A DNA stretch of 64,000 nucleotides, taken from assembly GCF_000425205.1 (NCBI RefSeq), contig NZ_AULI01000012.1, positions 1 through 64,000 of the forward strand, read 5' to 3'. Position 1 is the stretch's first letter; each line of letters starts with the position of its first letter. A model generated the notes under the pieces. It did no database searches. It saw only the letters and a program-made list of their open reading frames with translations, and was not told where the DNA came from. A program made the position numbers and the translations under genes. Below, one piece after another: positions 1 through 64,000 of this stretch. Origin of the DNA: Pontibacillus halophilus JSM 076056 = DSM 19796 (GTDB lineage: Bacteria; Bacillota; Bacilli; Bacillales; BH030062).

Positions 1-226
1 CATAACGGCGCTTTCGATAGAACAAATACGTTGTCCGTTCGAAGAGTTTAAGGTGTTGGATTTTTTGGGTTCGATAGTCATGAATGCGTTGGGTCCACTC
101 ACCGCACGACTTACATTTATGACTCTTCTTTGGAACCTCCACATAAAGATGAAAATCTCCACCGATTTCTTCACTTTTCTTGATAATTACACTTTGTAGT
201 CCTGGTATCGGGATGTTAGAATACAC
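1..226 (-). CDS. ISL3-family transposase, N-terminal part (cut by window edge)
   Basis: Only about the first 75 codons of this transposase are inside the window. Reading the minus strand from a GTG at 226 gives a short leader, then a zinc-finger-like CKSCG, then HDYRTQKIQHLKLFERTTYL. A CxxC followed by HDYR.QKI is characteristic of the N-terminal DNA-binding zinc ribbon of ISL3-family transposases. An AAAGGAG sits 10 nt upstream of this GTG; another in-frame GTG at 232 is only 4 nt from it, so the start is ambiguous by two codons. No stop interrupts the visible reading frame. Whether the rest of the gene is intact cannot be seen. Confidence 0.75.
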   Translation of the reverse strand, partial: MYSNIPIPGLQSVIIKKSEEIGGDFHLYVEVPKKSHKCKSCGEWTQRIHDYRTQKIQHLKLFERTTYLFYRKRRY

Positions 227-342
227 GTACACGCAACTCCTTTACTGATTTGTTTCTCGTCAATTCAAGTGTAGTAAAGATTGGAGCTTGCGTGTTTTTT
301 TATGCCAAATTTTCTACGTACCCCAACAAATATTTTAGAGCC
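1..342 (-). mobile_element. Right end of an ISL3-family insertion sequence
   Basis: The transposase start at about 226 is followed outward by about 115 bp of non-coding DNA. On the minus strand this DNA begins GGCTCTAAAATATTTG from position 342, a form plausible for an ISL3 terminal inverted repeat. The proposed boundary at 342 lies just before the ispG terminator, so the element would have landed in the non-coding space downstream of ispG. The other end and the expected 8-bp target duplication are outside the window, so the exact boundary is an inference. Confidence 0.5.
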
Positions 343-354
343 TTTTAATAAAGA

Positions 355-384
355 AAACCCGTTGCATCTTTGCAACGGGTTTTT
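355..384 (-). terminator. Rho-independent terminator of ispG
   Basis: AAAACCCGTTGCA pairs with TGCAACGGGTTTT around a TCTT loop. It lies directly downstream of the ispG stop on the minus strand and has T-runs on both sides, so it may work in both directions. Confidence 0.85.
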
Positions 385-386
385 TG

Positions 387-1496
387 TTATACAGTTTCAG
401 CTTCTGCTTCTTCTGCTTTTTGTCGATGGTATTCTTCTGCGATTTTATCGACTTCTTTTTTCAATTCTTCAACCATAGTTTCTTCAGGGACTTTACGTAC
501 AGTTTTCCCGTGGCGGAAGAGGAGCCCTTCGCCTCTGGCACCTGCAATTCCGATGTCAGCTTCACGCGCCTCTCCAGGTCCGTTAACCGCACAGCCTAAC
601 ACAGCTACTTTAATCGGAGCACGGATATTCTGAATATACTCTTCTACCTCATTTGCAATTGAGAAGAGGTCGATTTCAATACGTCCGCATGTTGGGCAAG
701 AGATTAATGTAGCGGCATCAGATGCCAATCCAAACGTCTTCAGCATTTCACGACCCACTTTTACCTCTTCAACAGGGTCTGTACTTAGGGAAACTCGAAG
801 TGTACTTCCAATCCCCTTACTTAGGATTGCACCAAGGCCAGCAGCACTCTTAACCGTACCAGCAAACTGAGTACCGGCTTCAGTAATTCCAAGGTGTAGA
901 GGATAAGGAATGACTTCTGCTGCTTTTTCGTAGGCTTCTACTGCAAGACTTACGTCAGATGCTTTTAGAGACACGATAATATCGTGGAAATCTAACTCTT
1001 CAAGGATTTGAATATGGTGAAGGGCACTTTCTACCATACCCTCTGCAGTCGGATAACCATACTTCTCTAGGATTCGGCGTTCTAGAGAGCCGGCATTTAC
1101 TCCAATCCGAATTGGGATTCCTTTTTCTTTAGCTGCGTTTACAACCGCTTCAACTTTGTGACGACGGCCAATATTACCCGGATTAATTCGGATCTTGTCT
1201 GCGCCGCCTTCAATTGCTTTCAACGCAAGCTTATAATCGAAGTGAATATCTACAACTAACGGTATATTGATTTGTTTTTTAATATCAGCAATTGCGTTCG
1301 CTGCCCGTTCATCTGGACATGCAACACGCACAACTTGACACCCAGCTTCTTCAAGACGATGAATCTCAGCAACTGTTGCCTCAACGTCATGAGTTTTCGT
1401 GGTGGTCATGGATTGAACAACAACTTGGTCGCTGCCGCCAATCGTAAGATTTCCAACCTTAACTGGACGTGTATCCTTTCGGTGAATAACTGCCAT
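387..1496 (-). CDS. ispG: 4-hydroxy-3-methylbut-2-enyl diphosphate synthase (flavodoxin)
   Basis: IspG (GcpE, YqfY) converts 2-C-methyl-D-erythritol 2,4-cyclodiphosphate to HMBPP in the MEP isoprenoid pathway, in the cytoplasm, using a [4Fe-4S] cluster. The 369-residue protein has the bacterial two-domain form: an N-terminal TIM barrel ([22 protein letters not shown]) and a C-terminal cluster domain carrying ISCPTCGR and [12 protein letters not shown], which hold the three cluster cysteines. ATG start preceded by AAAGGAGCGATATTCA. It is followed by its own terminator and lies next to yqfZ, as in B. subtilis. The length is normal for the family. Confidence 0.97.
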
Positions 1497-1611
1497 TGAA
1501 TATCGCTCCTTTAATCATGCGATTCTTTCTCAAAGTGTGAAAGATTCCTTTTACATTATAAGGGGAATCAATGAAAATGAGAAGTTAAAGCATTCATTTA
1601 CAGCAAACCCA

Positions 1612-1977
1612 CTATTGGTGATTGCTATATACAGGGAATTTATACGTTTTGTTCACTTGAACTTGATGCGGGTCTATAGTAGGGTTCAATGATTCAAAAT
1701 CTAAAATCATCTGCTCCATCGTAACAGGTGGTCCTGTGCGGTTCAAGTTCTCAACTATAGAGAGCACGGTCTCTCCAGCCTTTACGGTATGCTTCACTGA
1801 CTGATAGCGATTAGAAGGCTTTTCTATTTGCTTATTGTCTTCATTTACTTCAGTGGGTGCTTCTTTATTGATGTCTGTGGTATTGGCAAACACCCCAACC
1901 GTTAAATCATGTCTAATACTTAACAGAAATAAGATGACAAATGCAACTAATAGCAACCGTTTAAGCAAACCAACCAA
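1612..1977 (-). CDS. yqfZ: Membrane-anchored LysM-like protein YqfZ
   Basis: Small protein of about 121 residues with an N-terminal membrane anchor (LLKRLLLVAFVILFLLSI), an acidic linker, and a C-terminal region (HTVKAGETVLSIVENLNR...) that looks like a LysM peptidoglycan-binding fold. The role is probably attachment to or sensing of the envelope; the exact function is not known to me. I chose the TTG at 1977 because AAAGGGG lies 8 nt before it. An upstream TTG at 2031 has no good ribosome binding site and would add a non-hydrophobic leader in front of the anchor. Its place next to ispG matches YqfZ of B. subtilis. Confidence 0.75.
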   Translation of the reverse strand: MVGLLKRLLLVAFVILFLLSIRHDLTVGVFANTTDINKEAPTEVNEDNKQIEKPSNRYQSVKHTVKAGETVLSIVENLNRTGPPVTMEQMILDFESLNPTIDPHQVQVNKTYKFPVYSNHQ

Positions 1978-2099
1978 TGTACCTGCCCCTTTACAAGTTA
2001 TTGTTTTACTAATTCGATGAGAGAAGGCCAAAATCTTCTTGAAACGATTGACTAGTTTTGTCGTATATATAAGTACAACGTTTGAGGAGGAGAGGGGAC

Positions 2100-2717
2100 A
2101 TGGAACCAGTGTGGCTCAGCTTTATCGTATTAGGGTTGGGGACAATGTTTTTAATCGGGGAGATGCTCGTTAACACAAGGGGGATCTTCGGAGTATTAGG
2201 ATTCGGGCTTGTGACGTTGCATTTTATTTCGTATCTTTCTCCCTATATGGTGGGTATCTCTATTGTTCTATATTTTGTTGGACTGCTGTGTATCTTTATA
2301 GATGGGAAGTTTCTAAATGATGGAACGTTAACAACTCTTGGTCTTGTTAGCATGCTCATTACGGTCGGAATGAGTTCTCCTTCTTGGCAAGCGGGGTTAT
2401 ACGGAATATCAGGTGTTATGGTCGGTGCGGCGTCTTCCTTATTGCTATTGAAAGCATTCCCGAAACGAAAGATGTGGGACCGAATTACACTTCTTGACAG
2501 GATGACATCTGAGTCAGGCTATTCGACAGTTAATGAATCCTACCACGAGTTAATCGGGCAAATAGGGGAGACGAAAACGCCTTTACGCCCTGTTGGGACT
2601 ATGCGATTAAACGATCAAGATTATAGTGTGGTTTCAAATGGCGAATGGTTAAATAAAGGGGAACAAGTTAAAGTTGTTGATGTGGATGGTACAAAGATAC
2701 TAGTAAAAAAGTTCTGA
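2100..2717 (+). CDS. NfeD family membrane protein
   Basis: Protein of 205 residues with four or five hydrophobic segments in the first 130 residues and a soluble C-terminal beta domain (LIGQIGETKTPLRPVGTM..., GEQVKVVDVDGTKILVKKF) typical of the NfeD OB-fold. NfeD proteins usually partner with flotillin/SPFH proteins in membrane quality control; no SPFH gene is adjacent here. ATG at 2100 follows GGAGGAGAGGGGAC, which makes it the start; an in-frame TTG at 2082 falls before this ribosome binding site. It is transcribed divergently from yqfZ. The family call is firm, the cellular role unknown. Confidence 0.8.
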   Translation: MEPVWLSFIVLGLGTMFLIGEMLVNTRGIFGVLGFGLVTLHFISYLSPYMVGISIVLYFVGLLCIFIDGKFLNDGTLTTLGLVSMLITVGMSSPSWQAGLYGISGVMVGAASSLLLLKAFPKRKMWDRITLLDRMTSESGYSTVNESYHELIGQIGETKTPLRPVGTMRLNDQDYSVVSNGEWLNKGEQVKVVDVDGTKILVKKF

Positions 2718-2730
2718 TTACATGAATGAT

Positions 2731-2769
2731 TTAACATTGGTTTAACACGATGTTTACACTCCGTTGTCA
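2731..2769 (+). promoter_or_regulatory. Pho box (PhoP-binding repeats) before the chemoreceptor gene
   Basis: Four hexamers at an exact 11-bp period: TTAACA (2731), TTAACA (2742), TTTACA (2753), TTGTCA (2764), each separated by 5 nt. This is the Bacillus PhoP box form (TTAACA-like direct repeats). A possible -10 (TATGAA, 2785-2790) lies 15 nt after the last hexamer. The sequence match is clear; regulation by PhoP is inferred. Confidence 0.7.
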
Positions 2770-2812
2770 TACTCTAGTGTGGGATATGAAATAAAGATAT
2801 GGGGTGTTCTTC

Positions 2813-4588
2813 GTGAAAAGACTGAAGTTTCCCACGAAATGGAAGGGTGAGCGTGTTAATGGATGGAAGGAAAAAGTACGTTTAAGAAGCCGTCTTCACC
2901 GTTCCGAGAAGGATTATTGGCATCAGTTCTCATTTCAAACTCGCTTAATCGCAATTGTAAGTATGTTAGTTGTTGCATCAATTGCAATCATAGGATTTAT
3001 GTCTTATTCAAAGGCGAAGGATAGTCAAATGGAGCTGGTCAATGACCGACTCGTGCGAGAAACTGCCTCAGTCCGTGACATGGCTGAGCGGATGATGTAT
3101 GCATACATTGGAGACGAGGAAGAATTTCAGTCACAGATGAACGAAGTGATTGCCTCGCAAAAGTCTGATTTAGTACAGGATGGATTTGGTGCGAAAATCC
3201 ACCTACTTAAAGAGGGAGAAATTCTTGCCTTAGCGAATAACGGGAAAGAGACGAGTGATTTCCCTGAAGAGCTTGCCATTGAAATTCAAATGATAGAAGA
3301 TGGCAGTGAATTTGGAGAGTTTAACGGGGAGCAAAGGATGTTTGCATACAGTGCCATACAGGAACTTAAGGGCGTATATGTAATTAGTGTTCCTGCTAAA
3401 GATTTTATGCACCCAATTAACCAGTTAGCCAAATATACGATTACCGTTGGCGTAATCAGCTTAGTACTTATCGTACTTATCGTTTCATTATTTATTCGAG
3501 CTATGGTACGTCCAATTAAGGAGTTACAACACATTATGCATGCTTCGAGTGAGGGGCGCTTCGAGGGGATTGATTCCATATCAACCACGATTCCAGAAGT
3601 TCGCTCCTTGGCTAATAGTTATAAGGAAATGACGGCTCGCATTGAATATATGCTCATGAATATAGGTGGGGCTGTGAATCAATTAGCTTCTACAAGTGAA
3701 GAGCTGGCTGTTTCATCTTGTAAATTAGGGGATAGTCAGCAAGATATGAAGAAAGAATTAACAGAAGTAGTAGAGGGGACGGAACAAACAGAAGGTACGT
3801 TCCTTGAACAGATGAGCTTGTTCTCTGAATTGAAACACTATATGGACCGTTTACTTATGTCTTTCAATAACATGTATGAGGAACAGAAACTGATGAATCA
3901 GTCGGTTTCAAGCGGGGATGAGAGTATAGCTTCCATCATGAATGCGTTGCATACCTATCACGATGGATTTAAGCAGATGACAGTAAAGATTCAAGAATTT
4001 GAAGACTACACCGTTAACATTGATGTAGCGGGTAAGATGATTCAAGATTTAGCGGAGCGTACAAAGTTACTTGCTTTAAACGCCACCATTGAGGCTGCAA
4101 GAGCGGGGGAAAATGGGAAAGGCTTTGCAGTCGTTGCGAGCGAAGTTCGAAAACTAGCCGACAATTCGAGAGAAGCTGCTATTGTTATAGATGAGAAAAT
4201 GAAAGAAACCCTCGTTATCAGTCAATACTTATCAACAGAATTTCATGGGGTGTACAACCAGCTTACAACCCACTTAGACCATGCAAATTCTTCTAAAGAA
4301 TCGTTCGATCATCTCAGAAAGCACATTCAAACCTTTAATGACAGTATTGATGTATCCAAGCAGGATGTTACACAAGCTGAATCGCTTATCCCCCTCATGG
4401 AGGACGCTTTCAATGAGTTTCATAAAGTGACAAAGCATACGTTGCAATCAGGAAAGCGATTAATTGAAACGTCTGATATGCAAGATCAGCAAATGAAAGA
4501 GACTGATGAAGTTCGGATAGCGCTCATTTCACTTTCAAAGGAATTATCAACCATAACAGATATAAACCGTAAACACCCTAGCCAATAA
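2813..4588 (+). CDS. Methyl-accepting chemotaxis protein
   Basis: Transmembrane chemoreceptor of 591 residues. After a basic cytoplasmic leader there is TM1 (about residues 45-64), an extracytoplasmic sensor domain of about 150 residues, TM2 (about 210-232), a HAMP region, and a long helical signalling domain whose tip contains [32 protein letters not shown] (given as family hallmark; shown here in two parts: [18 protein letters not shown] and [14 protein letters not shown]). It would signal to CheA/CheW in the cytoplasm. The ligand is unknown. GTG at 2813 has GGGG 8 nt upstream and is preferred over the GTG at 2804. It stands alone, between an NfeD gene and yqgB, and is preceded by a Pho box, which suggests a phosphate-linked role (inference). 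Confidence 0.9.
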
Positions 4589-4610
4589 GTCAAGGGTGTT
4601 TGTTTTTGTT
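4571..4610 (+). terminator. Terminator of the chemoreceptor gene, overlapping two stop codons
   Basis: AAACACCCT (4571-4579) pairs perfectly with AGGGTGTTT (4593-4601), followed by GTTTTTGTT. The stem lies inside the last codons of the chemoreceptor gene and the 3' end of convergent yqgB, so both genes end in one very compact 40-bp region. Confidence 0.8.
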
Positions 4611-5069
4611 TCGATTTGGAATGGCCGAGACAGAAAGTAAGGTGTAGATAAGTGCCATGGTGAAATAGAAAAGAAATAATAACGATGATGAAAAGACGAA
4701 TGCTTCTACGATTGCTGTTAACAGAGTAGGCAACGTGAGCGCATAGATGGCAATTTGCCAAGTATGTTTGTACGTTAGAGACTTTCCTTGTTTCTTTCCT
4801 AGGAATAGTCCTATGGCAGCCACTGCACAGCTAACCAATAAATAAATCATAATACTTGAAAGATACACCAATGAAACGGACACGATATAAGGTAAAGCTT
4901 GATTAAAACGCACAGAGATTCCTAAGGCATCAGCAAGTATGTACGGAATAAGCTGAATGCCTGTGATATACAACATATAAGCGAATACATAATGCACTTT
5001 CTGAAGTCTAAACGCTCCTATTCGTTTAAACTGATACGTACTCCAAATGAAGGACTTCCAAAAGTTCAC
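4590..5069 (-). CDS. yqgB: DUF1189 membrane protein YqgB
   Basis: Integral membrane protein of 159 residues with about four transmembrane segments (YVFAYMLYITGIQLIPYI, LPYIVSVSLVYLSSIMIYLL, IAIYALTLPTLLTAIVEAF, LFLFYFTMALIYTLLSV). Its N-terminus MNFWKSFIWSTYQFKRIGAFR is shortened in the quote to the typical DUF1189 motif FWKSF...Y.FKR. The function of DUF1189 proteins is unknown. It faces the chemoreceptor gene tail to tail with one base between stops and is divergent from the Na/Pi cotransporter gene. The shared upstream region contains PhoP-box-like repeats in both orientations. Identity with YqgB rests on family and position between ispG and sodA. Confidence 0.75.
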   Translation of the reverse strand: MNFWKSFIWSTYQFKRIGAFRLQKVHYVFAYMLYITGIQLIPYILADALGISVRFNQALPYIVSVSLVYLSSIMIYLLVSCAVAAIGLFLGKKQGKSLTYKHTWQIAIYALTLPTLLTAIVEAFVFSSSLLFLFYFTMALIYTLLSVSAIPNRNKNKHP

Positions 5070-5162
5070 AACATCACTCCTATAAATACCTCGCTACATC
5101 AATTTTAAAAAATCCAATAAATGAAATCAATTTAAATTTCTTCAAGTTATTTTAGGTTGCTT

Positions 5163-5233
5163 TGTAAAGTCTATGTAAAGATGGTGTGTAACCGACAAAA
5201 AATCCTTTACAAGGGGTTTACCATTAATTAATA
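5163..5233. promoter_or_regulatory. Pho-box-like repeats in both orientations between yqgB and the Na/Pi cotransporter gene
   Basis: Towards the cotransporter gene: TTTACA (5206), TTTACC (5217), TTAATA (5228), at an 11-bp period. Towards yqgB, on the minus strand: TTTACA hexamers whose plus-strand copies TGTAAA lie at 5163 and 5174 (11 bp apart), with a weaker TTACAC 12 bp further. The repeats are less perfect than those before pstS and before the chemoreceptor gene. Confidence 0.5.
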
Positions 5234-5299
5234 ATGGATAAGGGTTAGCGCTAGAACGCTCCAAAAAAAGAAAAAACTCGGATGAAGGGATGACTCCTT

Positions 5300-6937
5300 T
5301 TGGATATTCAAGACATTATCTTTCAGTTTGTTGGAGGATTAGGTATCTTTCTATTCGGCCTCAAGTATATGGGGGACGGTCTGCAAAAAGCAGCAGGCGA
5401 CAAACTACGTACGATTTTGGACAGATTTACGACAAATCCGTTCATGGGCGTGCTAGCTGGTATTATTGTAACAATTCTAATCCAGAGTAGCTCTGGGACA
5501 ACGGTGTTAACCGTGGGTCTTGTTAATGCTGGATTTATGACACTAAGACAAGCCATCGGTGTCATTATGGGTGCAAACGTAGGGACAACGGTTACGGCCT
5601 TTATTATCGGTATCGAATTAAAGGAATACGGATTACCGATTCTTGCAGTTGGTGCACTGATGATCTTCTTCTTTAAGAATAAGAAACTCAGCTACCTTGG
5701 TCAGACGTTATTCGGTTTCGGTTCATTATTCTATGGATTGAAATTAATGAGCAACGGTATGAAACCTTTACGTAGTTTAGAGGCATTCCAAGATTTAACC
5801 GTAAGTATGAGTGATAATCCTATTCTTGGGGTTGTTATCGGTACGATATTTACGGTAATTGTACAAAGTTCTAGTGCAACAATTGGGATCTTACAAGGAT
5901 TATTTGAACAAGGAGCTATTGATATTAATGCTGCTCTTCCAGTACTATTTGGAGACAATATCGGTACGACAATTACAGCAATCTTAGCTTCAATTGGTGC
6001 GAGCGTAGCAGCAAAACGTGCTGCATTTACTCACGTAATCTTCAACGTGGTAGGGACAACCATCTTCTTAGTTGGCTTAAGTCTCTATACACCGGTAGTA
6101 GAGTTCGTGAAGGATGCACTTGGGTTAAATGCAGAAATGACAATTGCTTTCGCGCATGGAATCTTTAACTTGACTAACCTTATTATTCAGTTTCCGTTCA
6201 TAGCTGTGCTAGCGATAATTGTAACGAAGTTGATTCCAGGGGAAGATTCTGTAGTCGAATCAAAACCAAAACACTTAGACCCAATTTTCATTGAACAATC
6301 ACCATCTCTTGCCCTTGATCAGGCTAAGAACGAAGTGATGCGAATGGGTGAATTTGCATATCAGGGTCTAGAAGAAGTTTCCCTTTATATGAACAATCAC
6401 AGTCGTAAGCACGCGGATAAAGTCATGCAGATTGAAGAAGCGTTGAATAATCTAGACAGACAGATTACAGATTATCTCGTGAGCTTATCTAGTTCATCAC
6501 TAACAGAACTAGAAAGTGAAAAGCATACAGCCTTACTTGATGCTGTACGTGACTTAGAACGAATTGGTGACCACATGGAGAATATGGTGGAACTTGTAGA
6601 CTATAAAGTATCCAATAAAGTGGACCTTACAGAAGAAGCACAAGCTGACTTGAACGATATGGTTAATCTTACGATGATTACAGTGAAGCAAGCTGTTCGT
6701 ACTCTTGAAACAATGGACCGCGAAGAAGCGCTCTCTGTTACACGCAAGGAAGATCAAATTGACCAAAACGAGCGTTTATATAGAAAGAAACACATCCTTC
6801 GTATGAATGAAGGGAAATGTTCTGGAATGGCTGGCATTGTCTTCGTTGACATGTTAAGTAACCTTGAACGTATTGGAGACCACTCTGTAAATATCGCAGA
6901 AGAGGTTCTTGGGAAAGATAAAGAAAATGTAATGTAA
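5300..6937 (+). CDS. Na/Pi cotransporter family protein with PhoU-like C-terminal domain
   Basis: Membrane protein of 545 residues of the NptA/YjbB type. It has two Na/Pi-cotransporter repeats, each with the inverted-repeat signature QSSS (ILIQSSSGTTV near residue 60; VIVQSSSATIG near 190), separated by hydrophobic segments. From about residue 345 follows a helical PhoU-like domain (LERIGDHMENMVEL, LERIGDHSVNIAEEV). It moves inorganic phosphate with sodium. TTG start at 5300 is preceded by GAAGGGATGACTCC. The direction of transport (uptake or export) cannot be told from sequence. The Pho-box-like repeats upstream and the nearby pst operon fit a phosphate role. Confidence 0.88.
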   Translation: MDIQDIIFQFVGGLGIFLFGLKYMGDGLQKAAGDKLRTILDRFTTNPFMGVLAGIIVTILIQSSSGTTVLTVGLVNAGFMTLRQAIGVIMGANVGTTVTAFIIGIELKEYGLPILAVGALMIFFFKNKKLSYLGQTLFGFGSLFYGLKLMSNGMKPLRSLEAFQDLTVSMSDNPILGVVIGTIFTVIVQSSSATIGILQGLFEQGAIDINAALPVLFGDNIGTTITAILASIGASVAAKRAAFTHVIFNVVGTTIFLVGLSLYTPVVEFVKDALGLNAEMTIAFAHGIFNLTNLIIQFPFIAVLAIIVTKLIPGEDSVVESKPKHLDPIFIEQSPSLALDQAKNEVMRMGEFAYQGLEEVSLYMNNHSRKHADKVMQIEEALNNLDRQITDYLVSLSSSSLTELESEKHTALLDAVRDLERIGDHMENMVELVDYKVSNKVDLTEEAQADLNDMVNLTMITVKQAVRTLETMDREEALSVTRKEDQIDQNERLYRKKHILRMNEGKCSGMAGIVFVDMLSNLERIGDHSVNIAEEVLGKDKENVM

Positions 6938-6941
6938 GAGG

Positions 6942-6971
6942 TGAGGGAGTGATACTCCCTCATCTTTTTTT
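6942..6971 (+). terminator. Terminator of the Na/Pi cotransporter gene
   Basis: TGAGGGAGT (6942-6950) pairs with ACTCCCTCA (6954-6962) around GAT, followed by TCTTTTTTT. Confidence 0.9.
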
Positions 6972-7101
6972 GGGGTTGATTGAATAGATTCCTTTACAAA
7001 CAACATACCTATGCTAAATTAGATAGAAGAAAAGAAAGGCTAGTTAATCATGGTTGTAGTAGATAATCTTGTTATTATCAATATTTTTTTCATTTAAATC
7101 G

Positions 7102-7130
7102 TTGACGAAGTAGGGGGGGCGTGGTAATAT
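7102..7130 (+). promoter_or_regulatory. Promoter P1 of the tRNA operon
   Basis: TTGACG (7102-7107), 17-nt spacer, TAATAT (7125-7130). Strong sigma-A form. Tandem with P2 downstream, as is usual for stable RNA operons. Confidence 0.75.
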
Positions 7131-7191
7131 AAATATTGTCGCTTTGAAGACAACGACGTTTTACTTCTCGTTAATAAATTGAAATTAACTA

Positions 7192-7220
7192 TTGACGTGT
7201 TACTCTATACGTACTACAAT
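7192..7220 (+). promoter_or_regulatory. Promoter P2 of the tRNA operon
   Basis: TTGACG (7192-7197), 17-nt spacer, TACAAT (7215-7220), 31 bp before the first tRNA. Confidence 0.8.
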
Positions 7221-7251
7221 GTAACAGTCGCGTTGAAAACATTTTATTTAT

Positions 7252-7326
7252 TCCAACGTAGCTCAGTGGTAGAGCAATCGGCTGTTAACCGATAGGTCGC
7301 AGGTTCGAATCCTGCCGTTGGAGCCA
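7252..7326 (+). tRNA. tRNA-Asn (GTT)
   Basis: Acceptor stem TCCAACG/CGTTGGA, D-arm GCTCAGTGGTAGAGC, anticodon GTT at 7284-7286, T-arm GCAGGTTCGAATCCTGC, encoded CCA. First gene of the tRNA operon. Confidence 0.97.
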
Positions 7327-7329
7327 AAT

Positions 7330-7406
7330 GGCGGTGTAGCTCAGATGGCGAGAGCGCACGGTTCATACCCGTGAGGTCGTGGGTTCGATCCCCTCCACCG
7401 CTACCA
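7330..7406 (+). tRNA. tRNA-Met (CAT), elongator
   Basis: Acceptor GGCGGTG/CACCGCT, anticodon CAT at 7364-7366, encoded CCA. The body (GGCGGTGTAGCTCAG, ACGGTTCATACCCGT) is that of Bacillus elongator tRNA-Met; the initiator type would start CGCGGGG. Confidence 0.92.
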
Positions 7407-7439
7407 TATTCTTATACTAGCTATACATACTTTCATAAT

Positions 7440-7516
7440 GGCGGTTGTGGCGAAGTGGTTAACGCACCGGATTGTGGTTCCGGCATTCGAGGGTTCGATC
7501 CCCTTCAATCGCCCCA
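7440..7516 (+). tRNA. tRNA-His (GTG)
   Basis: Acceptor GCGGTTG/CAATCGC with the extra 5' G (7440) opposite the C discriminator that is specific to tRNA-His; anticodon GTG at 7474-7476; encoded CCA. Confidence 0.97.
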
Positions 7517-7524
7517 TATTGAAA

Positions 7525-7601
7525 GGACCCTTAGCTCAGTTGGTTAGAGCTATCGGCTCATAACCGATCGGTCGCAGGTTCGAGTCCTGCAGGGTCCACC
7601 A
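7525..7601 (+). tRNA. tRNA-Ile2 (CAT, lysidine type)
   Basis: Anticodon CAT at 7559-7561, but acceptor and body (GGACCCTTAGCTCAGTTGG..., GGCTCATAACC) match the Bacillus minor isoleucine tRNA, whose wobble C is changed to lysidine by TilS so that it reads AUA. Automatic annotation would probably label it tRNA-Met. Encoded CCA. Confidence 0.85.
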
Positions 7602-7607
7602 TCGTAC

Positions 7608-7700
7608 GGAGGAGTACCCAAGTCTGGCTGAAGGGAGCGGTCTTGAAAACCGCCAGGAGGTTCACGCCTCGCGGGGGTTCGAATCCCTCCTCCTCCGCCA
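7608..7700 (+). tRNA. tRNA-Ser (TGA)
   Basis: Class II tRNA of 93 nt with acceptor GGAGGAG/CTCCTCC, anticodon TGA at 7644-7646, long variable arm, T-arm GGGGTTCGAATCCC, and encoded CCA. Confidence 0.96.
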
Positions 7701-7728
7701 TTTTTTTACTCATAAATGGGATTATTAT

Positions 7729-7865
7729 CGAAAAGCAGAAAGCTTCTAGTAGAATAATCATCATCGCTTTGAGCACAAAAGAATTAACATCTTGAATACG
7801 CTTCTGATTCACAATAAGAGGAGCGGAATTTTAATAAACATGGCTCGGTAGCTCAGTCGGTAGAG
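7729..7865 (+). repeat. Direct repeat copy 1: 137 bp including the 5' part of tRNA-Phe
   Basis: Positions 7729-7865 match 7907-8043 at 136 of 137 bases (the one difference is A versus G in AGAATAATC/AGAATGATC). The repeat holds 113 bp of non-coding leader plus the first 24 nt of tRNA-Phe. Between the copies lie 41 unique bp (7866-7906) with an AAACCT/AGGTTT inverted repeat. The near identity points to a recent tandem duplication. Confidence 0.95.
7842..7865 (+). pseudogene. tRNA-Phe fragment (5' 24 nt)
   Basis: The sequence from the acceptor 5' strand through the D-arm (GGCTCGGTAGCTCAGTCGG) equals the complete tRNA-Phe at 8020. After TAGAG it diverges, so no anticodon or T-arm is formed and no tRNA can be made from it. 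Confidence 0.9.
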
Positions 7866-7906
7866 AAACCGTAAACCTCACTGAATCATCTTCATTGTAG
7901 GTTTTG

Positions 7907-8095
<189 letters not shown>

Positions 8096-8115
8096 TTCCT
8101 ATATTTTTGAGTGTG

Positions 8116-8142
8116 TTTCAGCTACTAGGCTGAAATTTTTTT
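8116..8142 (+). terminator. Terminator of the tRNA operon
   Basis: TTTCAGC (8116-8122) pairs with GCTGAAA (8129-8135), followed by seven T. Confidence 0.9.
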
Positions 8143-8154
8143 GTGTTTAAAGAC

Positions 8155-8179
8155 GTTTTAAATGCACACACGAGGGTAA
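8155..8179 (+). promoter_or_regulatory. Possible sigma-B promoter before sodA
   Basis: GTTTTAA (8155-8161), a 12-nt spacer and GGGTAA (8174-8179) resemble the general-stress consensus GTTTAA-N12-15-GGGTAW. About 130 nt of leader would remain before sodA. A TACAAT near 8257 may belong to a sigma-A promoter, but I see no good -35 for it. Confidence 0.35.
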
Positions 8180-8312
8180 ATTAAAATGTGAATTGTAGCC
8201 TTGAAATTTAGCAAACCATATTGTTTGCAAGCAATGGAGCGTTTTGATACGCTTACAATGGAGCTAGCGAAAGTAGCTTTAGGTTACATACTTTTAAAGG
8301 AGGAGATTCAAG

Positions 8313-8927
8313 ATGGCTAAATTTGAACTACCAGAACTACCATATGCATACGATGCACTTGAACCTACGATTGACAAAGAAACAATGAATATCCACCACA
8401 CTAAACACCATGCAGGTTACGTGAACAAGCTAAACACTGCGTTAGAAGGACACGCTGACCTTCAAGATAAATCCCTTGAAGAACTTCTAAGCAACAACCT
8501 AGAAGTAGTACCAGAAGACATCAAAACTGCTGTACGTCGTAACGGCGGCGGACATGCAAACCACTCTCTATTCTGGACAATCATGTCCCCGAATGGTGGC
8601 GGCGAACCTACTGGTGAACTTGCTGAGAAAATCAGCAGCAAATTCGGTAGCCTAGACGAATTTAAAGACCAATTTGCAAACACTGCAGCAGGCCGTTTCG
8701 GTTCTGGTTGGGCTTGGTTAGTTGTGAACAATGGCGAGCTTGAGCTAATTGATACACTTAACCAAGATTCTCCACTTATGGAAGGTAAGACTCCGATTCT
8801 TGGTCTTGATGTTTGGGAGCACGCTTACTACCTAAATTATCAAAACCGTCGTCCTGATTACATTTCTGCATTCTGGAATGTAGTAAATTGGGATGAAGTT
8901 GCACGTCGTTACGAAGCAGCTAAATAA
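8313..8927 (+). CDS. sodA: Superoxide dismutase (Mn/Fe type)
   Basis: Cytoplasmic enzyme of 204 residues that dismutates superoxide. The metal ligands expected for the Mn/Fe family are all present: His28 (NIHHTKHH), His84 ([10 protein letters not shown]), Asp166 and His170 (LDVWEHAYY). GGG at residues 78-80 and the GSGWAWLV motif fit the manganese form. ATG start after AAAGGAGGAG. Codon use is strongly biased, as expected for an abundant protein. It stands alone between the tRNA operon and yqgE, with its own terminator; its position next to yqgE-pbpA-pst is the same as in B. subtilis. Confidence 0.97.
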
Positions 8928-8939
8928 TAACAAAGGAAG

Positions 8940-8969
8940 AAGGTGCAGCCTATGGCTGTGCCTTTTTTT
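8940..8969 (+). terminator. Terminator of sodA
   Basis: AAGGTGCAGCC (8940-8950) pairs over its full length (with G-U pairs) with GGCTGTGCCTT (8954-8964), then a T-run. Confidence 0.9.
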
Positions 8970-9072
8970 ATGGATACAATCCTTCTAGTGTATATAGCGA
9001 CCTCACTCTTTTAGCGCATAAGTCATTATTGGTTTGAAGAGAATAAGGAGTAGCTACTGGAGGGATTGTGTT

Positions 9073-10347
9073 ATGAAAAAGGGTATCGCACGTCTATTAG
9101 GTGATGTGGAAGTAACGCGTGATTTGATACTGTTACTGACGATAGGTGGGCTCTACTCGTTAGGGATCTTCCTTTCAAACACATTTGTGAACATATATCT
9201 TTGGAAACAGTCAGGTGAGTATTTGGCTATTGCCATCTATAACCTATCCATATACATTGCTCAGCCTCTAACGTTTATCTTAGCGGGACGGTGGGCGAAG
9301 AAAGTAGACCGTGTCGTTGTACTAAGGCTTGGGGTTATTTTTTTGTCTATATTCTTTATTACTGTATTAATAGTAGGAGAACAGGCAGCTACATATAAAG
9401 TGCTATTAGGTGCTTTGCTCGGGGTAGGCTACGGATTTTATTGGCTTGCGTTTAACGTATTAACATTTGAAATCACCGAGCCAGATACAAGGGACTTCTT
9501 TAACGGCTTCTTAGGGCTGCTTCAGTCGTTTGGTGGAATGATTGGCCCTGTTCTCGCAGGTTACATTATATCAAGTATGGCGGCTAATACTGGCTACACA
9601 GTGATATTCACAATATCATTTAGTTTATTTGCTCTAGCAGTGCTAAGTAGCTTCTTTCTACAACGAAGGTCAGCAAAGGGGAATTTTTCTTTCCGGCGCA
9701 TTATTCATGAAAGAAAGCGTAATCCGAATTGGAATCGCATATTGTGTGCTCATATCTTTCAAGGATTGAGAGAGGGGACATTTCTATTTGTAATCGCCAT
9801 CTGGGTGTTTATTGCTACGAAGAGTGAATTCGCGTTAGGGAAATTTAATTTAGTCTATTCTGCTGTATCCTTCCTTTCTTATTTTATCGCAACGCGGTTT
9901 ATTAAGCCTCGATATAGGAAGCGCTCTATATTTATTGGAGGACTTATGCTATATGTAGCCATTTACCTCATCTTGTTTAATGTATCGTACCCGATTCTTC
10001 TATTGTACGCGGGCATCATTGGAGTGGCTTATCCAATTATCTATGTTCCATATTTATCATTAACGTATGATGTGATAGGCAAAGCATGGCATGCGGCTGA
10101 AATGAGAATTGAATACATTGTTGTGAGGGAGTTATTCCTTAATCTTGGAAGGATAATTTCAATTGGGTTCTTCATGTTAGGAGTCACATGGTTTAATCCA
10201 GAAACGAGCATCCCCTTCATCTTAGCCATTGTGGGGATTGGACACTTTGTTATCTACTTCTTTATAAGAAACGTTAAATTTCCAATTCAATCTGATGAAG
10301 AGAAAATATTTGTTAAGAGTAAATTGGCGGATAATGACAATCGGTAA
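9073..10347 (+). CDS. yqgE: MFS transporter YqgE
   Basis: Protein of 424 residues with about 12 transmembrane segments and the layout of the major facilitator superfamily; after TM2 there is a basic loop (AGRWAKKVDRVVVLR) that corresponds to the MFS motif A region. The substrate is unknown. ATG at 9073 is set by GGAGGG 8 nt upstream (9059-9064); an in-frame upstream start at 9034 has no ribosome binding site. It lies between sodA and pbpA as in B. subtilis and may be cotranscribed with pbpA, since no terminator is seen in the 79-bp gap. Confidence 0.85.
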   Translation: MKKGIARLLGDVEVTRDLILLLTIGGLYSLGIFLSNTFVNIYLWKQSGEYLAIAIYNLSIYIAQPLTFILAGRWAKKVDRVVVLRLGVIFLSIFFITVLIVGEQAATYKVLLGALLGVGYGFYWLAFNVLTFEITEPDTRDFFNGFLGLLQSFGGMIGPVLAGYIISSMAANTGYTVIFTISFSLFALAVLSSFFLQRRSAKGNFSFRRIIHERKRNPNWNRILCAHIFQGLREGTFLFVIAIWVFIATKSEFALGKFNLVYSAVSFLSYFIATRFIKPRYRKRSIFIGGLMLYVAIYLILFNVSYPILLLYAGIIGVAYPIIYVPYLSLTYDVIGKAWHAAEMRIEYIVVRELFLNLGRIISIGFFMLGVTWFNPETSIPFILAIVGIGHFVIYFFIRNVKFPIQSDEEKIFVKSKLADNDNR

Positions 10348-10426
10348 TTGTTAAGAATGTAGGATAGTGATGAGGCTGGAAGGCGTGATATAATAAGGTA
10401 TCAACAAGGTTAAATGAGGGTGAAAT

Positions 10427-12553
10427 ATGGGGAATAACCACAAAAAGACAAAAACACAGCTCCCTTTTAGGCTAAATATTTTATTCTTTACGGTCTTCCT
10501 ATTGTTTTCGACGCTTGTCTTGCAATTGGGGATTGTACAGATTCTAAATGGAGAGGACCTTCAAGAGGAGATTAACAAGACTGACAAGGTAATTACGAAG
10601 AATCCTTCACCTCGTGGAGAGATTTACGACCGTAACGGGGAAGTTGTTGTAAGTAATGAACCGCTCTACTCCATTACATACACACCAACTCAAGCAACGT
10701 CCTCCGTACAGAAACTAGAAGTGGCAAAGAAATTATCTAATTTAATTGATATGCCAGAAGACAAGCTTGATGATATCACAGTAAGTGATCGAAAGGATTA
10801 TTGGTACTTATTGAAGGAAATGAACGAAGAAGACCCTTATGAAGGAATAGTGAGTGACGAGGAAAAAGCTTCTTCTGACGACGCTTATGGATTACTTATG
10901 GACCGTTTAACGGAAGAACAACTTTCTTATTCCGGTTCACAAATGAATGAGATTGCCATTTTACATGAGTTAATGACTGCTTATGCACTTGCACCTCATC
11001 CAATCAAGAATAAAGGGGTCACGCAAGAAGAGTATGCAAAGGTAGCTGAGCACTTGTTTCAGTTACCGGGTGTAGATGTTACAACAGACTATGACCGAAC
11101 GTATACATCTGAGTCAACCTTTAAATCATTCATAGGGAAGTATGAAGAAGGGATCCCGAAAGAACAGAAGGATTTCTACTTGAGTCATAACTACAGCTTA
11201 AACGACCGTGTAGGCATAAGTGGCTTAGAGAAAGAGTATGAATTGCAACTTGCTGGACAGAAAGAAATTGTTGAACATACGACAGATAAAGCTGGCAACC
11301 TTATTGATTCCAAAATCGTGAATGAAGGAAAACCTGGGGATGATCTAGTTCTTTCTATAGATATGGAGTTCCAACAACGAGTGGACGAAATTCTGAAAGA
11401 AGAATTTAAGGCAGCGATAGACCTGGACCCATTTGAGAACAAATATATGGATAGTGCGATGGCTGTCGTTATGGACCCGAATACGGGAGAAGTGCTTGCT
11501 GCCTCTGGCCAAGAGTATAACAGAGAGACGAATGAATTTCGCGATGTAGCAACAGATACGATTTACAACGCATACTTGCCTGGCTCCACCGTTAAGGGCG
11601 CCACTATCCTTGCTGGGTTGGATTCCAGTGCTATCGATCCTGGTACCACGTTTCAGGATGAACCTATACAAATCAAAGGCACAGCAACCCTTGCTTCATA
11701 CAAGAACTTTGGTTATTTAAATGAAGTAGACGCTCTTGCTGTGTCATCAAACGTATATATGTGGAAGACAGCCATGCGGATGATGGGGAACGGTGAATAT
11801 GTTCCAAACGATACATTGTCCTATGATGAAGGAAGCTTTGAAGAGATGCAGAATTATTTCAAACAGTTTGGACTTGGGGTTCAGACAGGGGTTGACATGT
11901 ATCCAGAAGAAGCAGTCGGTGTTAGAGATACTCCTAAAGAGAATAAGGGTGGGCAAATGCTCAACTTCTCAATTGGGCAGTATAATACGTATACCACTAT
12001 GCAACTAGCGCAGTATGTGTCCACTATTGCGAATGGAGGATACCGTGTAAAACCAAACATTGTGAAAGAGTTCCGTACACCAAACGCACAGGAAGAAGAA
12101 CTTGGTCCCATTGTGAAGAGTTATGAGACGGAAGTTCTAAACAAGGTCTCTATGTCCGATGAGGATTTAGCGCGCGTTCAGCAGGGGTTCTTTGAGACGT
12201 TTAATACAGAGAAAGGTACGGCTGATGGGTATTTCTCTGGAAAGTCAGACTATGTGGCAGCAGGGAAGACAGGTACAGCTCAAGAGCAGAAGTGGTTAGA
12301 TGTAAAGAATGATGAAGGAGAAATAACGGGCTATAAACCAGTCGATGTTGAGAATCTGACTTTAGTGGGGTATGCCTCAGGTACGTCTCTAGATGAGCCT
12401 GATCTTGCATTTGCTGTTGTAGTGCCTTATGCAGGTATTGAGGCCCGTCACTACATCAACAAGTTGATAGGGGAGAGAATCTTAGATACCTATTACGAAT
12501 TACAGAAGACCACAGGTGATTCGGATGAAGAAGATTCAACGGAAACAGAGTAA
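10427..12553 (+). CDS. pbpA: Penicillin-binding protein 2A-type transpeptidase
   Basis: Class B high-molecular-weight PBP of 708 residues that cross-links peptidoglycan, anchored in the membrane by one N-terminal segment (ILFFTVFLLFSTLVLQLGIV). The dimerization region starts with PSPRGEIYDRNG. The transpeptidase motifs are complete: Ser387-TV-Lys390 (PGSTVKG), Ser440-S-Asn442 (SSNVY) and Lys614-TGTA. It corresponds to B. subtilis PBP2A, involved in rod-shape wall synthesis. Its C-terminus is acidic (TGDSDEEDSTETE). ATG start after GAGGGTGAAAT. A strong terminator follows. Confidence 0.93.
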   Translation: MGNNHKKTKTQLPFRLNILFFTVFLLFSTLVLQLGIVQILNGEDLQEEINKTDKVITKNPSPRGEIYDRNGEVVVSNEPLYSITYTPTQATSSVQKLEVAKKLSNLIDMPEDKLDDITVSDRKDYWYLLKEMNEEDPYEGIVSDEEKASSDDAYGLLMDRLTEEQLSYSGSQMNEIAILHELMTAYALAPHPIKNKGVTQEEYAKVAEHLFQLPGVDVTTDYDRTYTSESTFKSFIGKYEEGIPKEQKDFYLSHNYSLNDRVGISGLEKEYELQLAGQKEIVEHTTDKAGNLIDSKIVNEGKPGDDLVLSIDMEFQQRVDEILKEEFKAAIDLDPFENKYMDSAMAVVMDPNTGEVLAASGQEYNRETNEFRDVATDTIYNAYLPGSTVKGATILAGLDSSAIDPGTTFQDEPIQIKGTATLASYKNFGYLNEVDALAVSSNVYMWKTAMRMMGNGEYVPNDTLSYDEGSFEEMQNYFKQFGLGVQTGVDMYPEEAVGVRDTPKENKGGQMLNFSIGQYNTYTTMQLAQYVSTIANGGYRVKPNIVKEFRTPNAQEEELGPIVKSYETEVLNKVSMSDEDLARVQQGFFETFNTEKGTADGYFSGKSDYVAAGKTGTAQEQKWLDVKNDEGEITGYKPVDVENLTLVGYASGTSLDEPDLAFAVVVPYAGIEARHYINKLIGERILDTYYELQKTTGDSDEEDSTETE

Positions 12554-12580
12554 AAAACATTAATAATACAATACTTACAG

Positions 12581-12622
12581 AAAGACAAGGAGATGCATCA
12601 TGCATATTCTTGTCTTTTTTTG
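12581..12622 (+). terminator. Terminator of pbpA
   Basis: AAAGACAAG (12581-12589) pairs with CTTGTCTTT (12609-12617), with an inner ATGCA/TGCAT extension, followed by T. Confidence 0.85.
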
Positions 12623-12704
12623 TAGAAAACTAAACCAGAACGATGTGAGTAAATTATTGCTGTGACGGGGGTTCGGCAACTTTATGCAAACAAAGTTCGA
12701 CTTA

Positions 12705-12743
12705 TTTACACAACGTTTACATTTCATTTATATGTATTTAAAA
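12705..12743 (+). promoter_or_regulatory. Pho box of the pst operon
   Basis: Four hexamers at an exact 11-bp period: TTTACA (12705), TTTACA (12716), TTTATA (12727), TTAAAA (12738). A -10-like TAATAT follows at 12753-12758. This is the arrangement known for PhoP-P activation of pstS in Bacillus. Confidence 0.85.
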
Positions 12744-12821
12744 CTGTCTCTTTAATATGAGTATTGTCAGTTGATAACGCAACTGAATACAACAATTCAC
12801 AAATTGTAGGGGGAAAAAGAA

Positions 12822-13814
12822 ATGAAAAGTTTCAAGCGTCTAGCACTACTTTTCACACTAATCCTAGCACTTGGCGCACTTGCAGCGTGCGGAAGTTCTG
12901 AAGGAGAAAATGACACAAGTGGTGAAAACAACGAAAACACTGAAGGTGCTTCTGAAGGAATTTCCGGCGAAGTAGCAATTGATGGATCATCTACTGTATT
13001 CCCAATCATGGAGCGTCTTACTGCTGAGTATCGTCAAGATGCACCTGATGTTGAACCTGTACTTAACTCTTCCGGTTCTGGTGGCGGATTTAAGAAGTTC
13101 ACTGTAGGTGAAACTGATTTCTCTAACGCTTCTCGTCCTATTAAAGATGAAGAAAAACAAATCGCTGAAGAAAACGGCGTTGAATACACTGAGCTAGAAG
13201 TAGCTAAAGACGGTCTTTCCGTAGTAGTTTCTCAAGAGAACGATTTCCTTGAAAATGTTTCAGTTGAAGAACTTAAGCAAATCTTCCTTGCTGAATCTGG
13301 CGCAACTAAATGGTCTGACATTAACTCTGAATGGCCTGACGAAGAGATCGTAATCTTCAGCCCAGGTCATGACTCTGGTACTTTCGACTACTTCAATGAA
13401 GTAATCCTTGAAGATAACGAAATGAAAGAGGGCGAAAACGTAACTCTTTCTGAAGATGACAACACACTTGTAAAAGGTGTACAAGGTAACCCGAATGCAA
13501 TTGGTTACTTCGGTTACGCTTACTACATTGAGAACAAAGATTCTCTTAAAGTTCTAGGTATCTCTGAAGGAGAAGGCGAGGCAGTTAAGCCAAATGCTGA
13601 CACTGTACAATCTGGAGAGTACACTCCACTATCTCGTCCACTATTCACTTACGTTAACAACGCTTCTCTTAAAGATAAGCCTCAAGTAGCTGATTTCGCT
13701 AAGTACGTTCTAAACAACGCTGGCGCTGCAGCTGAAGAAGAAGGTTATGTGGCTCTTCCACAAGAGAAATTGGACGAGCAACTTGAAGAAATCAAAGGAA
13801 TCATTGGTGAGTAA
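12822..13814 (+). CDS. pstS: Phosphate ABC transporter substrate-binding lipoprotein
   Basis: PstS captures inorganic phosphate outside the membrane and hands it to PstCA. The 330-residue precursor has a lipoprotein signal peptide with lipobox LAAC (Cys23), a Ser/Glu/Asn-rich linker, and the PBP-like domain with the phosphate-binding motifs GSSTVFP (near 55), [11 protein letters not shown] and [15 protein letters not shown] start after AGGGGGAAAAAGAA. First gene of pstSCAB-phoU. The codon bias is strong. A hairpin without T-run separates it from pstC and probably lets pstS mRNA accumulate over the rest. Confidence 0.96.
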
Positions 13815-13843
13815 TAGTTAAGGGAACCGAGGATGAAATATAC

Positions 13844-13876
13844 AAGGTGAGGCTTACGTTATTCGAGCCTCACCTT
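13844..13876 (+). promoter_or_regulatory. Hairpin between pstS and pstC
   Basis: AAGGTGAGGCT (13844-13854) is perfectly complementary to AGCCTCACCTT (13866-13876); the flanks ACAAGG/CCCTTGT can extend it. No T-run follows, so it is more likely an mRNA stability or processing element, or a leaky terminator, that raises PstS over the membrane components. Confidence 0.7.
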
Positions 13877-13900
13877 CCCTTGTGATGAAAGGAGTTTACT

Positions 13901-14836
13901 ATGGGAGCTCTAAATAATGAACAGATCAATGTTCAAGAGATGATTAGTGAAAAAAAAGAAAACAAACAAAAACTAAAAAAAGCTGAAAAGATTGTTCCTG
14001 TTATTTTATTTATTTGTGCAACTATATCAGTTCTAACGACTGTAGGTATTGTGTTTACTCTCTTACGCGAAGCAGGTACATTCTTCTCGAATGTAAATAT
14101 TATTGACTTCTACACGGGTACAAGGTGGTCTCCGTGGAGCGGTGATTATGGTGTGCTTCCGTTGATTTCTGGTACGTTATTGATTACGTTCATTGCGATC
14201 CTTGTAGCACTGCCTCTAGGGTTAGCCTCTGCCATTTTCTTGAGTGAGTATGCAAGTGATAAGACTAGAAGAATTATTAAACCGACGCTTGAGGTTCTTG
14301 CGGGTATTCCGACTGTTGTTTATGGTTACTTTGCTATTACCTTCGTAACTCCAGTGCTTCAAAGTATTATCGATTTGAAGATCTTTAATGCAATGAGTGC
14401 TGGTATTGTGGTAGGGATTATGATTGTTCCAATGATTGCCTCATTAAGTGAGGATGCAATGAGCTCTGTTCCGAATTCGCTTCGTCAAGGTGCTCTAGCA
14501 TTAGGATCTACGCGATTTGAAGTAGCTATGAAAGTAATTGTTCCAGCTGCATTCTCAGGAATTGTAGCTTCCATCGTTCTTGCCATTTCACGTGCAATTG
14601 GGGAAACGATGATTGTTACGATTGCTGCAGGTGCAACACCGAACATGACATTTGATCCTACACAATCAATTCAAACTCTAACTGCATTTATCGTGCAAGC
14701 AGCTACTGGGGATACAACATTCGGTTCACCGATTTATTATAGTATCTATGCAGTAGGTATCACTTTGTTTGTGTTCACCCTACTCATGAACTTACTTTCT
14801 CAGTACATTGCTCGTAAGTTTAGGGAGGAATACTAA
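13901..14836 (+). CDS. pstC: Phosphate ABC transporter permease PstC
   Basis: Inner-membrane permease of 311 residues with about six transmembrane segments and the ABC permease coupling motif (EDAMSSVPNSLRQGALALGSTRFE) in the cytoplasmic loop, quoted here as its core SVPNSLRQGALALG. It forms the phosphate channel with PstA. ATG after GAAAGGAGTTTACT. The stop codon overlaps the pstA start (TAATG). An N-terminal charged tail of about 30 residues precedes TM1. Confidence 0.94.
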   Translation: MGALNNEQINVQEMISEKKENKQKLKKAEKIVPVILFICATISVLTTVGIVFTLLREAGTFFSNVNIIDFYTGTRWSPWSGDYGVLPLISGTLLITFIAILVALPLGLASAIFLSEYASDKTRRIIKPTLEVLAGIPTVVYGYFAITFVTPVLQSIIDLKIFNAMSAGIVVGIMIVPMIASLSEDAMSSVPNSLRQGALALGSTRFEVAMKVIVPAAFSGIVASIVLAISRAIGETMIVTIAAGATPNMTFDPTQSIQTLTAFIVQAATGDTTFGSPIYYSIYAVGITLFVFTLLMNLLSQYIARKFREEY

Positions 14837-15714
14837 TGTTTGAAATGGACGAACAATCTGTAAAGAATCGTATCAACAAACGTAAAAGAATTAATAGCGT
14901 ATTTCATGGTCTGTTCTTTGCATCGACAACAATTGGACTAATTGTTCTCGTTGCGCTTCTATATCGTGTATTGACTCAAGGAACTGGATTCTTTGATTGG
15001 CAATTCATCACGAGTTTCCCAGACCCAGACCCAGAAGACTCAGGTATTTTCGCAGGTCTTATTGGTTCCTTATGGCTAATGGCAATCGTAGCTCCGGTTT
15101 CCATTATTCTAGGCGTGAGTACTGCCTTATTCCTTGAGGAATATTCTAGTCAAGGTCGTCTAACTCGTTTTATTCAGGCAAATATTCAGAACTTAGCTGG
15201 TGTACCGTCTATTGTATTTGGTTTGCTCGGATTAACGTTCTTTGTTTATATGCTAAACATGGGCTATACGTTAATAGCTGGCGGGCTTACGATGAGTCTC
15301 CTTGTATTACCGGTCATCGTAGTGGCTGCACAAGAAGCCCTCCGCTCGGTACCGAAGAAGCTTAAAGAAGCATCCTATGGCATGGGTGCAACGAAATGGC
15401 AAACCATTGTTCGAATTGTGCTTCCTGCAGCAATCCCTGGCATTATCACGGGGTCAATCCTAGCGTTATCCCGTGCCATTGGTGAAACAGCTCCACTAAT
15501 TATCGTAGGGGCTGCAACCGCCATTTACTCTCTGCCAGACTCGTTACTATCGAAATATACGGTAATGCCAATTCAAATTTATAACTGGGTAGGTCGTCCG
15601 CAAGCAGATTGGCAGTTTGCTGCTTCAGCAGGAATTATCGTCCTGTTAATCTTCTTACTCGTTATGAACTCTACCGCTGTATTTATCAGAAATAAATTCT
15701 CTAAACGTCTCTAA
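14836..15714 (+). CDS. pstA: Phosphate ABC transporter permease PstA
   Basis: Membrane permease of 292 residues, the PstA half of the phosphate channel, with about six transmembrane segments and the coupling loop ALRSVPKKLKEASYGMG. It ends with the typical RNKFSKRL tail. The start overlaps the pstC stop by one base, so the two are translationally coupled; GGGAGGAATACTA provides the ribosome binding site. Confidence 0.94.
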   Translation: MFEMDEQSVKNRINKRKRINSVFHGLFFASTTIGLIVLVALLYRVLTQGTGFFDWQFITSFPDPDPEDSGIFAGLIGSLWLMAIVAPVSIILGVSTALFLEEYSSQGRLTRFIQANIQNLAGVPSIVFGLLGLTFFVYMLNMGYTLIAGGLTMSLLVLPVIVVAAQEALRSVPKKLKEASYGMGATKWQTIVRIVLPAAIPGIITGSILALSRAIGETAPLIIVGAATAIYSLPDSLLSKYTVMPIQIYNWVGRPQADWQFAASAGIIVLLIFLLVMNSTAVFIRNKFSKRL

Positions 15715-15741
15715 TCGACTTGGGTGAAGGAGGAATTGCAA

Positions 15742-16557
15742 ATGACACAATTTGCAGATCAACAAAAAGAAAACACACAACCTGTAGAACAAAAACAGAC
15801 AAACAAACAAAACGTTTTTGAAGTAGAGAACCTAAATCTTTGGTACGGTGATGACCAAGCGCTTTATGACATTCAAATGAAGATTCCTGAGAATGATGTA
15901 ACAGCTATTATTGGTCCGTCTGGTTGCGGGAAATCCACGTTCTTAAAGACGATTAATCGCATGGTAGAACTAGTGCCAATCGTTCGTACTTCCGGCACAA
16001 TTAAGTATAAAAACCAAGATATTTTCAGCTCGATTAATAAAGAAGAGCTACGTACGAAAGTCGGTATGGTATTCCAAAACCCTAACCCATTTCCAAAGTC
16101 CATCTATGACAACGTAGCTTATGGCCCACGAATTCACGGCATTAAGAAAAAAGATGTTCTTGATAAGATTGTAGAGAAAAGTCTTCGTGATGCGGCGATT
16201 TGGGATGAGGTTAAAGACCGCTTGCACGAGAATGCATACGGACTATCCGGTGGTCAGCAACAACGTCTTTGCATTGCAAGATGTTTAGCAATTGAACCAG
16301 ATGTCATTCTAATGGACGAACCTACGTCTGCATTAGACCCAATCTCTACGCTTAAAGTAGAAGAGCTTGTGCAGGAATTGAAGAAGAAATATAGTATTAT
16401 AATCGTAACGCACAACATGCAACAAGCAGCACGTATTTCCGACAGAACGGCATTCTTCTTGAACGGTGAGCTTGTGGAGTATAGCGATACAAATCAGTTG
16501 TTCTCAAACCCAACAGATAAGCGTACGGAAGATTATATTACAGGTCGCTTCGGTTAA
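15742..16557 (+). CDS. pstB: Phosphate ABC transporter ATP-binding protein PstB
   Basis: ATPase of 271 residues that powers Pst import. It has Walker [10 protein letters not shown], the ABC signature LSGGQQQR, Walker B VILMDEP and the switch histidine in IIVTHNM. ATG at 15742 is chosen because GGAGG lies 8 nt upstream; the GTG at 15724 lies before that site. Only one pstB is present, while B. subtilis has two copies (pstBA, pstBB). Followed by phoU after 32 nt. Confidence 0.95.
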
Positions 16558-16589
16558 TTGTTGGTCTAGAGATTTAGGGGGAGAGATTC

Positions 16590-17249
16590 ATGGTCACCCG
16601 TGGTCAATTTCACGACGATGTGGAGAATTTAAAAGAAGAGATAAGAGTGTTAGCGGACATGTCAATTAAGGCTTTAGACATGGCCGTTGATGCCCTTTAT
16701 CATCAAGACTTAGAGCAAGCTCAGAAGGTCATGGACGATGATGTGTATATCGACCAAGCAGAACTAACTTTAAATGAGCATGCGATTACGCTAATTGCCA
16801 GACAACAACCTGTAGCAACTGATTTGCGGAGGTTAATCGTTGCTTTGAAGGTATCTTCTGATTTAGAAAGAATGGCGGACAATGCTTCAAACATTGCGAA
16901 GAGTACACTTCATCTTGGCAAGCAGCACAATGTCACCGTTCATCCATTGCTAAGAAAAATGGCTTCTAGATCAAGGGAAATGTTAGATTTGGCGATTCGA
17001 GCATTTGAACAAGAAGATGTACAGATGGCGAGAAAGCTCTCGTCTATGGACAATGAGGTGGATGAGATGTATGGAATCGTAACAAGAGATTTGTTAGAAG
17101 AAACCGCATCCCAACCGAACAAGGTTCAGTACATTGTTCAAATGGCTTATAGTGCTCGCTACATTGAGCGATTTGCCGATCACATCACGAATATAGGGGA
17201 AAACATTTTTTACGTTGTCAAAGGAGTCAGTTACGACCTGAACGGATAA
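16590..17249 (+). CDS. phoU: Phosphate transport regulator PhoU
   Basis: Helical protein of 219 residues with two PhoU repeats, each carrying the metal-binding type motif (LERMADNASNIAK near residue 92; IERFADHITNIGEN near 192). It normally links Pst activity to the PhoR/PhoP system and limits phosphate uptake. ATG after AGGGGGAGAGATTC. Last gene of the pst operon, followed by a strong terminator. Confidence 0.94.
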   Translation: MVTRGQFHDDVENLKEEIRVLADMSIKALDMAVDALYHQDLEQAQKVMDDDVYIDQAELTLNEHAITLIARQQPVATDLRRLIVALKVSSDLERMADNASNIAKSTLHLGKQHNVTVHPLLRKMASRSREMLDLAIRAFEQEDVQMARKLSSMDNEVDEMYGIVTRDLLEETASQPNKVQYIVQMAYSARYIERFADHITNIGENIFYVVKGVSYDLNG

Positions 17250-17250
17250 A

Positions 17251-17286
17251 AAGAACCATGCTGCAGGAGCAGCATGGTTCTTTTTT
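17251..17286 (+). terminator. Terminator of the pst operon
   Basis: A perfect 14-bp stem, AAGAACCATGCTGC (17251-17264) with GCAGCATGGTTCTT (17269-17282), and a T-run. Because yqzC ends at 17285 on the other strand, it also serves that operon. Confidence 0.95.
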
Positions 17287-17767
17287 AGTTTGTAATGGTC
17301 TCTGCAATTTGTTTAAAACTCATGTCAGATGTGAGCTCATATTCCCCTATTTGAATTTGCTCACTGTAACCTGAACCATCTAGGAAGTCTGTGAAGTCTT
17401 GTGGGCGTGTTAGAATGCCGTTCTGTTCAAGGGCTTCGCTGATTGAGGAAGAATACATTCCAGATTCAATGACAAGTGTATAACTTGATGTTTCGGTATT
17501 CTCCTCACTGTCCTTCGTTTCCTCTTCTTTCGATGTTTCGGTTTGTTCGGATTCGTCTTGGCTGTCTTCTTCTTTAGATGGATCTTTACCTGGCGCATAA
17601 ACGGTATAGCCGGCTTCTTTTAATTGTGCTTTCGCTTCTAAATCAGAAACCGCTTCTTGTTGTTCTTCGGTGTTTTGTTCTTTACCGCTTGTTTGATAGT
17701 ATGTAAAGGCTATCAATACTGTTGACACAAGTATTCCAATCGAAAAGGCACGAATGGTTGATTTCAT
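17285..17767 (-). CDS. yqzC: MltG-related small protein YqzC
   Basis: Membrane-anchored protein of 160 residues with one N-terminal segment (IRAFSIGILVSTVLIAFTYY), a very acidic Ser/Glu/Thr linker (about 55-95), and a C-terminal domain (LVIESGMYSSSISEALEQNGIL..., DFTDFLDGSGYSEQIQIGEYEL) that resembles the LysM-like substrate domain of MltG lytic transglycosylases but lacks the catalytic part. It may bind peptidoglycan. Its start overlaps the yqzD stop by one base (TAATG), so the two are coupled. Convergent with phoU. Confidence 0.7.
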   Translation of the reverse strand: MKSTIRAFSIGILVSTVLIAFTYYQTSGKEQNTEEQQEAVSDLEAKAQLKEAGYTVYAPGKDPSKEEDSQDESEQTETSKEEETKDSEENTETSSYTLVIESGMYSSSISEALEQNGILTRPQDFTDFLDGSGYSEQIQIGEYELTSDMSFKQIAETITN

Positions 17768-18147
17768 TACGAACTTACTTCTTTCTTGTTTGTATATTGA
17801 CGAAGTGTCGTTAGAATATCATGTTCGTGTAGAGATGTTTCAGAGGAAATTTGTTTTGTCGTATAGCCTTTATTGTAAAGATCAAGGATTTTTTGAACGA
17901 GTGGTGGCTGAGAAGTCTTCTCTCGATAAGAGTGTTTAGGGTAAGACGTGGAATTCTTTCCCTCGTCTACAAGAAGTTCTTCTTCCAGTACCTTCAACTT
18001 CTTCTTAAGTTGATAATTTTCTTGCATGTTGTTCATGGAGATTTGCTCGACTTGTTCTTCTAAGTCGGCAATGCGGTCGTTCATGAAGAAGGACAGGGCA
18101 TACAATGCGAATCCAACGCCTAATAGGGTTAAAATGACGTATAACAT
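17767..18147 (-). CDS. yqzD: Conserved protein YqzD
   Basis: Protein of 126 residues with an N-terminal transmembrane segment (MLYVILTLLGVGFALYAL), a coiled coil (about 25-60, DLEEQVEQIS..., LKKKLKVLEEELL) and a C-terminal helix-turn-helix-like stretch (VQKILDLYNKGYTTKQISSETSLHEHDILTTLR; core KGYTTKQISSETSL). This architecture suggests a membrane-tethered coiled-coil protein. The function is unknown. ATG at 18147 has GGAGG 9 nt upstream; the GTG at 18156 overlaps that site. Confidence 0.7.
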   Translation of the reverse strand: MLYVILTLLGVGFALYALSFFMNDRIADLEEQVEQISMNNMQENYQLKKKLKVLEEELLVDEGKNSTSYPKHSYREKTSQPPLVQKILDLYNKGYTTKQISSETSLHEHDILTTLRQYTNKKEVSS

Positions 18148-18254
18148 AGTGATCACCCTCCATATAAGGTTATACCATAGATTTCAACGTACGTGAATGG
18201 CCAAAAAGAGGGAATTAAACGAAGGAATTTATAAAGAGAATCAAGTAAATAACC

Positions 18255-18283
18255 TTGAAAGAATAGCGAAGTTTTGATATTAT
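18255..18283 (+). promoter_or_regulatory. Promoter of rpmG
   Basis: TTGAAA (18255-18260), 17-nt spacer, TATTAT (18278-18283). Confidence 0.65.
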
Positions 18284-18351
18284 AAATAAGTCTGAGATTA
18301 GTATGTGTAAAAGACTGCAATAGCTTATCAATGTATTGGAGGGACAAAATC

Positions 18352-18501
18352 ATGCGTGTAAATATCACACTAGCTTGCACTGAAACTGGTGATCGTAACT
18401 ACATCACTACAAAGAACAAGCGTACAAACCCTGAGCGTATCGAGCTGAAAAAATATAGCCCGCGTTTGAAGAAGCACACTCTTCACCGTGAAACAAAATA
18501 A
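18352..18501 (+). CDS. rpmG: 50S ribosomal protein L33 (cysteine-poor form)
   Basis: Ribosomal protein of 49 residues: [17 protein letters not shown], then [20 protein letters not shown], ending HRETK. It belongs to the large subunit near the E site. The two CxxC pairs of zinc-binding L33 are broken (CTET and YSPR), so this is the zinc-free C-minus type. ATG follows TTGGAGGGACAAAATC. Flanked by its own promoter and terminator, it is a single-gene unit, and its codon use is highly biased. Confidence 0.96.
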
Positions 18502-18510
18502 TACGTAAAA

Positions 18511-18546
18511 GAAACTCGACCCACAATTGGGTCGAGTTTCTTTTTT
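18511..18546. terminator. Terminator between rpmG and btuD
   Basis: GAAACTCGACCC (18511-18522) pairs perfectly with GGGTCGAGTTTC (18529-18540), with T-runs on both strands, so it ends both convergent units. Confidence 0.93.
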
Positions 18547-19924
18547 ATTCTTCATTTCCCTCTGTATGGAGTTTATAGCATTTACTCACAGACTCCCGAA
18601 TTGATGATAGAAGGGAGGGGGAGAAAGTAGCTTCACTTCTCATTGTAGCTCCAATTAAAACTGAACTTAATGGAGCCTCTGCTGCGTTCACTCCTAATTG
18701 TTCTAACGCTATTTGTTGTCCTAATCGAATCTCAGAAATTGCAGCAATGAATCCCTCATCAGTCAGCTCTCCGTCGACAAATACCCAAGCCTCTCCTCCT
18801 ATTACATCACCGTTTGCCTTTCTTTGATAGGGAACAGTAGTCACATGGACTGAATGTTCCTGATATGTAGTCAATGGGAGGATTCCATCTTCTGTTGTTG
18901 CTTGAGATGTCATGCCAACAGATTGAGAAGCTATCCATCCTTGATTTCGGAACCACGAATGGATAACATCTTCAGCATCATTCGTGTCAATGTACTGTTG
19001 GAGGAGAACGAATTGATTGTACCACCCTATCCCGCCGCCAACAGGCGCTGCTGTGAAGCATTTAATCGGTGAATGTAGTTGCATCATCATGCTAGTGTTT
19101 TCCTTTGTTATCGATTGAGCATTGTCAAATCCATTCAAGGAATGGAAGTGGGGAGGGAGAAGCGCGACCTGAGGTACATTTGTAAATCCATGTTGTTGAA
19201 CTTTCATGGTTGATTGAAATACAGACCTCAGGGTGGATTCTTCTACGACACGTTCTGGTACATCAAACTTCACTAGCTTCCCATTCTCCATTAACAGAAT
19301 TCGATCACAATACAAACTTGCAAGATTAATGTCATGGAAGGTTGAGATAATGGTTAGCTCTTCTTCTATGGACCATTTCTTCAACGTGTCCATTAGCTGC
19401 TGTTGGTAGGAATAATCCAAATGATTGGTAGGCTCATCTAATAAGAGTAATGAAGGTTCTTGTGCTAGAGCTTGTGCTAGAAACACGCGCTGTTGCTCAC
19501 CTCCGCTTAATGAGCTGATTGGTCTCTCTTTCATCGAATCTACACCAGTCTGTTGCATCGCTTCTTGTACCTTTAAGCGGTCATGCTCTGTTCCTTGCTT
19601 CAGAAGACCAGATAAATAAGGATATCGTCCGACGCTAACGGTCTGCTCTACTGTATGCGAGAACGAGTATGAGTGCAGTTGAGGAAGAGCTGCCATTTGC
19701 TGTGCCAGTACTTTACGATTGATTTCTGGGAGTAGCGTACCTTCAAGTCGAATGGTTCCTTTCGTTGGTTGTAACGTACCATCTAATAGTTTCAGTAACG
19801 TCGACTTCCCACTTCCGTTTGGACCTAAAATCCCTACGAATTCTCCTTTATTCACAGTGAAACTCATGTCTGTAATGACATTTGTGTTGTCGTAACCAGC
19901 ATGAACGTCTTGAATATGTATCAT
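18545..19924 (-). CDS. btuD: Cobalamin ABC transporter ATPase fused to a CbiZ-like domain
   Basis: Protein of 459 residues. The first 250 are an ABC ATPase of the BtuD/FhuC type: Walker A GPNGSGKST, signature SLSGGEQQR, Walker B LLLLDEPTNHLDY, switch His in STFHDIN. The last 200 resemble CbiZ, adenosylcobinamide amidohydrolase (AAPVGGGIGWYNQF, VGMTSQA, AWVFVDGELTDEGFIAA), the same fusion as B. subtilis YvrA. The CbiZ motifs as I know them (TAG..N and ATGTxTD) are missing here (VTTVPYQRKANGD; APLSSVLIGA), so activity is doubtful. Its ATG overlaps the btuC stop (TAATG). Last gene of btuFCD. Confidence 0.85.
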   Translation of the reverse strand: MIHIQDVHAGYDNTNVITDMSFTVNKGEFVGILGPNGSGKSTLLKLLDGTLQPTKGTIRLEGTLLPEINRKVLAQQMAALPQLHSYSFSHTVEQTVSVGRYPYLSGLLKQGTEHDRLKVQEAMQQTGVDSMKERPISSLSGGEQQRVFLAQALAQEPSLLLLDEPTNHLDYSYQQQLMDTLKKWSIEEELTIISTFHDINLASLYCDRILLMENGKLVKFDVPERVVEESTLRSVFQSTMKVQQHGFTNVPQVALLPPHFHSLNGFDNAQSITKENTSMMMQLHSPIKCFTAAPVGGGIGWYNQFVLLQQYIDTNDAEDVIHSWFRNQGWIASQSVGMTSQATTEDGILPLTTYQEHSVHVTTVPYQRKANGDVIGGEAWVFVDGELTDEGFIAAISEIRLGQQIALEQLGVNAAEAPLSSVLIGATMRSEATFSPSLLSSIRESVSKCYKLHTEGNEE

Positions 19925-20985
19925 TATGCTCTGCCCTTCTTTCGTTGTTGAATTAATATAAATGCAAATACTGGAGCTCCTACAAGCGAGGTTAATACTC
20001 CAATCGGGAGCTCAGCAGGTGCGATAATCGTTCGGGCCAACAAATCAGATAACATTAAAAAAGCACCGCCTATGAATATAGAAATGGGGGTTAAATGCGT
20101 ATGGTCGGTTCCGACGAGTTTCCTGCATATGTGCGGAATCACTAATCCAACAAAGCCAATTGTACCTGAAACTGCCACAGCAGCTCCTGTAAGAATAGAA
20201 GCGGAGAGTAAGATAAGCAATTTGCGCCTTTCGACGTTGACGCCTAACTGCTTCGCCTTATGTTCACCGAAGGTAAGTGCATTCAACTCTTTCCCTTGAA
20301 GAAGTAATAAAGTGACACCAACGATAAAGAAGGGGAGGAGAAGCTTTACATATGGCCATCCGCGCATGGAGACACTTCCAAGTAACCACTGTATGATCTG
20401 TCTGAGTTCGTCGCCGGTTAACGCAATCATTAGAGAAATAAATGAACCTAAGAAGGAACTGAAGATAATCCCTGTTAGGATTAACGTTTCTAATGAGAGA
20501 CTTCTATCTACAAGATTGGCAAAGGCCAACACAGCTAAGACACTGATAATGGCAGCTCCAATACTTACGAGCGGGAGTGTGAAAGAACCTAAGAAAGGGA
20601 TCGTCAATCCGACAAAAAGGACGAATACTGCTCCAACGGAAGCACCGGATGATACTCCTAAGACGTAAGGGTCGGCTAAGGGATTTCGTAATAAACCTTG
20701 GAATGCGACTCCTGAAACAGCAAGTGCGCTTCCAACGAGAGCGGCTAAGATAACTCGTGGAAGACGTATGTCAAACACAATGCTCTCATACATGACTTCG
20801 TAATCTTTGGTAAATGAGAGAAAGGGGAGTCCTTTCTCCACAAGAATCGTTATAATCGTAGAAATGGGAACATGAACTGTTCCGACTGAAATACTGATAA
20901 GAAGAGCAGCCACCCAAATAAGGATAGCTGCGCTATATTGTAAAGTTCTATTCGCTGTAAATTTCAGGATAAATGGTTTCTGCAA
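19924..20985 (-). CDS. btuC: Cobalamin ABC transporter permease (FecCD family)
   Basis: Permease of 353 residues with about ten transmembrane segments and the FecCD landmarks RLPRVILAALVGSALAVSG, GLLRNPLADPYVLGVSSGA and GFVGLVIPHICRKLVG. It forms the import channel for cobalamin with BtuD. The TTG at 20985 starts inside btuF (38-bp overlap) and has only GAGGG 12 nt upstream; coupling to btuF translation probably helps. A later start would cut into TM1, so TTG is the best choice. Specificity for B12 rests on the riboswitch and the CbiZ fusion. Confidence 0.87.
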   Translation of the reverse strand: MQKPFILKFTANRTLQYSAAILIWVAALLISISVGTVHVPISTIITILVEKGLPFLSFTKDYEVMYESIVFDIRLPRVILAALVGSALAVSGVAFQGLLRNPLADPYVLGVSSGASVGAVFVLFVGLTIPFLGSFTLPLVSIGAAIISVLAVLAFANLVDRSLSLETLILTGIIFSSFLGSFISLMIALTGDELRQIIQWLLGSVSMRGWPYVKLLLPFFIVGVTLLLLQGKELNALTFGEHKAKQLGVNVERRKLLILLSASILTGAAVAVSGTIGFVGLVIPHICRKLVGTDHTHLTPISIFIGGAFLMLSDLLARTIIAPAELPIGVLTSLVGAPVFAFILIQQRKKGRA

Positions 20986-21934
20986 GTTGTTCTACACCCT
21001 CTACTAATCGTGGTCCGGGACGGGAAAGGAGGTTGGTATCAATTAAGTAAACCGCTTCTTCTTGTATAGCTGGTATAGAGTCCCAACCATTTCGAGATAG
21101 AACGGCCTCTACTGGGTTTTCTGTATAATTATAGGCAACCATAATAACGTTTGGTTGGTAGTCTACAACCGCCTCCGCATTCACCTGAACCCATCCATCT
21201 TGGTCACTAAGCACATTGTTCGCATGAATCATTTCTAACATTTGATTAACAAATGTTCCTTTACCAGGGGCATAAATCTCTGGAGCAGGGCTACTCTCCA
21301 CAAATACACGTTTCTCGTTCTCTTCTTCAATGGAGGCTGCTTTTTCTTCAATCTCTGTCAAGTCTGATTTCATCTTATCAATCAGACTCGTGGCTGATTG
21401 TGATTCTCCTGTAAGCGTTCCAATTGTCTCAATTGTATCGTATACTTCATCAAAGGAAGTAGCTTCTGATACAACGTAAACGGGGATTCCTGCTTCTTCA
21501 ATCTGGTCATATGCTTCTGTTGAGCTTTGAAGAGCAATCTCATGACCTAAGACAAGGTCAGGTTGAAGGGAGATGATCTTCTCAACATTCAGCTCCATTC
21601 CACCTACATGATCAATAGTCTCAACGTCACTAGGATAATCATCGTTCTCCGTTACTCCAATTACTTCCTCACCTGCATTGACTGCAAAGAGAATTTCTGT
21701 ATTACTAGGGATGAGTGAAACGATGGTTTCTGGGTCTTTCTGAAGAGTTACCTCTTCACCTGAAGCATCGGTTAACGTAACAGGAAACGTGGAAGATTCT
21801 TCTGTGTTCTGTGAGGATGACTGAGAACTTCCCGCATCGTTTCCATTTGTGTCAGATTCATTGTTTGTACTGCATCCAACAAGCAGCAAAGCGAAGAGGG
21901 CAGACATCCATAACGATTTACGTGTTCGTTTCAT
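20948..21934 (-). CDS. btuF: Cobalamin-binding lipoprotein
   Basis: Substrate-binding protein of 328 residues with a lipoprotein signal (ALLLVGC, Cys21), a Ser/Asn/Asp-rich linker and a type III periplasmic-binding fold (ETIVSLIPSNTEILFAV, LQPDLVLGHE, VNQMLEMIHANNVL). It gives B12 or its precursors to BtuCD. ATG after AAAGGAGAATTGCA. It is the first gene of the operon, directly behind the cobalamin riboswitch and its terminator. Confidence 0.88.
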   Translation of the reverse strand: MKRTRKSLWMSALFALLLVGCSTNNESDTNGNDAGSSQSSSQNTEESSTFPVTLTDASGEEVTLQKDPETIVSLIPSNTEILFAVNAGEEVIGVTENDDYPSDVETIDHVGGMELNVEKIISLQPDLVLGHEIALQSSTEAYDQIEEAGIPVYVVSEATSFDEVYDTIETIGTLTGESQSATSLIDKMKSDLTEIEEKAASIEEENEKRVFVESSPAPEIYAPGKGTFVNQMLEMIHANNVLSDQDGWVQVNAEAVVDYQPNVIMVAYNYTENPVEAVLSRNGWDSIPAIQEEAVYLIDTNLLSRPGPRLVEGVEQLAETIYPEIYSE

Positions 21935-21954
21935 TGCAATTCTCCTTTGTATAA

Positions 21955-21990
21955 ATTAAAAAAACACATCCCTTGTAAGTGGATGTGCGA
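21955..21990 (-). terminator. Riboswitch-controlled terminator before btuF
   Basis: On the minus strand CACATCC pairs with GGATGTG (plus-strand arms 21965-21971 and 21981-21987) and is followed by TTTTTTT. It lies between the aptamer and btuF and is the likely expression platform. Confidence 0.8.
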
Positions 21991-22067
21991 TTCTCTCCTA
22001 TGTACATACGTGACGCATGAACGAGTTCTCTGCACACCTCCCTATCCTCGTAGGTTGTTCGGTGTAG

Positions 22068-22240
22068 AAAGAGTAGGTAGGTCTCCTGGCTTATGGTCAT
22101 TGCTTCCTGAGCCTTCCCGTTGTTCACAGTGGCTTTATTCAGGTTGCTCCCATTTACAGTGGCGGGACCGCGTTGGACTTTCACCAACTTCCCTTTTAAG
22201 CAATGAGGTACTCATTGCGCCTATCTTCCTTCACAAATAT
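22068..22240 (-). ncRNA. Cobalamin riboswitch
   Basis: The minus strand shows the conserved core in order: AAAAGGGAAGTTGGTGAAA, CGCGGTCCCGCCACTGTAA, GGGAG, GCCACTG, GGGAAGGC, and the B12 box GCCAGGAGACCTACC. Together with the terminator at 21955-21990 it should switch off btuFCD when cobalamin is plentiful. Confidence 0.95.
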
Positions 22241-22339
22241 TGGATTCTTGTTCTATTGTATAAGATTCTTGTCGCAATTTATAGCCTTATTTTAATAATC
22301 ATGTCAGATCTAATTTTACTAAATTGAGAGGAGCGGACG

Positions 22340-23894
<1,555 letters not shown>

Positions 23895-23952
23895 TATAGA
23901 TTGAGAAGACAAACGCATACTACAGGTAAACTAGTCAGAAGGGGTTGTTCGT

Positions 23953-24144
23953 GTGCGTAGTCTATTCATTTCGATCCTCTTGCTCGTTACGGGAATTTTC
24001 ATTTTGTACCGATTCAAGTACAAAGTATTAAATTTACTTTTAAGCATTAGAAGAATTCGTAAGTATGCGGTTCGATTCGGGATGCGGGTACCATTTATTC
24101 GGGAAGAACTACTTCCGAGAATAGTAGGACGTTCAGCGATATAG
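23953..24144 (+). CDS. yqgO: Small membrane protein YqgO-like
   Basis: Peptide of 63 residues: one hydrophobic segment (LFISILLLVTGIFILYRF) then a basic tail (SIRRIRKYAVRFGMR). Function unknown. GTG start at 23953 has AAGGGG 8 nt upstream, which supports it as real. It lies just before gluP, where B. subtilis has yqgO of similar size. The stop codon is inside the following terminator. Confidence 0.65.
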   Translation: MRSLFISILLLVTGIFILYRFKYKVLNLLLSIRRIRKYAVRFGMRVPFIREELLPRIVGRSAI

Positions 24145-24158
24145 CGCTGAACGTTTTT
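24129..24158 (+). terminator. Terminator after yqgO
   Basis: ACGTTCAGCG (24129-24138) pairs perfectly with CGCTGAACGT (24145-24154), followed by TTTT. The stem overlaps the end of yqgO. Confidence 0.85.
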
Positions 24159-24210
24159 CATTTTTGAAAGGATTTGTCTCATGGTATGATGTTACGGAGG
24201 AGGGGAGCTT

Positions 24211-25737
24211 ATGTATATCGAAGAACAATTTCGATTCTGGCAAATCGTTGGCGACCTAATTGTCAATCATGACTTTGAGTTGGTTCGTCTAGATGAGAAT
24301 CAACAAGTAGTCTGGATGGAGAAAAGCCATAAGAACAAAACACATATTGTTCGTGTCATACAGAGAACATTCGATTGGTCGAATCAATTAAAGCAAGACC
24401 ATCAGCTCGTCATGAAACAAGCCTCTCAGCTCCAAAGGAAATTAAGAGGGCGGAAGCTAGAATTTCATAACGTGTACATAGCAAGTGAACAACCTGTAGA
24501 TGAGTGGCATGAAGTCAAACAATCAAAAACAGTCGATGGTAAGAAAGACAATTGGTTACATACGTACTATACGACTGAAGACTCAAGAGAAGAGCAATTC
24601 TCTACTCTTTACTCAAACGTCGGACTAGAGAATCGCAGCTTCCAAAAGCCTGAGACCGTTACGGAAATGGAACAAACTGCAGCGTATACGAAGCAATCGG
24701 TCTACAATCAACATCATAAGCGGAAGAAGAAACAGCAAGAACTCTTCCAAACTGGGAAACCAATCTTTACGTACGCCTTCTTAGCCATTATCGTTCTCAT
24801 GTTTGCTTGGATGGAGTACACTGGAAGTTCTTTAAATACCCAGCACCTCATTGATTTCGGTGCTAAATATAACCCTGCCATAGTAGATGGAGAATGGTGG
24901 CGCTTTGTCACATCAATGTTTCTCCATATTGGCTTTGTACATTTTGCCCTGAATTCTCTTGCTCTTTATTATATAGGGAACGCAGTGGAGAGGATGTATG
25001 GTTCTTGGCGATTTGTCGTCATTTACATGCTCTCAGGTGTCATTGGAAGTCTTACAAGTTTCGCCTTGACCCCTTCTGTATCTGCGGGAGCGTCAGGCGC
25101 CATTTACGGGTTGTTCGGCGCCTTGTTATTCTTTGGGGTTGTGGAACGTAAACTATTCCTTAGAACAATCGGACCAAACTTAATCTTTATATTAATCATT
25201 AATATTGCCTTCAGCGTTGTTTCACCCCAAATTGATAATGGCGCTCACTTCGGCGGACTTGCTGCAGGATTTCTTGTGTCTATGATGCTTCATCTGCCGA
25301 AGCGAAGAAAATGGAGCATGCAAATCCTGGCCTTACTCGTCCTTTTGATCGGGTCCATTGGTATTTTGAGTTTTGGTTTGGGAAGTCAGCCAGGGGTGCA
25401 ACAGGCTAATGAGCTACTTGAGCAAGAACGATACGAAGAGGCTATTGAACTGACTACAGAGAAGCTTCAAAGCCCCATGGACCAGTACAAAGGAGAACTC
25501 TACTTCACCCGTTCATATGCCTATATTAAGACAGGGGAATTTGAGAAAGCACAACAAGACCTCGAAAAGAGTATTCGGTACGAATCCAATACAGCGTTAT
25601 CCCGTGCGCATTACAACCTTGCCTTGCTTGAGAGTGACCTTGGAAACCAAGATAAGGCACTTCAACATGCTAGGAAAGCACTCGAGCTTGAGCCAGATAA
25701 CGAAGACATGGAGTCACTTGTTCAATCATTAGAATAG
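24211..25737 (+). CDS. gluP: Rhomboid family intramembrane serine protease GluP
   Basis: Protein of 508 residues corresponding to YqgP/GluP. The N-terminal 190 residues are a soluble domain; then follow seven transmembrane segments with the rhomboid dyad Ser295 (SAGASGAIYG) and His346 (NGAHFGG), and a C-terminal TPR region (about 395-505: RYEEAIELTTEKL, GEFEKAQQDLEKSIR, GNQDKALQHARKALELEPDN). It cleaves membrane protein substrates within or near the membrane; in B. subtilis YqgP acts in magnesium transporter turnover with FtsH. ATG after GGAGGAGGGGAGCTT. The gene ends 16 nt inside the 3' end of the convergent gene. Confidence 0.93.
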   Translation: MYIEEQFRFWQIVGDLIVNHDFELVRLDENQQVVWMEKSHKNKTHIVRVIQRTFDWSNQLKQDHQLVMKQASQLQRKLRGRKLEFHNVYIASEQPVDEWHEVKQSKTVDGKKDNWLHTYYTTEDSREEQFSTLYSNVGLENRSFQKPETVTEMEQTAAYTKQSVYNQHHKRKKKQQELFQTGKPIFTYAFLAIIVLMFAWMEYTGSSLNTQHLIDFGAKYNPAIVDGEWWRFVTSMFLHIGFVHFALNSLALYYIGNAVERMYGSWRFVVIYMLSGVIGSLTSFALTPSVSAGASGAIYGLFGALLFFGVVERKLFLRTIGPNLIFILIINIAFSVVSPQIDNGAHFGGLAAGFLVSMMLHLPKRRKWSMQILALLVLLIGSIGILSFGLGSQPGVQQANELLEQERYEEAIELTTEKLQSPMDQYKGELYFTRSYAYIKTGEFEKAQQDLEKSIRYESNTALSRAHYNLALLESDLGNQDKALQHARKALELEPDNEDMESLVQSLE

Positions 25738-26606
25738 GTAGGATATCTTTGTAAGAGTCGTTGCTTATTCCCTTTTGCATCTTCATAGACAACAATGAGG
25801 TGAGTTCCTTTCTTGTCTAAGAGAATGAGAGGAACTAGACTCTTAAGCGACAGATTTTCGTTATTGTCATTTACATTTAACACATAGTTTCGATATAACC
25901 CTTCCCAAAGTTGACCTAGCACTTGTTGTGTTTGTTCAATCGTTAAATTTGGAAAGGGTTTTGTCATGTAGTTGTTGAGTTGAGTAAGCGGTACTTCTTC
26001 ATATAAGTTACGGTCAATTCCGTAATGCTGTAGAAGTTGTGCCCAACTGTATTGAAGTTGTTGGTTCGTAGCATGGTCTAATGTACCTTTCCATTCTTTT
26101 TGATTGCTATCGTCAGGGTCTTGGAACGATTCAAGGGGAGTATGTGGGGAGTCTATAACGTATAACTCCGCTGATGACATTTGTTGAATGGATTTGATTA
26201 CATCATCAGGATAATGGAGTTCACCATGATGGAACGTAATCGCTTGAAAATGACTGCTGTCTTCCCCGTGTATCGTTGTTTCTTGGAAGATATTCTGCCC
26301 ATTCTCCTTCCATTTGCTTAAGAGTCCCTTTAGTCGACCATCTACGTAAAGCAACGTGACATCTTGCCGAAGATAGACGGGATCTTCTAATTCAGAACGA
26401 GTTTCCCAAAGAATCTCATATTCATCTTCATCGCTTTCTTGTAAGAGGGACAGCTTCGTCTCAACAGATTGAAAGCCTTTCGAATCATCAAGAGGAAAAT
26501 ACTTTACGACTGCCGAATCTTCTCTTTGCCAATCGTAGGTAAACATAATAAGAAAGACGCCACTCACAGAACACAGGAAGAGAAGCATCCATACACCTTT
26601 TTTCAT
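25722..26606 (-). CDS. Hypothetical secreted or membrane-anchored protein
   Basis: Protein of 294 residues that I do not recognise. It has an N-terminal hydrophobic segment (VWMLLFLCSVSGVFLIMF), with CSVSG not placed as a normal lipobox, then an extracytoplasmic part rich in Gln, Asp and Trp with beta-strand character (VTLLYVDGRLKGLLSKW, FQAITFHHGELHYPDDVI). ATG at 26606 is set by GAAGGGAATCGG; the ATG at 26624 has no binding site. It is convergent with gluP (16-bp overlap). Its place resembles that of a lipoprotein gene such as yqgU, but I cannot confirm that. Confidence 0.6.
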   Translation of the reverse strand: MKKGVWMLLFLCSVSGVFLIMFTYDWQREDSAVVKYFPLDDSKGFQSVETKLSLLQESDEDEYEILWETRSELEDPVYLRQDVTLLYVDGRLKGLLSKWKENGQNIFQETTIHGEDSSHFQAITFHHGELHYPDDVIKSIQQMSSAELYVIDSPHTPLESFQDPDDSNQKEWKGTLDHATNQQLQYSWAQLLQHYGIDRNLYEEVPLTQLNNYMTKPFPNLTIEQTQQVLGQLWEGLYRNYVLNVNDNNENLSLKSLVPLILLDKKGTHLIVVYEDAKGNKQRLLQRYPTYSND

Positions 26607-26690
26607 CCGATTCCCTTCTTTCATTTGGACATGCTCTTAGTAACAACTGTATGATAAAGAAGAGATACATATGAAAAAAGGAGTGATTCT

Positions 26691-27746
26691 ATGAACCATC
26701 CAGTAGCTCATACATCAGAAATTGTGGCAATTCTGAAAGACCTTGTACATATTCCAAGTCCGTCAGGCTATACAGAGGAAGCCATTCAGTATTGTGAACG
26801 ACACTTTGAAGAACTCGGTGTTGCTACACGTAGAACGAATAAAGGAGCACTACTCGCTACAATTGAAGGGAAACGTGAAGATAAACATCGTTTGCTCACT
26901 GCACACGTCGATACACTTGGGGCGATGGTCAAAGCGATTAAGCCTAGCGGAGCTTTGCAACTGTCCATGATTGGTGGATTTAAATGGAATAGTGTTGAGG
27001 GGGAATACTGTTCAGTTCATACGGCGAACGGATCAACAATTAGCGGAACGATTCTCATGCACCAAACATCCGTTCATGTGTACAAAGGAGCAGGAGATGC
27101 GAAACGGAATGAAGACAACATGGAAGTCCGGTTAGATGCCGAGGTCCATAGTGAGAAGGACGTGCGGGACCTTGGCATTGAGGTCGGAGACTTTGTTTCA
27201 TTCCAACCACGCTTTGATTTAACTGAGACTGGCTTTATCAAATCCCGGCATTTAGATGATAAGGCGAGTGTGGCTCTTCTACTACATGCAGCTTCTGAAC
27301 TCAGCTCGAATGAACAGACACCGCCAGTTACGACCCATTTCCTCATCTCAAACAACGAAGAAATCGGTTATGGAGGGAATTCAAGCATCCCGAGTGAAAC
27401 GGTTGAATATGTCGCTGTTGATATGGGAGCAATTGGGGACGGACAGTCAACTACTGAATTTGTTGCATCGATTTGTGCGAAAGACGGTTCAGGTCCGTAT
27501 CATTATGGCTTGCGTCAACAATTAGTCCAGTTGGCTAGGCATCATTTAATTGAATATGCAGTAGACATCTATCCGTATTACGCTTCAGACGCATCAGCAG
27601 CGATTCGAGCAGGTGTAGATGTTAAGCATGGGTTGATTGGACCTGGAATTGACGCATCACATGCTCTTGAGCGGACGCACGAAAAGTCTTTAAAACATAC
27701 GTATCATTTAATCATGGCTTATTTAATGGACGAGATGAGAGACTAA
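26691..27746 (+). CDS. M42 family metallopeptidase
   Basis: Cytoplasmic aminopeptidase-like enzyme of 351 residues of the M42 (glutamyl aminopeptidase/endoglucanase) family. The metal ligands expected are visible: His in LLTAHVDTLGAMV, Asp in KSRHLDDKASVAL, the catalytic Glu-Glu in ISNNEEIGYGG, Asp in VAVDMGAIG, and the final His in GIDASHALERTH. The substrate is unknown. ATG start after AAAAAAGGAGTGATTCT. Divergent from the hypothetical gene at 25722. It stands alone upstream of the spoVAF-like gene, without a clear terminator between. Confidence 0.88.
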   Translation: MNHPVAHTSEIVAILKDLVHIPSPSGYTEEAIQYCERHFEELGVATRRTNKGALLATIEGKREDKHRLLTAHVDTLGAMVKAIKPSGALQLSMIGGFKWNSVEGEYCSVHTANGSTISGTILMHQTSVHVYKGAGDAKRNEDNMEVRLDAEVHSEKDVRDLGIEVGDFVSFQPRFDLTETGFIKSRHLDDKASVALLLHAASELSSNEQTPPVTTHFLISNNEEIGYGGNSSIPSETVEYVAVDMGAIGDGQSTTEFVASICAKDGSGPYHYGLRQQLVQLARHHLIEYAVDIYPYYASDASAAIRAGVDVKHGLIGPGIDASHALERTHEKSLKHTYHLIMAYLMDEMRD

Positions 27747-27817
27747 TATTATGTATGAGACCCCCTTCTTTAACAAAGGCTAGGTAAAAAGGCTGTATGT
27801 TATTGGAGGGGGTTTCT

Positions 27818-29284
27818 ATGTCAAAGGAGACAGGAAAGCAACCGATGTTCTCAAGCTTCGATGAGAACGTGGACTATTTAAAGAAACGGTTAGGAGCAGA
27901 CATCAGCTTTGATGTGATTCATCTGGACTTAGAGTATGCAGGTCGTCGAATGGCAATGTTTATGATTGATGGATTCGTGAAAGATGAGATCCTTCATTAT
28001 CTAATGAAATTACTTTCAGAACTTGAGCCAGACCAATTAGAACCAGACCCGTTTGAACGATTGCTAAAAACACATTTGCCGTATGTAGAATTAGACCACA
28101 AAGACGATTTGAATGAAACGGCGGATTGGGTATTGGCTGGACCGACTGCGTTGGTCGTCGAGGGCATCGATAATAAAGTAATCTTGATTGATGCAAGGAC
28201 GTATCCCGTTCGAGGTCCAAGTGAACCAGATACAGAGCGGGTTGTTCGCGGAGCGCGAGATGGATACGTGGAGACGATTATATTTAACACCGCATTAACA
28301 AGAAGGCGTGTTCGTGATCGTTCTTTAAGGATGGAATACATGCAAATTGGGAGACGCTCAAAAACAGATATCTGTCTTTGTTACATTGAAGATATTGTTG
28401 ATGATGATAAGGTTGCCGTCTTAAAAGAACATTTAGAGCTAATTGATACGGACGGCCTTCCGATGGCAGAGAAAACGGTCGAAGAATACTTGAGCGGACG
28501 GCATTGGAATCCTTATCCTACCGTACGTTACACAGAAAGGCCTGACACAGCTGCGGCTCATTTGTACGAAGGTCACATCCTAATTATGATTGATGGATCA
28601 CCGAGTGTGATGATTACACCTGCTACGTTCTGGCATCATCTTCAGCATGCAGAAGAATACCGCCAAAAGCCATCGGTCGGTGCTTATCTTCGAATGGTAC
28701 GCTATTTCGGTGTACTCGCGTCCATTGTACTCTTGCCACTCTATTATTTATTATCTATAAATGAGGATTTGGTACCGGAACAGTTGTCGTACCTAGGCCC
28801 GGAAGAAATAGGGGCGCTTCCATTGATTATGCAGTTTCTTATCGCTGAGATCGGGATCGACTTATTGAGACTCGCGGCCATTCATATTCCTTCGGCCCTT
28901 GGTACAGCTCTTGGTCTTGTAGCTACCATATTATTAGGTGAAGTTGGAGTTAAGGTTGGGTTGTTTTCAAGTGAAGTTGTCTTGTACTTGTCTATTGCAG
29001 CCATTGGTACGTATGCAACCCCAAGTTATGAACTGAGTTTGGCGAATCGAATGTCGCGATTACTACTGTTAATCGTAGCAGGTGCATTTGGCGTCATAGG
29101 ATACGTGATAGGGCTAACCGTTTGGCTGTTGTATTTGTCCTCTATGAAAACGTTCCGGACATCTTATCTATGGCCATTCCTTCCGTTTAATTTACGGGCT
29201 TTCCGGGATATATTCTTACGAGCACCAATGCCACTTAAGAATCGTCGACCTGCCTTCTTAAATCCGAAAGACCCAGATCGTTAA
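27818..29284 (+). CDS. spoVAF: SpoVAF-like GerA-family spore germination protein
   Basis: Membrane protein of 488 residues. The N-terminal soluble domain (about 1-280: DYLKKRLGADISFDVIHLDL, AMFMIDGFVKDEI, RVVRGARDGYVETIIFNTAL) and the following helical membrane domain (EIGALPLIMQFLIAEIGIDLLRLAAIH, YATPSYELSLANRMSRLLLL) are those of the GerA/SpoVAF family of inner spore membrane proteins. The details fit SpoVAF better than a GerAA receptor subunit. ATG at 27818 follows TTGGAGGGGGTTTCT. No spoVA operon or gerB/gerC partner is next to it, so it is an orphan copy. A terminator follows. Confidence 0.75.
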   Translation: MSKETGKQPMFSSFDENVDYLKKRLGADISFDVIHLDLEYAGRRMAMFMIDGFVKDEILHYLMKLLSELEPDQLEPDPFERLLKTHLPYVELDHKDDLNETADWVLAGPTALVVEGIDNKVILIDARTYPVRGPSEPDTERVVRGARDGYVETIIFNTALTRRRVRDRSLRMEYMQIGRRSKTDICLCYIEDIVDDDKVAVLKEHLELIDTDGLPMAEKTVEEYLSGRHWNPYPTVRYTERPDTAAAHLYEGHILIMIDGSPSVMITPATFWHHLQHAEEYRQKPSVGAYLRMVRYFGVLASIVLLPLYYLLSINEDLVPEQLSYLGPEEIGALPLIMQFLIAEIGIDLLRLAAIHIPSALGTALGLVATILLGEVGVKVGLFSSEVVLYLSIAAIGTYATPSYELSLANRMSRLLLLIVAGAFGVIGYVIGLTVWLLYLSSMKTFRTSYLWPFLPFNLRAFRDIFLRAPMPLKNRRPAFLNPKDPDR

Positions 29285-29292
29285 TCATGATT

Positions 29293-29321
29293 GTCCAACC
29301 TATATGGTTGGGCTTCTTTTT
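29293..29321 (+). terminator. Terminator of the spoVAF-like gene
   Basis: GTCCAACC (29293-29300) pairs with GGTTGGGC (29306-29313), followed by TTCTTTTTT. Confidence 0.8.
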
Positions 29322-29424
29322 TATCTATTTTTTCAATATTCTCTAAATCTTGAGGAAGAACGGGCGTGCTCTTTTTATTTCAAAAGTGTGCATACATTGG
29401 TATACTATCTTTAGGTGATGTTGA

Positions 29425-29622
29425 ATGAAAACCATCTATGATGTCCAACAACTATTGAAACGATTCGGTACATTCATCTATGTAGGTGATCGGGTTGCCG
29501 ATTTGGAATTAATGGAAGATGAAGTAAGAGAGCTCTATGAAAACAAGATGATTACAATAGAGGAATTCAAAGATAGTGTGCTCTTGCTTCGCCAAAAGCG
29601 CACAGAACTAGTAGACAAATAG
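29425..29622 (+). CDS. yqgQ: DUF910 protein YqgQ
   Basis: Small soluble protein of 65 residues (MKTIYDVQQLLKRFGTFIYVG..., LMEDEVRELYENKMI) of the YqgQ family, a short three-helix protein proposed to bind single-stranded nucleic acid. Function not established. It lies 16 nt before glcK and the pair is conserved in Bacillaceae. ATG after GGTGATGTTGA, a weak binding site. Confidence 0.9.
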   Translation: MKTIYDVQQLLKRFGTFIYVGDRVADLELMEDEVRELYENKMITIEEFKDSVLLLRQKRTELVDK

Positions 29623-29638
29623 CTAAAGGGTGAGACAT

Positions 29639-30592
29639 ATGGGAGAGAAGAAACTGATTGGCGTGGATATTGGAGGGACAACAGTTAAGATTGCCTTTAT
29701 TACGCAAGAAGGAGAAATCATGGAGAAGTGGGAAATTCCAACTGTCCTTGAAAATGAAGGCGCTTCGATTGTCCAAGATATTGCTGATTCCATTGGCTCA
29801 AAGCAAGCAGAGCAATCGCTTCTTCACGAAGAGTTTGCTGGTATTGGTGTTGGAGCTCCTGGCTTCATTGAAGAAGAAACGGGTTTAATCTATGAAGCGG
29901 TTAATATCGGTTGGGTGAATTTCGAGTTAAGTAAACAACTGAACGAAGCCACCGGTTATCCTGTATATGTCCAGAACGATGCAAATTTAGCTGCATTAGG
30001 TGAGAACTGGAAAGGTTCTGGTGAGCAATATAAGAACGTCCTGGCCATTACACTTGGCACAGGTGTCGGAGGCGGCATTGTCGTTAACGGTGAGATTCTA
30101 AACGGAACAAATGGTATGGGTGGAGAAATCGGTCATATGACGATTGAAACCAATGGAGGACATCCATGTAACTGTGGGAAAACAGGTTGTCTTGAAACCG
30201 TTGCTTCTGCGACTCACATTGCTCGTCTTGCTAGGGAAAGACAAGCTGAGAGCAAATACTTACAACAGCTTAATGCCTCAGAGATAAGTGCAAAAGACGT
30301 GTATGAAGCAGCGGATGCTTTAGATGAAGTTGCTCAGCAAGTGTTAGACTATGTGCACTATAAGCTTGGAATGGCGATTGCGAACTTAGCGATTGCCTTA
30401 AATCCGGCTAAAATCGTCATTGGCGGTGGAGTTTCGAAAGCTGGAGACCGCTTGCTGAATCCGGTTAGAGCTTATTTCGATCAATATGCGTTAAAGCGTA
30501 CGAGTGAAGCAGTAGAGTTTTCCATTGCCTCTTTAGGTAATGATGCAGGTGTCATCGGAGGAGCTTATCTCGTTAAGCAAGGAATGGAATAA
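29639..30592 (+). CDS. glcK: Glucokinase (ROK family)
   Basis: ATP-dependent glucokinase of 317 residues producing glucose-6-phosphate in the cytoplasm. It has the ROK phosphate motif DIGGTTVKIAF, the catalytic Asp in VQNDANLAALGE, the ATP-binding GTGVGGGIVVNG, and the ROK zinc site GGHPCNCGKTGCLE. ATG at 29639 has AAAGGG 8-9 nt upstream; the GTG at 29630 overlaps that site. Operon with yqgQ, ended by a terminator. Confidence 0.94.
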   Translation: MGEKKLIGVDIGGTTVKIAFITQEGEIMEKWEIPTVLENEGASIVQDIADSIGSKQAEQSLLHEEFAGIGVGAPGFIEEETGLIYEAVNIGWVNFELSKQLNEATGYPVYVQNDANLAALGENWKGSGEQYKNVLAITLGTGVGGGIVVNGEILNGTNGMGGEIGHMTIETNGGHPCNCGKTGCLETVASATHIARLARERQAESKYLQQLNASEISAKDVYEAADALDEVAQQVLDYVHYKLGMAIANLAIALNPAKIVIGGGVSKAGDRLLNPVRAYFDQYALKRTSEAVEFSIASLGNDAGVIGGAYLVKQGME

Positions 30593-30608
30593 CCTTTTCT
30601 GCAATTTT

Positions 30609-30641
30609 CCCTCTTCTGCAGTAAGCAGGAGAGGGATTTTT
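30609..30641 (+). terminator. Terminator of yqgQ-glcK
   Basis: CCCTCTTCTGC (30609-30619) pairs over its full length with GCAGGAGAGGG (30625-30635), followed by ATTTTTG. Confidence 0.9.
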
Positions 30642-30914
30642 GTTTTCAAAGAGAAGTCATTTTCGTTACAATGGTTTATTTTTCGCTACTCGTTTATTAC
30701 AATATGTAGTGTTTACTTTTGTTTGTGTAAATAAATGGTTAAGACTTTTTGAAACTTTTTTGATACAATGTTCGTCAGTAATAATAGAATAGCGTTTAAC
30801 ACCACTCTTGTTGGTGGAACATGAAACATTAGAGCGAAACAACGATTAACATGGAATCATAAATGATTTACAAGATTGAATACCGTCATGGTGGTTCGTC
30901 AAGGAGGTACAGCC
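30642..30914 (+). promoter_or_regulatory. Leader and likely promoter of yqgS
   Basis: This AT-rich stretch has no gene. The best promoter candidate is the extended -10 TGATACAAT (TACAAT at 30764-30769) with no good -35. It leaves a leader of about 140 nt before the ATG at 30915, in which I see no known riboswitch. Confidence 0.4.
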
Positions 30915-32777
30915 ATGCCACAGAAGCGTAATTTGCCCTTATATTTAGTTGCTTCCGTTCTCTTTGGAATTAAATCGTACATTTTATATCGGTTTGTATT
31001 CAAGCTTTCAATGGAGAACGGTCTACAAGAATTAATTTTGCTCATCAATCCATTTGCGACTGCGCTCTTATTCTTTATGTTCGCAGTCTGGTTTAAACCT
31101 GAGAAACAGGTCAAGTACATTAGGAGGATCAGTCTTGTATTGACGCTCATTCTGTACTTTAATCTACTATTCTATCGTAATTTCACTGACTTCCTTACCT
31201 TCCCGCTGCTCTTCCAATCTAGTAATATGAGCGACCTCGGAAGTAGTATTATGGGGCTTATACATGGCCCTGATTTACTGCTATTTGTAGATGTCGTGCT
31301 TGTTTACTATCTAAGTAAGCGAGTGAATTGGTCCGCCCAACCTATGTTCAGACAAACGCGTACAGCTATTACGGGCCTTGCGTTCGCTCTATTGATGGTG
31401 AATGTAGCATTGGCGGAAACAGAACGACCAATGCTCTTCACAAGAACGTTTGACCGTGAATACCTGGTTAAGAATATTGGCGTATTTAACTATCATATTT
31501 ATGACGCTGTCTTACAATCAAAGTCTAAAACACAGCGAGTGTTTGCCGATGGAAGTGAAATCCAAGAGATTGATCAGTATATCGACAACCAAGCGAGCGC
31601 GGACGGCGAATCAGAGTTGGCCGGTGTAGCGAAAGACAAGAATGTGATTTATATTTCTGCAGAATCGCTACAAACGTTTGTGCTCGGGAAAGAAGTGAAT
31701 GGGAAAGAGATTACGCCGTTTCTGAATGACCTTATGAAAGACAGTTATTACTTTGAGAACTTTTACCACCAAACTGGGCAAGGTAAAACGTCAGATTCTG
31801 AGTTTATAATTGAAAACTCACTCTATCCGTTATCACGTGGCTCTGTATTCTTTACGAACGCACAGAATGAATACAATGCAGTCCCCGAAATCTTAAGTGA
31901 GTACGGCTATACGTCAGCAGTATTACACGCAAACAACGGAAGTTTCTGGAACCGAAACGTTATGTATGAGTCATTAGGCTATGATGAATTCTTTACAGAA
32001 GATGCGTATACGGTGAACGAAGAGAATTCCATTGGCTGGGGGTTAGATGATAAAGCATTCTTTGACCAGTCTGTTGACAAGTTGAAACAGCTAGAAGAGC
32101 CTTATTATGCCAAACTTATAACGCTTACGAATCACTTCCCATTTGAAATGCCGGAAGAACAGAAGAGTATTGACGAGTTACAAACGGGTTCTGAAACGTT
32201 GAACAACTATGTGACGACAGTACGGTATATGGATGAAGCCATTCAGCAATTCTTTGAGAAACTGAAAGAGTCTGGAGAATATGAAGACAGTGTCATTGTA
32301 ATCTATGGAGACCACTATGGAATTAGTGAAAACCATGATACAGCCACTGCAGAGTTCCTAGGTAAAGAAACGATTACACCTTATGACCATGTCCAGCTTC
32401 AACGTGTCCCGCTATTCGTTCACGTTCCAGGTCATGATGGAGAAGTGAAGTCAGAAGTGAGTGGACAAATTGACTTAAAACCAACCGTTTTAAGCATGCT
32501 TGGCGTTCAGAATAACGAAGATATTACGTTTGGTACGGATTTATTTAGCGAAGACCGAAAAGAGTTTATTGCGCTTCGTAACGGGAGCTTCGTGTCTAAG
32601 GATCATGTCTATACAGGCGGAACTTGTTACGACAGGGAAACGGGAGAAGTCGTAGCAGAAGGGTGCCAACCTATTAAAGAAAAAGTGGAACAAGAATTGA
32701 ATTATTCAGACAGTATTATTTACGGTGACCTCTTCAGGTTCTTCCAATTCGAACATGAAGAAATGCCAAAGGAATAG
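30915..32777 (+). CDS. yqgS: Lipoteichoic acid synthase family protein
   Basis: Membrane enzyme of 620 residues of the LtaS family, which transfers glycerol phosphate from phosphatidylglycerol to build LTA. Five transmembrane segments (residues about 8-175) are followed by an extracellular sulfatase-like domain. The nucleophile is Thr292 (GQGKTSDSEF) and the metal site includes IYGDHYG and the Glu of ISAESLQ. A signal-peptidase-type site (NVALAE) follows TM5. ATG at 30915 has AAGGAGG upstream. By position it equals B. subtilis YqgS, one of four paralogues there. Followed by a terminator. Confidence 0.92.
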   Translation: MPQKRNLPLYLVASVLFGIKSYILYRFVFKLSMENGLQELILLINPFATALLFFMFAVWFKPEKQVKYIRRISLVLTLILYFNLLFYRNFTDFLTFPLLFQSSNMSDLGSSIMGLIHGPDLLLFVDVVLVYYLSKRVNWSAQPMFRQTRTAITGLAFALLMVNVALAETERPMLFTRTFDREYLVKNIGVFNYHIYDAVLQSKSKTQRVFADGSEIQEIDQYIDNQASADGESELAGVAKDKNVIYISAESLQTFVLGKEVNGKEITPFLNDLMKDSYYFENFYHQTGQGKTSDSEFIIENSLYPLSRGSVFFTNAQNEYNAVPEILSEYGYTSAVLHANNGSFWNRNVMYESLGYDEFFTEDAYTVNEENSIGWGLDDKAFFDQSVDKLKQLEEPYYAKLITLTNHFPFEMPEEQKSIDELQTGSETLNNYVTTVRYMDEAIQQFFEKLKESGEYEDSVIVIYGDHYGISENHDTATAEFLGKETITPYDHVQLQRVPLFVHVPGHDGEVKSEVSGQIDLKPTVLSMLGVQNNEDITFGTDLFSEDRKEFIALRNGSFVSKDHVYTGGTCYDRETGEVVAEGCQPIKEKVEQELNYSDSIIYGDLFRFFQFEHEEMPKE

Positions 32778-32790
32778 ATTGTCATATTAA

Positions 32791-32828
32791 AGAAGCCTTG
32801 CTACGTATCGTGTAGCAAGGCTTCTTTT
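32791..32828 (+). terminator. Terminator of yqgS
   Basis: GAAGCCTTGCTAC (32791-32803) pairs perfectly with GTAGCAAGGCTTC (32811-32823), followed by TTTTT. Confidence 0.95.
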
Positions 32829-32846
32829 TATTAGGGGGGATAAAGG

Positions 32847-33737
32847 ATGGGGGAGACGTTTTATCATAATCGGTATGATTTTAGTACGCTTAACGACCAT
32901 ATTGCTACGCTACAGAAGCGGTTCTCGTTTGTATCCGTTCACATCATTGGTCAGTCTGTTCTGGGATTGCCAATCTACGAACTGCGTATCGGCAATGGGG
33001 AGAAAGAAGTACATTGGAATGGTTCCTTTCATGCAAATGAGTGGATCACTACGCCTTTGTTGATGAAGATTGTAGAAGAGTATTTACAAGCTTTGGAAGG
33101 GAATTCAGAAATTGAATCGGTACGTGCACTAGAGTTATATTACTCCACAAGTTTGTCTGTTGTACCTATGGTAAATCCAGATGGCGTAAACTTAGTTCAT
33201 CATGGAGCTCCTCACCATTCCTATTATCGTGAACGAGTAAAAGAGATGAATGAAGGACATATTAATTTCTTACCATGGAAAGCTAATATTAGAGGTGTCG
33301 ATTTAAATAATCAATTTCCGGCTCATTGGGAGGTAGAGAAACGTCGTAAACCTGAGTCTCCAACCTTCCGCGATTACCCAGGTAAACGGCCATTATCAGA
33401 GCCAGAAAGTTTAGCTATGTATAAACTAGTTCAAGATCGGAATTTCACCCGTGTACTTTGTTTCCACTCTCAGGGGGAAGTCATTTATTGGGGCTATCAG
33501 CATCTTGAGCCCTCACGCGCAAAGAATGTCGTTGAGGCGTTTCGGAGCGTGAGTCAATACATTCCAGTTCAAACTGTTGATAGTCATGCTGGATTTAAAG
33601 ATTGGTTTATTTTCGAAACGGGAGAGGAAGGGTATACCGTTGAAATAGGTAAAGGAATTAACCCGCTTCCATTTTCTACATTTCAACATCATGTGGCACG
33701 AGTGAAGAAGCTAGCGGTCCAATCACTCTTACTCTAA
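32847..33737 (+). CDS. yqgT: M14 family zinc carboxypeptidase (gamma-D-glutamyl-diamino acid endopeptidase type)
   Basis: Peptidase of 296 residues with the M14 zinc site His62-x-x-Glu65 (FHANEW), His207 (FHSQGE) and the catalytic Glu266 (YTVEIGKG). The VVPMVNPDGVNL and RGVDLNNQFPAHW segments are typical of the gamma-D-glutamyl-L-diamino acid peptidase group, which acts on peptidoglycan stem peptides. There is no signal peptide, so it probably works on recycled muropeptides in the cytoplasm or in the spore mother cell. ATG after GGGGGGATAAAGG. Position and family match YqgT. Confidence 0.9.
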   Translation: MGETFYHNRYDFSTLNDHIATLQKRFSFVSVHIIGQSVLGLPIYELRIGNGEKEVHWNGSFHANEWITTPLLMKIVEEYLQALEGNSEIESVRALELYYSTSLSVVPMVNPDGVNLVHHGAPHHSYYRERVKEMNEGHINFLPWKANIRGVDLNNQFPAHWEVEKRRKPESPTFRDYPGKRPLSEPESLAMYKLVQDRNFTRVLCFHSQGEVIYWGYQHLEPSRAKNVVEAFRSVSQYIPVQTVDSHAGFKDWFIFETGEEGYTVEIGKGINPLPFSTFQHHVARVKKLAVQSLLL

Positions 33738-33774
33738 ACTGGGTTGAACTACTTACAGCAAGGGATGAAGCAAT

Positions 33775-34467
33775 GTGACTACATTATTTACGTTTAATCA
33801 CGTGTCAAAGCACGTATTGAGTGATCTCTCATTTACTATAGACAAACAAGACCGGGTCATGCTCTTAGGGCCTTCTGGAGCTGGGAAGAGTACGTTGCTG
33901 CACTTGTTTAATCGAATGACGAGCCCGGATTCAGGCGAGGTGTATTATAAGGGGAAGTCCATTGAAGAAATGGATGTAAGACGATTAAGAAAAAACGTCG
34001 GACTTCTTATGCAGTCTCCGAATCTCTTCCCTGGTACGGTTTATGACAATCTAAAGTATGGACCAGAGTTGTTCGGGGAATGGGAGGAACAACAAGGGAC
34101 CGTCTTATTGGAGCGTGTTCAGTTATCTAAAGACTACCTACACCGTTCAGTTGACCAGCTCTCAGGTGGGGAACAGCAGCGCGTATCCCTAGCAAGAACC
34201 TTGGCAAATAAGCCTGACATGTTGCTACTTGATGAGCCGACAAGCGCTTTAGACCAACGAACCATTGATGAAATTGAAGGAGTTTTACTGGATTTATTAA
34301 AAGAGAACGAAATGACCATGGTGATGATTACTCACGACATGGAGCAAGCGAAGCGTCTAGGAACAAGAGCGTTATATGTAGAGGATGGGCAACTTCTTGA
34401 AGAAGGAGCACTACCTAATTTGTTCGATCAACCGAAAACGACACAACTGCAACAATTCTTATCGTAG
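33775..34467 (+). CDS. fetA: ABC transporter ATPase FetA
   Basis: ATPase of 230 residues: Walker A GPSGAGKST, signature QLSGGEQQR, Walker [12 protein letters not shown], switch His in ITHDMEQ. It precedes the UPF0014 permease gene by 21 nt, and that pair defines the FetAB (YbbLM) type transporter, reported in E. coli to export iron and protect against oxidative stress. GTG start at 33775; AAGGGATGAAGCAAT is a loose binding site. No terminator separates it from yqgT, which ends 37 nt upstream. Confidence 0.82.
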   Translation: MTTLFTFNHVSKHVLSDLSFTIDKQDRVMLLGPSGAGKSTLLHLFNRMTSPDSGEVYYKGKSIEEMDVRRLRKNVGLLMQSPNLFPGTVYDNLKYGPELFGEWEEQQGTVLLERVQLSKDYLHRSVDQLSGGEQQRVSLARTLANKPDMLLLDEPTSALDQRTIDEIEGVLLDLLKENEMTMVMITHDMEQAKRLGTRALYVEDGQLLEEGALPNLFDQPKTTQLQQFLS

Positions 34468-34488
34468 TATTTAGAGGAGCGATTGCTA

Positions 34489-35271
34489 GTGGATACAGCA
34501 CCTAACCTGTCAAATTTATCTCTTTTATACTTAAGCATTTTCGTACTGATACCGTTATTTCTATCTTATTATTATCAACTTGGTGTAAATAAAGATATCC
34601 TATGGTCTTCGCTACGGGGGACAGTTCAGCTGTTTCTTATTGGATTCGCTTTAAATTACTTATTTAACCTGCCGCCATTAATCGGAATCCCATTCTTAAT
34701 CACAGTCATGATTGTAGTAGCAAGCTTTCATGCACGTAAGAAGGGGACGGGACTTCCGAACGTTCTGCCGACCATACTGATTGGTCTAGTCTTAATCGAG
34801 GGGGGCGTACTCGCTCTTTGGTTACTCTTTGACTTAATTCAATTCATCCCATCTCAAGTTATTCCGATGAGTGGGATGGTTATAGGAAACAGCATGATTG
34901 CGATGGGATTAGCCTTGGAGCGTATGAAAAGTGAATTTAAAGAAAACGAAGGTCGTATTCTCGCTGCACTTTCTTTAGGAGCAGCCCCTGATGCTGCTTC
35001 TCACGTTATTGTGAAGAAAACGCTCGGAGCCGCGCTTATTCCGAATGTCGATAAACTTAAGACGATTGGGCTTGTTCAATTACCTGGTATGATGACAGGG
35101 TTAATATTGGGTGGGGTCAGTCCTGTGATTGCGATTAAATATCAACTCGTTATTTCTTTGAGCATTTTCTCTGCAGTTTCGTTAAGTGCCATTTATATCA
35201 CCCTAATCATGTATCGTTATTACTATAATGACACGATGCAATTAGATTTAGATAAGGCGCGTAAATCATAA
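34489..35271 (+). CDS. fetB: ABC transporter permease FetB (UPF0014)
   Basis: Membrane protein of 260 residues with about seven transmembrane segments. The stretch IPMSGMVIGNSMIAMGLALER and the later ALSLGAAPDAAS and LVQLPGMMTGLILGG are hallmarks of UPF0014/FetB permeases. It forms the membrane half of FetAB; the substrate, probably iron, is taken from the family. GTG at 34489 has GAGGAG 9 nt upstream and is preferred over TTG at 34483. Followed by a terminator. Confidence 0.85.
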   Translation: MDTAPNLSNLSLLYLSIFVLIPLFLSYYYQLGVNKDILWSSLRGTVQLFLIGFALNYLFNLPPLIGIPFLITVMIVVASFHARKKGTGLPNVLPTILIGLVLIEGGVLALWLLFDLIQFIPSQVIPMSGMVIGNSMIAMGLALERMKSEFKENEGRILAALSLGAAPDAASHVIVKKTLGAALIPNVDKLKTIGLVQLPGMMTGLILGGVSPVIAIKYQLVISLSIFSAVSLSAIYITLIMYRYYYNDTMQLDLDKARKS

Positions 35272-35312
35272 AAAAGCCTGCCGCTTCTCACTGAGAACCG
35301 GCAGGCTTTTTA
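35272..35312. terminator. Terminator after fetB
   Basis: AAAAGCCTGCCG (about 35272-35283) pairs with CGGCAGGCTTTT (35299-35310). T-runs exist on both strands, so it also ends yqgW from the other side. Confidence 0.9.
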
Positions 35313-35321
35313 ACCCCTTTG

Positions 35322-35492
35322 TTAAATCATATCCTTTAATTCTTTGACGATTGTTGCAATGGAAAAAAAGCCAAAGACTAAAGCACAGACGAATGAGAAC
35401 GCGACAGCAAACAAATTCTTCCGCTTAACTTCGCGTACAACCGCCCATAAACATAAGAGCGTAACCGCAAACAGCATAATTGCTAATACCAT
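35322..35492 (-). CDS. yqgW: DUF2759 small membrane protein YqgW
   Basis: Short gene of 56 codons: MVLAIMLFAVTLLCLWAVVR, then EVKRKNLFAVAFSFVCALVF, ending VKELKDMI. It has two transmembrane segments with a short basic loop (EVKRKN). The family (DUF2759) is found in Bacillaceae and has no assigned function. GGGAGG lies 9 nt before the ATG at 35492, a strong ribosome binding site that supports a real gene. Place and size match YqgW of B. subtilis. Divergent from yqgX. Confidence 0.85.
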   Translation of the reverse strand: MVLAIMLFAVTLLCLWAVVREVKRKNLFAVAFSFVCALVFGFFSIATIVKELKDMI

Positions 35493-35643
35493 GAATGCTT
35501 AACCTCCCTTATACCCTTCCCCTTTGCACATTACGGGCTAGTCTACTACTATATATGTAGTACAACTTGTCTTCCCATTTATTTTAAACCACATTTTTCT
35601 ATTTGTCGAGAAAGCTTATAAACTTTTGAAATGGAGGATTATC

Positions 35644-36267
35644 ATGGATATTGAACAACTGCCACTTGGTCCATTAGGTACGAATTGCTACCTTGTACAC
35701 CATAATCATGAAACACTCATTATTGACCCTGGAAGTGAACCGGATAAGTTAAAGCGAATGATTGAACGCCGAGGGTTATCGCCTATCGCAATCTTATTGA
35801 CGCACGCCCATTTTGACCACATTGGAGCGTTGGAGGGAGTGCGTGGTGAGTACAACATTCCTGTGTATGTTCATGAACTTGAAAAGGACTGGCTTAAGGA
35901 TCCTAAGTTAAATGGATCAGCATTATTTCCAATGGCTACTTCTGAAATTGTTGTAGAAGAAGCAAATCATTACCTTCAACCCGGTGAACTACATATCGGT
36001 TCTTTTCAGTTTGAAGTTGTTCACACCCCTGGCCATTCACCTGGGAGCGTTTCGTTGATCTTTCATGATTCAGAATTTGTAATTGCAGGCGACACGCTCT
36101 TCCAACGTGGAATTGGTAGGACGGATCTCCCTGGAGGGGATATGGATACGCTAATTACGAGCATTAACAATGAATTGCTTTCACTTCGTGATTCGTATAC
36201 CGTATACCCCGGTCATGGACCAGCAACTACGATTGAGGCTGAGAAAGTACAAAATCCGTTCCTATAA
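35644..36267 (+). CDS. yqgX: MBL-fold metallohydrolase YqgX
   Basis: Cytoplasmic enzyme of 207 residues of the glyoxalase II-like metallo-beta-lactamase family. The metal motif LTHAHFDHIGAL is complete, as are the later HTPGHSPGS, AGDTLF and YPGHGPAT motifs. Likely a thioester hydrolase; in B. subtilis YqgX has been linked to bacillithiol-dependent methylglyoxal detoxification. ATG at 35644 is set by AAATGGAGGATTATC; the upstream start at 35626 has no binding site. Ends in a shared terminator with convergent yqgY. Confidence 0.9.
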   Translation: MDIEQLPLGPLGTNCYLVHHNHETLIIDPGSEPDKLKRMIERRGLSPIAILLTHAHFDHIGALEGVRGEYNIPVYVHELEKDWLKDPKLNGSALFPMATSEIVVEEANHYLQPGELHIGSFQFEVVHTPGHSPGSVSLIFHDSEFVIAGDTLFQRGIGRTDLPGGDMDTLITSINNELLSLRDSYTVYPGHGPATTIEAEKVQNPFL

Positions 36268-36272
36268 ATAAG

Positions 36273-36313
36273 AAAAACCCTCCTACCTGAAGCTCGAGGT
36301 ACGGAGGGTTTTT
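36273..36313. terminator. Terminator between yqgX and yqgY
   Basis: AAAAACCCTCC pairs with GGAGGGTTTTT, with an inner TACCT/AGGTA helix. T-runs on both strands fit the convergent genes. Confidence 0.9.
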
Positions 36314-36315
36314 GC

Positions 36316-36558
36316 TTAGTGACCGAATGATGGTGTAAGTAAAAATGTAGAGTAATACGTAAAACCAATAAAGAAAACGGTCAAATAGGCTCCAAAAATG
36401 TACATGTACATTCTTTCGGATAGTTTTAAGTAACCGAGCCCAAGAAAGAATACGGTTTGAACTAATGATAAGATGGAAGCGTTGTACAATTCCCCTACAT
36501 AGAACATTACCGTGAAGATTCCTGTCCAAAAAGCTAGAACACGAAACGTGCGATCCAT
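36316..36558 (-). CDS. yqgY: DUF2626 membrane protein YqgY
   Basis: Protein of 80 residues with two or three transmembrane segments (RVLAFWTGIFTVMFYVGELY, SLVQTVFFLGLGYL, YMYIFGAYLTVFFIGFTYY) and the family motif LKLSERMYMYIFGAY. Function unknown. The ATG at 36558 has GGAGG 8 nt upstream and is preferred over ATG 36564 and 36597. A sigma-A promoter lies upstream at 36602-36630. Confidence 0.88.
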   Translation of the reverse strand: MDRTFRVLAFWTGIFTVMFYVGELYNASILSLVQTVFFLGLGYLKLSERMYMYIFGAYLTVFFIGFTYYSTFLLTPSFGH

Positions 36559-36601
36559 GCCCATCCCCTCCTTTTTATGACAATGGTTACTTATCATGGT
36601 T

Positions 36602-36630
36602 ATTATAAACGTTTACATGTGTGTTGTAAA
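36602..36630 (-). promoter_or_regulatory. Promoter of yqgY
   Basis: On the minus strand TTTACA (36625-36630), 17-nt spacer and TATAAT (36602-36607). Confidence 0.75.
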
Positions 36631-36800
36631 TGAAGCTTTGACAACGTATGCATGGAATTCGTAAGCCTTTGTTTAAAAATGGGTTAGAAGGTTCGTTCAG
36701 AAGAGTAATGTCCATTGATTTATTATTTGTATTCCTTTGACTAACCCCCGTTATTGTGCTCAAACCTATTCTAGGGTGCCCCTTTCGGAAAACGATTCTA

Positions 36801-36993
36801 TGTACAAAACCTTGTAAAATCAACGTATATGGAAGTTGTACAAATGTTAAACAGAAAAAATTTAGAATTAAAGGTTTTCACCGCTGTACAACGGGTATAC
36901 AAGAACCATAAGGAAGCAATTGTACGATGTTGAAGAAGTAGCTAATTTTTTTTGAGCATTTAACTGTACAAAAGTTATACAAAATGTGTACAA
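36801..36993 (+). repeat. Eight TRTACRA repeats before mgsR, several in 11-bp phase
   Basis: TGTACAA at 36801, 36837, 36885, 36965 and 36987, TATACAA at 36896 and 36976, TGTACGA at 36921. Within the two clusters the copies are exactly 11 bp apart (36885/36896 and 36965/36976/36987). Such phasing is typical of direct-repeat operators of OmpR-type regulators, but the motif is neither a good Pho box nor the WalR consensus. The rest of 36631-36872 shows no gene I can support. Confidence 0.6.
36873..36898 (+). promoter_or_regulatory. Possible sigma-B promoter of mgsR
   Basis: AGGTTTTC (-35 core GGTTTT 36873-36878), 14-nt spacer, GGGTAT (36893-36898). This fits the general-stress consensus, and B. 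subtilis mgsR is known to be sigma-B dependent. Confidence 0.55.
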
Positions 36994-37025
36994 TAAATTT
37001 AACTAATAGGAAAGGGAGTTGGGTG

Positions 37026-37412
37026 ATGAGTAATTTAACGTTTTATACGTATCCGAGTTGTACCTCTTGCAGACGCACAAAAGCATGGTTGAAAAGTCAG
37101 GAAGTAGGATTTGATGAGCGTCATCTATTTCGTGAAACTCCTACACGTGATGAACTAAAGGAAATTCTTCAATTAACAACAGAGGGAATTGATGAAATTC
37201 TGGCTACAAGAGGAAAGACATTTAAGGCGCTTGATGTAGATATTAACGATCTTAGCCTTAACGAATTTGTAGACCTTGTCATTGAGGAGCCAAAGCTATT
37301 GAGAAGACCAATCATTACAGATGGGAAGAAGCTTGTTGTTGGGTATAACGTGGATGGTCTGCGTAGTATTTGCAAACATAGTTCTGACGAGTTAGTCAGT
37401 CAAATTTCTTAA
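37026..37412 (+). CDS. mgsR: Spx-family stress regulator MgsR
   Basis: Protein of 128 residues of the ArsC/Spx thioredoxin-like family with the redox motif Cys12-x-x-Cys15 (PSCTSCRRT) and the family sequence RRPIITDGKKLVVGYN. MgsR (YqgZ) adjusts transcription of a general-stress subregulon by contacting RNA polymerase. The true start is ATG 37026 with AAAGGGAG 7 nt upstream; the GTG at 36984 would add 14 residues foreign to the family. Position directly after yqgY matches B. subtilis. Upstream lie a sigma-B-like promoter and phased repeats. Confidence 0.88.
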   Translation: MSNLTFYTYPSCTSCRRTKAWLKSQEVGFDERHLFRETPTRDELKEILQLTTEGIDEILATRGKTFKALDVDINDLSLNEFVDLVIEEPKLLRRPIITDGKKLVVGYNVDGLRSICKHSSDELVSQIS

Positions 37413-37420
37413 AAGAAGAA

Positions 37421-37492
37421 CTGGGCTAGTTGGATTCGAACCAACGAGTGACGGAATCAAAATCCGCTGCCTTACCGCTTGGCTATAGCCCA
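37421..37492 (-). tRNA. tRNA-Gln (TTG), no encoded CCA
   Basis: Acceptor TGGGCTA/TAGCCCA, discriminator G at 37421, anticodon TTG (plus-strand CAA at 37458-37460), T-arm GTTGGTTCGAATCCAAC. The 3' flank is TTCT, so CCA must be added by the nucleotidyltransferase, unlike the six tRNAs at 7252-8095. Confidence 0.95.
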
Positions 37493-37548
37493 ATGTGAGT
37501 ACACGGATAGATTGTGTAAAACTGCTTTGTTCTATTCAATAATCTTAT

Positions 37549-37586
37549 AAAAAAGTTAAGGATGCCTGTGAACAAACAGACATCCT
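37549..37586 (-). terminator. Terminator of the comG operon
   Basis: On the minus strand AGGATGTCTGT pairs with ACAGGCATCCT (plus arms 37576-37586 and 37559-37569), then TAACTTTTTTA. Confidence 0.85.
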
Positions 37587-37593
37587 ATTTTGT

Positions 37594-37968
37594 TTACTCT
37601 AGAACTATTTTGTAAAGATTGGAACGGTGACGCTTGCCGCCAGCCTGCTCTTCTATATAGTAATCCACACTTTCCCCGTCCTCTTCATTAGTTTCAAAGG
37701 TTGCTGTAACGGTCCCATAGGGAAATTCATATACAATGACACCCTGACTTCCAGCTTGCTGATGATAGGCGTCTTCACGAAATGATGCACGCCCCATTTG
37801 GTAGAGCGTATTCATCCTAACTAATTTCGCTTCATTTTCCACCCAGTCCATCATCGTGTAATAAGACGTGATGCCATACGTGATGGCTGCTAAAAAGAAT
37901 GTAAATAGGAACAACAGGATGGGGAATATAAACCCTTGCTCATTTGTAGATCTTAAACGTTTTCTCAT
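37594..37968 (-). CDS. comGG: Competence pseudopilus protein ComGG
   Basis: Protein of 124 residues with one N-terminal membrane segment (GFIFPILLFLFTFFLAAITYG) and an extracytoplasmic part. Called ComGG from its position as last gene of the comG operon; the family is poorly conserved and has no prepilin cleavage motif of the FTLIE type. It helps build the pseudopilus for DNA uptake. ATG after CAGGAGAGAACT. It overlaps the end of comGF by 29 bp. Confidence 0.82.
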   Translation of the reverse strand: MRKRLRSTNEQGFIFPILLFLFTFFLAAITYGITSYYTMMDWVENEAKLVRMNTLYQMGRASFREDAYHQQAGSQGVIVYEFPYGTVTATFETNEEDGESVDYYIEEQAGGKRHRSNLYKIVLE

Positions 37969-38356
37969 AGTTCTCTCCTGATTGCATCACGATGGCAATG
38001 TTCACCATTCCGGATTCTTTCGTATTCGTCATGTGGGCAACTCCTCTTAATAAATACACATTTCCTTCTCCATTCACCCGTTGTCTAATGTTAGATCCAG
38101 CTAGTTCAATTGATACTTGTTTGTGGTCTGGTGTTAAGATAGTTAGTTTTTGTTCAGTTACCTCAAGCTCTTGAAGATGTGCTAAAGACTGTTCCAACAC
38201 ATGAAAGAAGACCGAGACCTCCTTTTGTTCTGAATGAAGATGATACTGAAAGATGTAGGAAGTCATGCTTGGTAGGAGAGATACAATTAGGAGCATCACG
38301 GTGACTGCCAACATGGTTTCAATAAGTGTGAAGCCATTACTATTCCTGCTTGACAT
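37940..38356 (-). CDS. comGF: Competence pseudopilin ComGF
   Basis: Protein of 138 residues with a prepilin-like N-terminus (SNGFTLIETMLAVTVMLLIVS; core GFTLIETML) and a beta-rich remainder. Minor component of the competence pseudopilus. ATG at 38356 is chosen (AAAGGAAGAG upstream, short leader before GFTLIE); the start at 38401 would add a non-prepilin leader of 15 residues. Overlaps comGE by 17 bp. Confidence 0.85.
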   Translation of the reverse strand: MSSRNSNGFTLIETMLAVTVMLLIVSLLPSMTSYIFQYHLHSEQKEVSVFFHVLEQSLAHLQELEVTEQKLTILTPDHKQVSIELAGSNIRQRVNGEGNVYLLRGVAHMTNTKESGMVNIAIVMQSGENYEKTFKIYK

Positions 38357-38702
38357 ATAGGCACTCTTCCTTTGAAGTTCGAAAGGTTGTCCAAGTTGCA
38401 CAGCCTCTTACATATTGTTCTTCTAAGGCAATGGTAAATGTAATCGGATGTTCGTTCACTTTCTTTGTGTAAGTAGCGGATGGGGAAGAGCTTGTAGCTT
38501 GTCGATACAATTCTCCTTCTAATTGATGAAGGACTTCTGTTTCAATGTGTAAGGCTTCCATTTCTTTATGAAGAGTGACGGCCACTGGCAATAGTGAGCT
38601 TGTCACAATCAAGAAGATATTTAATGACAACATGGATTCTACAAATGAAAAGCCATGTTCACGGTTTGACGTAAAATCGGGATGAGCCGAACGGAAATAC
38701 AA
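38340..38702 (-). CDS. comGE: Competence pseudopilin ComGE
   Basis: Protein of about 120 residues with a type IV prepilin-like segment (HGFSFVESMLSLNIFLIVTSS; core GFSFVESML). Minor pseudopilin. I place the start at TTG 38702 because AAAGGAG lies 7 nt before it; the ATG at 38720 lies upstream of that site and has none of its own. The gene begins inside comGD (44-bp overlap). Confidence 0.78.
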   Translation of the reverse strand: MYFRSAHPDFTSNREHGFSFVESMLSLNIFLIVTSSLLPVAVTLHKEMEALHIETEVLHQLEGELYRQATSSSPSATYTKKVNEHPITFTIALEEQYVRGCATWTTFRTSKEECLYVKQE

Positions 38703-39084
38703 GTGTATGCTCCTTTCCATGATTAGAAATCTTCATCGTACCCGGCTTTTGAATCGTGCCAGATTCGTTGTAATGGATTGGGTTTGTAAGCGTTAGAAAC
38801 CGAATAGAAGTAGAAGACGGGATTTCACGCTCATAAAGTTTCTTAGTCCCTTGGTAGACAGCATAAGCATCCTTTGAAAAGTAAATGCGATGGTAATGGG
38901 ATTCAGCAATTGATTGCTGCTGAACGGCTAATAAATCATCTTCAAGTTGTTGGATAAATAAGTTGAGGCGTTGTTTATCAAGTAACTGTAAGCCAATATG
39001 AACCGTAAGTGACAAGGTTGTAATAAGGATGAACAAAACAACTGACATTTCCACGAAAGTAAATCCCCGTTCAGAACGTTTCAT
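38659..39084 (-). CDS. comGD: Competence pseudopilin ComGD
   Basis: Protein of 141 residues: a short basic leader (MKRSER) and the prepilin motif GFTFVEMSVVLFIL. Minor pseudopilin processed by ComC. Its ATG at 39084 shares a base with the comGC stop (TGATG), and no separate binding site is visible, so translation is probably coupled. Confidence 0.87.
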   Translation of the reverse strand: MKRSERGFTFVEMSVVLFILITTLSLTVHIGLQLLDKQRLNLFIQQLEDDLLAVQQQSIAESHYHRIYFSKDAYAVYQGTKKLYEREIPSSTSIRFLTLTNPIHYNESGTIQKPGTMKISNHGKEHTLVFPFGSSRFYVKP

Positions 39085-39392
39085 CAAGAGGTGGGTGACT
39101 GACTAGCCTTTACCGTACCGTCAGCCCCAATGACTAGTTGTTCTCCTCCAGGACAAGTATCTTGTTCAATGTAATCGCCTTCCACTAAATTTGATAAGGT
39201 AGGCAATGTTCCATCATGCTCCATCTTATATGCTTGAACTTGTGCTTCTGTAAGCTTGATCATCGCCTTACAACTCTGACCTTCAACTGATTTATTATTT
39301 GATGTAATACTCGGAATGGTGATTAAGAGCAGGGTGGAGATGATCATTAGAACGATAAGCATCTCGATTAAAGTGAATCCATTTTTCTTCAT
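39084..39392 (-). CDS. comGC: Major competence pseudopilin ComGC
   Basis: Protein of 102 residues with leader MKKN and the cleavage motif GFTLIEMLIVLMIIS, followed by SCKAMIKLTEAQVQAYKM and the second cysteine in DTCPGGEQL. The two cysteines correspond to the known intramolecular disulfide of ComGC. It is the main subunit of the DNA-uptake pseudopilus. ATG at 39392 with GAGAGGATGTAGATTC upstream. Confidence 0.95.
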   Translation of the reverse strand: MKKNGFTLIEMLIVLMIISTLLLITIPSITSNNKSVEGQSCKAMIKLTEAQVQAYKMEHDGTLPTLSNLVEGDYIEQDTCPGGEQLVIGADGTVKASQSPTS

Positions 39393-39411
39393 GAATCTAC
39401 ATCCTCTCAAG

Positions 39412-40452
39412 TTAAAAGTTGTTCATCCACTGGAACAGCGGCATCATAATCGCTAAATAGATGCTGATAATCGAAGCGCCACACATGATCATAAAGATAG
39501 GCTGGATGAATGTCATCCCTTTCACAATTGAACCCTCCAGTTGAGTCATGATTAATTCTGCATACGTCTCCAAATCTTCATCTAACTGCCCATCCTGTTC
39601 ATTTCGTGAGAAGACCTCTGAAAGTGTAGGGTGGAGAAGGGCACAAGAGGTCAGTGCTATAGGGAGGCGGACACCATTTTCAAGTTGTTGTAGAATTTGA
39701 TACGTGTAATGCTTAAGGGCTGGATAATGGGGCTGCCGTTCCATAACAGCTAACGTACGTTGTGCAGATAATCCTGTTCTTGATAGTGCGCTATAATGGT
39801 AAGCAAATAAATAGGTGAGTTGAGAAGAGACGTACGTGTTCATGAGTGGGATGCGTTCCATCCACTCAACCTGCTTTCCGATGGGGAAGTGGTGCATGAT
39901 AAATTTCCATACAATCCATAGAATGACTATCGCGATCATTAGCACGAAGCTTCCTAAAAGAAATCCATTTATAGCACGAAGAAGGTGTGTAATGAAGCGT
40001 GAAGAATAATGTAAGGAATCATAAAGAGTTAGAAAAGACGGAAGAAGAAAAAAGCGAAGGTAAGCCATCATTAAACTAGCAAAGCTAAAAAGGATAGCAG
40101 GGTATTGAAGTGTTTTACGTAATTTCCCTTGATAAGTATCTTGCATATGAAGCAATTGCACGCAATGCTGAAAGACTTCATGTACATTCCCTTGTGCTGG
40201 AGCGAAGTACATAAACAGTGTGACGGACTTAGAATAGGATAGGTCCCGAAAGATCTCATCCAATCGCTTTCCTTCGCGTAGCTTCTCCTGAATCACTGAT
40301 GCATCGTGCCTCGCTTTCTTGTCTAATAACAGGAACTCAATGGTCTTTAGGAAAGAATACCCTTTCTTTAACAACAGCCCTATTCGGTTTAATACATAAA
40401 TCTGGTGAGCCAAAGGGGGCGATTTATGGCGTTTTAATATAGCCAAGCGCAT
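39412..40452 (-). CDS. comGB: Competence type II secretion-like membrane protein ComGB
   Basis: Polytopic membrane protein of 346 residues of the GspF/PilC family: two repeats, each followed by hydrophobic segments, with the C-terminal IVKGMTFIQPIFMIMCGASII and MMPLFQWM typical of GspF. It is the platform protein for the pseudopilus. ATG after AAGGAGGAAAGCTT. Starts inside the end of comGA (29-bp overlap). Confidence 0.93.
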   Translation of the reverse strand: MRLAILKRHKSPPLAHQIYVLNRIGLLLKKGYSFLKTIEFLLLDKKARHDASVIQEKLREGKRLDEIFRDLSYSKSVTLFMYFAPAQGNVHEVFQHCVQLLHMQDTYQGKLRKTLQYPAILFSFASLMMAYLRFFLLPSFLTLYDSLHYSSRFITHLLRAINGFLLGSFVLMIAIVILWIVWKFIMHHFPIGKQVEWMERIPLMNTYVSSQLTYLFAYHYSALSRTGLSAQRTLAVMERQPHYPALKHYTYQILQQLENGVRLPIALTSCALLHPTLSEVFSRNEQDGQLDEDLETYAELIMTQLEGSIVKGMTFIQPIFMIMCGASIISIYLAIMMPLFQWMNNF

Positions 40453-41413
40453 AAGCTTTCCTCCTTAAGCGGGCAAAGGGTTGAAATCCCTCTCCTTCAG
40501 TAGGAGCGTTTCCTTCGATTGCTCTTTCAAGAAGCGCCCCGTTTAACAACTCTACAATCGCTGCTCTTTTGGATTTGGAGGTAAGCGTTGGGAGGAGTTG
40601 TAAAGAAGCAACAGCAGTTAACGTTTGTTGCAGATCGGTCATAGAAATACCCATTTCTCTCAAACGATAGAGAGTGCCAAATGCATTTTTAGCATGGAGT
40701 GTCGTGATCACAAGATGTCCGGTGTGGGCTGCATGAAAAGCGAATTGAGCTGTTTCTCTATCTCGGATTTCCCCAATCATAATGATGTCTGGGTCGTGTC
40801 GGAGAGCGGCCTTTAAGCCTGTATGATAATCCATCCCTGACTTTTCGTTCACCTGAACTTGGAGGATGTCTTTCAGCGGTTGTTCTATGGGGTCTTCTAG
40901 CGTAATGGTTTGAAAGGAATGCTCTTGAAGTAAAGAAAGGAGTAAGGCGTACATTGTAGTGGTCTTGCCGCTTCCTGTTGGGCCAGTAAAGACAATCATA
41001 CCGGAGGCGGTTCTCATCCATTGACTCATCAGGGTGGCTTGTTGTGGGAAGAGAAATAGTTCTTGTAATGCAGGGAGACTTTTTTGTGGGAGGATGCGGA
41101 TTGCTAAGCTTTCTGTCTCGGTGAGAGGAAGGGTGGAAAGGCGTAAGGCATAGGTGAATTCTTTCTCTTGGTGTACGTAATGCCCATTTTGAGGTTTTCT
41201 CATTTCACCTATATCCATGTTGGCTGAGAATTTGAAATAGGCAAGGAGCGGGACATAGTCTGTTAAAGCTAGCCTGTCTTCGTACATTCGTTCTCCTCCA
41301 ATGCGATGATAGACCATAACCTCATCTTCGTAGGGACAAAAGTGAATATCTGTTGCGCCTTGTTCAATGGCTCTTTGGATGCAGGCATTAGCTGACTTGG
41401 CCGTAACTGTCAA
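40424..41413 (-). CDS. comGA: Competence traffic ATPase ComGA
   Basis: ATPase of 329 residues of the GspE/PilB family driving pseudopilus assembly. Present are the N-terminal GATDIHFCP, MDIGEMRKPQNG, Walker A GPTGSGKTTT, the Asp box TLEDPIEQ, Walker B IIMIGEIRDRETA and the His box HLVITTLHAKNA. The family zinc cysteines are absent here (LQLLPTLTSKSKRAA), as a short link. I prefer TTG 41413, since GGAGGTGA lies 7 nt before it and is in fact formed by the overlapping ATGGAGGTG at 41431. First gene of comG. Confidence 0.93.
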   Translation of the reverse strand: MTVTAKSANACIQRAIEQGATDIHFCPYEDEVMVYHRIGGERMYEDRLALTDYVPLLAYFKFSANMDIGEMRKPQNGHYVHQEKEFTYALRLSTLPLTETESLAIRILPQKSLPALQELFLFPQQATLMSQWMRTASGMIVFTGPTGSGKTTTMYALLLSLLQEHSFQTITLEDPIEQPLKDILQVQVNEKSGMDYHTGLKAALRHDPDIIMIGEIRDRETAQFAFHAAHTGHLVITTLHAKNAFGTLYRLREMGISMTDLQQTLTAVASLQLLPTLTSKSKRAAIVELLNGALLERAIEGNAPTEGEGFQPFARLRRKAYALGYIKTP

Positions 41414-41557
41414 ACGATTGTTCACCTCCATTGAATTGATACAAGCTATACTTTCGACATCTTTTGAGCAATTCCTTCAAAGAATAAACTTTTTCTTTCC
41501 ACAGTATTTCCTTACCCGTTATACTTAAACGAAGCATAAAGAGAAGGAGAGGATTGC

Positions 41558-42058
41558 ATGAAACCTTGCTTTCTAATTGGGTTTATGGGTTCAGGGAAAT
41601 CATCTGTAGGTCGTGCGCTGTCAGAACAATTAGACTGTGCATTTATTGATACAGATGAAGAAATTGAGCGGCTAGCTGGTATGTCCATTCCCGAAATTTT
41701 CGAAAGGGAAGGAGAAGCGGGCTTCCGACAACGCGAGACAGAAACGTTGCGTAGTATTCTACATAGTCGCGCGGTTATTTCAACTGGTGGGGGAATCATC
41801 GAAAGAGATGAAAATGTTGAATACATGAGAGGGCAAGGGAATGTCTTGTTCTTAAATGCTCAGTTCCAAACGATTTCTGACCGGTTGGAAGAAGATGAGA
41901 ATCGACCTCTTTGGAATCAGGAGCTGCAGAAAAGGAAAGACTTATACATGCGCAGGTTACCTGCGTACCAAACCGCTGCACATTATGTCGTGGAAACAGA
42001 CGACCGTTCCGTTGAAGCAATTGTAAGCGAAGTGATGTCTGTATTAGGGCGTGTGTAA
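41558..42058 (+). CDS. aroK: Shikimate kinase
   Basis: Enzyme of 166 residues phosphorylating shikimate in aromatic amino acid synthesis. It shows Walker A GFMGSGKSSVGRAL, the shikimate-binding DTDEEIE, FRQRETETL, STGGGI and the lid arginine in ENRPLW. ATG after AAGGAGAGGATTGC. Divergent from comGA; followed by yqzE. Confidence 0.95.
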   Translation: MKPCFLIGFMGSGKSSVGRALSEQLDCAFIDTDEEIERLAGMSIPEIFEREGEAGFRQRETETLRSILHSRAVISTGGGIIERDENVEYMRGQGNVLFLNAQFQTISDRLEEDENRPLWNQELQKRKDLYMRRLPAYQTAAHYVVETDDRSVEAIVSEVMSVLGRV

Positions 42059-42100
42059 GTTGGACATACTAACCTTAACTGCTTCTAATGAGGTGAGGTT

Positions 42101-42286
42101 ATGTCCGGAAACGATTATGTGAAGTTTATGACAGAAGAGCTTGTTCGTTATATGGATATGCCACAAGAAGAAAGGGAGCGACGTAAAGAGATGCGTAAAA
42201 CTACTCGACAGTCTACTGAAAATGAGTTGTTTGGAGTCTTGCCTTTTGCGATTAAGTTCCTATTCCGAACCCGCCGCAAAAAATAA
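42101..42286 (+). CDS. yqzE: Small protein YqzE
   Basis: Protein of 61 residues (MSGNDYVKFMTEELVRYMDM..., then ERRKEMRK) ending in a hydrophobic/basic segment (ELFGVLPFAIKFLFRTRRKK). Function unknown; a conserved neighbour of comG in Bacillaceae. ATG after GAGGTGAGGTT. It is followed by the terminator shared with yqhG. Confidence 0.8.
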   Translation: MSGNDYVKFMTEELVRYMDMPQEERERRKEMRKTTRQSTENELFGVLPFAIKFLFRTRRKK

Positions 42287-42322
42287 CGTCAATTGTATTT
42301 CTTTTTGATACTTGGCAGAAAG

Positions 42323-42352
42323 AGCCCAGCCAATTTGGCTTGGGCTTTTCCT
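42323..42352. terminator. Terminator between yqzE and yqhG
   Basis: AGCCCAGCCA pairs with TGGCTTGGGCT (one bulged T), with T-runs on both strands. Confidence 0.8.
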
Positions 42353-43193
42353 ATGGTTTCATTACGGTTGTTGAGGATTCATGTGATAGGTATACCAATC
42401 CACAGTTGACCATTTCCACGGTGATTTGAGGAGAGAATCGTTCCTCTAGTCCTAGTAGCTCTTGTTGATAACGATTCAATCCAAGCTGTAGTTCTTCATC
42501 TTCCATAGCTGTTTCTTTCTGTAAATAATCACTATAGAAGTGATGGAGAAGTTTCTTTTCTTCATGCAGTCTTAATAGAGATTGCTTGGCCCAGTCTGTT
42601 TCTTGCTTCGTTACGTAATCATTTAAATAGGATTCCATACGTCTAAAGCCACTCTGTGGTCGAATCATTGGTGTTAGTGTAAAGCAATAGTCGTTAATCG
42701 TTGATTTTAATGGAATCCCGTCAAGGCGATCCATGAAATTGGTTAAGAGACTTCCGTGTACGAGTTGAAGACCTAGTGAGAGCAATTCATTTTTCTTTTG
42801 AGCCCCTTGATAATGAAGTATCACATTCACGTTCAGCCATGGAGTTAAGGGAGTGTGACTCCCCTCAACAGTTAGTTGTTCATATACGCGTGTTGTACGT
42901 GCCTTCTCCATCGTGGAGCGAAAGATCTTATGAAGACGCGGGGAGCCAAAATGAATCCATTCTCCTTTTTTTTCTTCACGTTGTTCTGGGTCTGTAACAA
43001 TCGTTAGTTGTTGAGGGATGCCTCGTTTCCCCATGCGCTTCACATAGTTCCAATAGAATGGACGATTCATGAGCTCTTCATCGAGTTCTTCGGTTAGCTG
43101 TACGGTTAGTATGCCTTGTTGGTCATGGATGATTGAACAATTGTTCCATGTAAAGTAGTCTCTCAAATAGTGTTGGAGTTGCTGTTGTTCCAT
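42351..43193 (-). CDS. yqhG: Conserved protein YqhG
   Basis: Cytoplasmic protein of 280 residues of the YqhG family; a helix-rich C-terminal half (SLLRLHEEKKLLHHFYSDYL, ELQLGLNRYQQELLGLEERF) follows a beta-rich N-terminal half (GILTVQLTEELDEELMNRPF). Function unknown. ATG at 43193 follows AAAGGAGGCATAAG; its start is one base past the yqhH stop, so the two form a coupled pair. The pair is conserved in Bacillus and suggests a partner of the helicase. Confidence 0.85.
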   Translation of the reverse strand: MEQQQLQHYLRDYFTWNNCSIIHDQQGILTVQLTEELDEELMNRPFYWNYVKRMGKRGIPQQLTIVTDPEQREEKKGEWIHFGSPRLHKIFRSTMEKARTTRVYEQLTVEGSHTPLTPWLNVNVILHYQGAQKKNELLSLGLQLVHGSLLTNFMDRLDGIPLKSTINDYCFTLTPMIRPQSGFRRMESYLNDYVTKQETDWAKQSLLRLHEEKKLLHHFYSDYLQKETAMEDEELQLGLNRYQQELLGLEERFSPQITVEMVNCGLVYLSHESSTTVMKP

Positions 43194-43194
43194 C

Positions 43195-44847
43195 TTATGC
43201 CTCCTTTTCTCGTTGGTGGTCTTTTGCATCTTCCATAACAGAGGTAAGATTATCCAATTTTATTCTCATTTCGCCAACGGACATGGAACTGTCCATGATC
43301 TCTTCAATCTCCTCGCCCAAGTCATCAATTCCAAGCTTCTCAAGGATGGAATCAAGGTTTCCGACGACCCGTTCAAACAATTGAATCTTCTCATAAAGGA
43401 GAGTTAGCACATGTTCCTCAATGGTTCCTTGTAATGCGAAATTATAAATGTGAACATCAGATTGTTGTCCAAATCGATGAATCCTTCCAATTCGTTGTTC
43501 AAGGCGCATCGGATTCCAAGGAAGGTCATAGTTGATCATATTACTACAGAACTGAAGGTTAATCCCCTCGCCCCCGGCTTCCGTTGCAATAAGTACCTGC
43601 GCATGATTCTGGAATAGTTGTTTCATCCAATCTTTCTTCCCTCGTTTAAATCCTCCTCGGAAAGGTACGGATGTAATGCCATGTTGCTGCAAATACCATT
43701 GTAAATAAAATTGTGAAGCACGATATTCCGTGAAGATAATAAACTTCTCCCCTGGCTTCGCTTCAAGTAACTCCACAACTTTCTGTGCTTTAGCATGGTG
43801 GGGCATGCGTTGTAAACGTTGTACCATTTCTTCAAGGTCTGTTCGACGATTGGGGTTCAACTCTTCATTCTCCATCATCTTCTTAATGGACATAAAGCAG
43901 GCCTCGCGACTGGAACATAATTCTCTAAGCAACGTGAGATTTGAGAAGCTCGAACCCATTTGTGTAATCTTACTCAAGTAGTTGTATGCTTCCATTTCAA
44001 CCTCCGTAAAGTGTATAGGGACAGTTTCTACTTTTCGTTCTGTCCATTCGATACCGGTCTCGTGTCGTAAATTACGCACCATCACCTTACGGACTAGTTC
44101 TTTCAAATGTTCGTCATTCGATAGCTGCTTGCGGTCTTTTCCGAATCGTTTCGTGAATTCTTCATAATTCCCAAGGTGGCCGGGTTTTAAGATCGAGATT
44201 AAATTAAATATGTCGACAAGCTGGTTTTGAACAGGTGTAGCGGTTAGTAACAGGCAATATTTCTTCTTCAACGAACGCACAAATTCATAGTTCTTTGTTT
44301 TATGGTTTTTGAGTTTATGAGCTTCGTCAATAATCACGAGGTCATAATCGGTCTCTAATACAATCTCTCGATGAGGCGAGCGTTTCGCTGTATCTATCGA
44401 TGAAACGACGACATCATGATTCCAAACATGTGCCTTTCGTTGCGCAGCGGCAGGGATATAAAACTTCGAATTCATTTCTTGTACCCATTGGTTAACTAAC
44501 GAAGCAGGTGCTAAAATCAACACTTTCTTTACTAAGCCACGAATCATATATTCTTTTAGAATAAGGCCTGCCTCAATCGTTTTCCCTAGTCCCACTTCAT
44601 CAGCTAGAATCGCTCTACCTTGCATCTCTTGAATGACTTGTTCAGCACATTGCAACTGATGGGATAAGAAAGATACGTGGGGGAGGTAATGTGGGCTTCT
44701 TAACCCGTCGAAACTTGGTGTAACAAGATGTTTGGCTGTGTTGTAAGCCATTCTATACAACTCCCATGAACTATGGGGCCCATCTTCTAGAAGTGGAACG
44801 TGTGTATCGGTTGGAAATGTGGTTTGGATATGTAGGTGACTTTCCAT
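43195..44847 (-). CDS. yqhH: SNF2-family DNA/RNA helicase-like ATPase YqhH
   Basis: ATPase of 550 residues with the SNF2/RapA motifs: I LADEVGLGKTIEAGL, Ia LILAPASLVNQW, II VIIDEAHKL, III LLTATPVQN, V TEAGGEGINLQ and VI LEQRIGRIHRFGQ. The class remodels protein-nucleic acid complexes; RapA relatives act on RNA polymerase. The actual role of YqhH is unknown. ATG at 44847 is placed by AGAGGTGA 8 nt upstream; the longer frame from 44940 has no binding site. Divergent from the glycine riboswitch-gcv unit. Confidence 0.9.
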   Translation of the reverse strand: MESHLHIQTTFPTDTHVPLLEDGPHSSWELYRMAYNTAKHLVTPSFDGLRSPHYLPHVSFLSHQLQCAEQVIQEMQGRAILADEVGLGKTIEAGLILKEYMIRGLVKKVLILAPASLVNQWVQEMNSKFYIPAAAQRKAHVWNHDVVVSSIDTAKRSPHREIVLETDYDLVIIDEAHKLKNHKTKNYEFVRSLKKKYCLLLTATPVQNQLVDIFNLISILKPGHLGNYEEFTKRFGKDRKQLSNDEHLKELVRKVMVRNLRHETGIEWTERKVETVPIHFTEVEMEAYNYLSKITQMGSSFSNLTLLRELCSSREACFMSIKKMMENEELNPNRRTDLEEMVQRLQRMPHHAKAQKVVELLEAKPGEKFIIFTEYRASQFYLQWYLQQHGITSVPFRGGFKRGKKDWMKQLFQNHAQVLIATEAGGEGINLQFCSNMINYDLPWNPMRLEQRIGRIHRFGQQSDVHIYNFALQGTIEEHVLTLLYEKIQLFERVVGNLDSILEKLGIDDLGEEIEEIMDSSMSVGEMRIKLDNLTSVMEDAKDHQREKEA

Positions 44848-44991
44848 CAACCCTTTCACCTCTGCCTTCAAAGTTAGATTCCGTCTCTGATTTATCAAGC
44901 TTCCTAGATGAAGAAGCTCACATGTCACAACAATGGTCATTCAAACGGTTGAAAGTTAAGAAAATTATACCCATTTGAAATTTTCATATGC

Positions 44992-44997
44992 TATAAT
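44992..44997 (+). promoter_or_regulatory. Probable -10 of the gcv promoter
   Basis: Extended -10 TGCTATAAT (TATAAT 44992-44997), about 70 bp before the glycine aptamers; no good -35. Confidence 0.5.
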
Positions 44998-45065
44998 AAA
45001 CCTAGATTTATTCTTACTATGCGCCGAATTGTGGCGTGATATGTATACAACATACGCGGATGAGT

Positions 45066-45240
45066 ATGGGAGGAGAGACTGCACCCTGTAAGGAGCGCAG
45101 CGCCGAAGGAGCAAGTGAAAGGGTACTTTTTCGAATCTCTCAGGCAAAAAGACTTCCATAGGACGCATCTCTGGAGAGCGCCAATGAGGCCACCCAAGAA
45201 GCAAGTAGACAGTCGAGGTCTACCAAACTTTCTGGTGAAC
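45066..45240 (+). ncRNA. Tandem glycine riboswitch
   Basis: Two aptamers in a row. The first shows GGAGAGACTGC, GCGCCGAAGGAGCAA and AATCTCTCAGGCAAAAAGAC; the second shows CATAGGACG, TCTCTGGAGAGCGCC, CCACCCAAGAAGCAAG and AACTTTCTGGTGAACGGAC (each quoted in part). Followed by a terminator and gcvT, it should turn on glycine cleavage when glycine is high. Confidence 0.95.
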
Positions 45241-45241
45241 G

Positions 45242-45285
45242 GACAGAGGGAAACACGGGAACCGTGTTTCCCTCTGTCTTTTTTT
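45242..45285 (+). terminator. Riboswitch-controlled terminator before gcvT
   Basis: GACAGAGGGAAACACGG (45242-45258) is perfectly complementary to CCGTGTTTCCCTCTGTC (45262-45278), followed by TTTTTTT. Its 5' arm overlaps the end of the second aptamer (GGACAGAGG), which lets ligand binding prevent termination. Confidence 0.92.
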
Positions 45286-45309
45286 ATTTTTATCAATGGG
45301 AGTGGGATG

Positions 45310-46416
45310 ATGACAACTTTAAAGAGAACTCCGTTGTTTGAACGTTACAAACAAAAGGGAGCAAAAACGGTCGACTTTGGCGGATGGGAAATGCCTGTCC
45401 AATTTTCCTCTATTCTTGAGGAACATGAAGCTACTAGAACGAAAGCTGGATTATTTGATGTTTCCCATATGGGAGAGATTCATGTATCGGGTGCTGGTGC
45501 TGAGGACTTTCTCCAATCGTTACTTACAAATGACATAAAGAAATTGACACCGAACCGCGCGCAGTATACAGTCATGTGCTATGAAAATGGAGGAACGGTG
45601 GATGATTTAATCGTCTATAAATATTCTGATAGCAGTTATTTACTTGTTGTGAACGCAGCAAATACAGACAAAGACTTTCAATGGGTTAACAAGCATGCAC
45701 CAAGTGATGTGAGTGTTCAAGATGTTTCAGGAGACTATGTTCAACTTGCTTTACAAGGGCCGAAAGCTGAGGCAATCTTGCAACGGTTAACAGATACAAA
45801 GCTTGATGAAATTAAATTCTTCCGCTTTGAACCACAAGTCACTTTCCATGGAGTAAATGGAACTGCGCTTGTCTCTCGAACTGGGTATACAGGAGAAGAT
45901 GGGTTTGAAATCTATCTTTCTCCAGAAGGTGGTCAAAAGTTGTGGGATGCAATTCTCGCTGAGGGAGAGACAGAAGGAGTGGTTCCTGTTGGTCTAGGAG
46001 CAAGGGATACGCTTCGTTTTGAAGCAAACCTAGCGCTATATGGCCAAGAGCTTAGCAGTGAAATTACGCCTATTGAAGCCGGAATCGGTTTTGCAGTTAA
46101 GACGGATGGTGATGAAGAATTTATTGGCAAGTCTGTCTTGAAAGAACAAAAAGACAACGGGGCTAAAAGAAAGTTAGTTGGCATTGAAATGATCGATAAA
46201 GGTATTCCTAGGAACGGGTATGCTGTGTTCGTTGGGGAGGAAGAGATTGGGTTTGTAACTTCAGGCACTCAATCCCCGACTCTCAAGAAGAATGTTGGAT
46301 TGGCTCTTATTCAAGCTCCGTATGCAGAGTTAGGAAATGAAGTGACTGTTCAAGTTCGTAAGCGTAAGTTGCAGGCGCAAATTGTACGTACACCATTTTA
46401 CAAACGAAATAAGTAA
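45310..46416 (+). CDS. gcvT: Aminomethyltransferase (glycine cleavage T protein)
   Basis: Enzyme of 368 residues that transfers the methylene from H-protein-bound glycine to THF. Family marks: [52 protein letters not shown] and [19 protein letters not shown] is 7 nt before the ATG at 45310; the preceding ATG (45307) is also possible. The frame continues upstream through the riboswitch terminator but that part is not coding. First gene of gcvT-gcvPA-gcvPB. The gcvH gene is not here, as in B. subtilis. Confidence 0.95.
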
Positions 46417-46430
46417 AGGGAGGGTATTCA

Positions 46431-47804
46431 ATGGGGTTTCGTTATTTACCAATGACAGATAAAGACCGAAGAGCGATGTTAGAGGAGATTGGTGTCGAGT
46501 CGACGGATGAACTATTTGCTGATATCCCTGAAGATGTTCGATATAAAGGGGAGCTAAAGATAAAGCCCGCATTAAGTGAGCCGGTCTTAACGAAAGAACT
46601 TTCAAGATTAGCGAATCAGAATGCGAATACAAAGGAATATACGTCGTTTCTTGGAGCGGGAGTGTACGATCACTACATTCCTTCAATTGTCAATCATGTT
46701 ATCTCACGTTCAGAATTCTATACAGCCTACACCCCTTACCAACCGGAAATTTCACAAGGGGAGCTTCAGGCCATATTTGAGTTCCAGACAATGGTGGCAC
46801 AGTTAACGGGAATGGATGTTGCCAATTCGTCTATGTATGACGGTGGGACGGCATTAGCAGAAGCCGTAACGCTTAGTGCGGGACATACGAAGCGTTCGAA
46901 AGTGTTGGTGTCACGAGCGGTGCACCCAGAGTCTATTCAAGTCATTGAAACCTACGCGTACGCACAAGACCTTGAGCTTGTATATATCGACCTTATAGAT
47001 GGGAAGACAGACCTTCAACATCTAAAGGCTGAGTTAGACGAAGATACAGCTGGAGTTGTGGTGCAATATCCGAACTTCTATGGAGTAATTGAACCGTTGG
47101 CTGATGTGAAAGAAGCGTTAGAACAACAAGACAAGACCATGATGATTGTATCAAGCAATCCCCTTTCCCTAGGCTATTTAACTCCACCAGGTCACATGGG
47201 AGCTGACATTGTAGTAGGAGATACACAAGTATTTGGTATACCGGCTCAATTTGGTGGACCTCATTGTGGGTATTTCGCTACGACGAAGAAGCTCATGCGT
47301 AAAGTACCAGGTCGCCTAGTGGGTCAGACGGTAGACGAAGAAGGACGCCGAGGATTTGTCCTAACGTTACAAGCTCGGGAGCAGCACATTCGTCGAGACA
47401 AAGCTACGTCTAATATTTGCTCAAACCAAGCATTGAATGCGTTGGCTACGTCGGTGGCCCTATCTGCATTAGGCAAGAACGGAATAAAAGAGATGGCTTA
47501 CCAAAGCATGCAGAAAGCACGATTTGCTAAGACGAAATTAGTAGAAGCAGGCGTACCTGTTGTGTATAATGATGCCTATTTCAATGAGTTTGTGGTCGAT
47601 CTTGGAAAGGATGTTGCCGATGTGAACAAGGTGTTGCTTGAGAAAGGCATCATTGGTGGGTTTGACCTTGGTCAAGTAGACCAACATCTTTCCACACAAA
47701 TGCTCATAGCCGTGACCGAATTACGTACGAGAGATGAAATTGAAACTTTAGCAAAGGAATTGGGGGATGTATATGCAAACAGAAAACTATCCACTCCTAT
47801 TTGA
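46431..47804 (+). CDS. gcvPA: Glycine dehydrogenase (decarboxylating) subunit 1
   Basis: N-terminal subunit of P protein, 457 residues; with GcvPB it decarboxylates glycine using PLP and loads H protein. Motifs: [57 protein letters not shown]. It has no PLP lysine, which is in GcvPB. ATG after AAAGGGAGGGTATTCA, 14 nt after gcvT. Confidence 0.96.
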
Positions 47805-49230
47805 GCGTAGCGAGCCTGGACGAATCGGGTATAGTCTTCCAGAATTAGACGTGCCAGAAGTGGGCCTTGAAGTAGAAGAGGTCTACGTGCGAAAAGAAGC
47901 CCCGCTGCTTCCTGAGGTAAGTGAACTTCAAATTATGCGTCATTATACAGGGTTATCAAACCGAAATCATGGTGTAGATTCTGGCTTTTATCCACTGGGT
48001 TCTTGTACGATGAAATACAATCCGAAAGTCAATGAAGACGTCGCGCGATATGCAGGATTTAGTCATATTCATCCTTACCAACCAGCTGAATCGGTGCAGG
48101 GAGCTATGGCGCTTATGTATGATTTGCAAACTTCATTAGAAGAGATTACCGGAATGGAAACAGTAACGTTGCAGCCAGCTGCGGGAGCTCAAGGAGAATG
48201 GACTGGGTTATTAATGATTCGTGCGTTCCATGAGTCAAATGGGGATCACAATCGAACGAAGGTCATTGTTCCAGACTCTGCACATGGAACGAACCCAGCT
48301 TCTGCGACGGTTGCTGGCTTTGAGGCTGTAACGGTTAAATCGAACGAACGAGGACTTGTTGATTTAGAGGACTTAAGAAGAGTGGTCGGACCTGATACGG
48401 CTGCTTTAATGCTAACCAATCCGAACACACTCGGATTATTTGAAGAGCATATTATAGAAATGGCCTCTATCGTACATGAGGCTGGAGGAAAGCTTTATTA
48501 TGATGGCGCCAATTTAAATGCGATTCTTGGCTATGCAAGACCAGGCGACATGGGCTTTGATGTCGTACATCTGAATTTGCATAAGACATTTACAGGCCCT
48601 CATGGTGGGGGAGGACCAGGTTCAGGTCCTGTCGGCGTTAAGAAAGACTTGGTTCCATACTTACCAAAGCCTCTTCTTGTAAAGGAAAATGATGCGTACA
48701 TCTTTGATAGTAATCGACCGCAATCAATTGGTCGTGTCAAACCTTTCTATGGCAACTTTGGGATCAACGTACGGGCATATACGTATATTCGGACAATGGG
48801 ACCTGATGGATTGAAGCAGGTGAGTGAAAATGCTGTACTGAATGCGAATTATTTAATGAGGCAGTTACAGAAAGACTTTGACTTGCCATTTGACCAGCAT
48901 TGTAAGCATGAGTTTGTGCTGTCTGGAAAGAGGCAGAAGAAACTCGGAGTGCGTACACTTGATATGGCGAAACGTCTTCTTGACTTTGGCTACCATCCAC
49001 CAACTATCTATTTCCCTTTAAATGTGGAAGAGGCAATGATGATTGAACCTACGGAAACAGAAGCAAAGGAAACGCTCGATTCGTTTATAGAGGCGATGAG
49101 GCAAATTGCGAGTGAAGCAGAACACCAACCGGAAGTTGTGCAGGAAGCACCACACACAACGGTAATCAGTCGCTTGGATGAAACAACAGCTGCACGTAAA
49201 CCGGTCCTGACCTACCAGCCGGATGCATAA
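47773..49230 (+). CDS. gcvPB: Glycine dehydrogenase (decarboxylating) subunit 2
   Basis: C-terminal PLP subunit of P protein, 485 residues. The PLP lysine is in [18 protein letters not shown]; other marks are [25 protein letters not shown] and [10 protein letters not shown]. The ATG at 47773 has GGGGG 6 nt upstream; the ATG at 47767 directly abuts it. It overlaps gcvPA by 32 bp. A terminator ends the operon. Confidence 0.96.
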
Positions 49231-49234
49231 AAAG

Positions 49235-49264
49235 AAGGATGCTCACACTTTTGTGAGCATCCTT
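49235..49264. terminator. Terminator between gcvPB and yqhL
   Basis: AAGGATGCTCACA (49235-49247) pairs perfectly with TGTGAGCATCCTT (49252-49264). The better T-run is on the minus strand. Confidence 0.9.
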
Positions 49265-49270
49265 TCATAA

Positions 49271-49654
49271 TTATCGCTTAATTTTCCCTGACCATTTCTT
49301 GAATCCACCTTGGAGCTGGTTCAAGTTCTGGTATCCATTCTTACGAAGAATGTGGGCAGCGCGTGAAGAACGTGTTCCGTTCTGACAATATAGGTAGATG
49401 GGCTGGTCTTTACGAACTTCCTGAAGTCTTTGCTTCAACTGAGTCACAGGAATATTACGAGCACCTAAAATGTGACCACCTTTAAATTCATTCGGCTCAC
49501 GAACATCGATGAGCTGTGCTTTACGATAGCCGCTCTTGAATTCTTCTTCGGATAACGTCTTCAAATATTTCTTCTGATTGAAATAACGTATTAATGAGTA
49601 TGCAATAAAACCAACAAGTACAGCCAGTGGTATAATCCACGTCGTCAAATTCAT
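49271..49654 (-). CDS. yqhL: Membrane-anchored rhodanese YqhL
   Basis: Protein of 127 residues with one N-terminal membrane segment (WIIPLAVLVGFIAYSLI) and a single rhodanese domain: LIDVREPNEFKGGHI and the active-site loop CQNGTRSSRA with the catalytic cysteine. It carries sulfane sulfur or acts as a sulfurtransferase at the membrane. ATG after GGGGGAACCATTAAG. Convergent with gcvPB. Own promoter at 49726-49754. Confidence 0.9.
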   Translation of the reverse strand: MNLTTWIIPLAVLVGFIAYSLIRYFNQKKYLKTLSEEEFKSGYRKAQLIDVREPNEFKGGHILGARNIPVTQLKQRLQEVRKDQPIYLYCQNGTRSSRAAHILRKNGYQNLNQLQGGFKKWSGKIKR

Positions 49655-49725
49655 CTTAATGGTTCCCCCTAATGGATCTCTCTATTTCTAAATTCTCGTT
49701 CTAACACGTGCTTTCGACAAAAATA

Positions 49726-49754
49726 ATTATAACGCGAACAACCACGAACATCAA
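49726..49754 (-). promoter_or_regulatory. Promoter of yqhL
   Basis: On the minus strand TTGATG (49749-49754), 17-nt spacer, TATAAT (49726-49731). The adjoining 49755-50066 is AT-rich with no gene or known RNA that I can recognise. Confidence 0.7.
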
Positions 49755-50066
49755 TTCCTTCTTTGTAATGAGAAAGCATCTGTTGTATTTATGTGACATC
49801 TCCTCGAAATCTTTCGTAACAAATTCCTCATGATCGAAATAATCCCTTAAGAAGAAACGCAAGTAATCGATGTGGGTGATCCAATAAAAAGGCTCAAATC
49901 AATCAAATAAGGACAATGAAAATTAGAAAAAGTTGGATAAAGGTTAGCAACTAACAAATTACCTGATAGAAATCCAAATAGAAGAACTTTGCTTCGATAT
50001 GCTTCTTAATACGCTCTTTTTTATACAATTTAAGAATTGACAAAAACCGTCGAATTTGTTCCATAA

Positions 50067-50113
50067 ACACTATATATAGTTTTGTTTACAAAAGCGATTA
50101 CTATATATTGAAA
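50067..50113 (+). promoter_or_regulatory. Two NrdR boxes before nrdJ
   Basis: Box 1 ACACTATATATAGTTT (50067-50082) and box 2 TTACTATATATTGAAA (50098-50113) match the NrdR consensus ACACWATATNTWGTGT in the core. Their starts are 31 bp apart, three helical turns, the usual NrdR spacing. Box 2 overlaps a possible -10 (TATATT, 50104-50109, with TTGTTT at 50082-50087), so binding should repress. Confidence 0.82.
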
Positions 50114-50221
50114 AGGGTATAAGGGCTGTGATAAGTTATTATTATCGCTTGATCGATTACATAGATTAATCTTCATGATATAGATAACTAGTATTCCTGT
50201 TGAAGGAAGAGGAGAGATACA

Positions 50222-52774
50222 ATGGAAGCAACGACTAAAACTACTCACGTAGACATTGAACGATTGAATCAGGATATTCGATTATTTCCACAGGTTCATC
50301 CCATTACAGAAGATATGGAGCGTACGCATAAAGGAGTATCCCGTCTAGTGATGCTAGATCGTTATTCTTTCAAAGACACTGAGAAAGTGACACTAACAGA
50401 CGGAGATTTTGTCGTATTAACTATTAAAGCAGATCCTAAATTCCCGGCTAGAGGCACAGGAATCATCCAATCCATTGATTGGGAAAGGAACAAAGTGACC
50501 GTTAAAGTAGACCAAGAATATATGGGAGTGTTAGATGATGAGGCTGAGGCCCAATCCGGAGTCATTATTCGTTCAATTGACGTAGTGGATAAGCCTTTAG
50601 AAATCTATTATGAACAAATTGCACTTCGAAATGCGACTGGGTTAGCCGAAGTAGAGACAGATGAACAGAAAAGAAATGAATCTTTCCACATGTTCTATAA
50701 CGAGCTATCCGATATGAACTTTGTTCCTGCAGGACGTGTGTTATATGGAGCTGGGGCAGATACGGATGTTACGTATTTTAACTGCTATGTGATGCCATTC
50801 ATCCAAGACTCTCGTGAAGGAATTTCTGAGCACCGTAAGCAGGTGATGGAAATCATGAGTCGTGGAGGCGGTGTCGGGACAAATGGCTCTACTCTTCGAC
50901 CACGCAATACATTGGCTAGAGGAGTGAATGGGAAGTCTTCAGGCTCTGTATCTTGGCTTGATGATATTGCGAAGCTGACTCACCTTGTCGAACAAGGTGG
51001 TTCTCGTCGTGGAGCACAGATGATTATGCAAGCAGACTGGCATCCAGATATCGTTGAATTTATCATTTCTAAGATGCAAAACCCTAGAATCCTTCGTTTT
51101 CTTATACAATCAACTGAAGACGAACAAATCCGAGAGCAAGCTAAAGCGAAGCTGAAGTTTACGCCTCTTACTCAGGCTGAAACAGACCTTTATCAGGGAA
51201 TTGTAAACTTCAAAGCTGTGGCAGGGAACGGTGGATTTACGAAAGAAGCGATTCATGAAGCAGAGCAAAAGCTTCGTCTAGGCGGCACCGACGCTGTGCA
51301 TAACTCTGAATTTCTTACAGGCGCAAATATCTCCGTTTGTATTACAAACGAATTTATGGAAGCCGTTGAGAACGATGACTGGTACGAACTACGATTCCCG
51401 GATGTAGAGAATTATTCACCAGAGGAAATGACCATTTATAATGAGAAATGGCAGGACGTTGGGGACGTAAGAGAATGGCAGAATATGGGCCATAACGTAC
51501 GCACTTATCGTAAGATCAAGGCGAAGGAATTATGGAACCTGATTAACATTTGTGCGACCTATTCGGCTGAGCCTGGAATCTTCTACATTGATAATGCCAA
51601 TGAGAAAACAAATGCGACAGCCTATGGTCAGAAAGTTGTAGCAACAAATCCGTGTGGTGAGCAACCACTTGCGCCTTATAGCGTATGTAACTTAGCAGCG
51701 GTTAACTTGGCTGAGATGGCGGATAAAGATAGCAAAGAAGTGAACTTTAAGAAGCTTCAACATACAGTAGAGACTGGCGTTCGCATGCAGGACAATGTAA
51801 TTGATGCGACTCCTTACTTCTTAGAAGAGAACAAAAAGCAAGCGCTTGGAGAGCGTCGCGTTGGTCTTGGTGTGATGGGTCTTCATGATTTGCTTATCTA
51901 TACAGAAACAGCTTACGGCTCTAAAGAAGGTAATGAGCTTGTTGACGAAATCTTCGAGAAGATTGCTACAACTGCATATCGTACGTCGATTGAGTTGGCG
52001 AAGGAAAAAGGAAGCTTTCCATTCTTACTAGGTGAAACAGAAGAAGAGACACAACAATTGCGAGAGCGATTCATTAACACGGGGTACATGAAAGGGATGC
52101 CAGAGGATATTCGCCAAGGTATCTTAGAAAATGGAATTCGTAACTCCCATCTGCTTACAGTTGCTCCAACTGGGTCTACAGGTACAATGACAGGCGTATC
52201 TACGGGATTAGAGCCTTACTTCTCCTTCTCGTACTACAGAAGCGGACGTCTAGGTAAATTCATTGAGGTTAAAGCAGATATCGTTGAAGAGTACCTAGAG
52301 CGCCATCCTGAGCAAGACCCGAACGCACTACCGGAATGGTTCGTCACTGCCATGAGCCTATCTCCTGAAGCGCATGCAGATACACAATGTGTTATCCAGC
52401 GATGGGTCGATAGCTCCATTTCGAAGACGGTAAACGCACCGAAAGGGTATACGGTTGAGCAAGTGGAACAAGTATACCAGCGCTTATATCGTGGGGGTGC
52501 GAAAGGCGGCACCGTATACGTAGATGGAAGCCGTGATGCACAGGTGCTTACGTTGAAAGCAGAAGAGAACTCTTTCTCTGATAATCAAGAAATAGATATC
52601 GAACAACCGAGAGTGGTCCTAATGGACACTGTTCATGAATTAGGTAAGACAGATGTAACCATCGGCTCAGAAGTTGGGAATACTTGCCCTGTTTGCCGCC
52701 AAGGTACCGTTGAAGATATCGGTGGTTGCAATACGTGCACGAATTGTAATGCGCAACTACGTTGTGGTTTATAG
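50222..52774 (+). CDS. nrdJ: Adenosylcobalamin-dependent (class II) ribonucleotide reductase
   Basis: Enzyme of 850 residues that reduces ribonucleotides to deoxyribonucleotides using adenosylcobalamin. It has the substrate-site cysteine in FNCYVMP (Cys188), the catalytic loop NPCGEQPL (Cys478, Glu480), GLGVMGLHDLL, PTGSTGTMTGVSTGLEPYF (core GSTGTMTGVSTGLEP) and a C-terminal Cys cluster CPVC...CNTCTNC...LRCGL, which combines a zinc-ribbon-like part with redox cysteines. ATG after GAAGAGGAGAGATACA. It has no nrdB partner gene, as expected for class II. NrdR boxes lie upstream; the btu cluster at 18545-22240 could supply its cofactor. Confidence 0.93.
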   Translation: MEATTKTTHVDIERLNQDIRLFPQVHPITEDMERTHKGVSRLVMLDRYSFKDTEKVTLTDGDFVVLTIKADPKFPARGTGIIQSIDWERNKVTVKVDQEYMGVLDDEAEAQSGVIIRSIDVVDKPLEIYYEQIALRNATGLAEVETDEQKRNESFHMFYNELSDMNFVPAGRVLYGAGADTDVTYFNCYVMPFIQDSREGISEHRKQVMEIMSRGGGVGTNGSTLRPRNTLARGVNGKSSGSVSWLDDIAKLTHLVEQGGSRRGAQMIMQADWHPDIVEFIISKMQNPRILRFLIQSTEDEQIREQAKAKLKFTPLTQAETDLYQGIVNFKAVAGNGGFTKEAIHEAEQKLRLGGTDAVHNSEFLTGANISVCITNEFMEAVENDDWYELRFPDVENYSPEEMTIYNEKWQDVGDVREWQNMGHNVRTYRKIKAKELWNLINICATYSAEPGIFYIDNANEKTNATAYGQKVVATNPCGEQPLAPYSVCNLAAVNLAEMADKDSKEVNFKKLQHTVETGVRMQDNVIDATPYFLEENKKQALGERRVGLGVMGLHDLLIYTETAYGSKEGNELVDEIFEKIATTAYRTSIELAKEKGSFPFLLGETEEETQQLRERFINTGYMKGMPEDIRQGILENGIRNSHLLTVAPTGSTGTMTGVSTGLEPYFSFSYYRSGRLGKFIEVKADIVEEYLERHPEQDPNALPEWFVTAMSLSPEAHADTQCVIQRWVDSSISKTVNAPKGYTVEQVEQVYQRLYRGGAKGGTVYVDGSRDAQVLTLKAEENSFSDNQEIDIEQPRVVLMDTVHELGKTDVTIGSEVGNTCPVCRQGTVEDIGGCNTCTNCNAQLRCGL

Positions 52775-52817
52775 GAATTTATTTAGCCATTAAGAGTAAT
52801 GCGCTTATAAATAGAAG

Positions 52818-52847
52818 AACACCCCTTTAATTAGGGGTGTTTTTTTA
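52818..52847 (+). terminator. Terminator of nrdJ
   Basis: AACACCCCT (52818-52826) pairs perfectly with AGGGGTGTT (52833-52841), followed by TTTTTT. Confidence 0.92.
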
Positions 52848-53080
52848 TATCTTTAACGTTTATCTATTCAGGTAAGAGGGATCTAGCAGGCGTAGTGAGG
52901 ATAGGGTGAAGTGGTGCACAAATTCCAATTGAAGGGAATTGTGATAGAATTGAGGCATCAAATTTATTGTTTCTATTTCTTCTACTTCTGTGTTGAGATG
53001 GTTCGTGTAGAGGATAGCATGATTGCGATGAGGGGAGAAACGTCAACTTCCGTAATCAGGAGGAATAGGGGGCTTGCTTA
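52848..53080 (+). other. Leader of the AEC transporter gene
   Basis: No gene is supported here. There is a small inverted repeat AATTCC/GGAATT (52921-52926 and 52935-52940) just before an extended -10-like TGATAGAAT (TAGAAT 52945-52950). This may be the transporter promoter and an operator, but the evidence is weak. Confidence 0.3.
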
Positions 53081-54007
53081 ATGGATGTCTTCTTTGAAAT
53101 CGTATTAAATGTTAATTTGCCTGTGTTTTCATTAATAGCAATCGGTGTTTACCTTCATCGTAAATTTTCTTTTGATTTGGCAACTTTAGCAAAGTTAAAC
53201 ACCTATTTATTAATGCCTGCAGTGAGTTTCGCTAACATTTATGAAAGTAAACTATCAGCTGATTTAATCATGACAGTAATGGGCTTTCTCGTTATACAAA
53301 ACCTTTTATTAATGGGGGTGAGTTCAGGGATTTCAAAAGCTTTTAAATTTGAAAGAGGGTTATCTTCCACCTTTAAGAACAGCGTCGTTTTAAGTAACTC
53401 AGGAAATTTTGGTTTGCCAGTCAGTCAACTCGTTTTTCAACATAATCCTTTAGGGATGTCCATTCAAATTATTGTCATGATCTTTCAAAACCTTCTAACC
53501 TATACATATGGTCTATTCAATTCAGTGTCATCTGAACGTAAGGGATTTCAAGCTCTACTATTGTTCGCAAAAAACCCTGTACTCTACGCCTTCTTGGCCG
53601 GAATGTTTCTTCAAGTGACTTCGATTACAATCCCTGAATTCATATGGTCACCGATAGAGAATACCTCGAACGCATTCTTAGCGATTGCGCTTATCACACT
53701 CGGAGCTCAAAGCGCTTTCCTTAAATTCAACAAGTTATGCACTCCATTGGTATTAAGTGTTCTAGGGAGGCTCGTGTTATCCCCTTGTATTGCCTTCATC
53801 ATCATCCTACTAATAAATTTAGAAGGGACTATCGCACAGGCCTTATTTATTGCGAGTTCTTTTCCTACCTCGAGAAACAGCGCACTCTTCGCATTGGAGT
53901 ACGACAATCACCCTGAATTCGCGGCACAAGCAGTGCTACTTACAACTGGATGCAGCATGGTTACAGTCACCACTATTGTGTATGTGTCTGAGTTGTTATT
54001 TGTATAA
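53081..54007 (+). CDS. AEC family (auxin efflux carrier type) transporter
   Basis: Membrane protein of 308 residues with about ten transmembrane segments. The two-repeat layout and the segments FSLIAIGVYLHRKF, LNTYLLMPAVSFANIY, VLSNSGNFGLPVSQLVF and SSFPTSRNSALFALEYD are those of AEC permeases, which carry organic acids or auxin-like anions. The substrate is unknown. ATG at 53081 with AGGGGG 9 nt upstream. Not part of the conserved yqh backbone; inserted with nrdJ and splB between yqhL and mntR. Confidence 0.82.
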   Translation: MDVFFEIVLNVNLPVFSLIAIGVYLHRKFSFDLATLAKLNTYLLMPAVSFANIYESKLSADLIMTVMGFLVIQNLLLMGVSSGISKAFKFERGLSSTFKNSVVLSNSGNFGLPVSQLVFQHNPLGMSIQIIVMIFQNLLTYTYGLFNSVSSERKGFQALLLFAKNPVLYAFLAGMFLQVTSITIPEFIWSPIENTSNAFLAIALITLGAQSAFLKFNKLCTPLVLSVLGRLVLSPCIAFIIILLINLEGTIAQALFIASSFPTSRNSALFALEYDNHPEFAAQAVLLTTGCSMVTVTTIVYVSELLFV

Positions 54008-54090
54008 TGGTTTAGGCTGTATAGTATGAAGCACTTATTTTAGGCTGTTTCAAGAAGGTTAAGAATAGGGAGTACATACAGTCATTGCCA

Positions 54091-54119
54091 TACATAGTGG
54101 TTTTAGAATGCACATACTA
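54091..54119 (+). promoter_or_regulatory. Possible sigma-G promoter of splB
   Basis: TACATA (54091-54096) and CATACTA (54113-54119) fit the forespore sigma-G form (TGAATA / CATACTA) with 16-17 nt spacing. splB of B. subtilis is sigma-G dependent. The -10 is strong, the -35 weak. Confidence 0.55.
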
Positions 54120-54144
54120 AGCCTATAAAGGAGTGAGTGCACCG

Positions 54145-55176
54145 ATGAAACCATTTATGCCAAAGCTAGTCTATGTTGAGCCTCGTGCTATGGAATATAA
54201 GCTTGCCCAAGACTTATATCAAAAGTTTAAAGACCAGGGAATTGAAATAAGAGAAACGACCTCTCACAACCAAGTTAGGGGGATTCCTGGGGATAATGAA
54301 TTAAGGCAATATGCTAATGCCAAGAATACGTTCGTGCTAGGTGTAAGAAAGACACTTAAATTTGACACGTCGAAACCTTCTGCCGAGTACGCCATACCAC
54401 TAGCAACAGGATGTATGGGGCATTGTCACTACTGTTACTTACAAACGACGTTAGGCAAGAAACCGTATATACGTACGTACGTGAACTTAGAGGATATCTT
54501 TGATGCCGCATATAACTACATTCAGGAACGAGATGAACCGACCCGATTTGAGGCAGCGTGTACATCGGATATTGTAGGCATCGATCACTTGACGCATTCC
54601 CTGAAGAAGACCATTGAATTTATGGGAGAACAGGAAAAGGGGCGTCTTCGATTTGTGACGAAGTACCACCATGTCGATCATCTCCTTGATGCACAGCATA
54701 ATGGGCACACACGCTTTCGCTTCAGTATCAATGCAGATTATGTAATTAAAAACTTTGAACCAGGTACTTCTTCATTAGACAAACGTTTAGAAGCAGCACG
54801 TAAGGTAGCGGATGCAGGATATCCTCTTGGATTTATTGTGGCTCCTATTTATATTTATGGAGATGATTGGAAAGAAGGGTATTACAAATTGTTCTCAAAC
54901 CTTCACAATCAACTAAGAGGGAGCTCTGTAGACGAAGAGGATTTAACGTTTGAGTTAATCCAGCACCGTTTCACAAAGCCTGCGAAAAAGGTCATCTTAC
55001 AACGTTATCCGAAATCCAAGCTCGAGATGGATGAAGAACAGCGTAAGTATAAGTGGGGCCGATATGGAATCGGTAAATACGTATATCCGAAGGAAACGCA
55101 AGAAGATATCCAGAAGACGATGGAAGCCTATATTGGCGAGTTTTTCCCGAACAGCAAGATTTCTTATTTCACGTAA
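54145..55176 (+). CDS. splB: Spore photoproduct lyase
   Basis: Radical SAM enzyme of 343 residues that repairs the spore photoproduct (thymine dimer) formed by UV in dormant spores. The [4Fe-4S] cluster cysteines are Cys90, Cys94 and Cys97 in CMGHCHYCYLQ. Cys139 (FEAACTSDIVG) corresponds to the conserved H-donor cysteine, and the C-terminal Tyr pair is in RYGIGKYVY. ATG at 54145, 11 nt after AAAGGAG, gives the N-terminus of the family (MKPFMPKLVY). The GTG at 54133 overlaps the binding site. No splA precedes it. Confidence 0.94.
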   Translation: MKPFMPKLVYVEPRAMEYKLAQDLYQKFKDQGIEIRETTSHNQVRGIPGDNELRQYANAKNTFVLGVRKTLKFDTSKPSAEYAIPLATGCMGHCHYCYLQTTLGKKPYIRTYVNLEDIFDAAYNYIQERDEPTRFEAACTSDIVGIDHLTHSLKKTIEFMGEQEKGRLRFVTKYHHVDHLLDAQHNGHTRFRFSINADYVIKNFEPGTSSLDKRLEAARKVADAGYPLGFIVAPIYIYGDDWKEGYYKLFSNLHNQLRGSSVDEEDLTFELIQHRFTKPAKKVILQRYPKSKLEMDEEQRKYKWGRYGIGKYVYPKETQEDIQKTMEAYIGEFFPNSKISYFT

Positions 55177-55261
55177 GAGTTCTTGTCACGCTTCCTGAAC
55201 TAGTGTATCATTTTGTACAGCTAAGCTTTGTTGTACATGTAGGCAGAATTGGAGGATTATC

Positions 55262-55699
55262 ATGCCGACACCTAGTATGGAAGATTATATTGAACAGATT
55301 TATATGCTTATTGAAGATAAGGGATACGCTCGGGTCTCTGACATTGCAGAGGCACTTCATGTACATCCTTCATCCGTGACTAAAATGGTACAAAAACTCG
55401 ACCGTGATCAGTATTTGAACTACGAAAAATATCGGGGCCTTGTCTTGACTGGTAAGGGTAAGAAAGTCGGCAAGCGTCTTGTTTACCGTCATGAACTTCT
55501 GGAGCAGCTCTTGCAAATTATTGGAGTTGACTCATCAAACATATACGAAGATGTAGAAGGTATTGAACACCATTTAAGCTGGAATTCCATTGATCGTATC
55601 GGAGATTTAGTCCAGTTTTTCGAGGAAGACCCATCCCGCGTGGAAGGGCTTCGTAAAATTCAAGAGAAGAATGAAGCTGAAGAACAGAACGAAGACTAA
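55262..55699 (+). CDS. mntR: Manganese-dependent transcriptional regulator MntR
   Basis: DtxR-family regulator of 145 residues: winged-helix DNA-binding domain (about 1-70, [16 protein letters not shown] recognition helix) and dimerization domain. All metal ligands of B. subtilis MntR are conserved at the same numbers: Asp8, Glu11, His77, Glu99, Glu102, His103. It represses manganese uptake genes when Mn is high. ATG after GGAGGATTATC. No manganese transporter gene is in the window. Terminator follows. Confidence 0.96.
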
Positions 55700-55728
55700 C
55701 ACCTGGCAGTATGCCGGGTGTTTTTTAT
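55698..55728 (+). terminator. Terminator of mntR
   Basis: AACACCTGGCA (55698-55708) pairs over its length with TGCCGGGTGTT (55712-55722), followed by TTTTT; it overlaps the mntR stop. Confidence 0.92.
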
Positions 55729-55797
55729 TTGTTACAGCTTGTCTGTGTTCTAGAGTACCTTTCTTCAACTATATAGTGATAGGGAGGAGGGCGACAT

Positions 55798-56691
55798 ATG
55801 AACATCGATGGCGTATTCTCGGGTGGAGGAGTAAAGGGAATTGCCTTTATCGGCGCAATAGAAGAAATTGAATCGAGGGGCTATACGTTCAAGCGAGTTG
55901 CAGGCACGTCAGCCGGAGCTATAATTGCAGCTTTCCTTGCTGCCGGTTATCGAAGTAAAGACATATCGGAATTATTCTACGAACTGAATTTAAAGAAGTT
56001 GTTGGATCCTCCTGCTCTGGGGTACTGGATCCCATTTACAAAGTGGTTGTATTGGTATTATGAAATGGGGTTATTTAAAGGAAAGAAGTTAGAAAAATGG
56101 ATTTATGATGTGTTGGCGAAGAAAGGAGTTTACACCTTTCAAGATTTACCAGAAGGAACTTTAAAAATGATTGCTGCAGATTTAACGCTCGGGAAACTTG
56201 TTGTGATTCCCGATGACTTAGAGGAACTGTATGGAATCTCACCAAAGGAATTCACAATTGCTCGTGCTGTTCGTATGAGTGCTGGATTGCCTTATTTCTT
56301 TATCCCTGCACGCATTGTAAATAAGCATACGACTGTGAAGAGCATTATGGTGGATGGAGGGCTACTTAGCAACTTTCCAATTTGGCTGTTCACATCCCCA
56401 GATGAGAAACGAACTCGTCCAATAGTAGGCATGAAGCTAAGTGCATCCCCTCAAAAAATTAAGCCAAGAGCGATTAAGAATGCGAAGCACATGGTACACG
56501 CATTATTTGCTACGATGAAGCAAGCGCACGATGCACGATACATTACGAAAGCTGAGGCAGCTGATATCTTGTTTATTCCTGTTCAGAAAGTAGATACGAC
56601 TGACTTTGATTTAAATGAAGAAACAAAGGATGAATTAATTCAACTTGGGAGGGACAGAGCGATAAAGTTTCTCAAAACATGGAGAGGATAA
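55798..56691 (+). CDS. yqhO: Patatin-like phospholipase YqhO
   Basis: Protein of 297 residues with the patatin dyad: oxyanion loop SGGGVKGIA, nucleophile Ser38 in AGTSAGAI, and Asp186 in VDGGLLSNFP. Likely an acyl hydrolase acting on lipids; the natural substrate is unknown. No signal peptide. ATG after GGGAGGAGGGCGACAT. Position after mntR matches YqhO. Convergent with yqhP. Confidence 0.9.
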   Translation: MNIDGVFSGGGVKGIAFIGAIEEIESRGYTFKRVAGTSAGAIIAAFLAAGYRSKDISELFYELNLKKLLDPPALGYWIPFTKWLYWYYEMGLFKGKKLEKWIYDVLAKKGVYTFQDLPEGTLKMIAADLTLGKLVVIPDDLEELYGISPKEFTIARAVRMSAGLPYFFIPARIVNKHTTVKSIMVDGGLLSNFPIWLFTSPDEKRTRPIVGMKLSASPQKIKPRAIKNAKHMVHALFATMKQAHDARYITKAEAADILFIPVQKVDTTDFDLNEETKDELIQLGRDRAIKFLKTWRG

Positions 56692-56692
56692 A

Positions 56693-56735
56693 AAGACCGA
56701 GCCTCATCGTTAGGATGAAGCTCGATCTTTTTTCT
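56693..56735. terminator. Terminator between yqhO and yqhP
   Basis: AAGACCGAGC pairs with GCTCGATCTT (one mismatch), with an inner TCATC/GATGA helix; T-run on the plus strand. It lies inside the end of yqhP. Confidence 0.75.
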
Positions 56736-57132
56736 TGTCTTTATTGCCTTCAATGACACGAAGGTGAGAAGAAGAAGCACGTTTAGCTTTTGGTTTGGCT
56801 TTAGCTTTAGCCTTAGTGCCCTTAACGGATGATTTCTTTATGTTTGAAGGTTTCATCTTGCTTGTAAGAGAAGGTGAAGAGTTTGAGGCGTACTTTTGTT
56901 TGGATTGCTTTACAGCTTGACGGTACCGTTTCATTTCATTGCTGCCGCCGCCTCCCATTCCTCTTCTCTTAAAGAATATAAAGTAGGCGATCGCACCAAA
57001 CAACGCCACAAATCCTACGGTAATAAGTAAATCTGTGAAAAATGCTTGTGTTTGGGTTATAAGTTTGAACCCAATCCCTAAAATCGCGAGCCCTACCACG
57101 ACATAAATGAAAGGTCGAATAAATTTATTCAA
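56710..57132 (-). CDS. yqhP: SA1362-family protein YqhP
   Basis: Protein of 140 residues with two membrane segments (FIYVVVGLAILGIGFKLI, LLITVGFVALFGAIAYFIFF) and a long basic, Lys/Ala/Ser-rich tail (GTKAKAKAKPKAKRASSS) that is probably disordered. Function unknown. ATG start at 57132 after GAAAGGAGGACATCAGTT. Neighbour yqhQ is on the same strand 26 nt upstream, so the two may be cotranscribed. Confidence 0.8.
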   Translation of the reverse strand: MNKFIRPFIYVVVGLAILGIGFKLITQTQAFFTDLLITVGFVALFGAIAYFIFFKRRGMGGGGSNEMKRYRQAVKQSKQKYASNSSPSLTSKMKPSNIKKSSVKGTKAKAKAKPKAKRASSSHLRVIEGNKDKKKDRASS

Positions 57133-57158
57133 ACTGATGTCCTCCTTTCCAAGCTACC

Positions 57159-58112
57159 TTAAGAAATTCCCCTATTACCTTCTATACCACGTAACTCACT
57201 ATTTCTATCATTTTCTAGCACTTTTTTAAACGATTGAATGGCTACTTCTACTTGGTCGTCCTGTGGTTCTTTCGTAGTTAACAATTGCAATCCAAGTCCC
57301 GGATACCCAAGATAACGTAGCACGGGAATGTTGCGTAACTTATTTGTTAGTTGAAGTACTTCAAACGATAATCCAATTACGACTGGAATGAGCATCATTC
57401 GATTCACGATGCGCCACCATAATGGAGACGTATCAACGAACAGGTACACGACAATCCCGACTAATACGGTAAAGAGTAAAAAGCTTGAGCCGCAGCGGTA
57501 ATGGAGCCGCGAGTGCTTCTGGACATCCTCTACTGTTAAGTCGGATCCGTTCTCATAGGCATTAATGACCTTATGCTCGGCCCCGTGGTATTGAAATACT
57601 CTCTTAATGAGCGGGGTGAGCGATAAGAAATAGATGTATCCAAGTAGAAGAATGAACTTAAATAATCCTTCTAGCAGGACTTGCCCCGTATCTCCAGGTA
57701 CTACGGGTCTGAAGAATTCGGCCACAAACGTTGGAACGAGTGTAAATAGAACTTTACCAAGGATGAAAGAAAGAACACCAACAGCCCCAACACCTAGAAT
57801 CATGGCGAGCTTGGATGTTTCCTCTTCTTTCTTAATCTGATCATCCTCACTTGGGTCTACATCGTAACGTTCAGTCGAGAAGTTCAAGTGCTTCGTTCCA
57901 TTCGCGCTCGCTTGCACGAGAGCGACGAGTCCACGAACGAAAGGAATTTTCTTTAGGGTTTTAGATAGTTTAGATTCTTTCCGTTCGAGCTCGAAATATT
58001 CAATTGTTTCGTCTTTTCTACGAATCGCAGTCACATAGCTTGTGCGGCCAGCAAACATGACCCCTTCCATAACAGCTTGACCGCCATACGCAGTTTGTTT
58101 CGTCTTTGCCAT
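57159..58112 (-). CDS. yqhQ: DUF1385 membrane protein YqhQ
   Basis: Membrane protein of 317 residues. The DUF1385 signatures are clear: YGGQAVMEGVMFAG at the N-terminus, PFVRGLVALVQA, FQYHGAEHKVINAYE with HGAEH as a probable metal site, HSRLHYRCGSSFLLF, and YLGYPGLGLQLLTTKEP. It has about four transmembrane segments. The function is not established. Divergent from yqhR. The gene is present in most spore-forming Firmicutes. Confidence 0.88.
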   Translation of the reverse strand: MAKTKQTAYGGQAVMEGVMFAGRTSYVTAIRRKDETIEYFELERKESKLSKTLKKIPFVRGLVALVQASANGTKHLNFSTERYDVDPSEDDQIKKEEETSKLAMILGVGAVGVLSFILGKVLFTLVPTFVAEFFRPVVPGDTGQVLLEGLFKFILLLGYIYFLSLTPLIKRVFQYHGAEHKVINAYENGSDLTVEDVQKHSRLHYRCGSSFLLFTVLVGIVVYLFVDTSPLWWRIVNRMMLIPVVIGLSFEVLQLTNKLRNIPVLRYLGYPGLGLQLLTTKEPQDDQVEVAIQSFKKVLENDRNSELRGIEGNRGIS

Positions 58113-58242
58113 AACTTCACCATCCTGGAGAAAAAGCTTTGTTTCATCTAGTTTACTAAAAATTCAAGCAAACGACTAGGTGCTAACCACGAAAAGCATG
58201 GATTTGTCAAATTTGGGTCAAGATAATGGGGAGGTGATGGAC

Positions 58243-58767
58243 ATGGAAGAATCAAAATCCACTATGTTGGAGCAAAACAAACAAGAAAAACCGATGTCTG
58301 TTTTAAGTAAATCGTTAATCACTGGATTTGTAGGAGGCGTGCTTTGGAGTTTTTTAGGCGCAATTGCCTACTATTTCAACTTTACGACCATTTCATCGGG
58401 CTCGTTTGTACTTCGCTCCTTCTTTCAAACAGAATGGACGGGAACGTGGCTTGGCGAATTGATTAGCATTTTAGTGATTGGTCTTCTTTCTCTTGCGACG
58501 GCTTTAATCTATTTTAGTGTATTAAAGAAAACAAAGGGGTTATGGCCATCTATTTTGTTCGGTGTTGCCCTTTGGCTTATTACGTTCTTTGTATTTCAGC
58601 CTGTATTCCAGGCAGTACCGAAAGTTGGCGAGTTAGATGGCAATACAATTGTGACAACGCTCTGTCTCTTTATCCTATACAGCGTGTTCATTGGATATTC
58701 CATCTCCTATGATTATCAAGTAGAGAGCGAGAGTCAGAGCCAAAGCCAAAATACAGAAGGCCATTAA
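58243..58767 (+). CDS. yqhR: Conserved membrane protein YqhR
   Basis: Protein of 174 residues with a charged N-terminal tail and four transmembrane segments (LITGFVGGVLWSFLGAIAYYF; ELISILVIGLLSLATALIYF; SILFGVALWLITFFVF; TLCLFILYSVFIGYSI). Function unknown. ATG at 58243 is set by GGAGG 8 nt upstream; earlier starts have no binding site. Lies just upstream of aroQ as in B. subtilis. Confidence 0.82.
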   Translation: MEESKSTMLEQNKQEKPMSVLSKSLITGFVGGVLWSFLGAIAYYFNFTTISSGSFVLRSFFQTEWTGTWLGELISILVIGLLSLATALIYFSVLKKTKGLWPSILFGVALWLITFFVFQPVFQAVPKVGELDGNTIVTTLCLFILYSVFIGYSISYDYQVESESQSQSQNTEGH

Positions 58768-58843
58768 ATCGTCCCACTTCCGGAACATCTTGTGTTAGAC
58801 TGAGAAAGTGTCGGAATATTTCTTATATAGTGTAGGTGGAACG

Positions 58844-59281
58844 ATGAAACAACTTTTATTATTAAATGGACCAAACTTAAATTTACTAGGCAAGAGAGAG
58901 CCTGATATTTATGGAGCGACTACGCTCAAAGACGTAGAACAAGAAGTACGTACCTTTGTGGAAGACCGAGGAGGTACTATGAAGAGTTATCAGTCGAATC
59001 ATGAAGGTGGATTGATTGATGCAATTCAGGAAGCGAGAGGCACGATAGATGGCATCATCTTTAATCCCGGAGCATACACACACACAAGCATCGCACTCCG
59101 AGATGCTATCGCGTCTGTAGACATCCCTGTTGTAGAAGTTCATATCTCGAACGTGCACCAGCGGGAGGAATTTCGTCATACGTCGTTACTCGCTCCTGTA
59201 TGTGTAGGGCAGATTGTAGGGCTTGGTACGGCTGGCTATCAATTGGCAGCACAAGCTTTATTAGAGAGGAAGGGTGAGTAA
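58844..59281 (+). CDS. aroQ: 3-dehydroquinate dehydratase, type II
   Basis: Enzyme of 145 residues of the shikimate pathway. Motifs: LLLNGPNLNLLGKREPDIYG with the catalytic Tyr, YQSNHEGGLIDAI, FNPGAYTHTSIAL, and VEVHISNVHQREEFRH with the catalytic His. ATG at 58844 preceded by GTAGGTGGAACG; the upstream start at 58808 lacks a site. Its stop is one base before the yqhT start region (TAAAATG), so they form an operon. Confidence 0.95.
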   Translation: MKQLLLLNGPNLNLLGKREPDIYGATTLKDVEQEVRTFVEDRGGTMKSYQSNHEGGLIDAIQEARGTIDGIIFNPGAYTHTSIALRDAIASVDIPVVEVHISNVHQREEFRHTSLLAPVCVGQIVGLGTAGYQLAAQALLERKGE

Positions 59282-59282
59282 A

Positions 59283-60344
59283 ATGGGGAAAATTGATCAA
59301 ATTAGAAAAGCACTACGTGAACAGAATGTTGATGGATTGCTCGTCACAAGTGATAAGAATCGTCGGTATCTAACTGGATTCACTGGTACTTCAGGGGCTG
59401 TATTGATTTCTCAGGATGATGCTCTGTTCATCACGGATTTCCGGTATATGGAGCAAGCGAATGAAGAAGCAGTCGGTTATGATATTATCGAGCATAAAGG
59501 ACCTATCTTTAGTGAGATAGCTACTCAGGTGGATCGTCTAGGAATTAAACGACTAGGTTTCGAGAAACAGCATATGACGTATGGGGCTTATGAACGTTAC
59601 GAGGAATTGCTTCAGGTGGAATTTGTTCCGACGTCTTCTATTGTGGAAAATTTGCGCTTGATTAAGACAAATGATGAGATTATGATATTAAAGGAAGCGG
59701 CTCGTATTGCTGATCAAGCATTCGAGCATATTCTGACGTACATAAAGCCAGGCATAAAGGAAATCGATGTAGCGAATGAACTTGAGTTCTTCATGAGAAA
59801 GCAAGGAGCAACATCATCATCCTTTGATATTATAGTGGCTTCCGGCTATCGTTCCGCGTTGCCTCACGGAGTGGCCTCGGATAAAGTCATCCAAAGCGGT
59901 GAACTCGTCACGTTAGATTTTGGTGCCTATTATAAAGGGTATGCTTCTGACATTACACGAACAGTCGCTGTAGGGGACATTAGTGATGAACTTCGCGAAA
60001 TTTACGATACCGTTTTACAAGCTCAATTACGTGGTATGGAAGGTCTGAAGGCAGGAATAACGGCCAAAGAGGCGGACGACCTCACACGTGATTACATTAA
60101 AGAAAAAGGTTATGGCTCTTATTTCGGTCATTCTACTGGACATGGAATTGGACTTGATGTACACGAAGGACCTGCACTATCGTTCCGTTCGCAAGAAGTG
60201 TTGAAACCAGGTATGGTGGTTACGGTAGAACCTGGTGTCTATGTACCTCAAGTAGGTGGATGCCGAATTGAAGATGACACGGTCATTACCGAACATGGGA
60301 ATGAGCGCTTGAGTCATTCTTCCAAAGAGCTTATAATTCTGTAA
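59283..60344 (+). CDS. yqhT: M24 family Xaa-Pro aminopeptidase
   Basis: Peptidase of 353 residues with a creatinase-like N-terminal domain (GLLVTSDKNRRYLTGFTGTSG; core NRRYLTGFTGTSG) and the C-terminal pita-bread domain. Metal ligands are in TLDFGAYYKGYASDITRT (two Asp; core DFGAYYKGYASD), GHSTGHGIGLDVHE (His), TVEPGVY (Glu) and RIEDDTVI (Glu). It removes N-terminal residues before proline. ATG at 59283 has AAGGG 8 nt upstream; GTG 59274 overlaps it. Followed by efp after 21 nt. Confidence 0.93.
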   Translation: MGKIDQIRKALREQNVDGLLVTSDKNRRYLTGFTGTSGAVLISQDDALFITDFRYMEQANEEAVGYDIIEHKGPIFSEIATQVDRLGIKRLGFEKQHMTYGAYERYEELLQVEFVPTSSIVENLRLIKTNDEIMILKEAARIADQAFEHILTYIKPGIKEIDVANELEFFMRKQGATSSSFDIIVASGYRSALPHGVASDKVIQSGELVTLDFGAYYKGYASDITRTVAVGDISDELREIYDTVLQAQLRGMEGLKAGITAKEADDLTRDYIKEKGYGSYFGHSTGHGIGLDVHEGPALSFRSQEVLKPGMVVTVEPGVYVPQVGGCRIEDDTVITEHGNERLSHSSKELIIL

Positions 60345-60365
60345 GCAACCAAGGAGGAAATAGAT

Positions 60366-60929
60366 ATGATTTCAGTAAACGACTTTAAGACCGGTCTTAC
60401 GATCGAAGTAGATGGCTCAATCTGGCAAGTAATGGAGTTCCAGCATGTTAAACCAGGAAAAGGTGCTGCATTCGTTCGCTCCAAGCTTCGTAACAAACGT
60501 ACAGGAGCTATTCAAGAACGCACGTTCCGCGCGGGTGAGAAAGTAAACCGTGCGCATATTGAGAACAGTAAAATGCAATATCTTTATGCAGATGGAGATA
60601 TGCACATTTTCATGGATACGAGTACGTATGAGCAGGTTGAACTTCCTTCAAACATTATCTCCAATGAACTAAACTACTTAAAAGAAAACATGGAGATTAA
60701 CATTCAATTCTACCAAGGTGAAACGATTGGTGTTGAATTACCGAAGAACGTTGAACTTCGTGTGACTGAAACAGAACCTGGCGTAAAAGGTGATACGGCA
60801 AGCGGCGGTACGAAACCAGCTACGGTTGAAACAGGATTAACTGTTCAAGTACCATTCTTCGTCAACGAAGGCGATGTTCTTGTTGTAAGCACAGATGATG
60901 GAAAATACGTTTCTCGTAGCAATTCCTAA
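60366..60929 (+). CDS. efp: Translation elongation factor P
   Basis: EF-P of 187 residues relieves ribosome stalling at polyproline stretches. The three OB-like domains are present, with the modified lysine at Lys32 ([11 protein letters not shown]), the residue that carries 5-aminopentanol in B. subtilis. [16 protein letters not shown] segment marks domain III. ATG after AAGGAGGAAATAGAT. Strong codon bias. A terminator follows. Confidence 0.97.
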
Positions 60930-60947
60930 TAGAATAGAACTTTAATT

Positions 60948-60986
60948 AAAAGGCAAGTGAGCTATCGCTCACTTGCCTTTTTTGTG
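60948..60986 (+). terminator. Terminator of efp
   Basis: AAAAGGCAAGTGAGC (60948-60962) pairs perfectly with GCTCACTTGCCTTTT (60967-60981), followed by TT. Confidence 0.95.
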
Positions 60987-61017
60987 TTTATGGAGAGGTT
61001 TGGGGGAGTTTCTGGTG

Positions 61018-61187
61018 TTATGCCTGCCGTGGCTGAGCGGCCTCCTCCGCTTTTGGTCTCATCTAGCTGCGTGGGGCAGGTACTACGGACATAAGCGATT
61101 CAACTCCGTGAGGGAAGGGCACCTCACTGCGTTGCTTCGCTTATGCCTACCGTGCCTGAGCAAGCCGCTTCCGCTTTTCGATATCAT
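61018..61187. repeat. REP/MITE-like palindromic element
   Basis: About 170 bp, clearly richer in GC than the surroundings. Two imperfect direct repeats frame it: TTATGCCTGCCGTGGCTGAG... (61018-61062) and TTATGCCTACCGTGCCTGAG... (61141-61187), both ending in TCCGCTTTT and a CAT. Between them lies a long imperfect palindrome with arms GGCAGGTA/TACCGTGCC, ATAAGCGA (61091-61098)/TCGCTTAT (61137-61144) and GTGAGG/CCTCAC. Such elements occur between genes in many Bacillaceae; I recall their general look but cannot name this family. No coding capacity. Confidence 0.7.
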
Positions 61188-61211
61188 ATTCTCTCCCTAA
61201 TCGCATAGGTT
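61184..61211 (+). promoter_or_regulatory. Possible sigma-E promoter of spoIIIA
   Basis: TCATATT (61184-61190), 13-nt spacer, CATAGGTT (61204-61211) resembles the mother-cell sigma-E form TCATATT / CATACAcT. The spoIIIA operon is sigma-E dependent in B. subtilis. The -35 touches the end of the palindromic element. Confidence 0.6.
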
Positions 61212-61249
61212 GATAGTAGAGCTTGTTCAAAAGATAGTGAGGCTATGAT

Positions 61250-62227
61250 ATGGATGAGATTATTGGGGTTTTTCCGGTTCGGTTTCATCGTGGGGTGTTG
61301 GATTGGGTTGGGGATCGGTGGGGGAGTTTGCAGGAGATTCGGGTTCGGGTTGGGCGGCCGGTGGAGTTTATTTTTAATGAAGGTTTTGAGTTTGCTACGT
61401 CTCTCATCCCGGATGAGCGGGATGGGGTGTATATGTTAAATCGACTTGGGGATTATTCAATCTATCGTTTAGAAGACGAGTTACGAGAGGGATATATTAC
61501 GTTACATGGAGGCCACCGGGTAGGGTTAGCTGGTCGGGTGAATACAGAGGGTGGCCGGGTGAAGGCTATTTCGACCGTTACGTCCTTTAATATAAGAATT
61601 GCGAAAGAGAAGGTCGGGGTGGCGTCTGGCTTAATTAGGGACCTCTACCGAGATGGGTATGAGAACACATTGTTCATTGGACCTCCTCAGACAGGGAAGA
61701 CCACGTTGCTTAGGGATTTGGCAAGGTTGATTAGTGAAGGTAATGCTGTTCATGCAGCGCATAAAGTAGGGATTGTAGATGAACGTTCTGAAATCGCAGG
61801 TAGCCTTCATGGAATTCCGCAACATCAAGTGGGACTAAGAACAGACGTGCTAGACGCATGTCCAAAAGCAGAAGGCATGATGATGATGATCCGCTCATTG
61901 TCTCCTGAGGTGCTCATTGTTGACGAAATCGGTTCTGAAGCGGATGTGAAAGCACTAAGGGAAGCGGTATATGCAGGTGTGTGTGTAATTACGACCGCTC
62001 ATGGTCAATCCTTTGATGAACTGATGAGAAGACCTTCTTTTGCGCCGTTGATGTCAGAGAAGGCATTTAAACGCTATGTCGTCCTTCTCGGGGGTGGAAA
62101 GCCTGGTGTCATCGGGAGTGTACTGGATGAAGAGGGGCAGCTCGTTCGGACTGAGAGGGGGAATGTGAGCAATGAAGTGGATTGGAGCACTAATCCTGTT
62201 ATGCGCAACCACATGGGGAGGGTTTGA
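61250..62227 (+). CDS. spoIIIAA: Stage III sporulation ATPase SpoIIIAA
   Basis: Cytoplasmic, mother-cell ATPase of 325 residues related to secretion ATPases (GspE-like); it energizes the SpoIIIA-SpoIIQ channel to the forespore. Walker A is GPPQTGKTTLL (about residue 144), Walker B EVLIVDEIGS, and VGIVDERSEIAG and TTAHGQ follow the family pattern. ATG start after GTGAGGCTATGAT, an average binding site. It overlaps spoIIIAB by 56 bp. The first 60 codons are rich in G (GGGG, TTGGGG), unlike the rest. Confidence 0.94.
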   Translation: MDEIIGVFPVRFHRGVLDWVGDRWGSLQEIRVRVGRPVEFIFNEGFEFATSLIPDERDGVYMLNRLGDYSIYRLEDELREGYITLHGGHRVGLAGRVNTEGGRVKAISTVTSFNIRIAKEKVGVASGLIRDLYRDGYENTLFIGPPQTGKTTLLRDLARLISEGNAVHAAHKVGIVDERSEIAGSLHGIPQHQVGLRTDVLDACPKAEGMMMMIRSLSPEVLIVDEIGSEADVKALREAVYAGVCVITTAHGQSFDELMRRPSFAPLMSEKAFKRYVVLLGGGKPGVIGSVLDEEGQLVRTERGNVSNEVDWSTNPVMRNHMGRV

Positions 62228-62684
62228 ATTTGCTAGACGTTTACGAGAAAGGCCGAAGCAAATTCGCCAATTAAAGAATGCTCTTCAAGTAATGGAAGCA
62301 GAAATCCTATATGGACAGGCTCCTGTCATTGAGGCATGTGAGAAAGTCGCTACTCAAGTGCCAGCTCCGCTTTGCTTTTTCTTTGATGATTTTAGTAAGC
62401 AGTTAAAGGAATGCAGTTCGTCTCTTTCAAGTGTCTGGGAGGAACGGATGAAGCATTATTGGCCCATTAGTTCTCTTGGCGATGGTGAAAGGGAGATTAT
62501 GAGGCAGTTTGGTCAGACGCTAGGTCAACATGACTTCACTTCTCAGCAAAAGCATATCCGGTTAGCCCTCTCCCATTTGGAACGTGAGCTAGAGGAGGCG
62601 CTTGAGCAACAAAAGCGGTACGGAACGATGGTGAAGAGCCTCGGTTTTTTATTGGGGTTGTTGTTAGTCCTCTTATTCATCTGA
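62172..62684 (+). CDS. spoIIIAB: Stage III sporulation protein SpoIIIAB
   Basis: Protein of 170 residues with an N-terminal membrane segment (WIGALILLCATTWGGFEFA), a helical GspF-like domain (RERPKQIRQLKNALQVMEAEI, FGQTLGQHDFTSQQKHI) and a C-terminal membrane segment (SLGFLLGLLLVLLFI). It is the probable platform protein for the SpoIIIA complex. Start ATG inside spoIIIAA; GAGGGGG is 11 nt upstream. A 114-nt gap without a clear terminator separates it from spoIIIAC. Confidence 0.93.
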   Translation: MKWIGALILLCATTWGGFEFARRLRERPKQIRQLKNALQVMEAEILYGQAPVIEACEKVATQVPAPLCFFFDDFSKQLKECSSSLSSVWEERMKHYWPISSLGDGEREIMRQFGQTLGQHDFTSQQKHIRLALSHLERELEEALEQQKRYGTMVKSLGFLLGLLLVLLFI

Positions 62685-62798
62685 TTCGTACGGTTCGTTG
62701 ATTGTAACAGCTTGTTGTGATGAGGTTCGCCATAGAATCAGAGTCTTAGAAGTGTCTTAGCGTTACGAGCCATTTAAACAAGGGGAAGAGGGTGCGAC

Positions 62799-63005
62799 AT
62801 GTTAGGGGATGCGTATTTGTTATTTCAAATTGCAGGCATTGGAATTGTAGTGGCGATGATTCACACCGTGCTGAAACAAATGGGGAAGGAAGATTATGCC
62901 CACTGGGCTACACTCGTTGGGTTTATCCTCGTGCTGTTCATTGTCATGGATGGACTTCAAGACCTATTTCAGGAAATTAAGTCTGTGTTCTTGATACAGG
63001 GATAG
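62799..63005 (+). CDS. spoIIIAC: Stage III sporulation protein SpoIIIAC
   Basis: Membrane protein of 68 residues with two transmembrane segments (LLFQIAGIGIVVAMIHTVL, WATLVGFILVLFIVMDGL), the same size as in B. subtilis. Part of the mother-cell membrane portion of the feeding channel. ATG after GGGGAAGAGGGTGCGAC. Confidence 0.94.
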   Translation: MLGDAYLLFQIAGIGIVVAMIHTVLKQMGKEDYAHWATLVGFILVLFIVMDGLQDLFQEIKSVFLIQG

Positions 63006-63019
63006 ACAGGAGTGGTGGC

Positions 63020-63409
63020 ATGGATATCTTCCAGGTTGTATCGTTCGCCCTGGTCGCCAGCATCTTGACAATTATTCTCAGAGACCAAAAGGGTTCAATT
63101 GCTTTCTTCATTATCTTGTTCACAGGCATTGTCATTTTCTTTGTCATCATTGGTCAGATTGCCGAAGTATTCACCCTTTTGGAATATGTTGCGCAGCGAG
63201 CAAATGTGAATGGCATGTACGTTGAAACAATCCTCAAAATTATCGGCATTGCTTACATTGCAGAATTCGGAGCACAGCTTACGAGAGACGCTGGATTAGG
63301 TTCAGTTGCATCCAAGATTGAGTTAGCAGGAAAAGTCTTTATCTTAGTACTGGCTGTACCGATCTTAACAGCAGTAATTGAAACAATTATCGGTATTATC
63401 CCAACGTGA
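63020..63409 (+). CDS. spoIIIAD: Stage III sporulation protein SpoIIIAD
   Basis: Membrane protein of 129 residues with four hydrophobic segments, homologous in part to SpoIIIAC (IIGIAYIAEFGAQLTRDAGLGSVASKIELAGKVF; core AEFGAQLTRDAGLGS). Component of the SpoIIIA channel. ATG after ACAGGAGTGGTGGC, 14 nt after spoIIIAC. Confidence 0.94.
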   Translation: MDIFQVVSFALVASILTIILRDQKGSIAFFIILFTGIVIFFVIIGQIAEVFTLLEYVAQRANVNGMYVETILKIIGIAYIAEFGAQLTRDAGLGSVASKIELAGKVFILVLAVPILTAVIETIIGIIPT

Positions 63410-63431
63410 AAAAGGAGAGTGGAGGTGAGAC

Positions 63432-64000
63432 ATGATGGGGAAAGCGAAAGGTTGTTGGGTGGCTCTATTTGTAATGGTGACACTCCTTTTTCCATTCATC
63501 GTCCACGCTGAACCAAAACAACCGGATTGGACAAGCGGTCACCTGTCGAACGTCTCCTTAGACGAAGTGCAATCTTATTGGTCGAAAGTGGTGGATGAAT
63601 ACGGAGGGTTCTTGCCGGATCTTCGAAAAGGCAGCTTTATGGAATTTATCGAGCATAAGGAAGAACTCTCAATTAAAGATTGGGTAACTGGCTTAGTGAA
63701 GTATTTGTTCTACGAATTCATCGTGAACGGGAAGCTATTAGGCTCCTTACTGTTCTTGACCTTATTTTGTATGATCCTCCAATCGCTTCAGAATGCGTTT
63801 GAAACACAGGCAATTAGCAAAGTAGCCTATGCCATCGTCTACCTTGTACTCATCGTACTAGCACTCAACAGTTTCAATCTTGCTGTGTCTTATGCCAAAG
63901 ATGCCGTCGATGCTATGAGTGCATTTCTTATAGCACTCTTGCCGTTGTTACTTGGGTTGATGGCAAGTTTCGGAAGTCTTGCATCTGTATCATTTTTTCA
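63432..64000 (+). CDS. spoIIIAE: Stage III sporulation protein SpoIIIAE (cut by window edge)
   Basis: The reading frame is open from ATG 63432 (GGAGGTGAGAC upstream; ATG 63435 is the alternative) to the end of the window, 189 codons. It starts with a signal peptide (GCWVALFVMVTLLFPFIVHA), then a lumenal part (VSLDEVQSYWSKVVDEYGG) and the first membrane segments of the polytopic protein (LLGSLLFLTLFCMILQSL, IVYLVLIVLALNSFNLAV, FLIALLPLLLGLMASFGS). Order and features fit SpoIIIAE; the rest of spoIIIA (AF-AH) lies beyond the window. Confidence 0.92.
   Translation, partial: MMGKAKGCWVALFVMVTLLFPFIVHAEPKQPDWTSGHLSNVSLDEVQSYWSKVVDEYGGFLPDLRKGSFMEFIEHKEELSIKDWVTGLVKYLFYEFIVNGKLLGSLLFLTLFCMILQSLQNAFETQAISKVAYAIVYLVLIVLALNSFNLAVSYAKDAVDAMSAFLIALLPLLLGLMASFGSLASVSFF

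Follow-up and report, generated by a model that had tools for sequence, protein, structure and literature searches.

The 86-bp gap (positions 2718–2803) between a gene for an NfeD-like membrane protein, which ends at 2717, and a chemoreceptor gene of Pontibacillus halophilus is, judging from sequence comparison, very probably a PhoP-activated promoter of the pstS type that drives the chemoreceptor gene. The direct repeats located in this gap are real and not a product of chance. PhoP binding, activation rather than repression, induction on starvation and a taxis response would be expected of such an arrangement, and starved cells probably make the receptor to find phosphorus. The window (the whole stretch of DNA that was analysed, 64,000 nucleotides) contains the following features.

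2103–2717, plus strand: NfeD-like membrane protein, the upstream neighbour
2720–2725, plus strand: degenerate slot ACATGA, where pstS promoters and some homologues have a fourth repeat
2731–2736, plus strand: PhoP-type repeat 1, TTAACA, 37 bp 5' of the start of the −10
2742–2747, plus strand: PhoP-type repeat 2, TTAACA, 26 bp 5' of the start of the −10
2753–2758, plus strand: PhoP-type repeat 3, TTTACA, 15 bp 5' of the start of the −10
2765–2773, plus strand: proposed extended −10, TGT-CATACT, holding most of TTGTCA (2764–2769)
2801–2806, plus strand: Shine-Dalgarno-like sequence GGGGTG
2813–4588, plus strand: chemoreceptor gene, 591 amino acids from GTG 2813 (membrane helix, predicted single-Cache sensor, membrane helix, HAMP, MCP signalling domain)
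4570–4602, plus strand: hairpin spanning the stop codon, with a T-rich tract behind it (−12.5 kcal/mol, z −2.7)
5300–6937, plus strand: Na/Pi cotransporter with PhoU domains, in the same phosphate neighbourhood
12705–12758, plus strand: pstS box used for comparison, with repeats at 12705, 12716, 12727 and 12738 and a −10 TAATAT at 12753
12822–13814, plus strand: pstS, first gene of pstSCAB-phoU

Read directly, TTAACA, TTAACA, TTTACA and TTGTCA followed one another with N5 spacers at an exact 11-bp period, so that direct TTNACA-like repeats of the kind looked for in a Pho promoter stood before the receptor gene. The initial annotation had called this box as good as the one before pstS, and scoring with a four-hexamer weight matrix written from the PhoP consensus bore this out (26.9 for the receptor box, 27.0 for the pstS box). 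With these two boxes excluded, the best site in the window on either strand scored 19.1 with the same matrix, and 26.9 was reached at no position of a 3,000,000-base Markov simulation. In the 3.67-Mb genome three TTHAYA hexamers with N5 spacers occurred without mismatch at two places, the receptor box and the pstS box, while about 0.14 such perfect triple repeats were expected genome-wide from base composition. Allowing up to two mismatches gave 123 sites versus 79 for a reversed-pattern control; since this excess is small, the top of the list alone is informative and the weaker sites are mostly noise. The pattern of three repeats plus the extended −10 had a single perfect genomic match, the receptor promoter, and 15 sites with up to three mismatches versus 6 for the reversed control.

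The 11-bp period of the four hexamers, also claimed in the initial annotation, is exact; as a repeat, however, the fourth (TTGTCA) is poor, and an extended −10 that takes in most of it is the better reading. Circularity was avoided by anchoring the promoters on their best repeat pair alone and then locating −10-like hexamers. In 81% of the 88 dereplicated receptor promoters such a hexamer was located 15 bp from where the second repeat starts, and no other offset outside the repeats exceeded 23%. In pstS promoters, too, the last repeat starts 15 bp before the −10 (in the window, repeat at 12738 and TAATAT at 12753), and this common offset suggests that the receptor promoter of the window consists of three repeats and TGT-CATACT. 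The literal four-repeat box was rejected as the mechanism, the homologues reading TTGGTATAAT, CTGTATAATT or TTGTCATAAT at the fourth position, which is their extended −10.

The receptor box thus has three repeats, with ACATGA at the place of the fourth in pstS. Among 158 receptor promoters, strong repeats in register numbered three in 98, two in 52, four in 7 and one in 1, whereas four were found in 22 of 30 pstS promoters. Because four repeats are usual before pstS and rare before the receptor, they were not treated as required, and the receptor class appears to be a lighter version of the pstS promoter. Transcription would start at about 2780, so that the repeats would lie between about −49 and −22; in activated promoters of Bacillus subtilis, PhoP binds a core region that extends from about −60 to about −22. 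One point against a PhoP-activated promoter is that CATACT matches TATAAT at only four of six positions. Quite unlikely, in our estimate, is that PhoP binds here and represses or only modulates, or that transcription comes mainly from a sigma-A promoter whose −35 is TTAACA at 2731 and whose −10 is TACACT (2755–2760). A consensus scan did return TTAACA(2731)-18-TACACT, yet the five sites it found in the region compare with 6.6 (sd 2.7) in shuffled sequences, and in the homologues, as in pstS, 15 bp separate the −10 from the start of the last repeat. The TTAACA-18-TACACT pair was accordingly rejected as a promoter, such sites being no commoner than in shuffles and this one lying outside the conserved register.

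The likely start codon is GTG 2813 rather than the mechanically listed GTG 2804, since the latter overlaps the Shine-Dalgarno-like GGGGTG; the same GGGGTG precedes the starts of homologues. The hairpin at 4570–4602, which was missed by the consensus scan (loop limit 8), is a likely terminator, so the receptor gene is probably transcribed alone.

Full-length orthologues were found at E ≤ 1.2e-66 in 27 of 61 genomes, and one further genome (G016) has one at 4e-46. A sensor-domain alignment scan built from eight homologues added 80 named loci, mostly in Bacillaceae genera (for example Halalkalibacter, Gracilibacillus, Cytobacillus, Sutcliffiella, Robertmurraya, Anoxybacillus and Alkalihalophilus). 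The resulting 109 homologues include two doubtful members, L036 (24% identical, E 4e-46) and L037 (24%, E 9e-33), of which L037 may not be an orthologue; identity to the window protein is 24–58% with these two and 28–58% without them. Among 299 genomes sampled from the order, the gene was present at E ≤ 1e-45 in 106, with one match each, covering 54 of 116 genera; the other 193 had no orthologue at this cut-off.

With the consensus-based four-hexamer matrix the median score was 18.7 at the 80 named loci versus 1.6 before 541 neighbouring ORFs, and a score of at least 14 was reached at 67 of the 80 versus 16 of the 541. An independent matrix was trained on 29 pstS promoters, that of the window being left out. 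Its four-hexamer form reached at least 12 before 23 of 29 and 49 of 80 orthologues, versus one of 40 other chemoreceptor genes, these being hand-picked top-of-list matches in orthologue-bearing genomes. Reduced to three hexamers and a −10 at fixed offset, the model reached at least 12 at 106 of the 109 homologue promoters and at 45 of 49 held-out ones, the thresholds not having been set in advance and the geometry having been learned on the 109. The held-out set was obtained from 78 new orthologue promoters of the 299-genome sample by dropping 29 near-identical ones. All 30 pstS promoters (29 of them training data) also passed, versus 2 of the 40 other chemoreceptor genes and 18 of the 541 neighbouring ORFs, and 13 of these 18 were, by their coordinates, pstS or Na/Pi-transporter genes. 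At a threshold of 16 the corresponding counts were 93/109, 41/49, 30/30, 1/40 and 7/541. The promoters below 12 were L108, L124 and L145 among the 109 and L298, L297, L302 and L269 among the held-out; since the match in L269 starts only at residue 84, the upstream sequence scored for it may be misplaced.

In the window the model of three hexamers and a −10 gave 28.6 for the receptor and 25.5 for pstS; a 5-Mb Markov simulation held no position at 25 or above and predicts 0.0036 matches of at least 12 per 300-bp region. When periods of 7 to 16 bp were tested, three-hexamer scores rose at 11 bp only and on the strand of the gene only. The 11-bp score was 18.9 for the receptor (at most 4.0 elsewhere), 24.7 for pstS and 2.9 for other chemoreceptor genes. 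A lack of the repeats before orthologues would have spoken against the initial annotation; they were instead conserved in register and strand, including in most held-out promoters. Together with their near absence before other chemoreceptor genes and the pstS-like geometry, this favours reading the gap as a putative Pho-type promoter.

The gene order in the window is ispG (GcpE), NfeD, receptor, DUF1189, Na/Pi cotransporter, sodA, an MFS gene, a penicillin-binding protein, pstS and pstC; pstA, pstB and phoU were labelled by place and used as queries in the neighbour searches. In 20 of the 28 orthologue-bearing genomes no more than 13 kb separates the receptor gene from pstS; in seven the two are on different contigs, and one genome (G040) had no pstS above cut-off. 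The receptor gene directly adjoins pstS in G036 (same strand) and G049 (divergent), and among the named loci it stands directly before pstS in Alkalihalophilus pseudofirmus OF4 and Peribacillus saganii. Bacillus methanolicus also carries the gene.

This linkage, often in an ispG-sodA-pst block, would also suit a functionless box kept passively through gene order as a relic of the pst block. We consider that extremely unlikely. A score of at least 12 was retained in 51 of the 52 named loci whose flanks, as far as read (up to 6 kb), contain neither a phosphate gene nor a gene of the ancestral block, as it was in 26 of the 28 near pst, Na/Pi or ispG-sodA genes, the loci having been sorted by hand with weak PstB-like matches (23–33% identity) counted as other ABC proteins. 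The register is precise despite the wide divergence of the proteins, and the box is absent from other neighbouring ORFs.

Weaker Pho-like repeats stand back to back in the gap between the DUF1189 gene (minus strand) and the Na/Pi cotransporter gene (plus strand) of the window, at 5151–5190 on the minus strand (four-hexamer score 19.1) and at 5206–5233 on the plus strand (15.3); inspection by eye showed no clear −10 at the pstS offset for either. In related species, the Na/Pi cotransporter genes L068:2236-3933 (minus strand), L093:8933-10576 and L108:8841-10484 score 14.3 to 25.3 with the receptor promoter model, which suggests that this cotransporter may be a Pho member in some lineages.

The genome holds a row of malate dehydrogenase, an OmpR-family regulator and a PhoR kinase (NF046044, 516 bits, cut-off 400), with polA further down. 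The regulator passed no NCBIfam cut-off (best model YycF/WalR, 280.7, cut-off 340) and was therefore named PhoP by its place between malate dehydrogenase and phoR. Both phoP, by place and by matches to OmpR-type regulators, and phoR were thus found. CheA is also present (PF02895); among the 61 genomes, the six that gave no match to CheA have no receptor orthologue either. Taken with the conservation of the box and its specificity relative to other chemoreceptors and neighbours, the presence of phoPR and cheA strongly supports, by comparison, a family of PhoP-activated chemoreceptors.

A box for another OmpR-family regulator was considered unlikely, with WalR (YycF) as the serious candidate. 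The WalR consensus is TGTWAH-N5-TGTWAH, close to the reverse complement of TTWACA-N5-TTWACA, and by this consensus the half-sites are near-identical on the opposite strand. The accessible part of one WalR paper, in which this consensus was not found, terms WalRK and PhoPR closely related, and the YycF model is the one against which the putative PhoP scores best, below its cut-off. Against WalR, the repeats occur on the strand of the gene only and with the −10 offset of pstS promoters; the variants TTAATA and TTAAAA, which the receptor boxes share with the final repeats of pstS, are at odds with TGTWAH; the matrix was built from pstS promoters alone; and the receptor is linked to pst, with sites of the same pattern before alkaline phosphatase. 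PhoP is thus the preferred regulator.

Other Pho-like sites were found in the same genome. Among the two-mismatch sites of the full pattern, one precedes an alkaline phosphatase gene and another closely follows phoR. The alkaline phosphatase gene (L226:671-2134, minus strand, contig C24) has its similar box directly 5', as expected for the Pho regulon, and offers a useful internal positive control. The site behind phoR (C35:56688-56730, about L218:1689-1731) is followed by two Band_7 (SPFH) genes, located in the interval from phoR to polA. At C8:108426-108475 (L219) TTTACA-like hexamers recur at 11 bp over a long stretch, with only short ORFs close downstream on that strand and a longest nearby ORF of 74 amino acids; a small RNA or small protein under Pho control is possible there. 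At C11:4680-4722 (minus strand, L223) a two-mismatch site of the full pattern is overlapped or closely followed by a 64-amino acid ORF alone. On contig C23 a 605-amino acid protein with an endonuclease/exonuclease/phosphatase domain (L224:1750-3567) has two good upstream repeats (TTTACA and TTAACA) and is possibly a phosphorus-scavenging nuclease.

The receptor has an MCP signalling domain (PF00015, 90.8 bits) and a HAMP match just under cut-off (PF00672, 23.5 bits, cut-off 25). Its sensor, of about 140 residues, was modelled from 56 sequences (mean pLDDT 86.7, pTM 0.76) as one long and one further helix with five strands, and is predicted to have a single-Cache fold. The closest folds, single-Cache sensors with moderate scores, were TlpB (3ub6, Z 12.9), Staphylococcus aureus WalK (4ywz, Z 11.9) and models of B. 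subtilis receptors, sequence identity to TlpB and WalK being about 7–12%; no CtpH- or CtpL-like structure was among the fold matches listed. Foldseek with the sensor model returned nothing at E ≤ 0.001. Pfam searches of the 56 sensor domains gave no consistent family, no Cache model and nothing linking the sensor to phosphate, the best-supported names matching 4 of the 56. Just after the first membrane helix an RLxRE motif was present, with R, L, R and E invariant in the 56 sequences. The NCBIfam WalK model matched receptor residues 43–287 at 30 bits, far under its cut-off of 725. Kinship of the sensor with that of PhoR is not claimed; the BLASTP match between receptor and PhoR (E 0.047) covered the HAMP region only.

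Under the favoured mechanism, PhoR would phosphorylate PhoP when phosphate is scarce, and phosphorylated PhoP on the three TTNACA repeats, all on the same side of the helix between about −49 and −22, would recruit RNA polymerase. Transcription from the extended −10 would turn on the single chemoreceptor gene together with pstS and alkaline phosphatase. The membrane-anchored product, with its single-Cache sensor, HAMP domain and MCP signalling tip, would then join the CheA array in greater amount and alter the swimming bias of phosphate-starved cells, most likely towards a source of phosphorus. Candidate signals would be phosphate delivered by PstS, the CtpL route of Pseudomonas, and a phosphorus compound that the receptor itself binds.

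A reading with considerable, though lesser, likelihood is that the receptor is PhoP-controlled and responds to a signal unrelated to phosphorus, such as pH, osmolarity or some amino acid that starved cells use, or has a role outside chemotaxis. The ligands of Cache sensors are many and varied, and the fold resemblance is a generic one; the sensor is without an identifiable phosphate site, and across the named loci the sensor domains are only 20–35% identical to that of the window. Co-location with pst argues circumstantially for phosphorus instead, as does the sensing of phosphate by the phosphate-regulated receptors of Pseudomonas, described in the accessible parts of PMC4926252 and PMC9864684.

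If phosphorus is the signal, co-location with pstS makes the PstS route attractive. We put forward tentatively, as a reading that may well prove wrong, that this is a phosphate-taxis receptor of Gram-positive spore-formers, switched by PhoP and reading extracellular phosphate through the PstS lipoprotein of the neighbouring co-regulated operon, and so an independent, Cache-based counterpart of CtpL-PstS. The receptor family is present in roughly one third of the species sampled from the order.

The Bacillus Pho regulon is usually seen as a matter of uptake, scavenging and remodelling of the wall. If a conserved chemoreceptor stands under a pstS-type promoter, movement would join these functions, and an orphan receptor family, that of the 106 sampled genomes, would gain a growth condition together with a few candidate ligands; whether Gram-positive bacteria show phosphate taxis would become directly testable in non-pathogenic carriers of the gene such as A. 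pseudofirmus OF4 and B. methanolicus. What appears to be new is a chemoreceptor branch of the Gram-positive Pho regulon, an interpretation supported as far as sequence goes. Searches of the open literature listed no paper that reports a PhoP- or phosphate-controlled chemoreceptor in Bacillus relatives or Bacillota, which is weak evidence of novelty, subscription papers being largely outside their coverage. The words chemotaxis and chemoreceptor were absent from the accessible part of a Pho review (PMC4415409), and that of PMC4744853 held nothing on phosphate-controlled chemoreceptors of Bacillus relatives; a differential-expression table for Paenibacillus sonchi includes several chemoreceptor genes (PMC7793946, seen in part).

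The receptor promoter resembles the Bacillus Pho-regulon promoters of pstS and alkaline phosphatase in its TTNACA-like 11-bp repeats on the strand of the gene, the last of them 15 bp before the −10, and differs from them in having three strong repeats rather than four, an extended −10 and a chemoreceptor as its target. The likeness to TlpB and WalK lies in the predicted single-Cache fold; the difference lies in the low identity and the lack of a Pfam Cache match. In Pseudomonas aeruginosa low phosphate raises CtpL and CtpH, and PstS with phosphate stimulates CtpL, according to the accessible parts of PMC4926252 and PMC9864684; in that of PMC4926252 the CtpH sensor is a four-helix bundle and the cloned CtpL sensor comprises residues 27–324. 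Like these two, the window receptor would be a chemoreceptor made at low phosphate, under a different regulator and in a different phylum. Unlike the CtpH bundle described there, its sensor is modelled as a mixture of helices and strands, and at about 140 residues it differs from the cloned CtpL sensor as well. Binding of phosphate-loaded PstS marks the CtpL type; on this point the window receptor offers its genomic co-location with pstS only.
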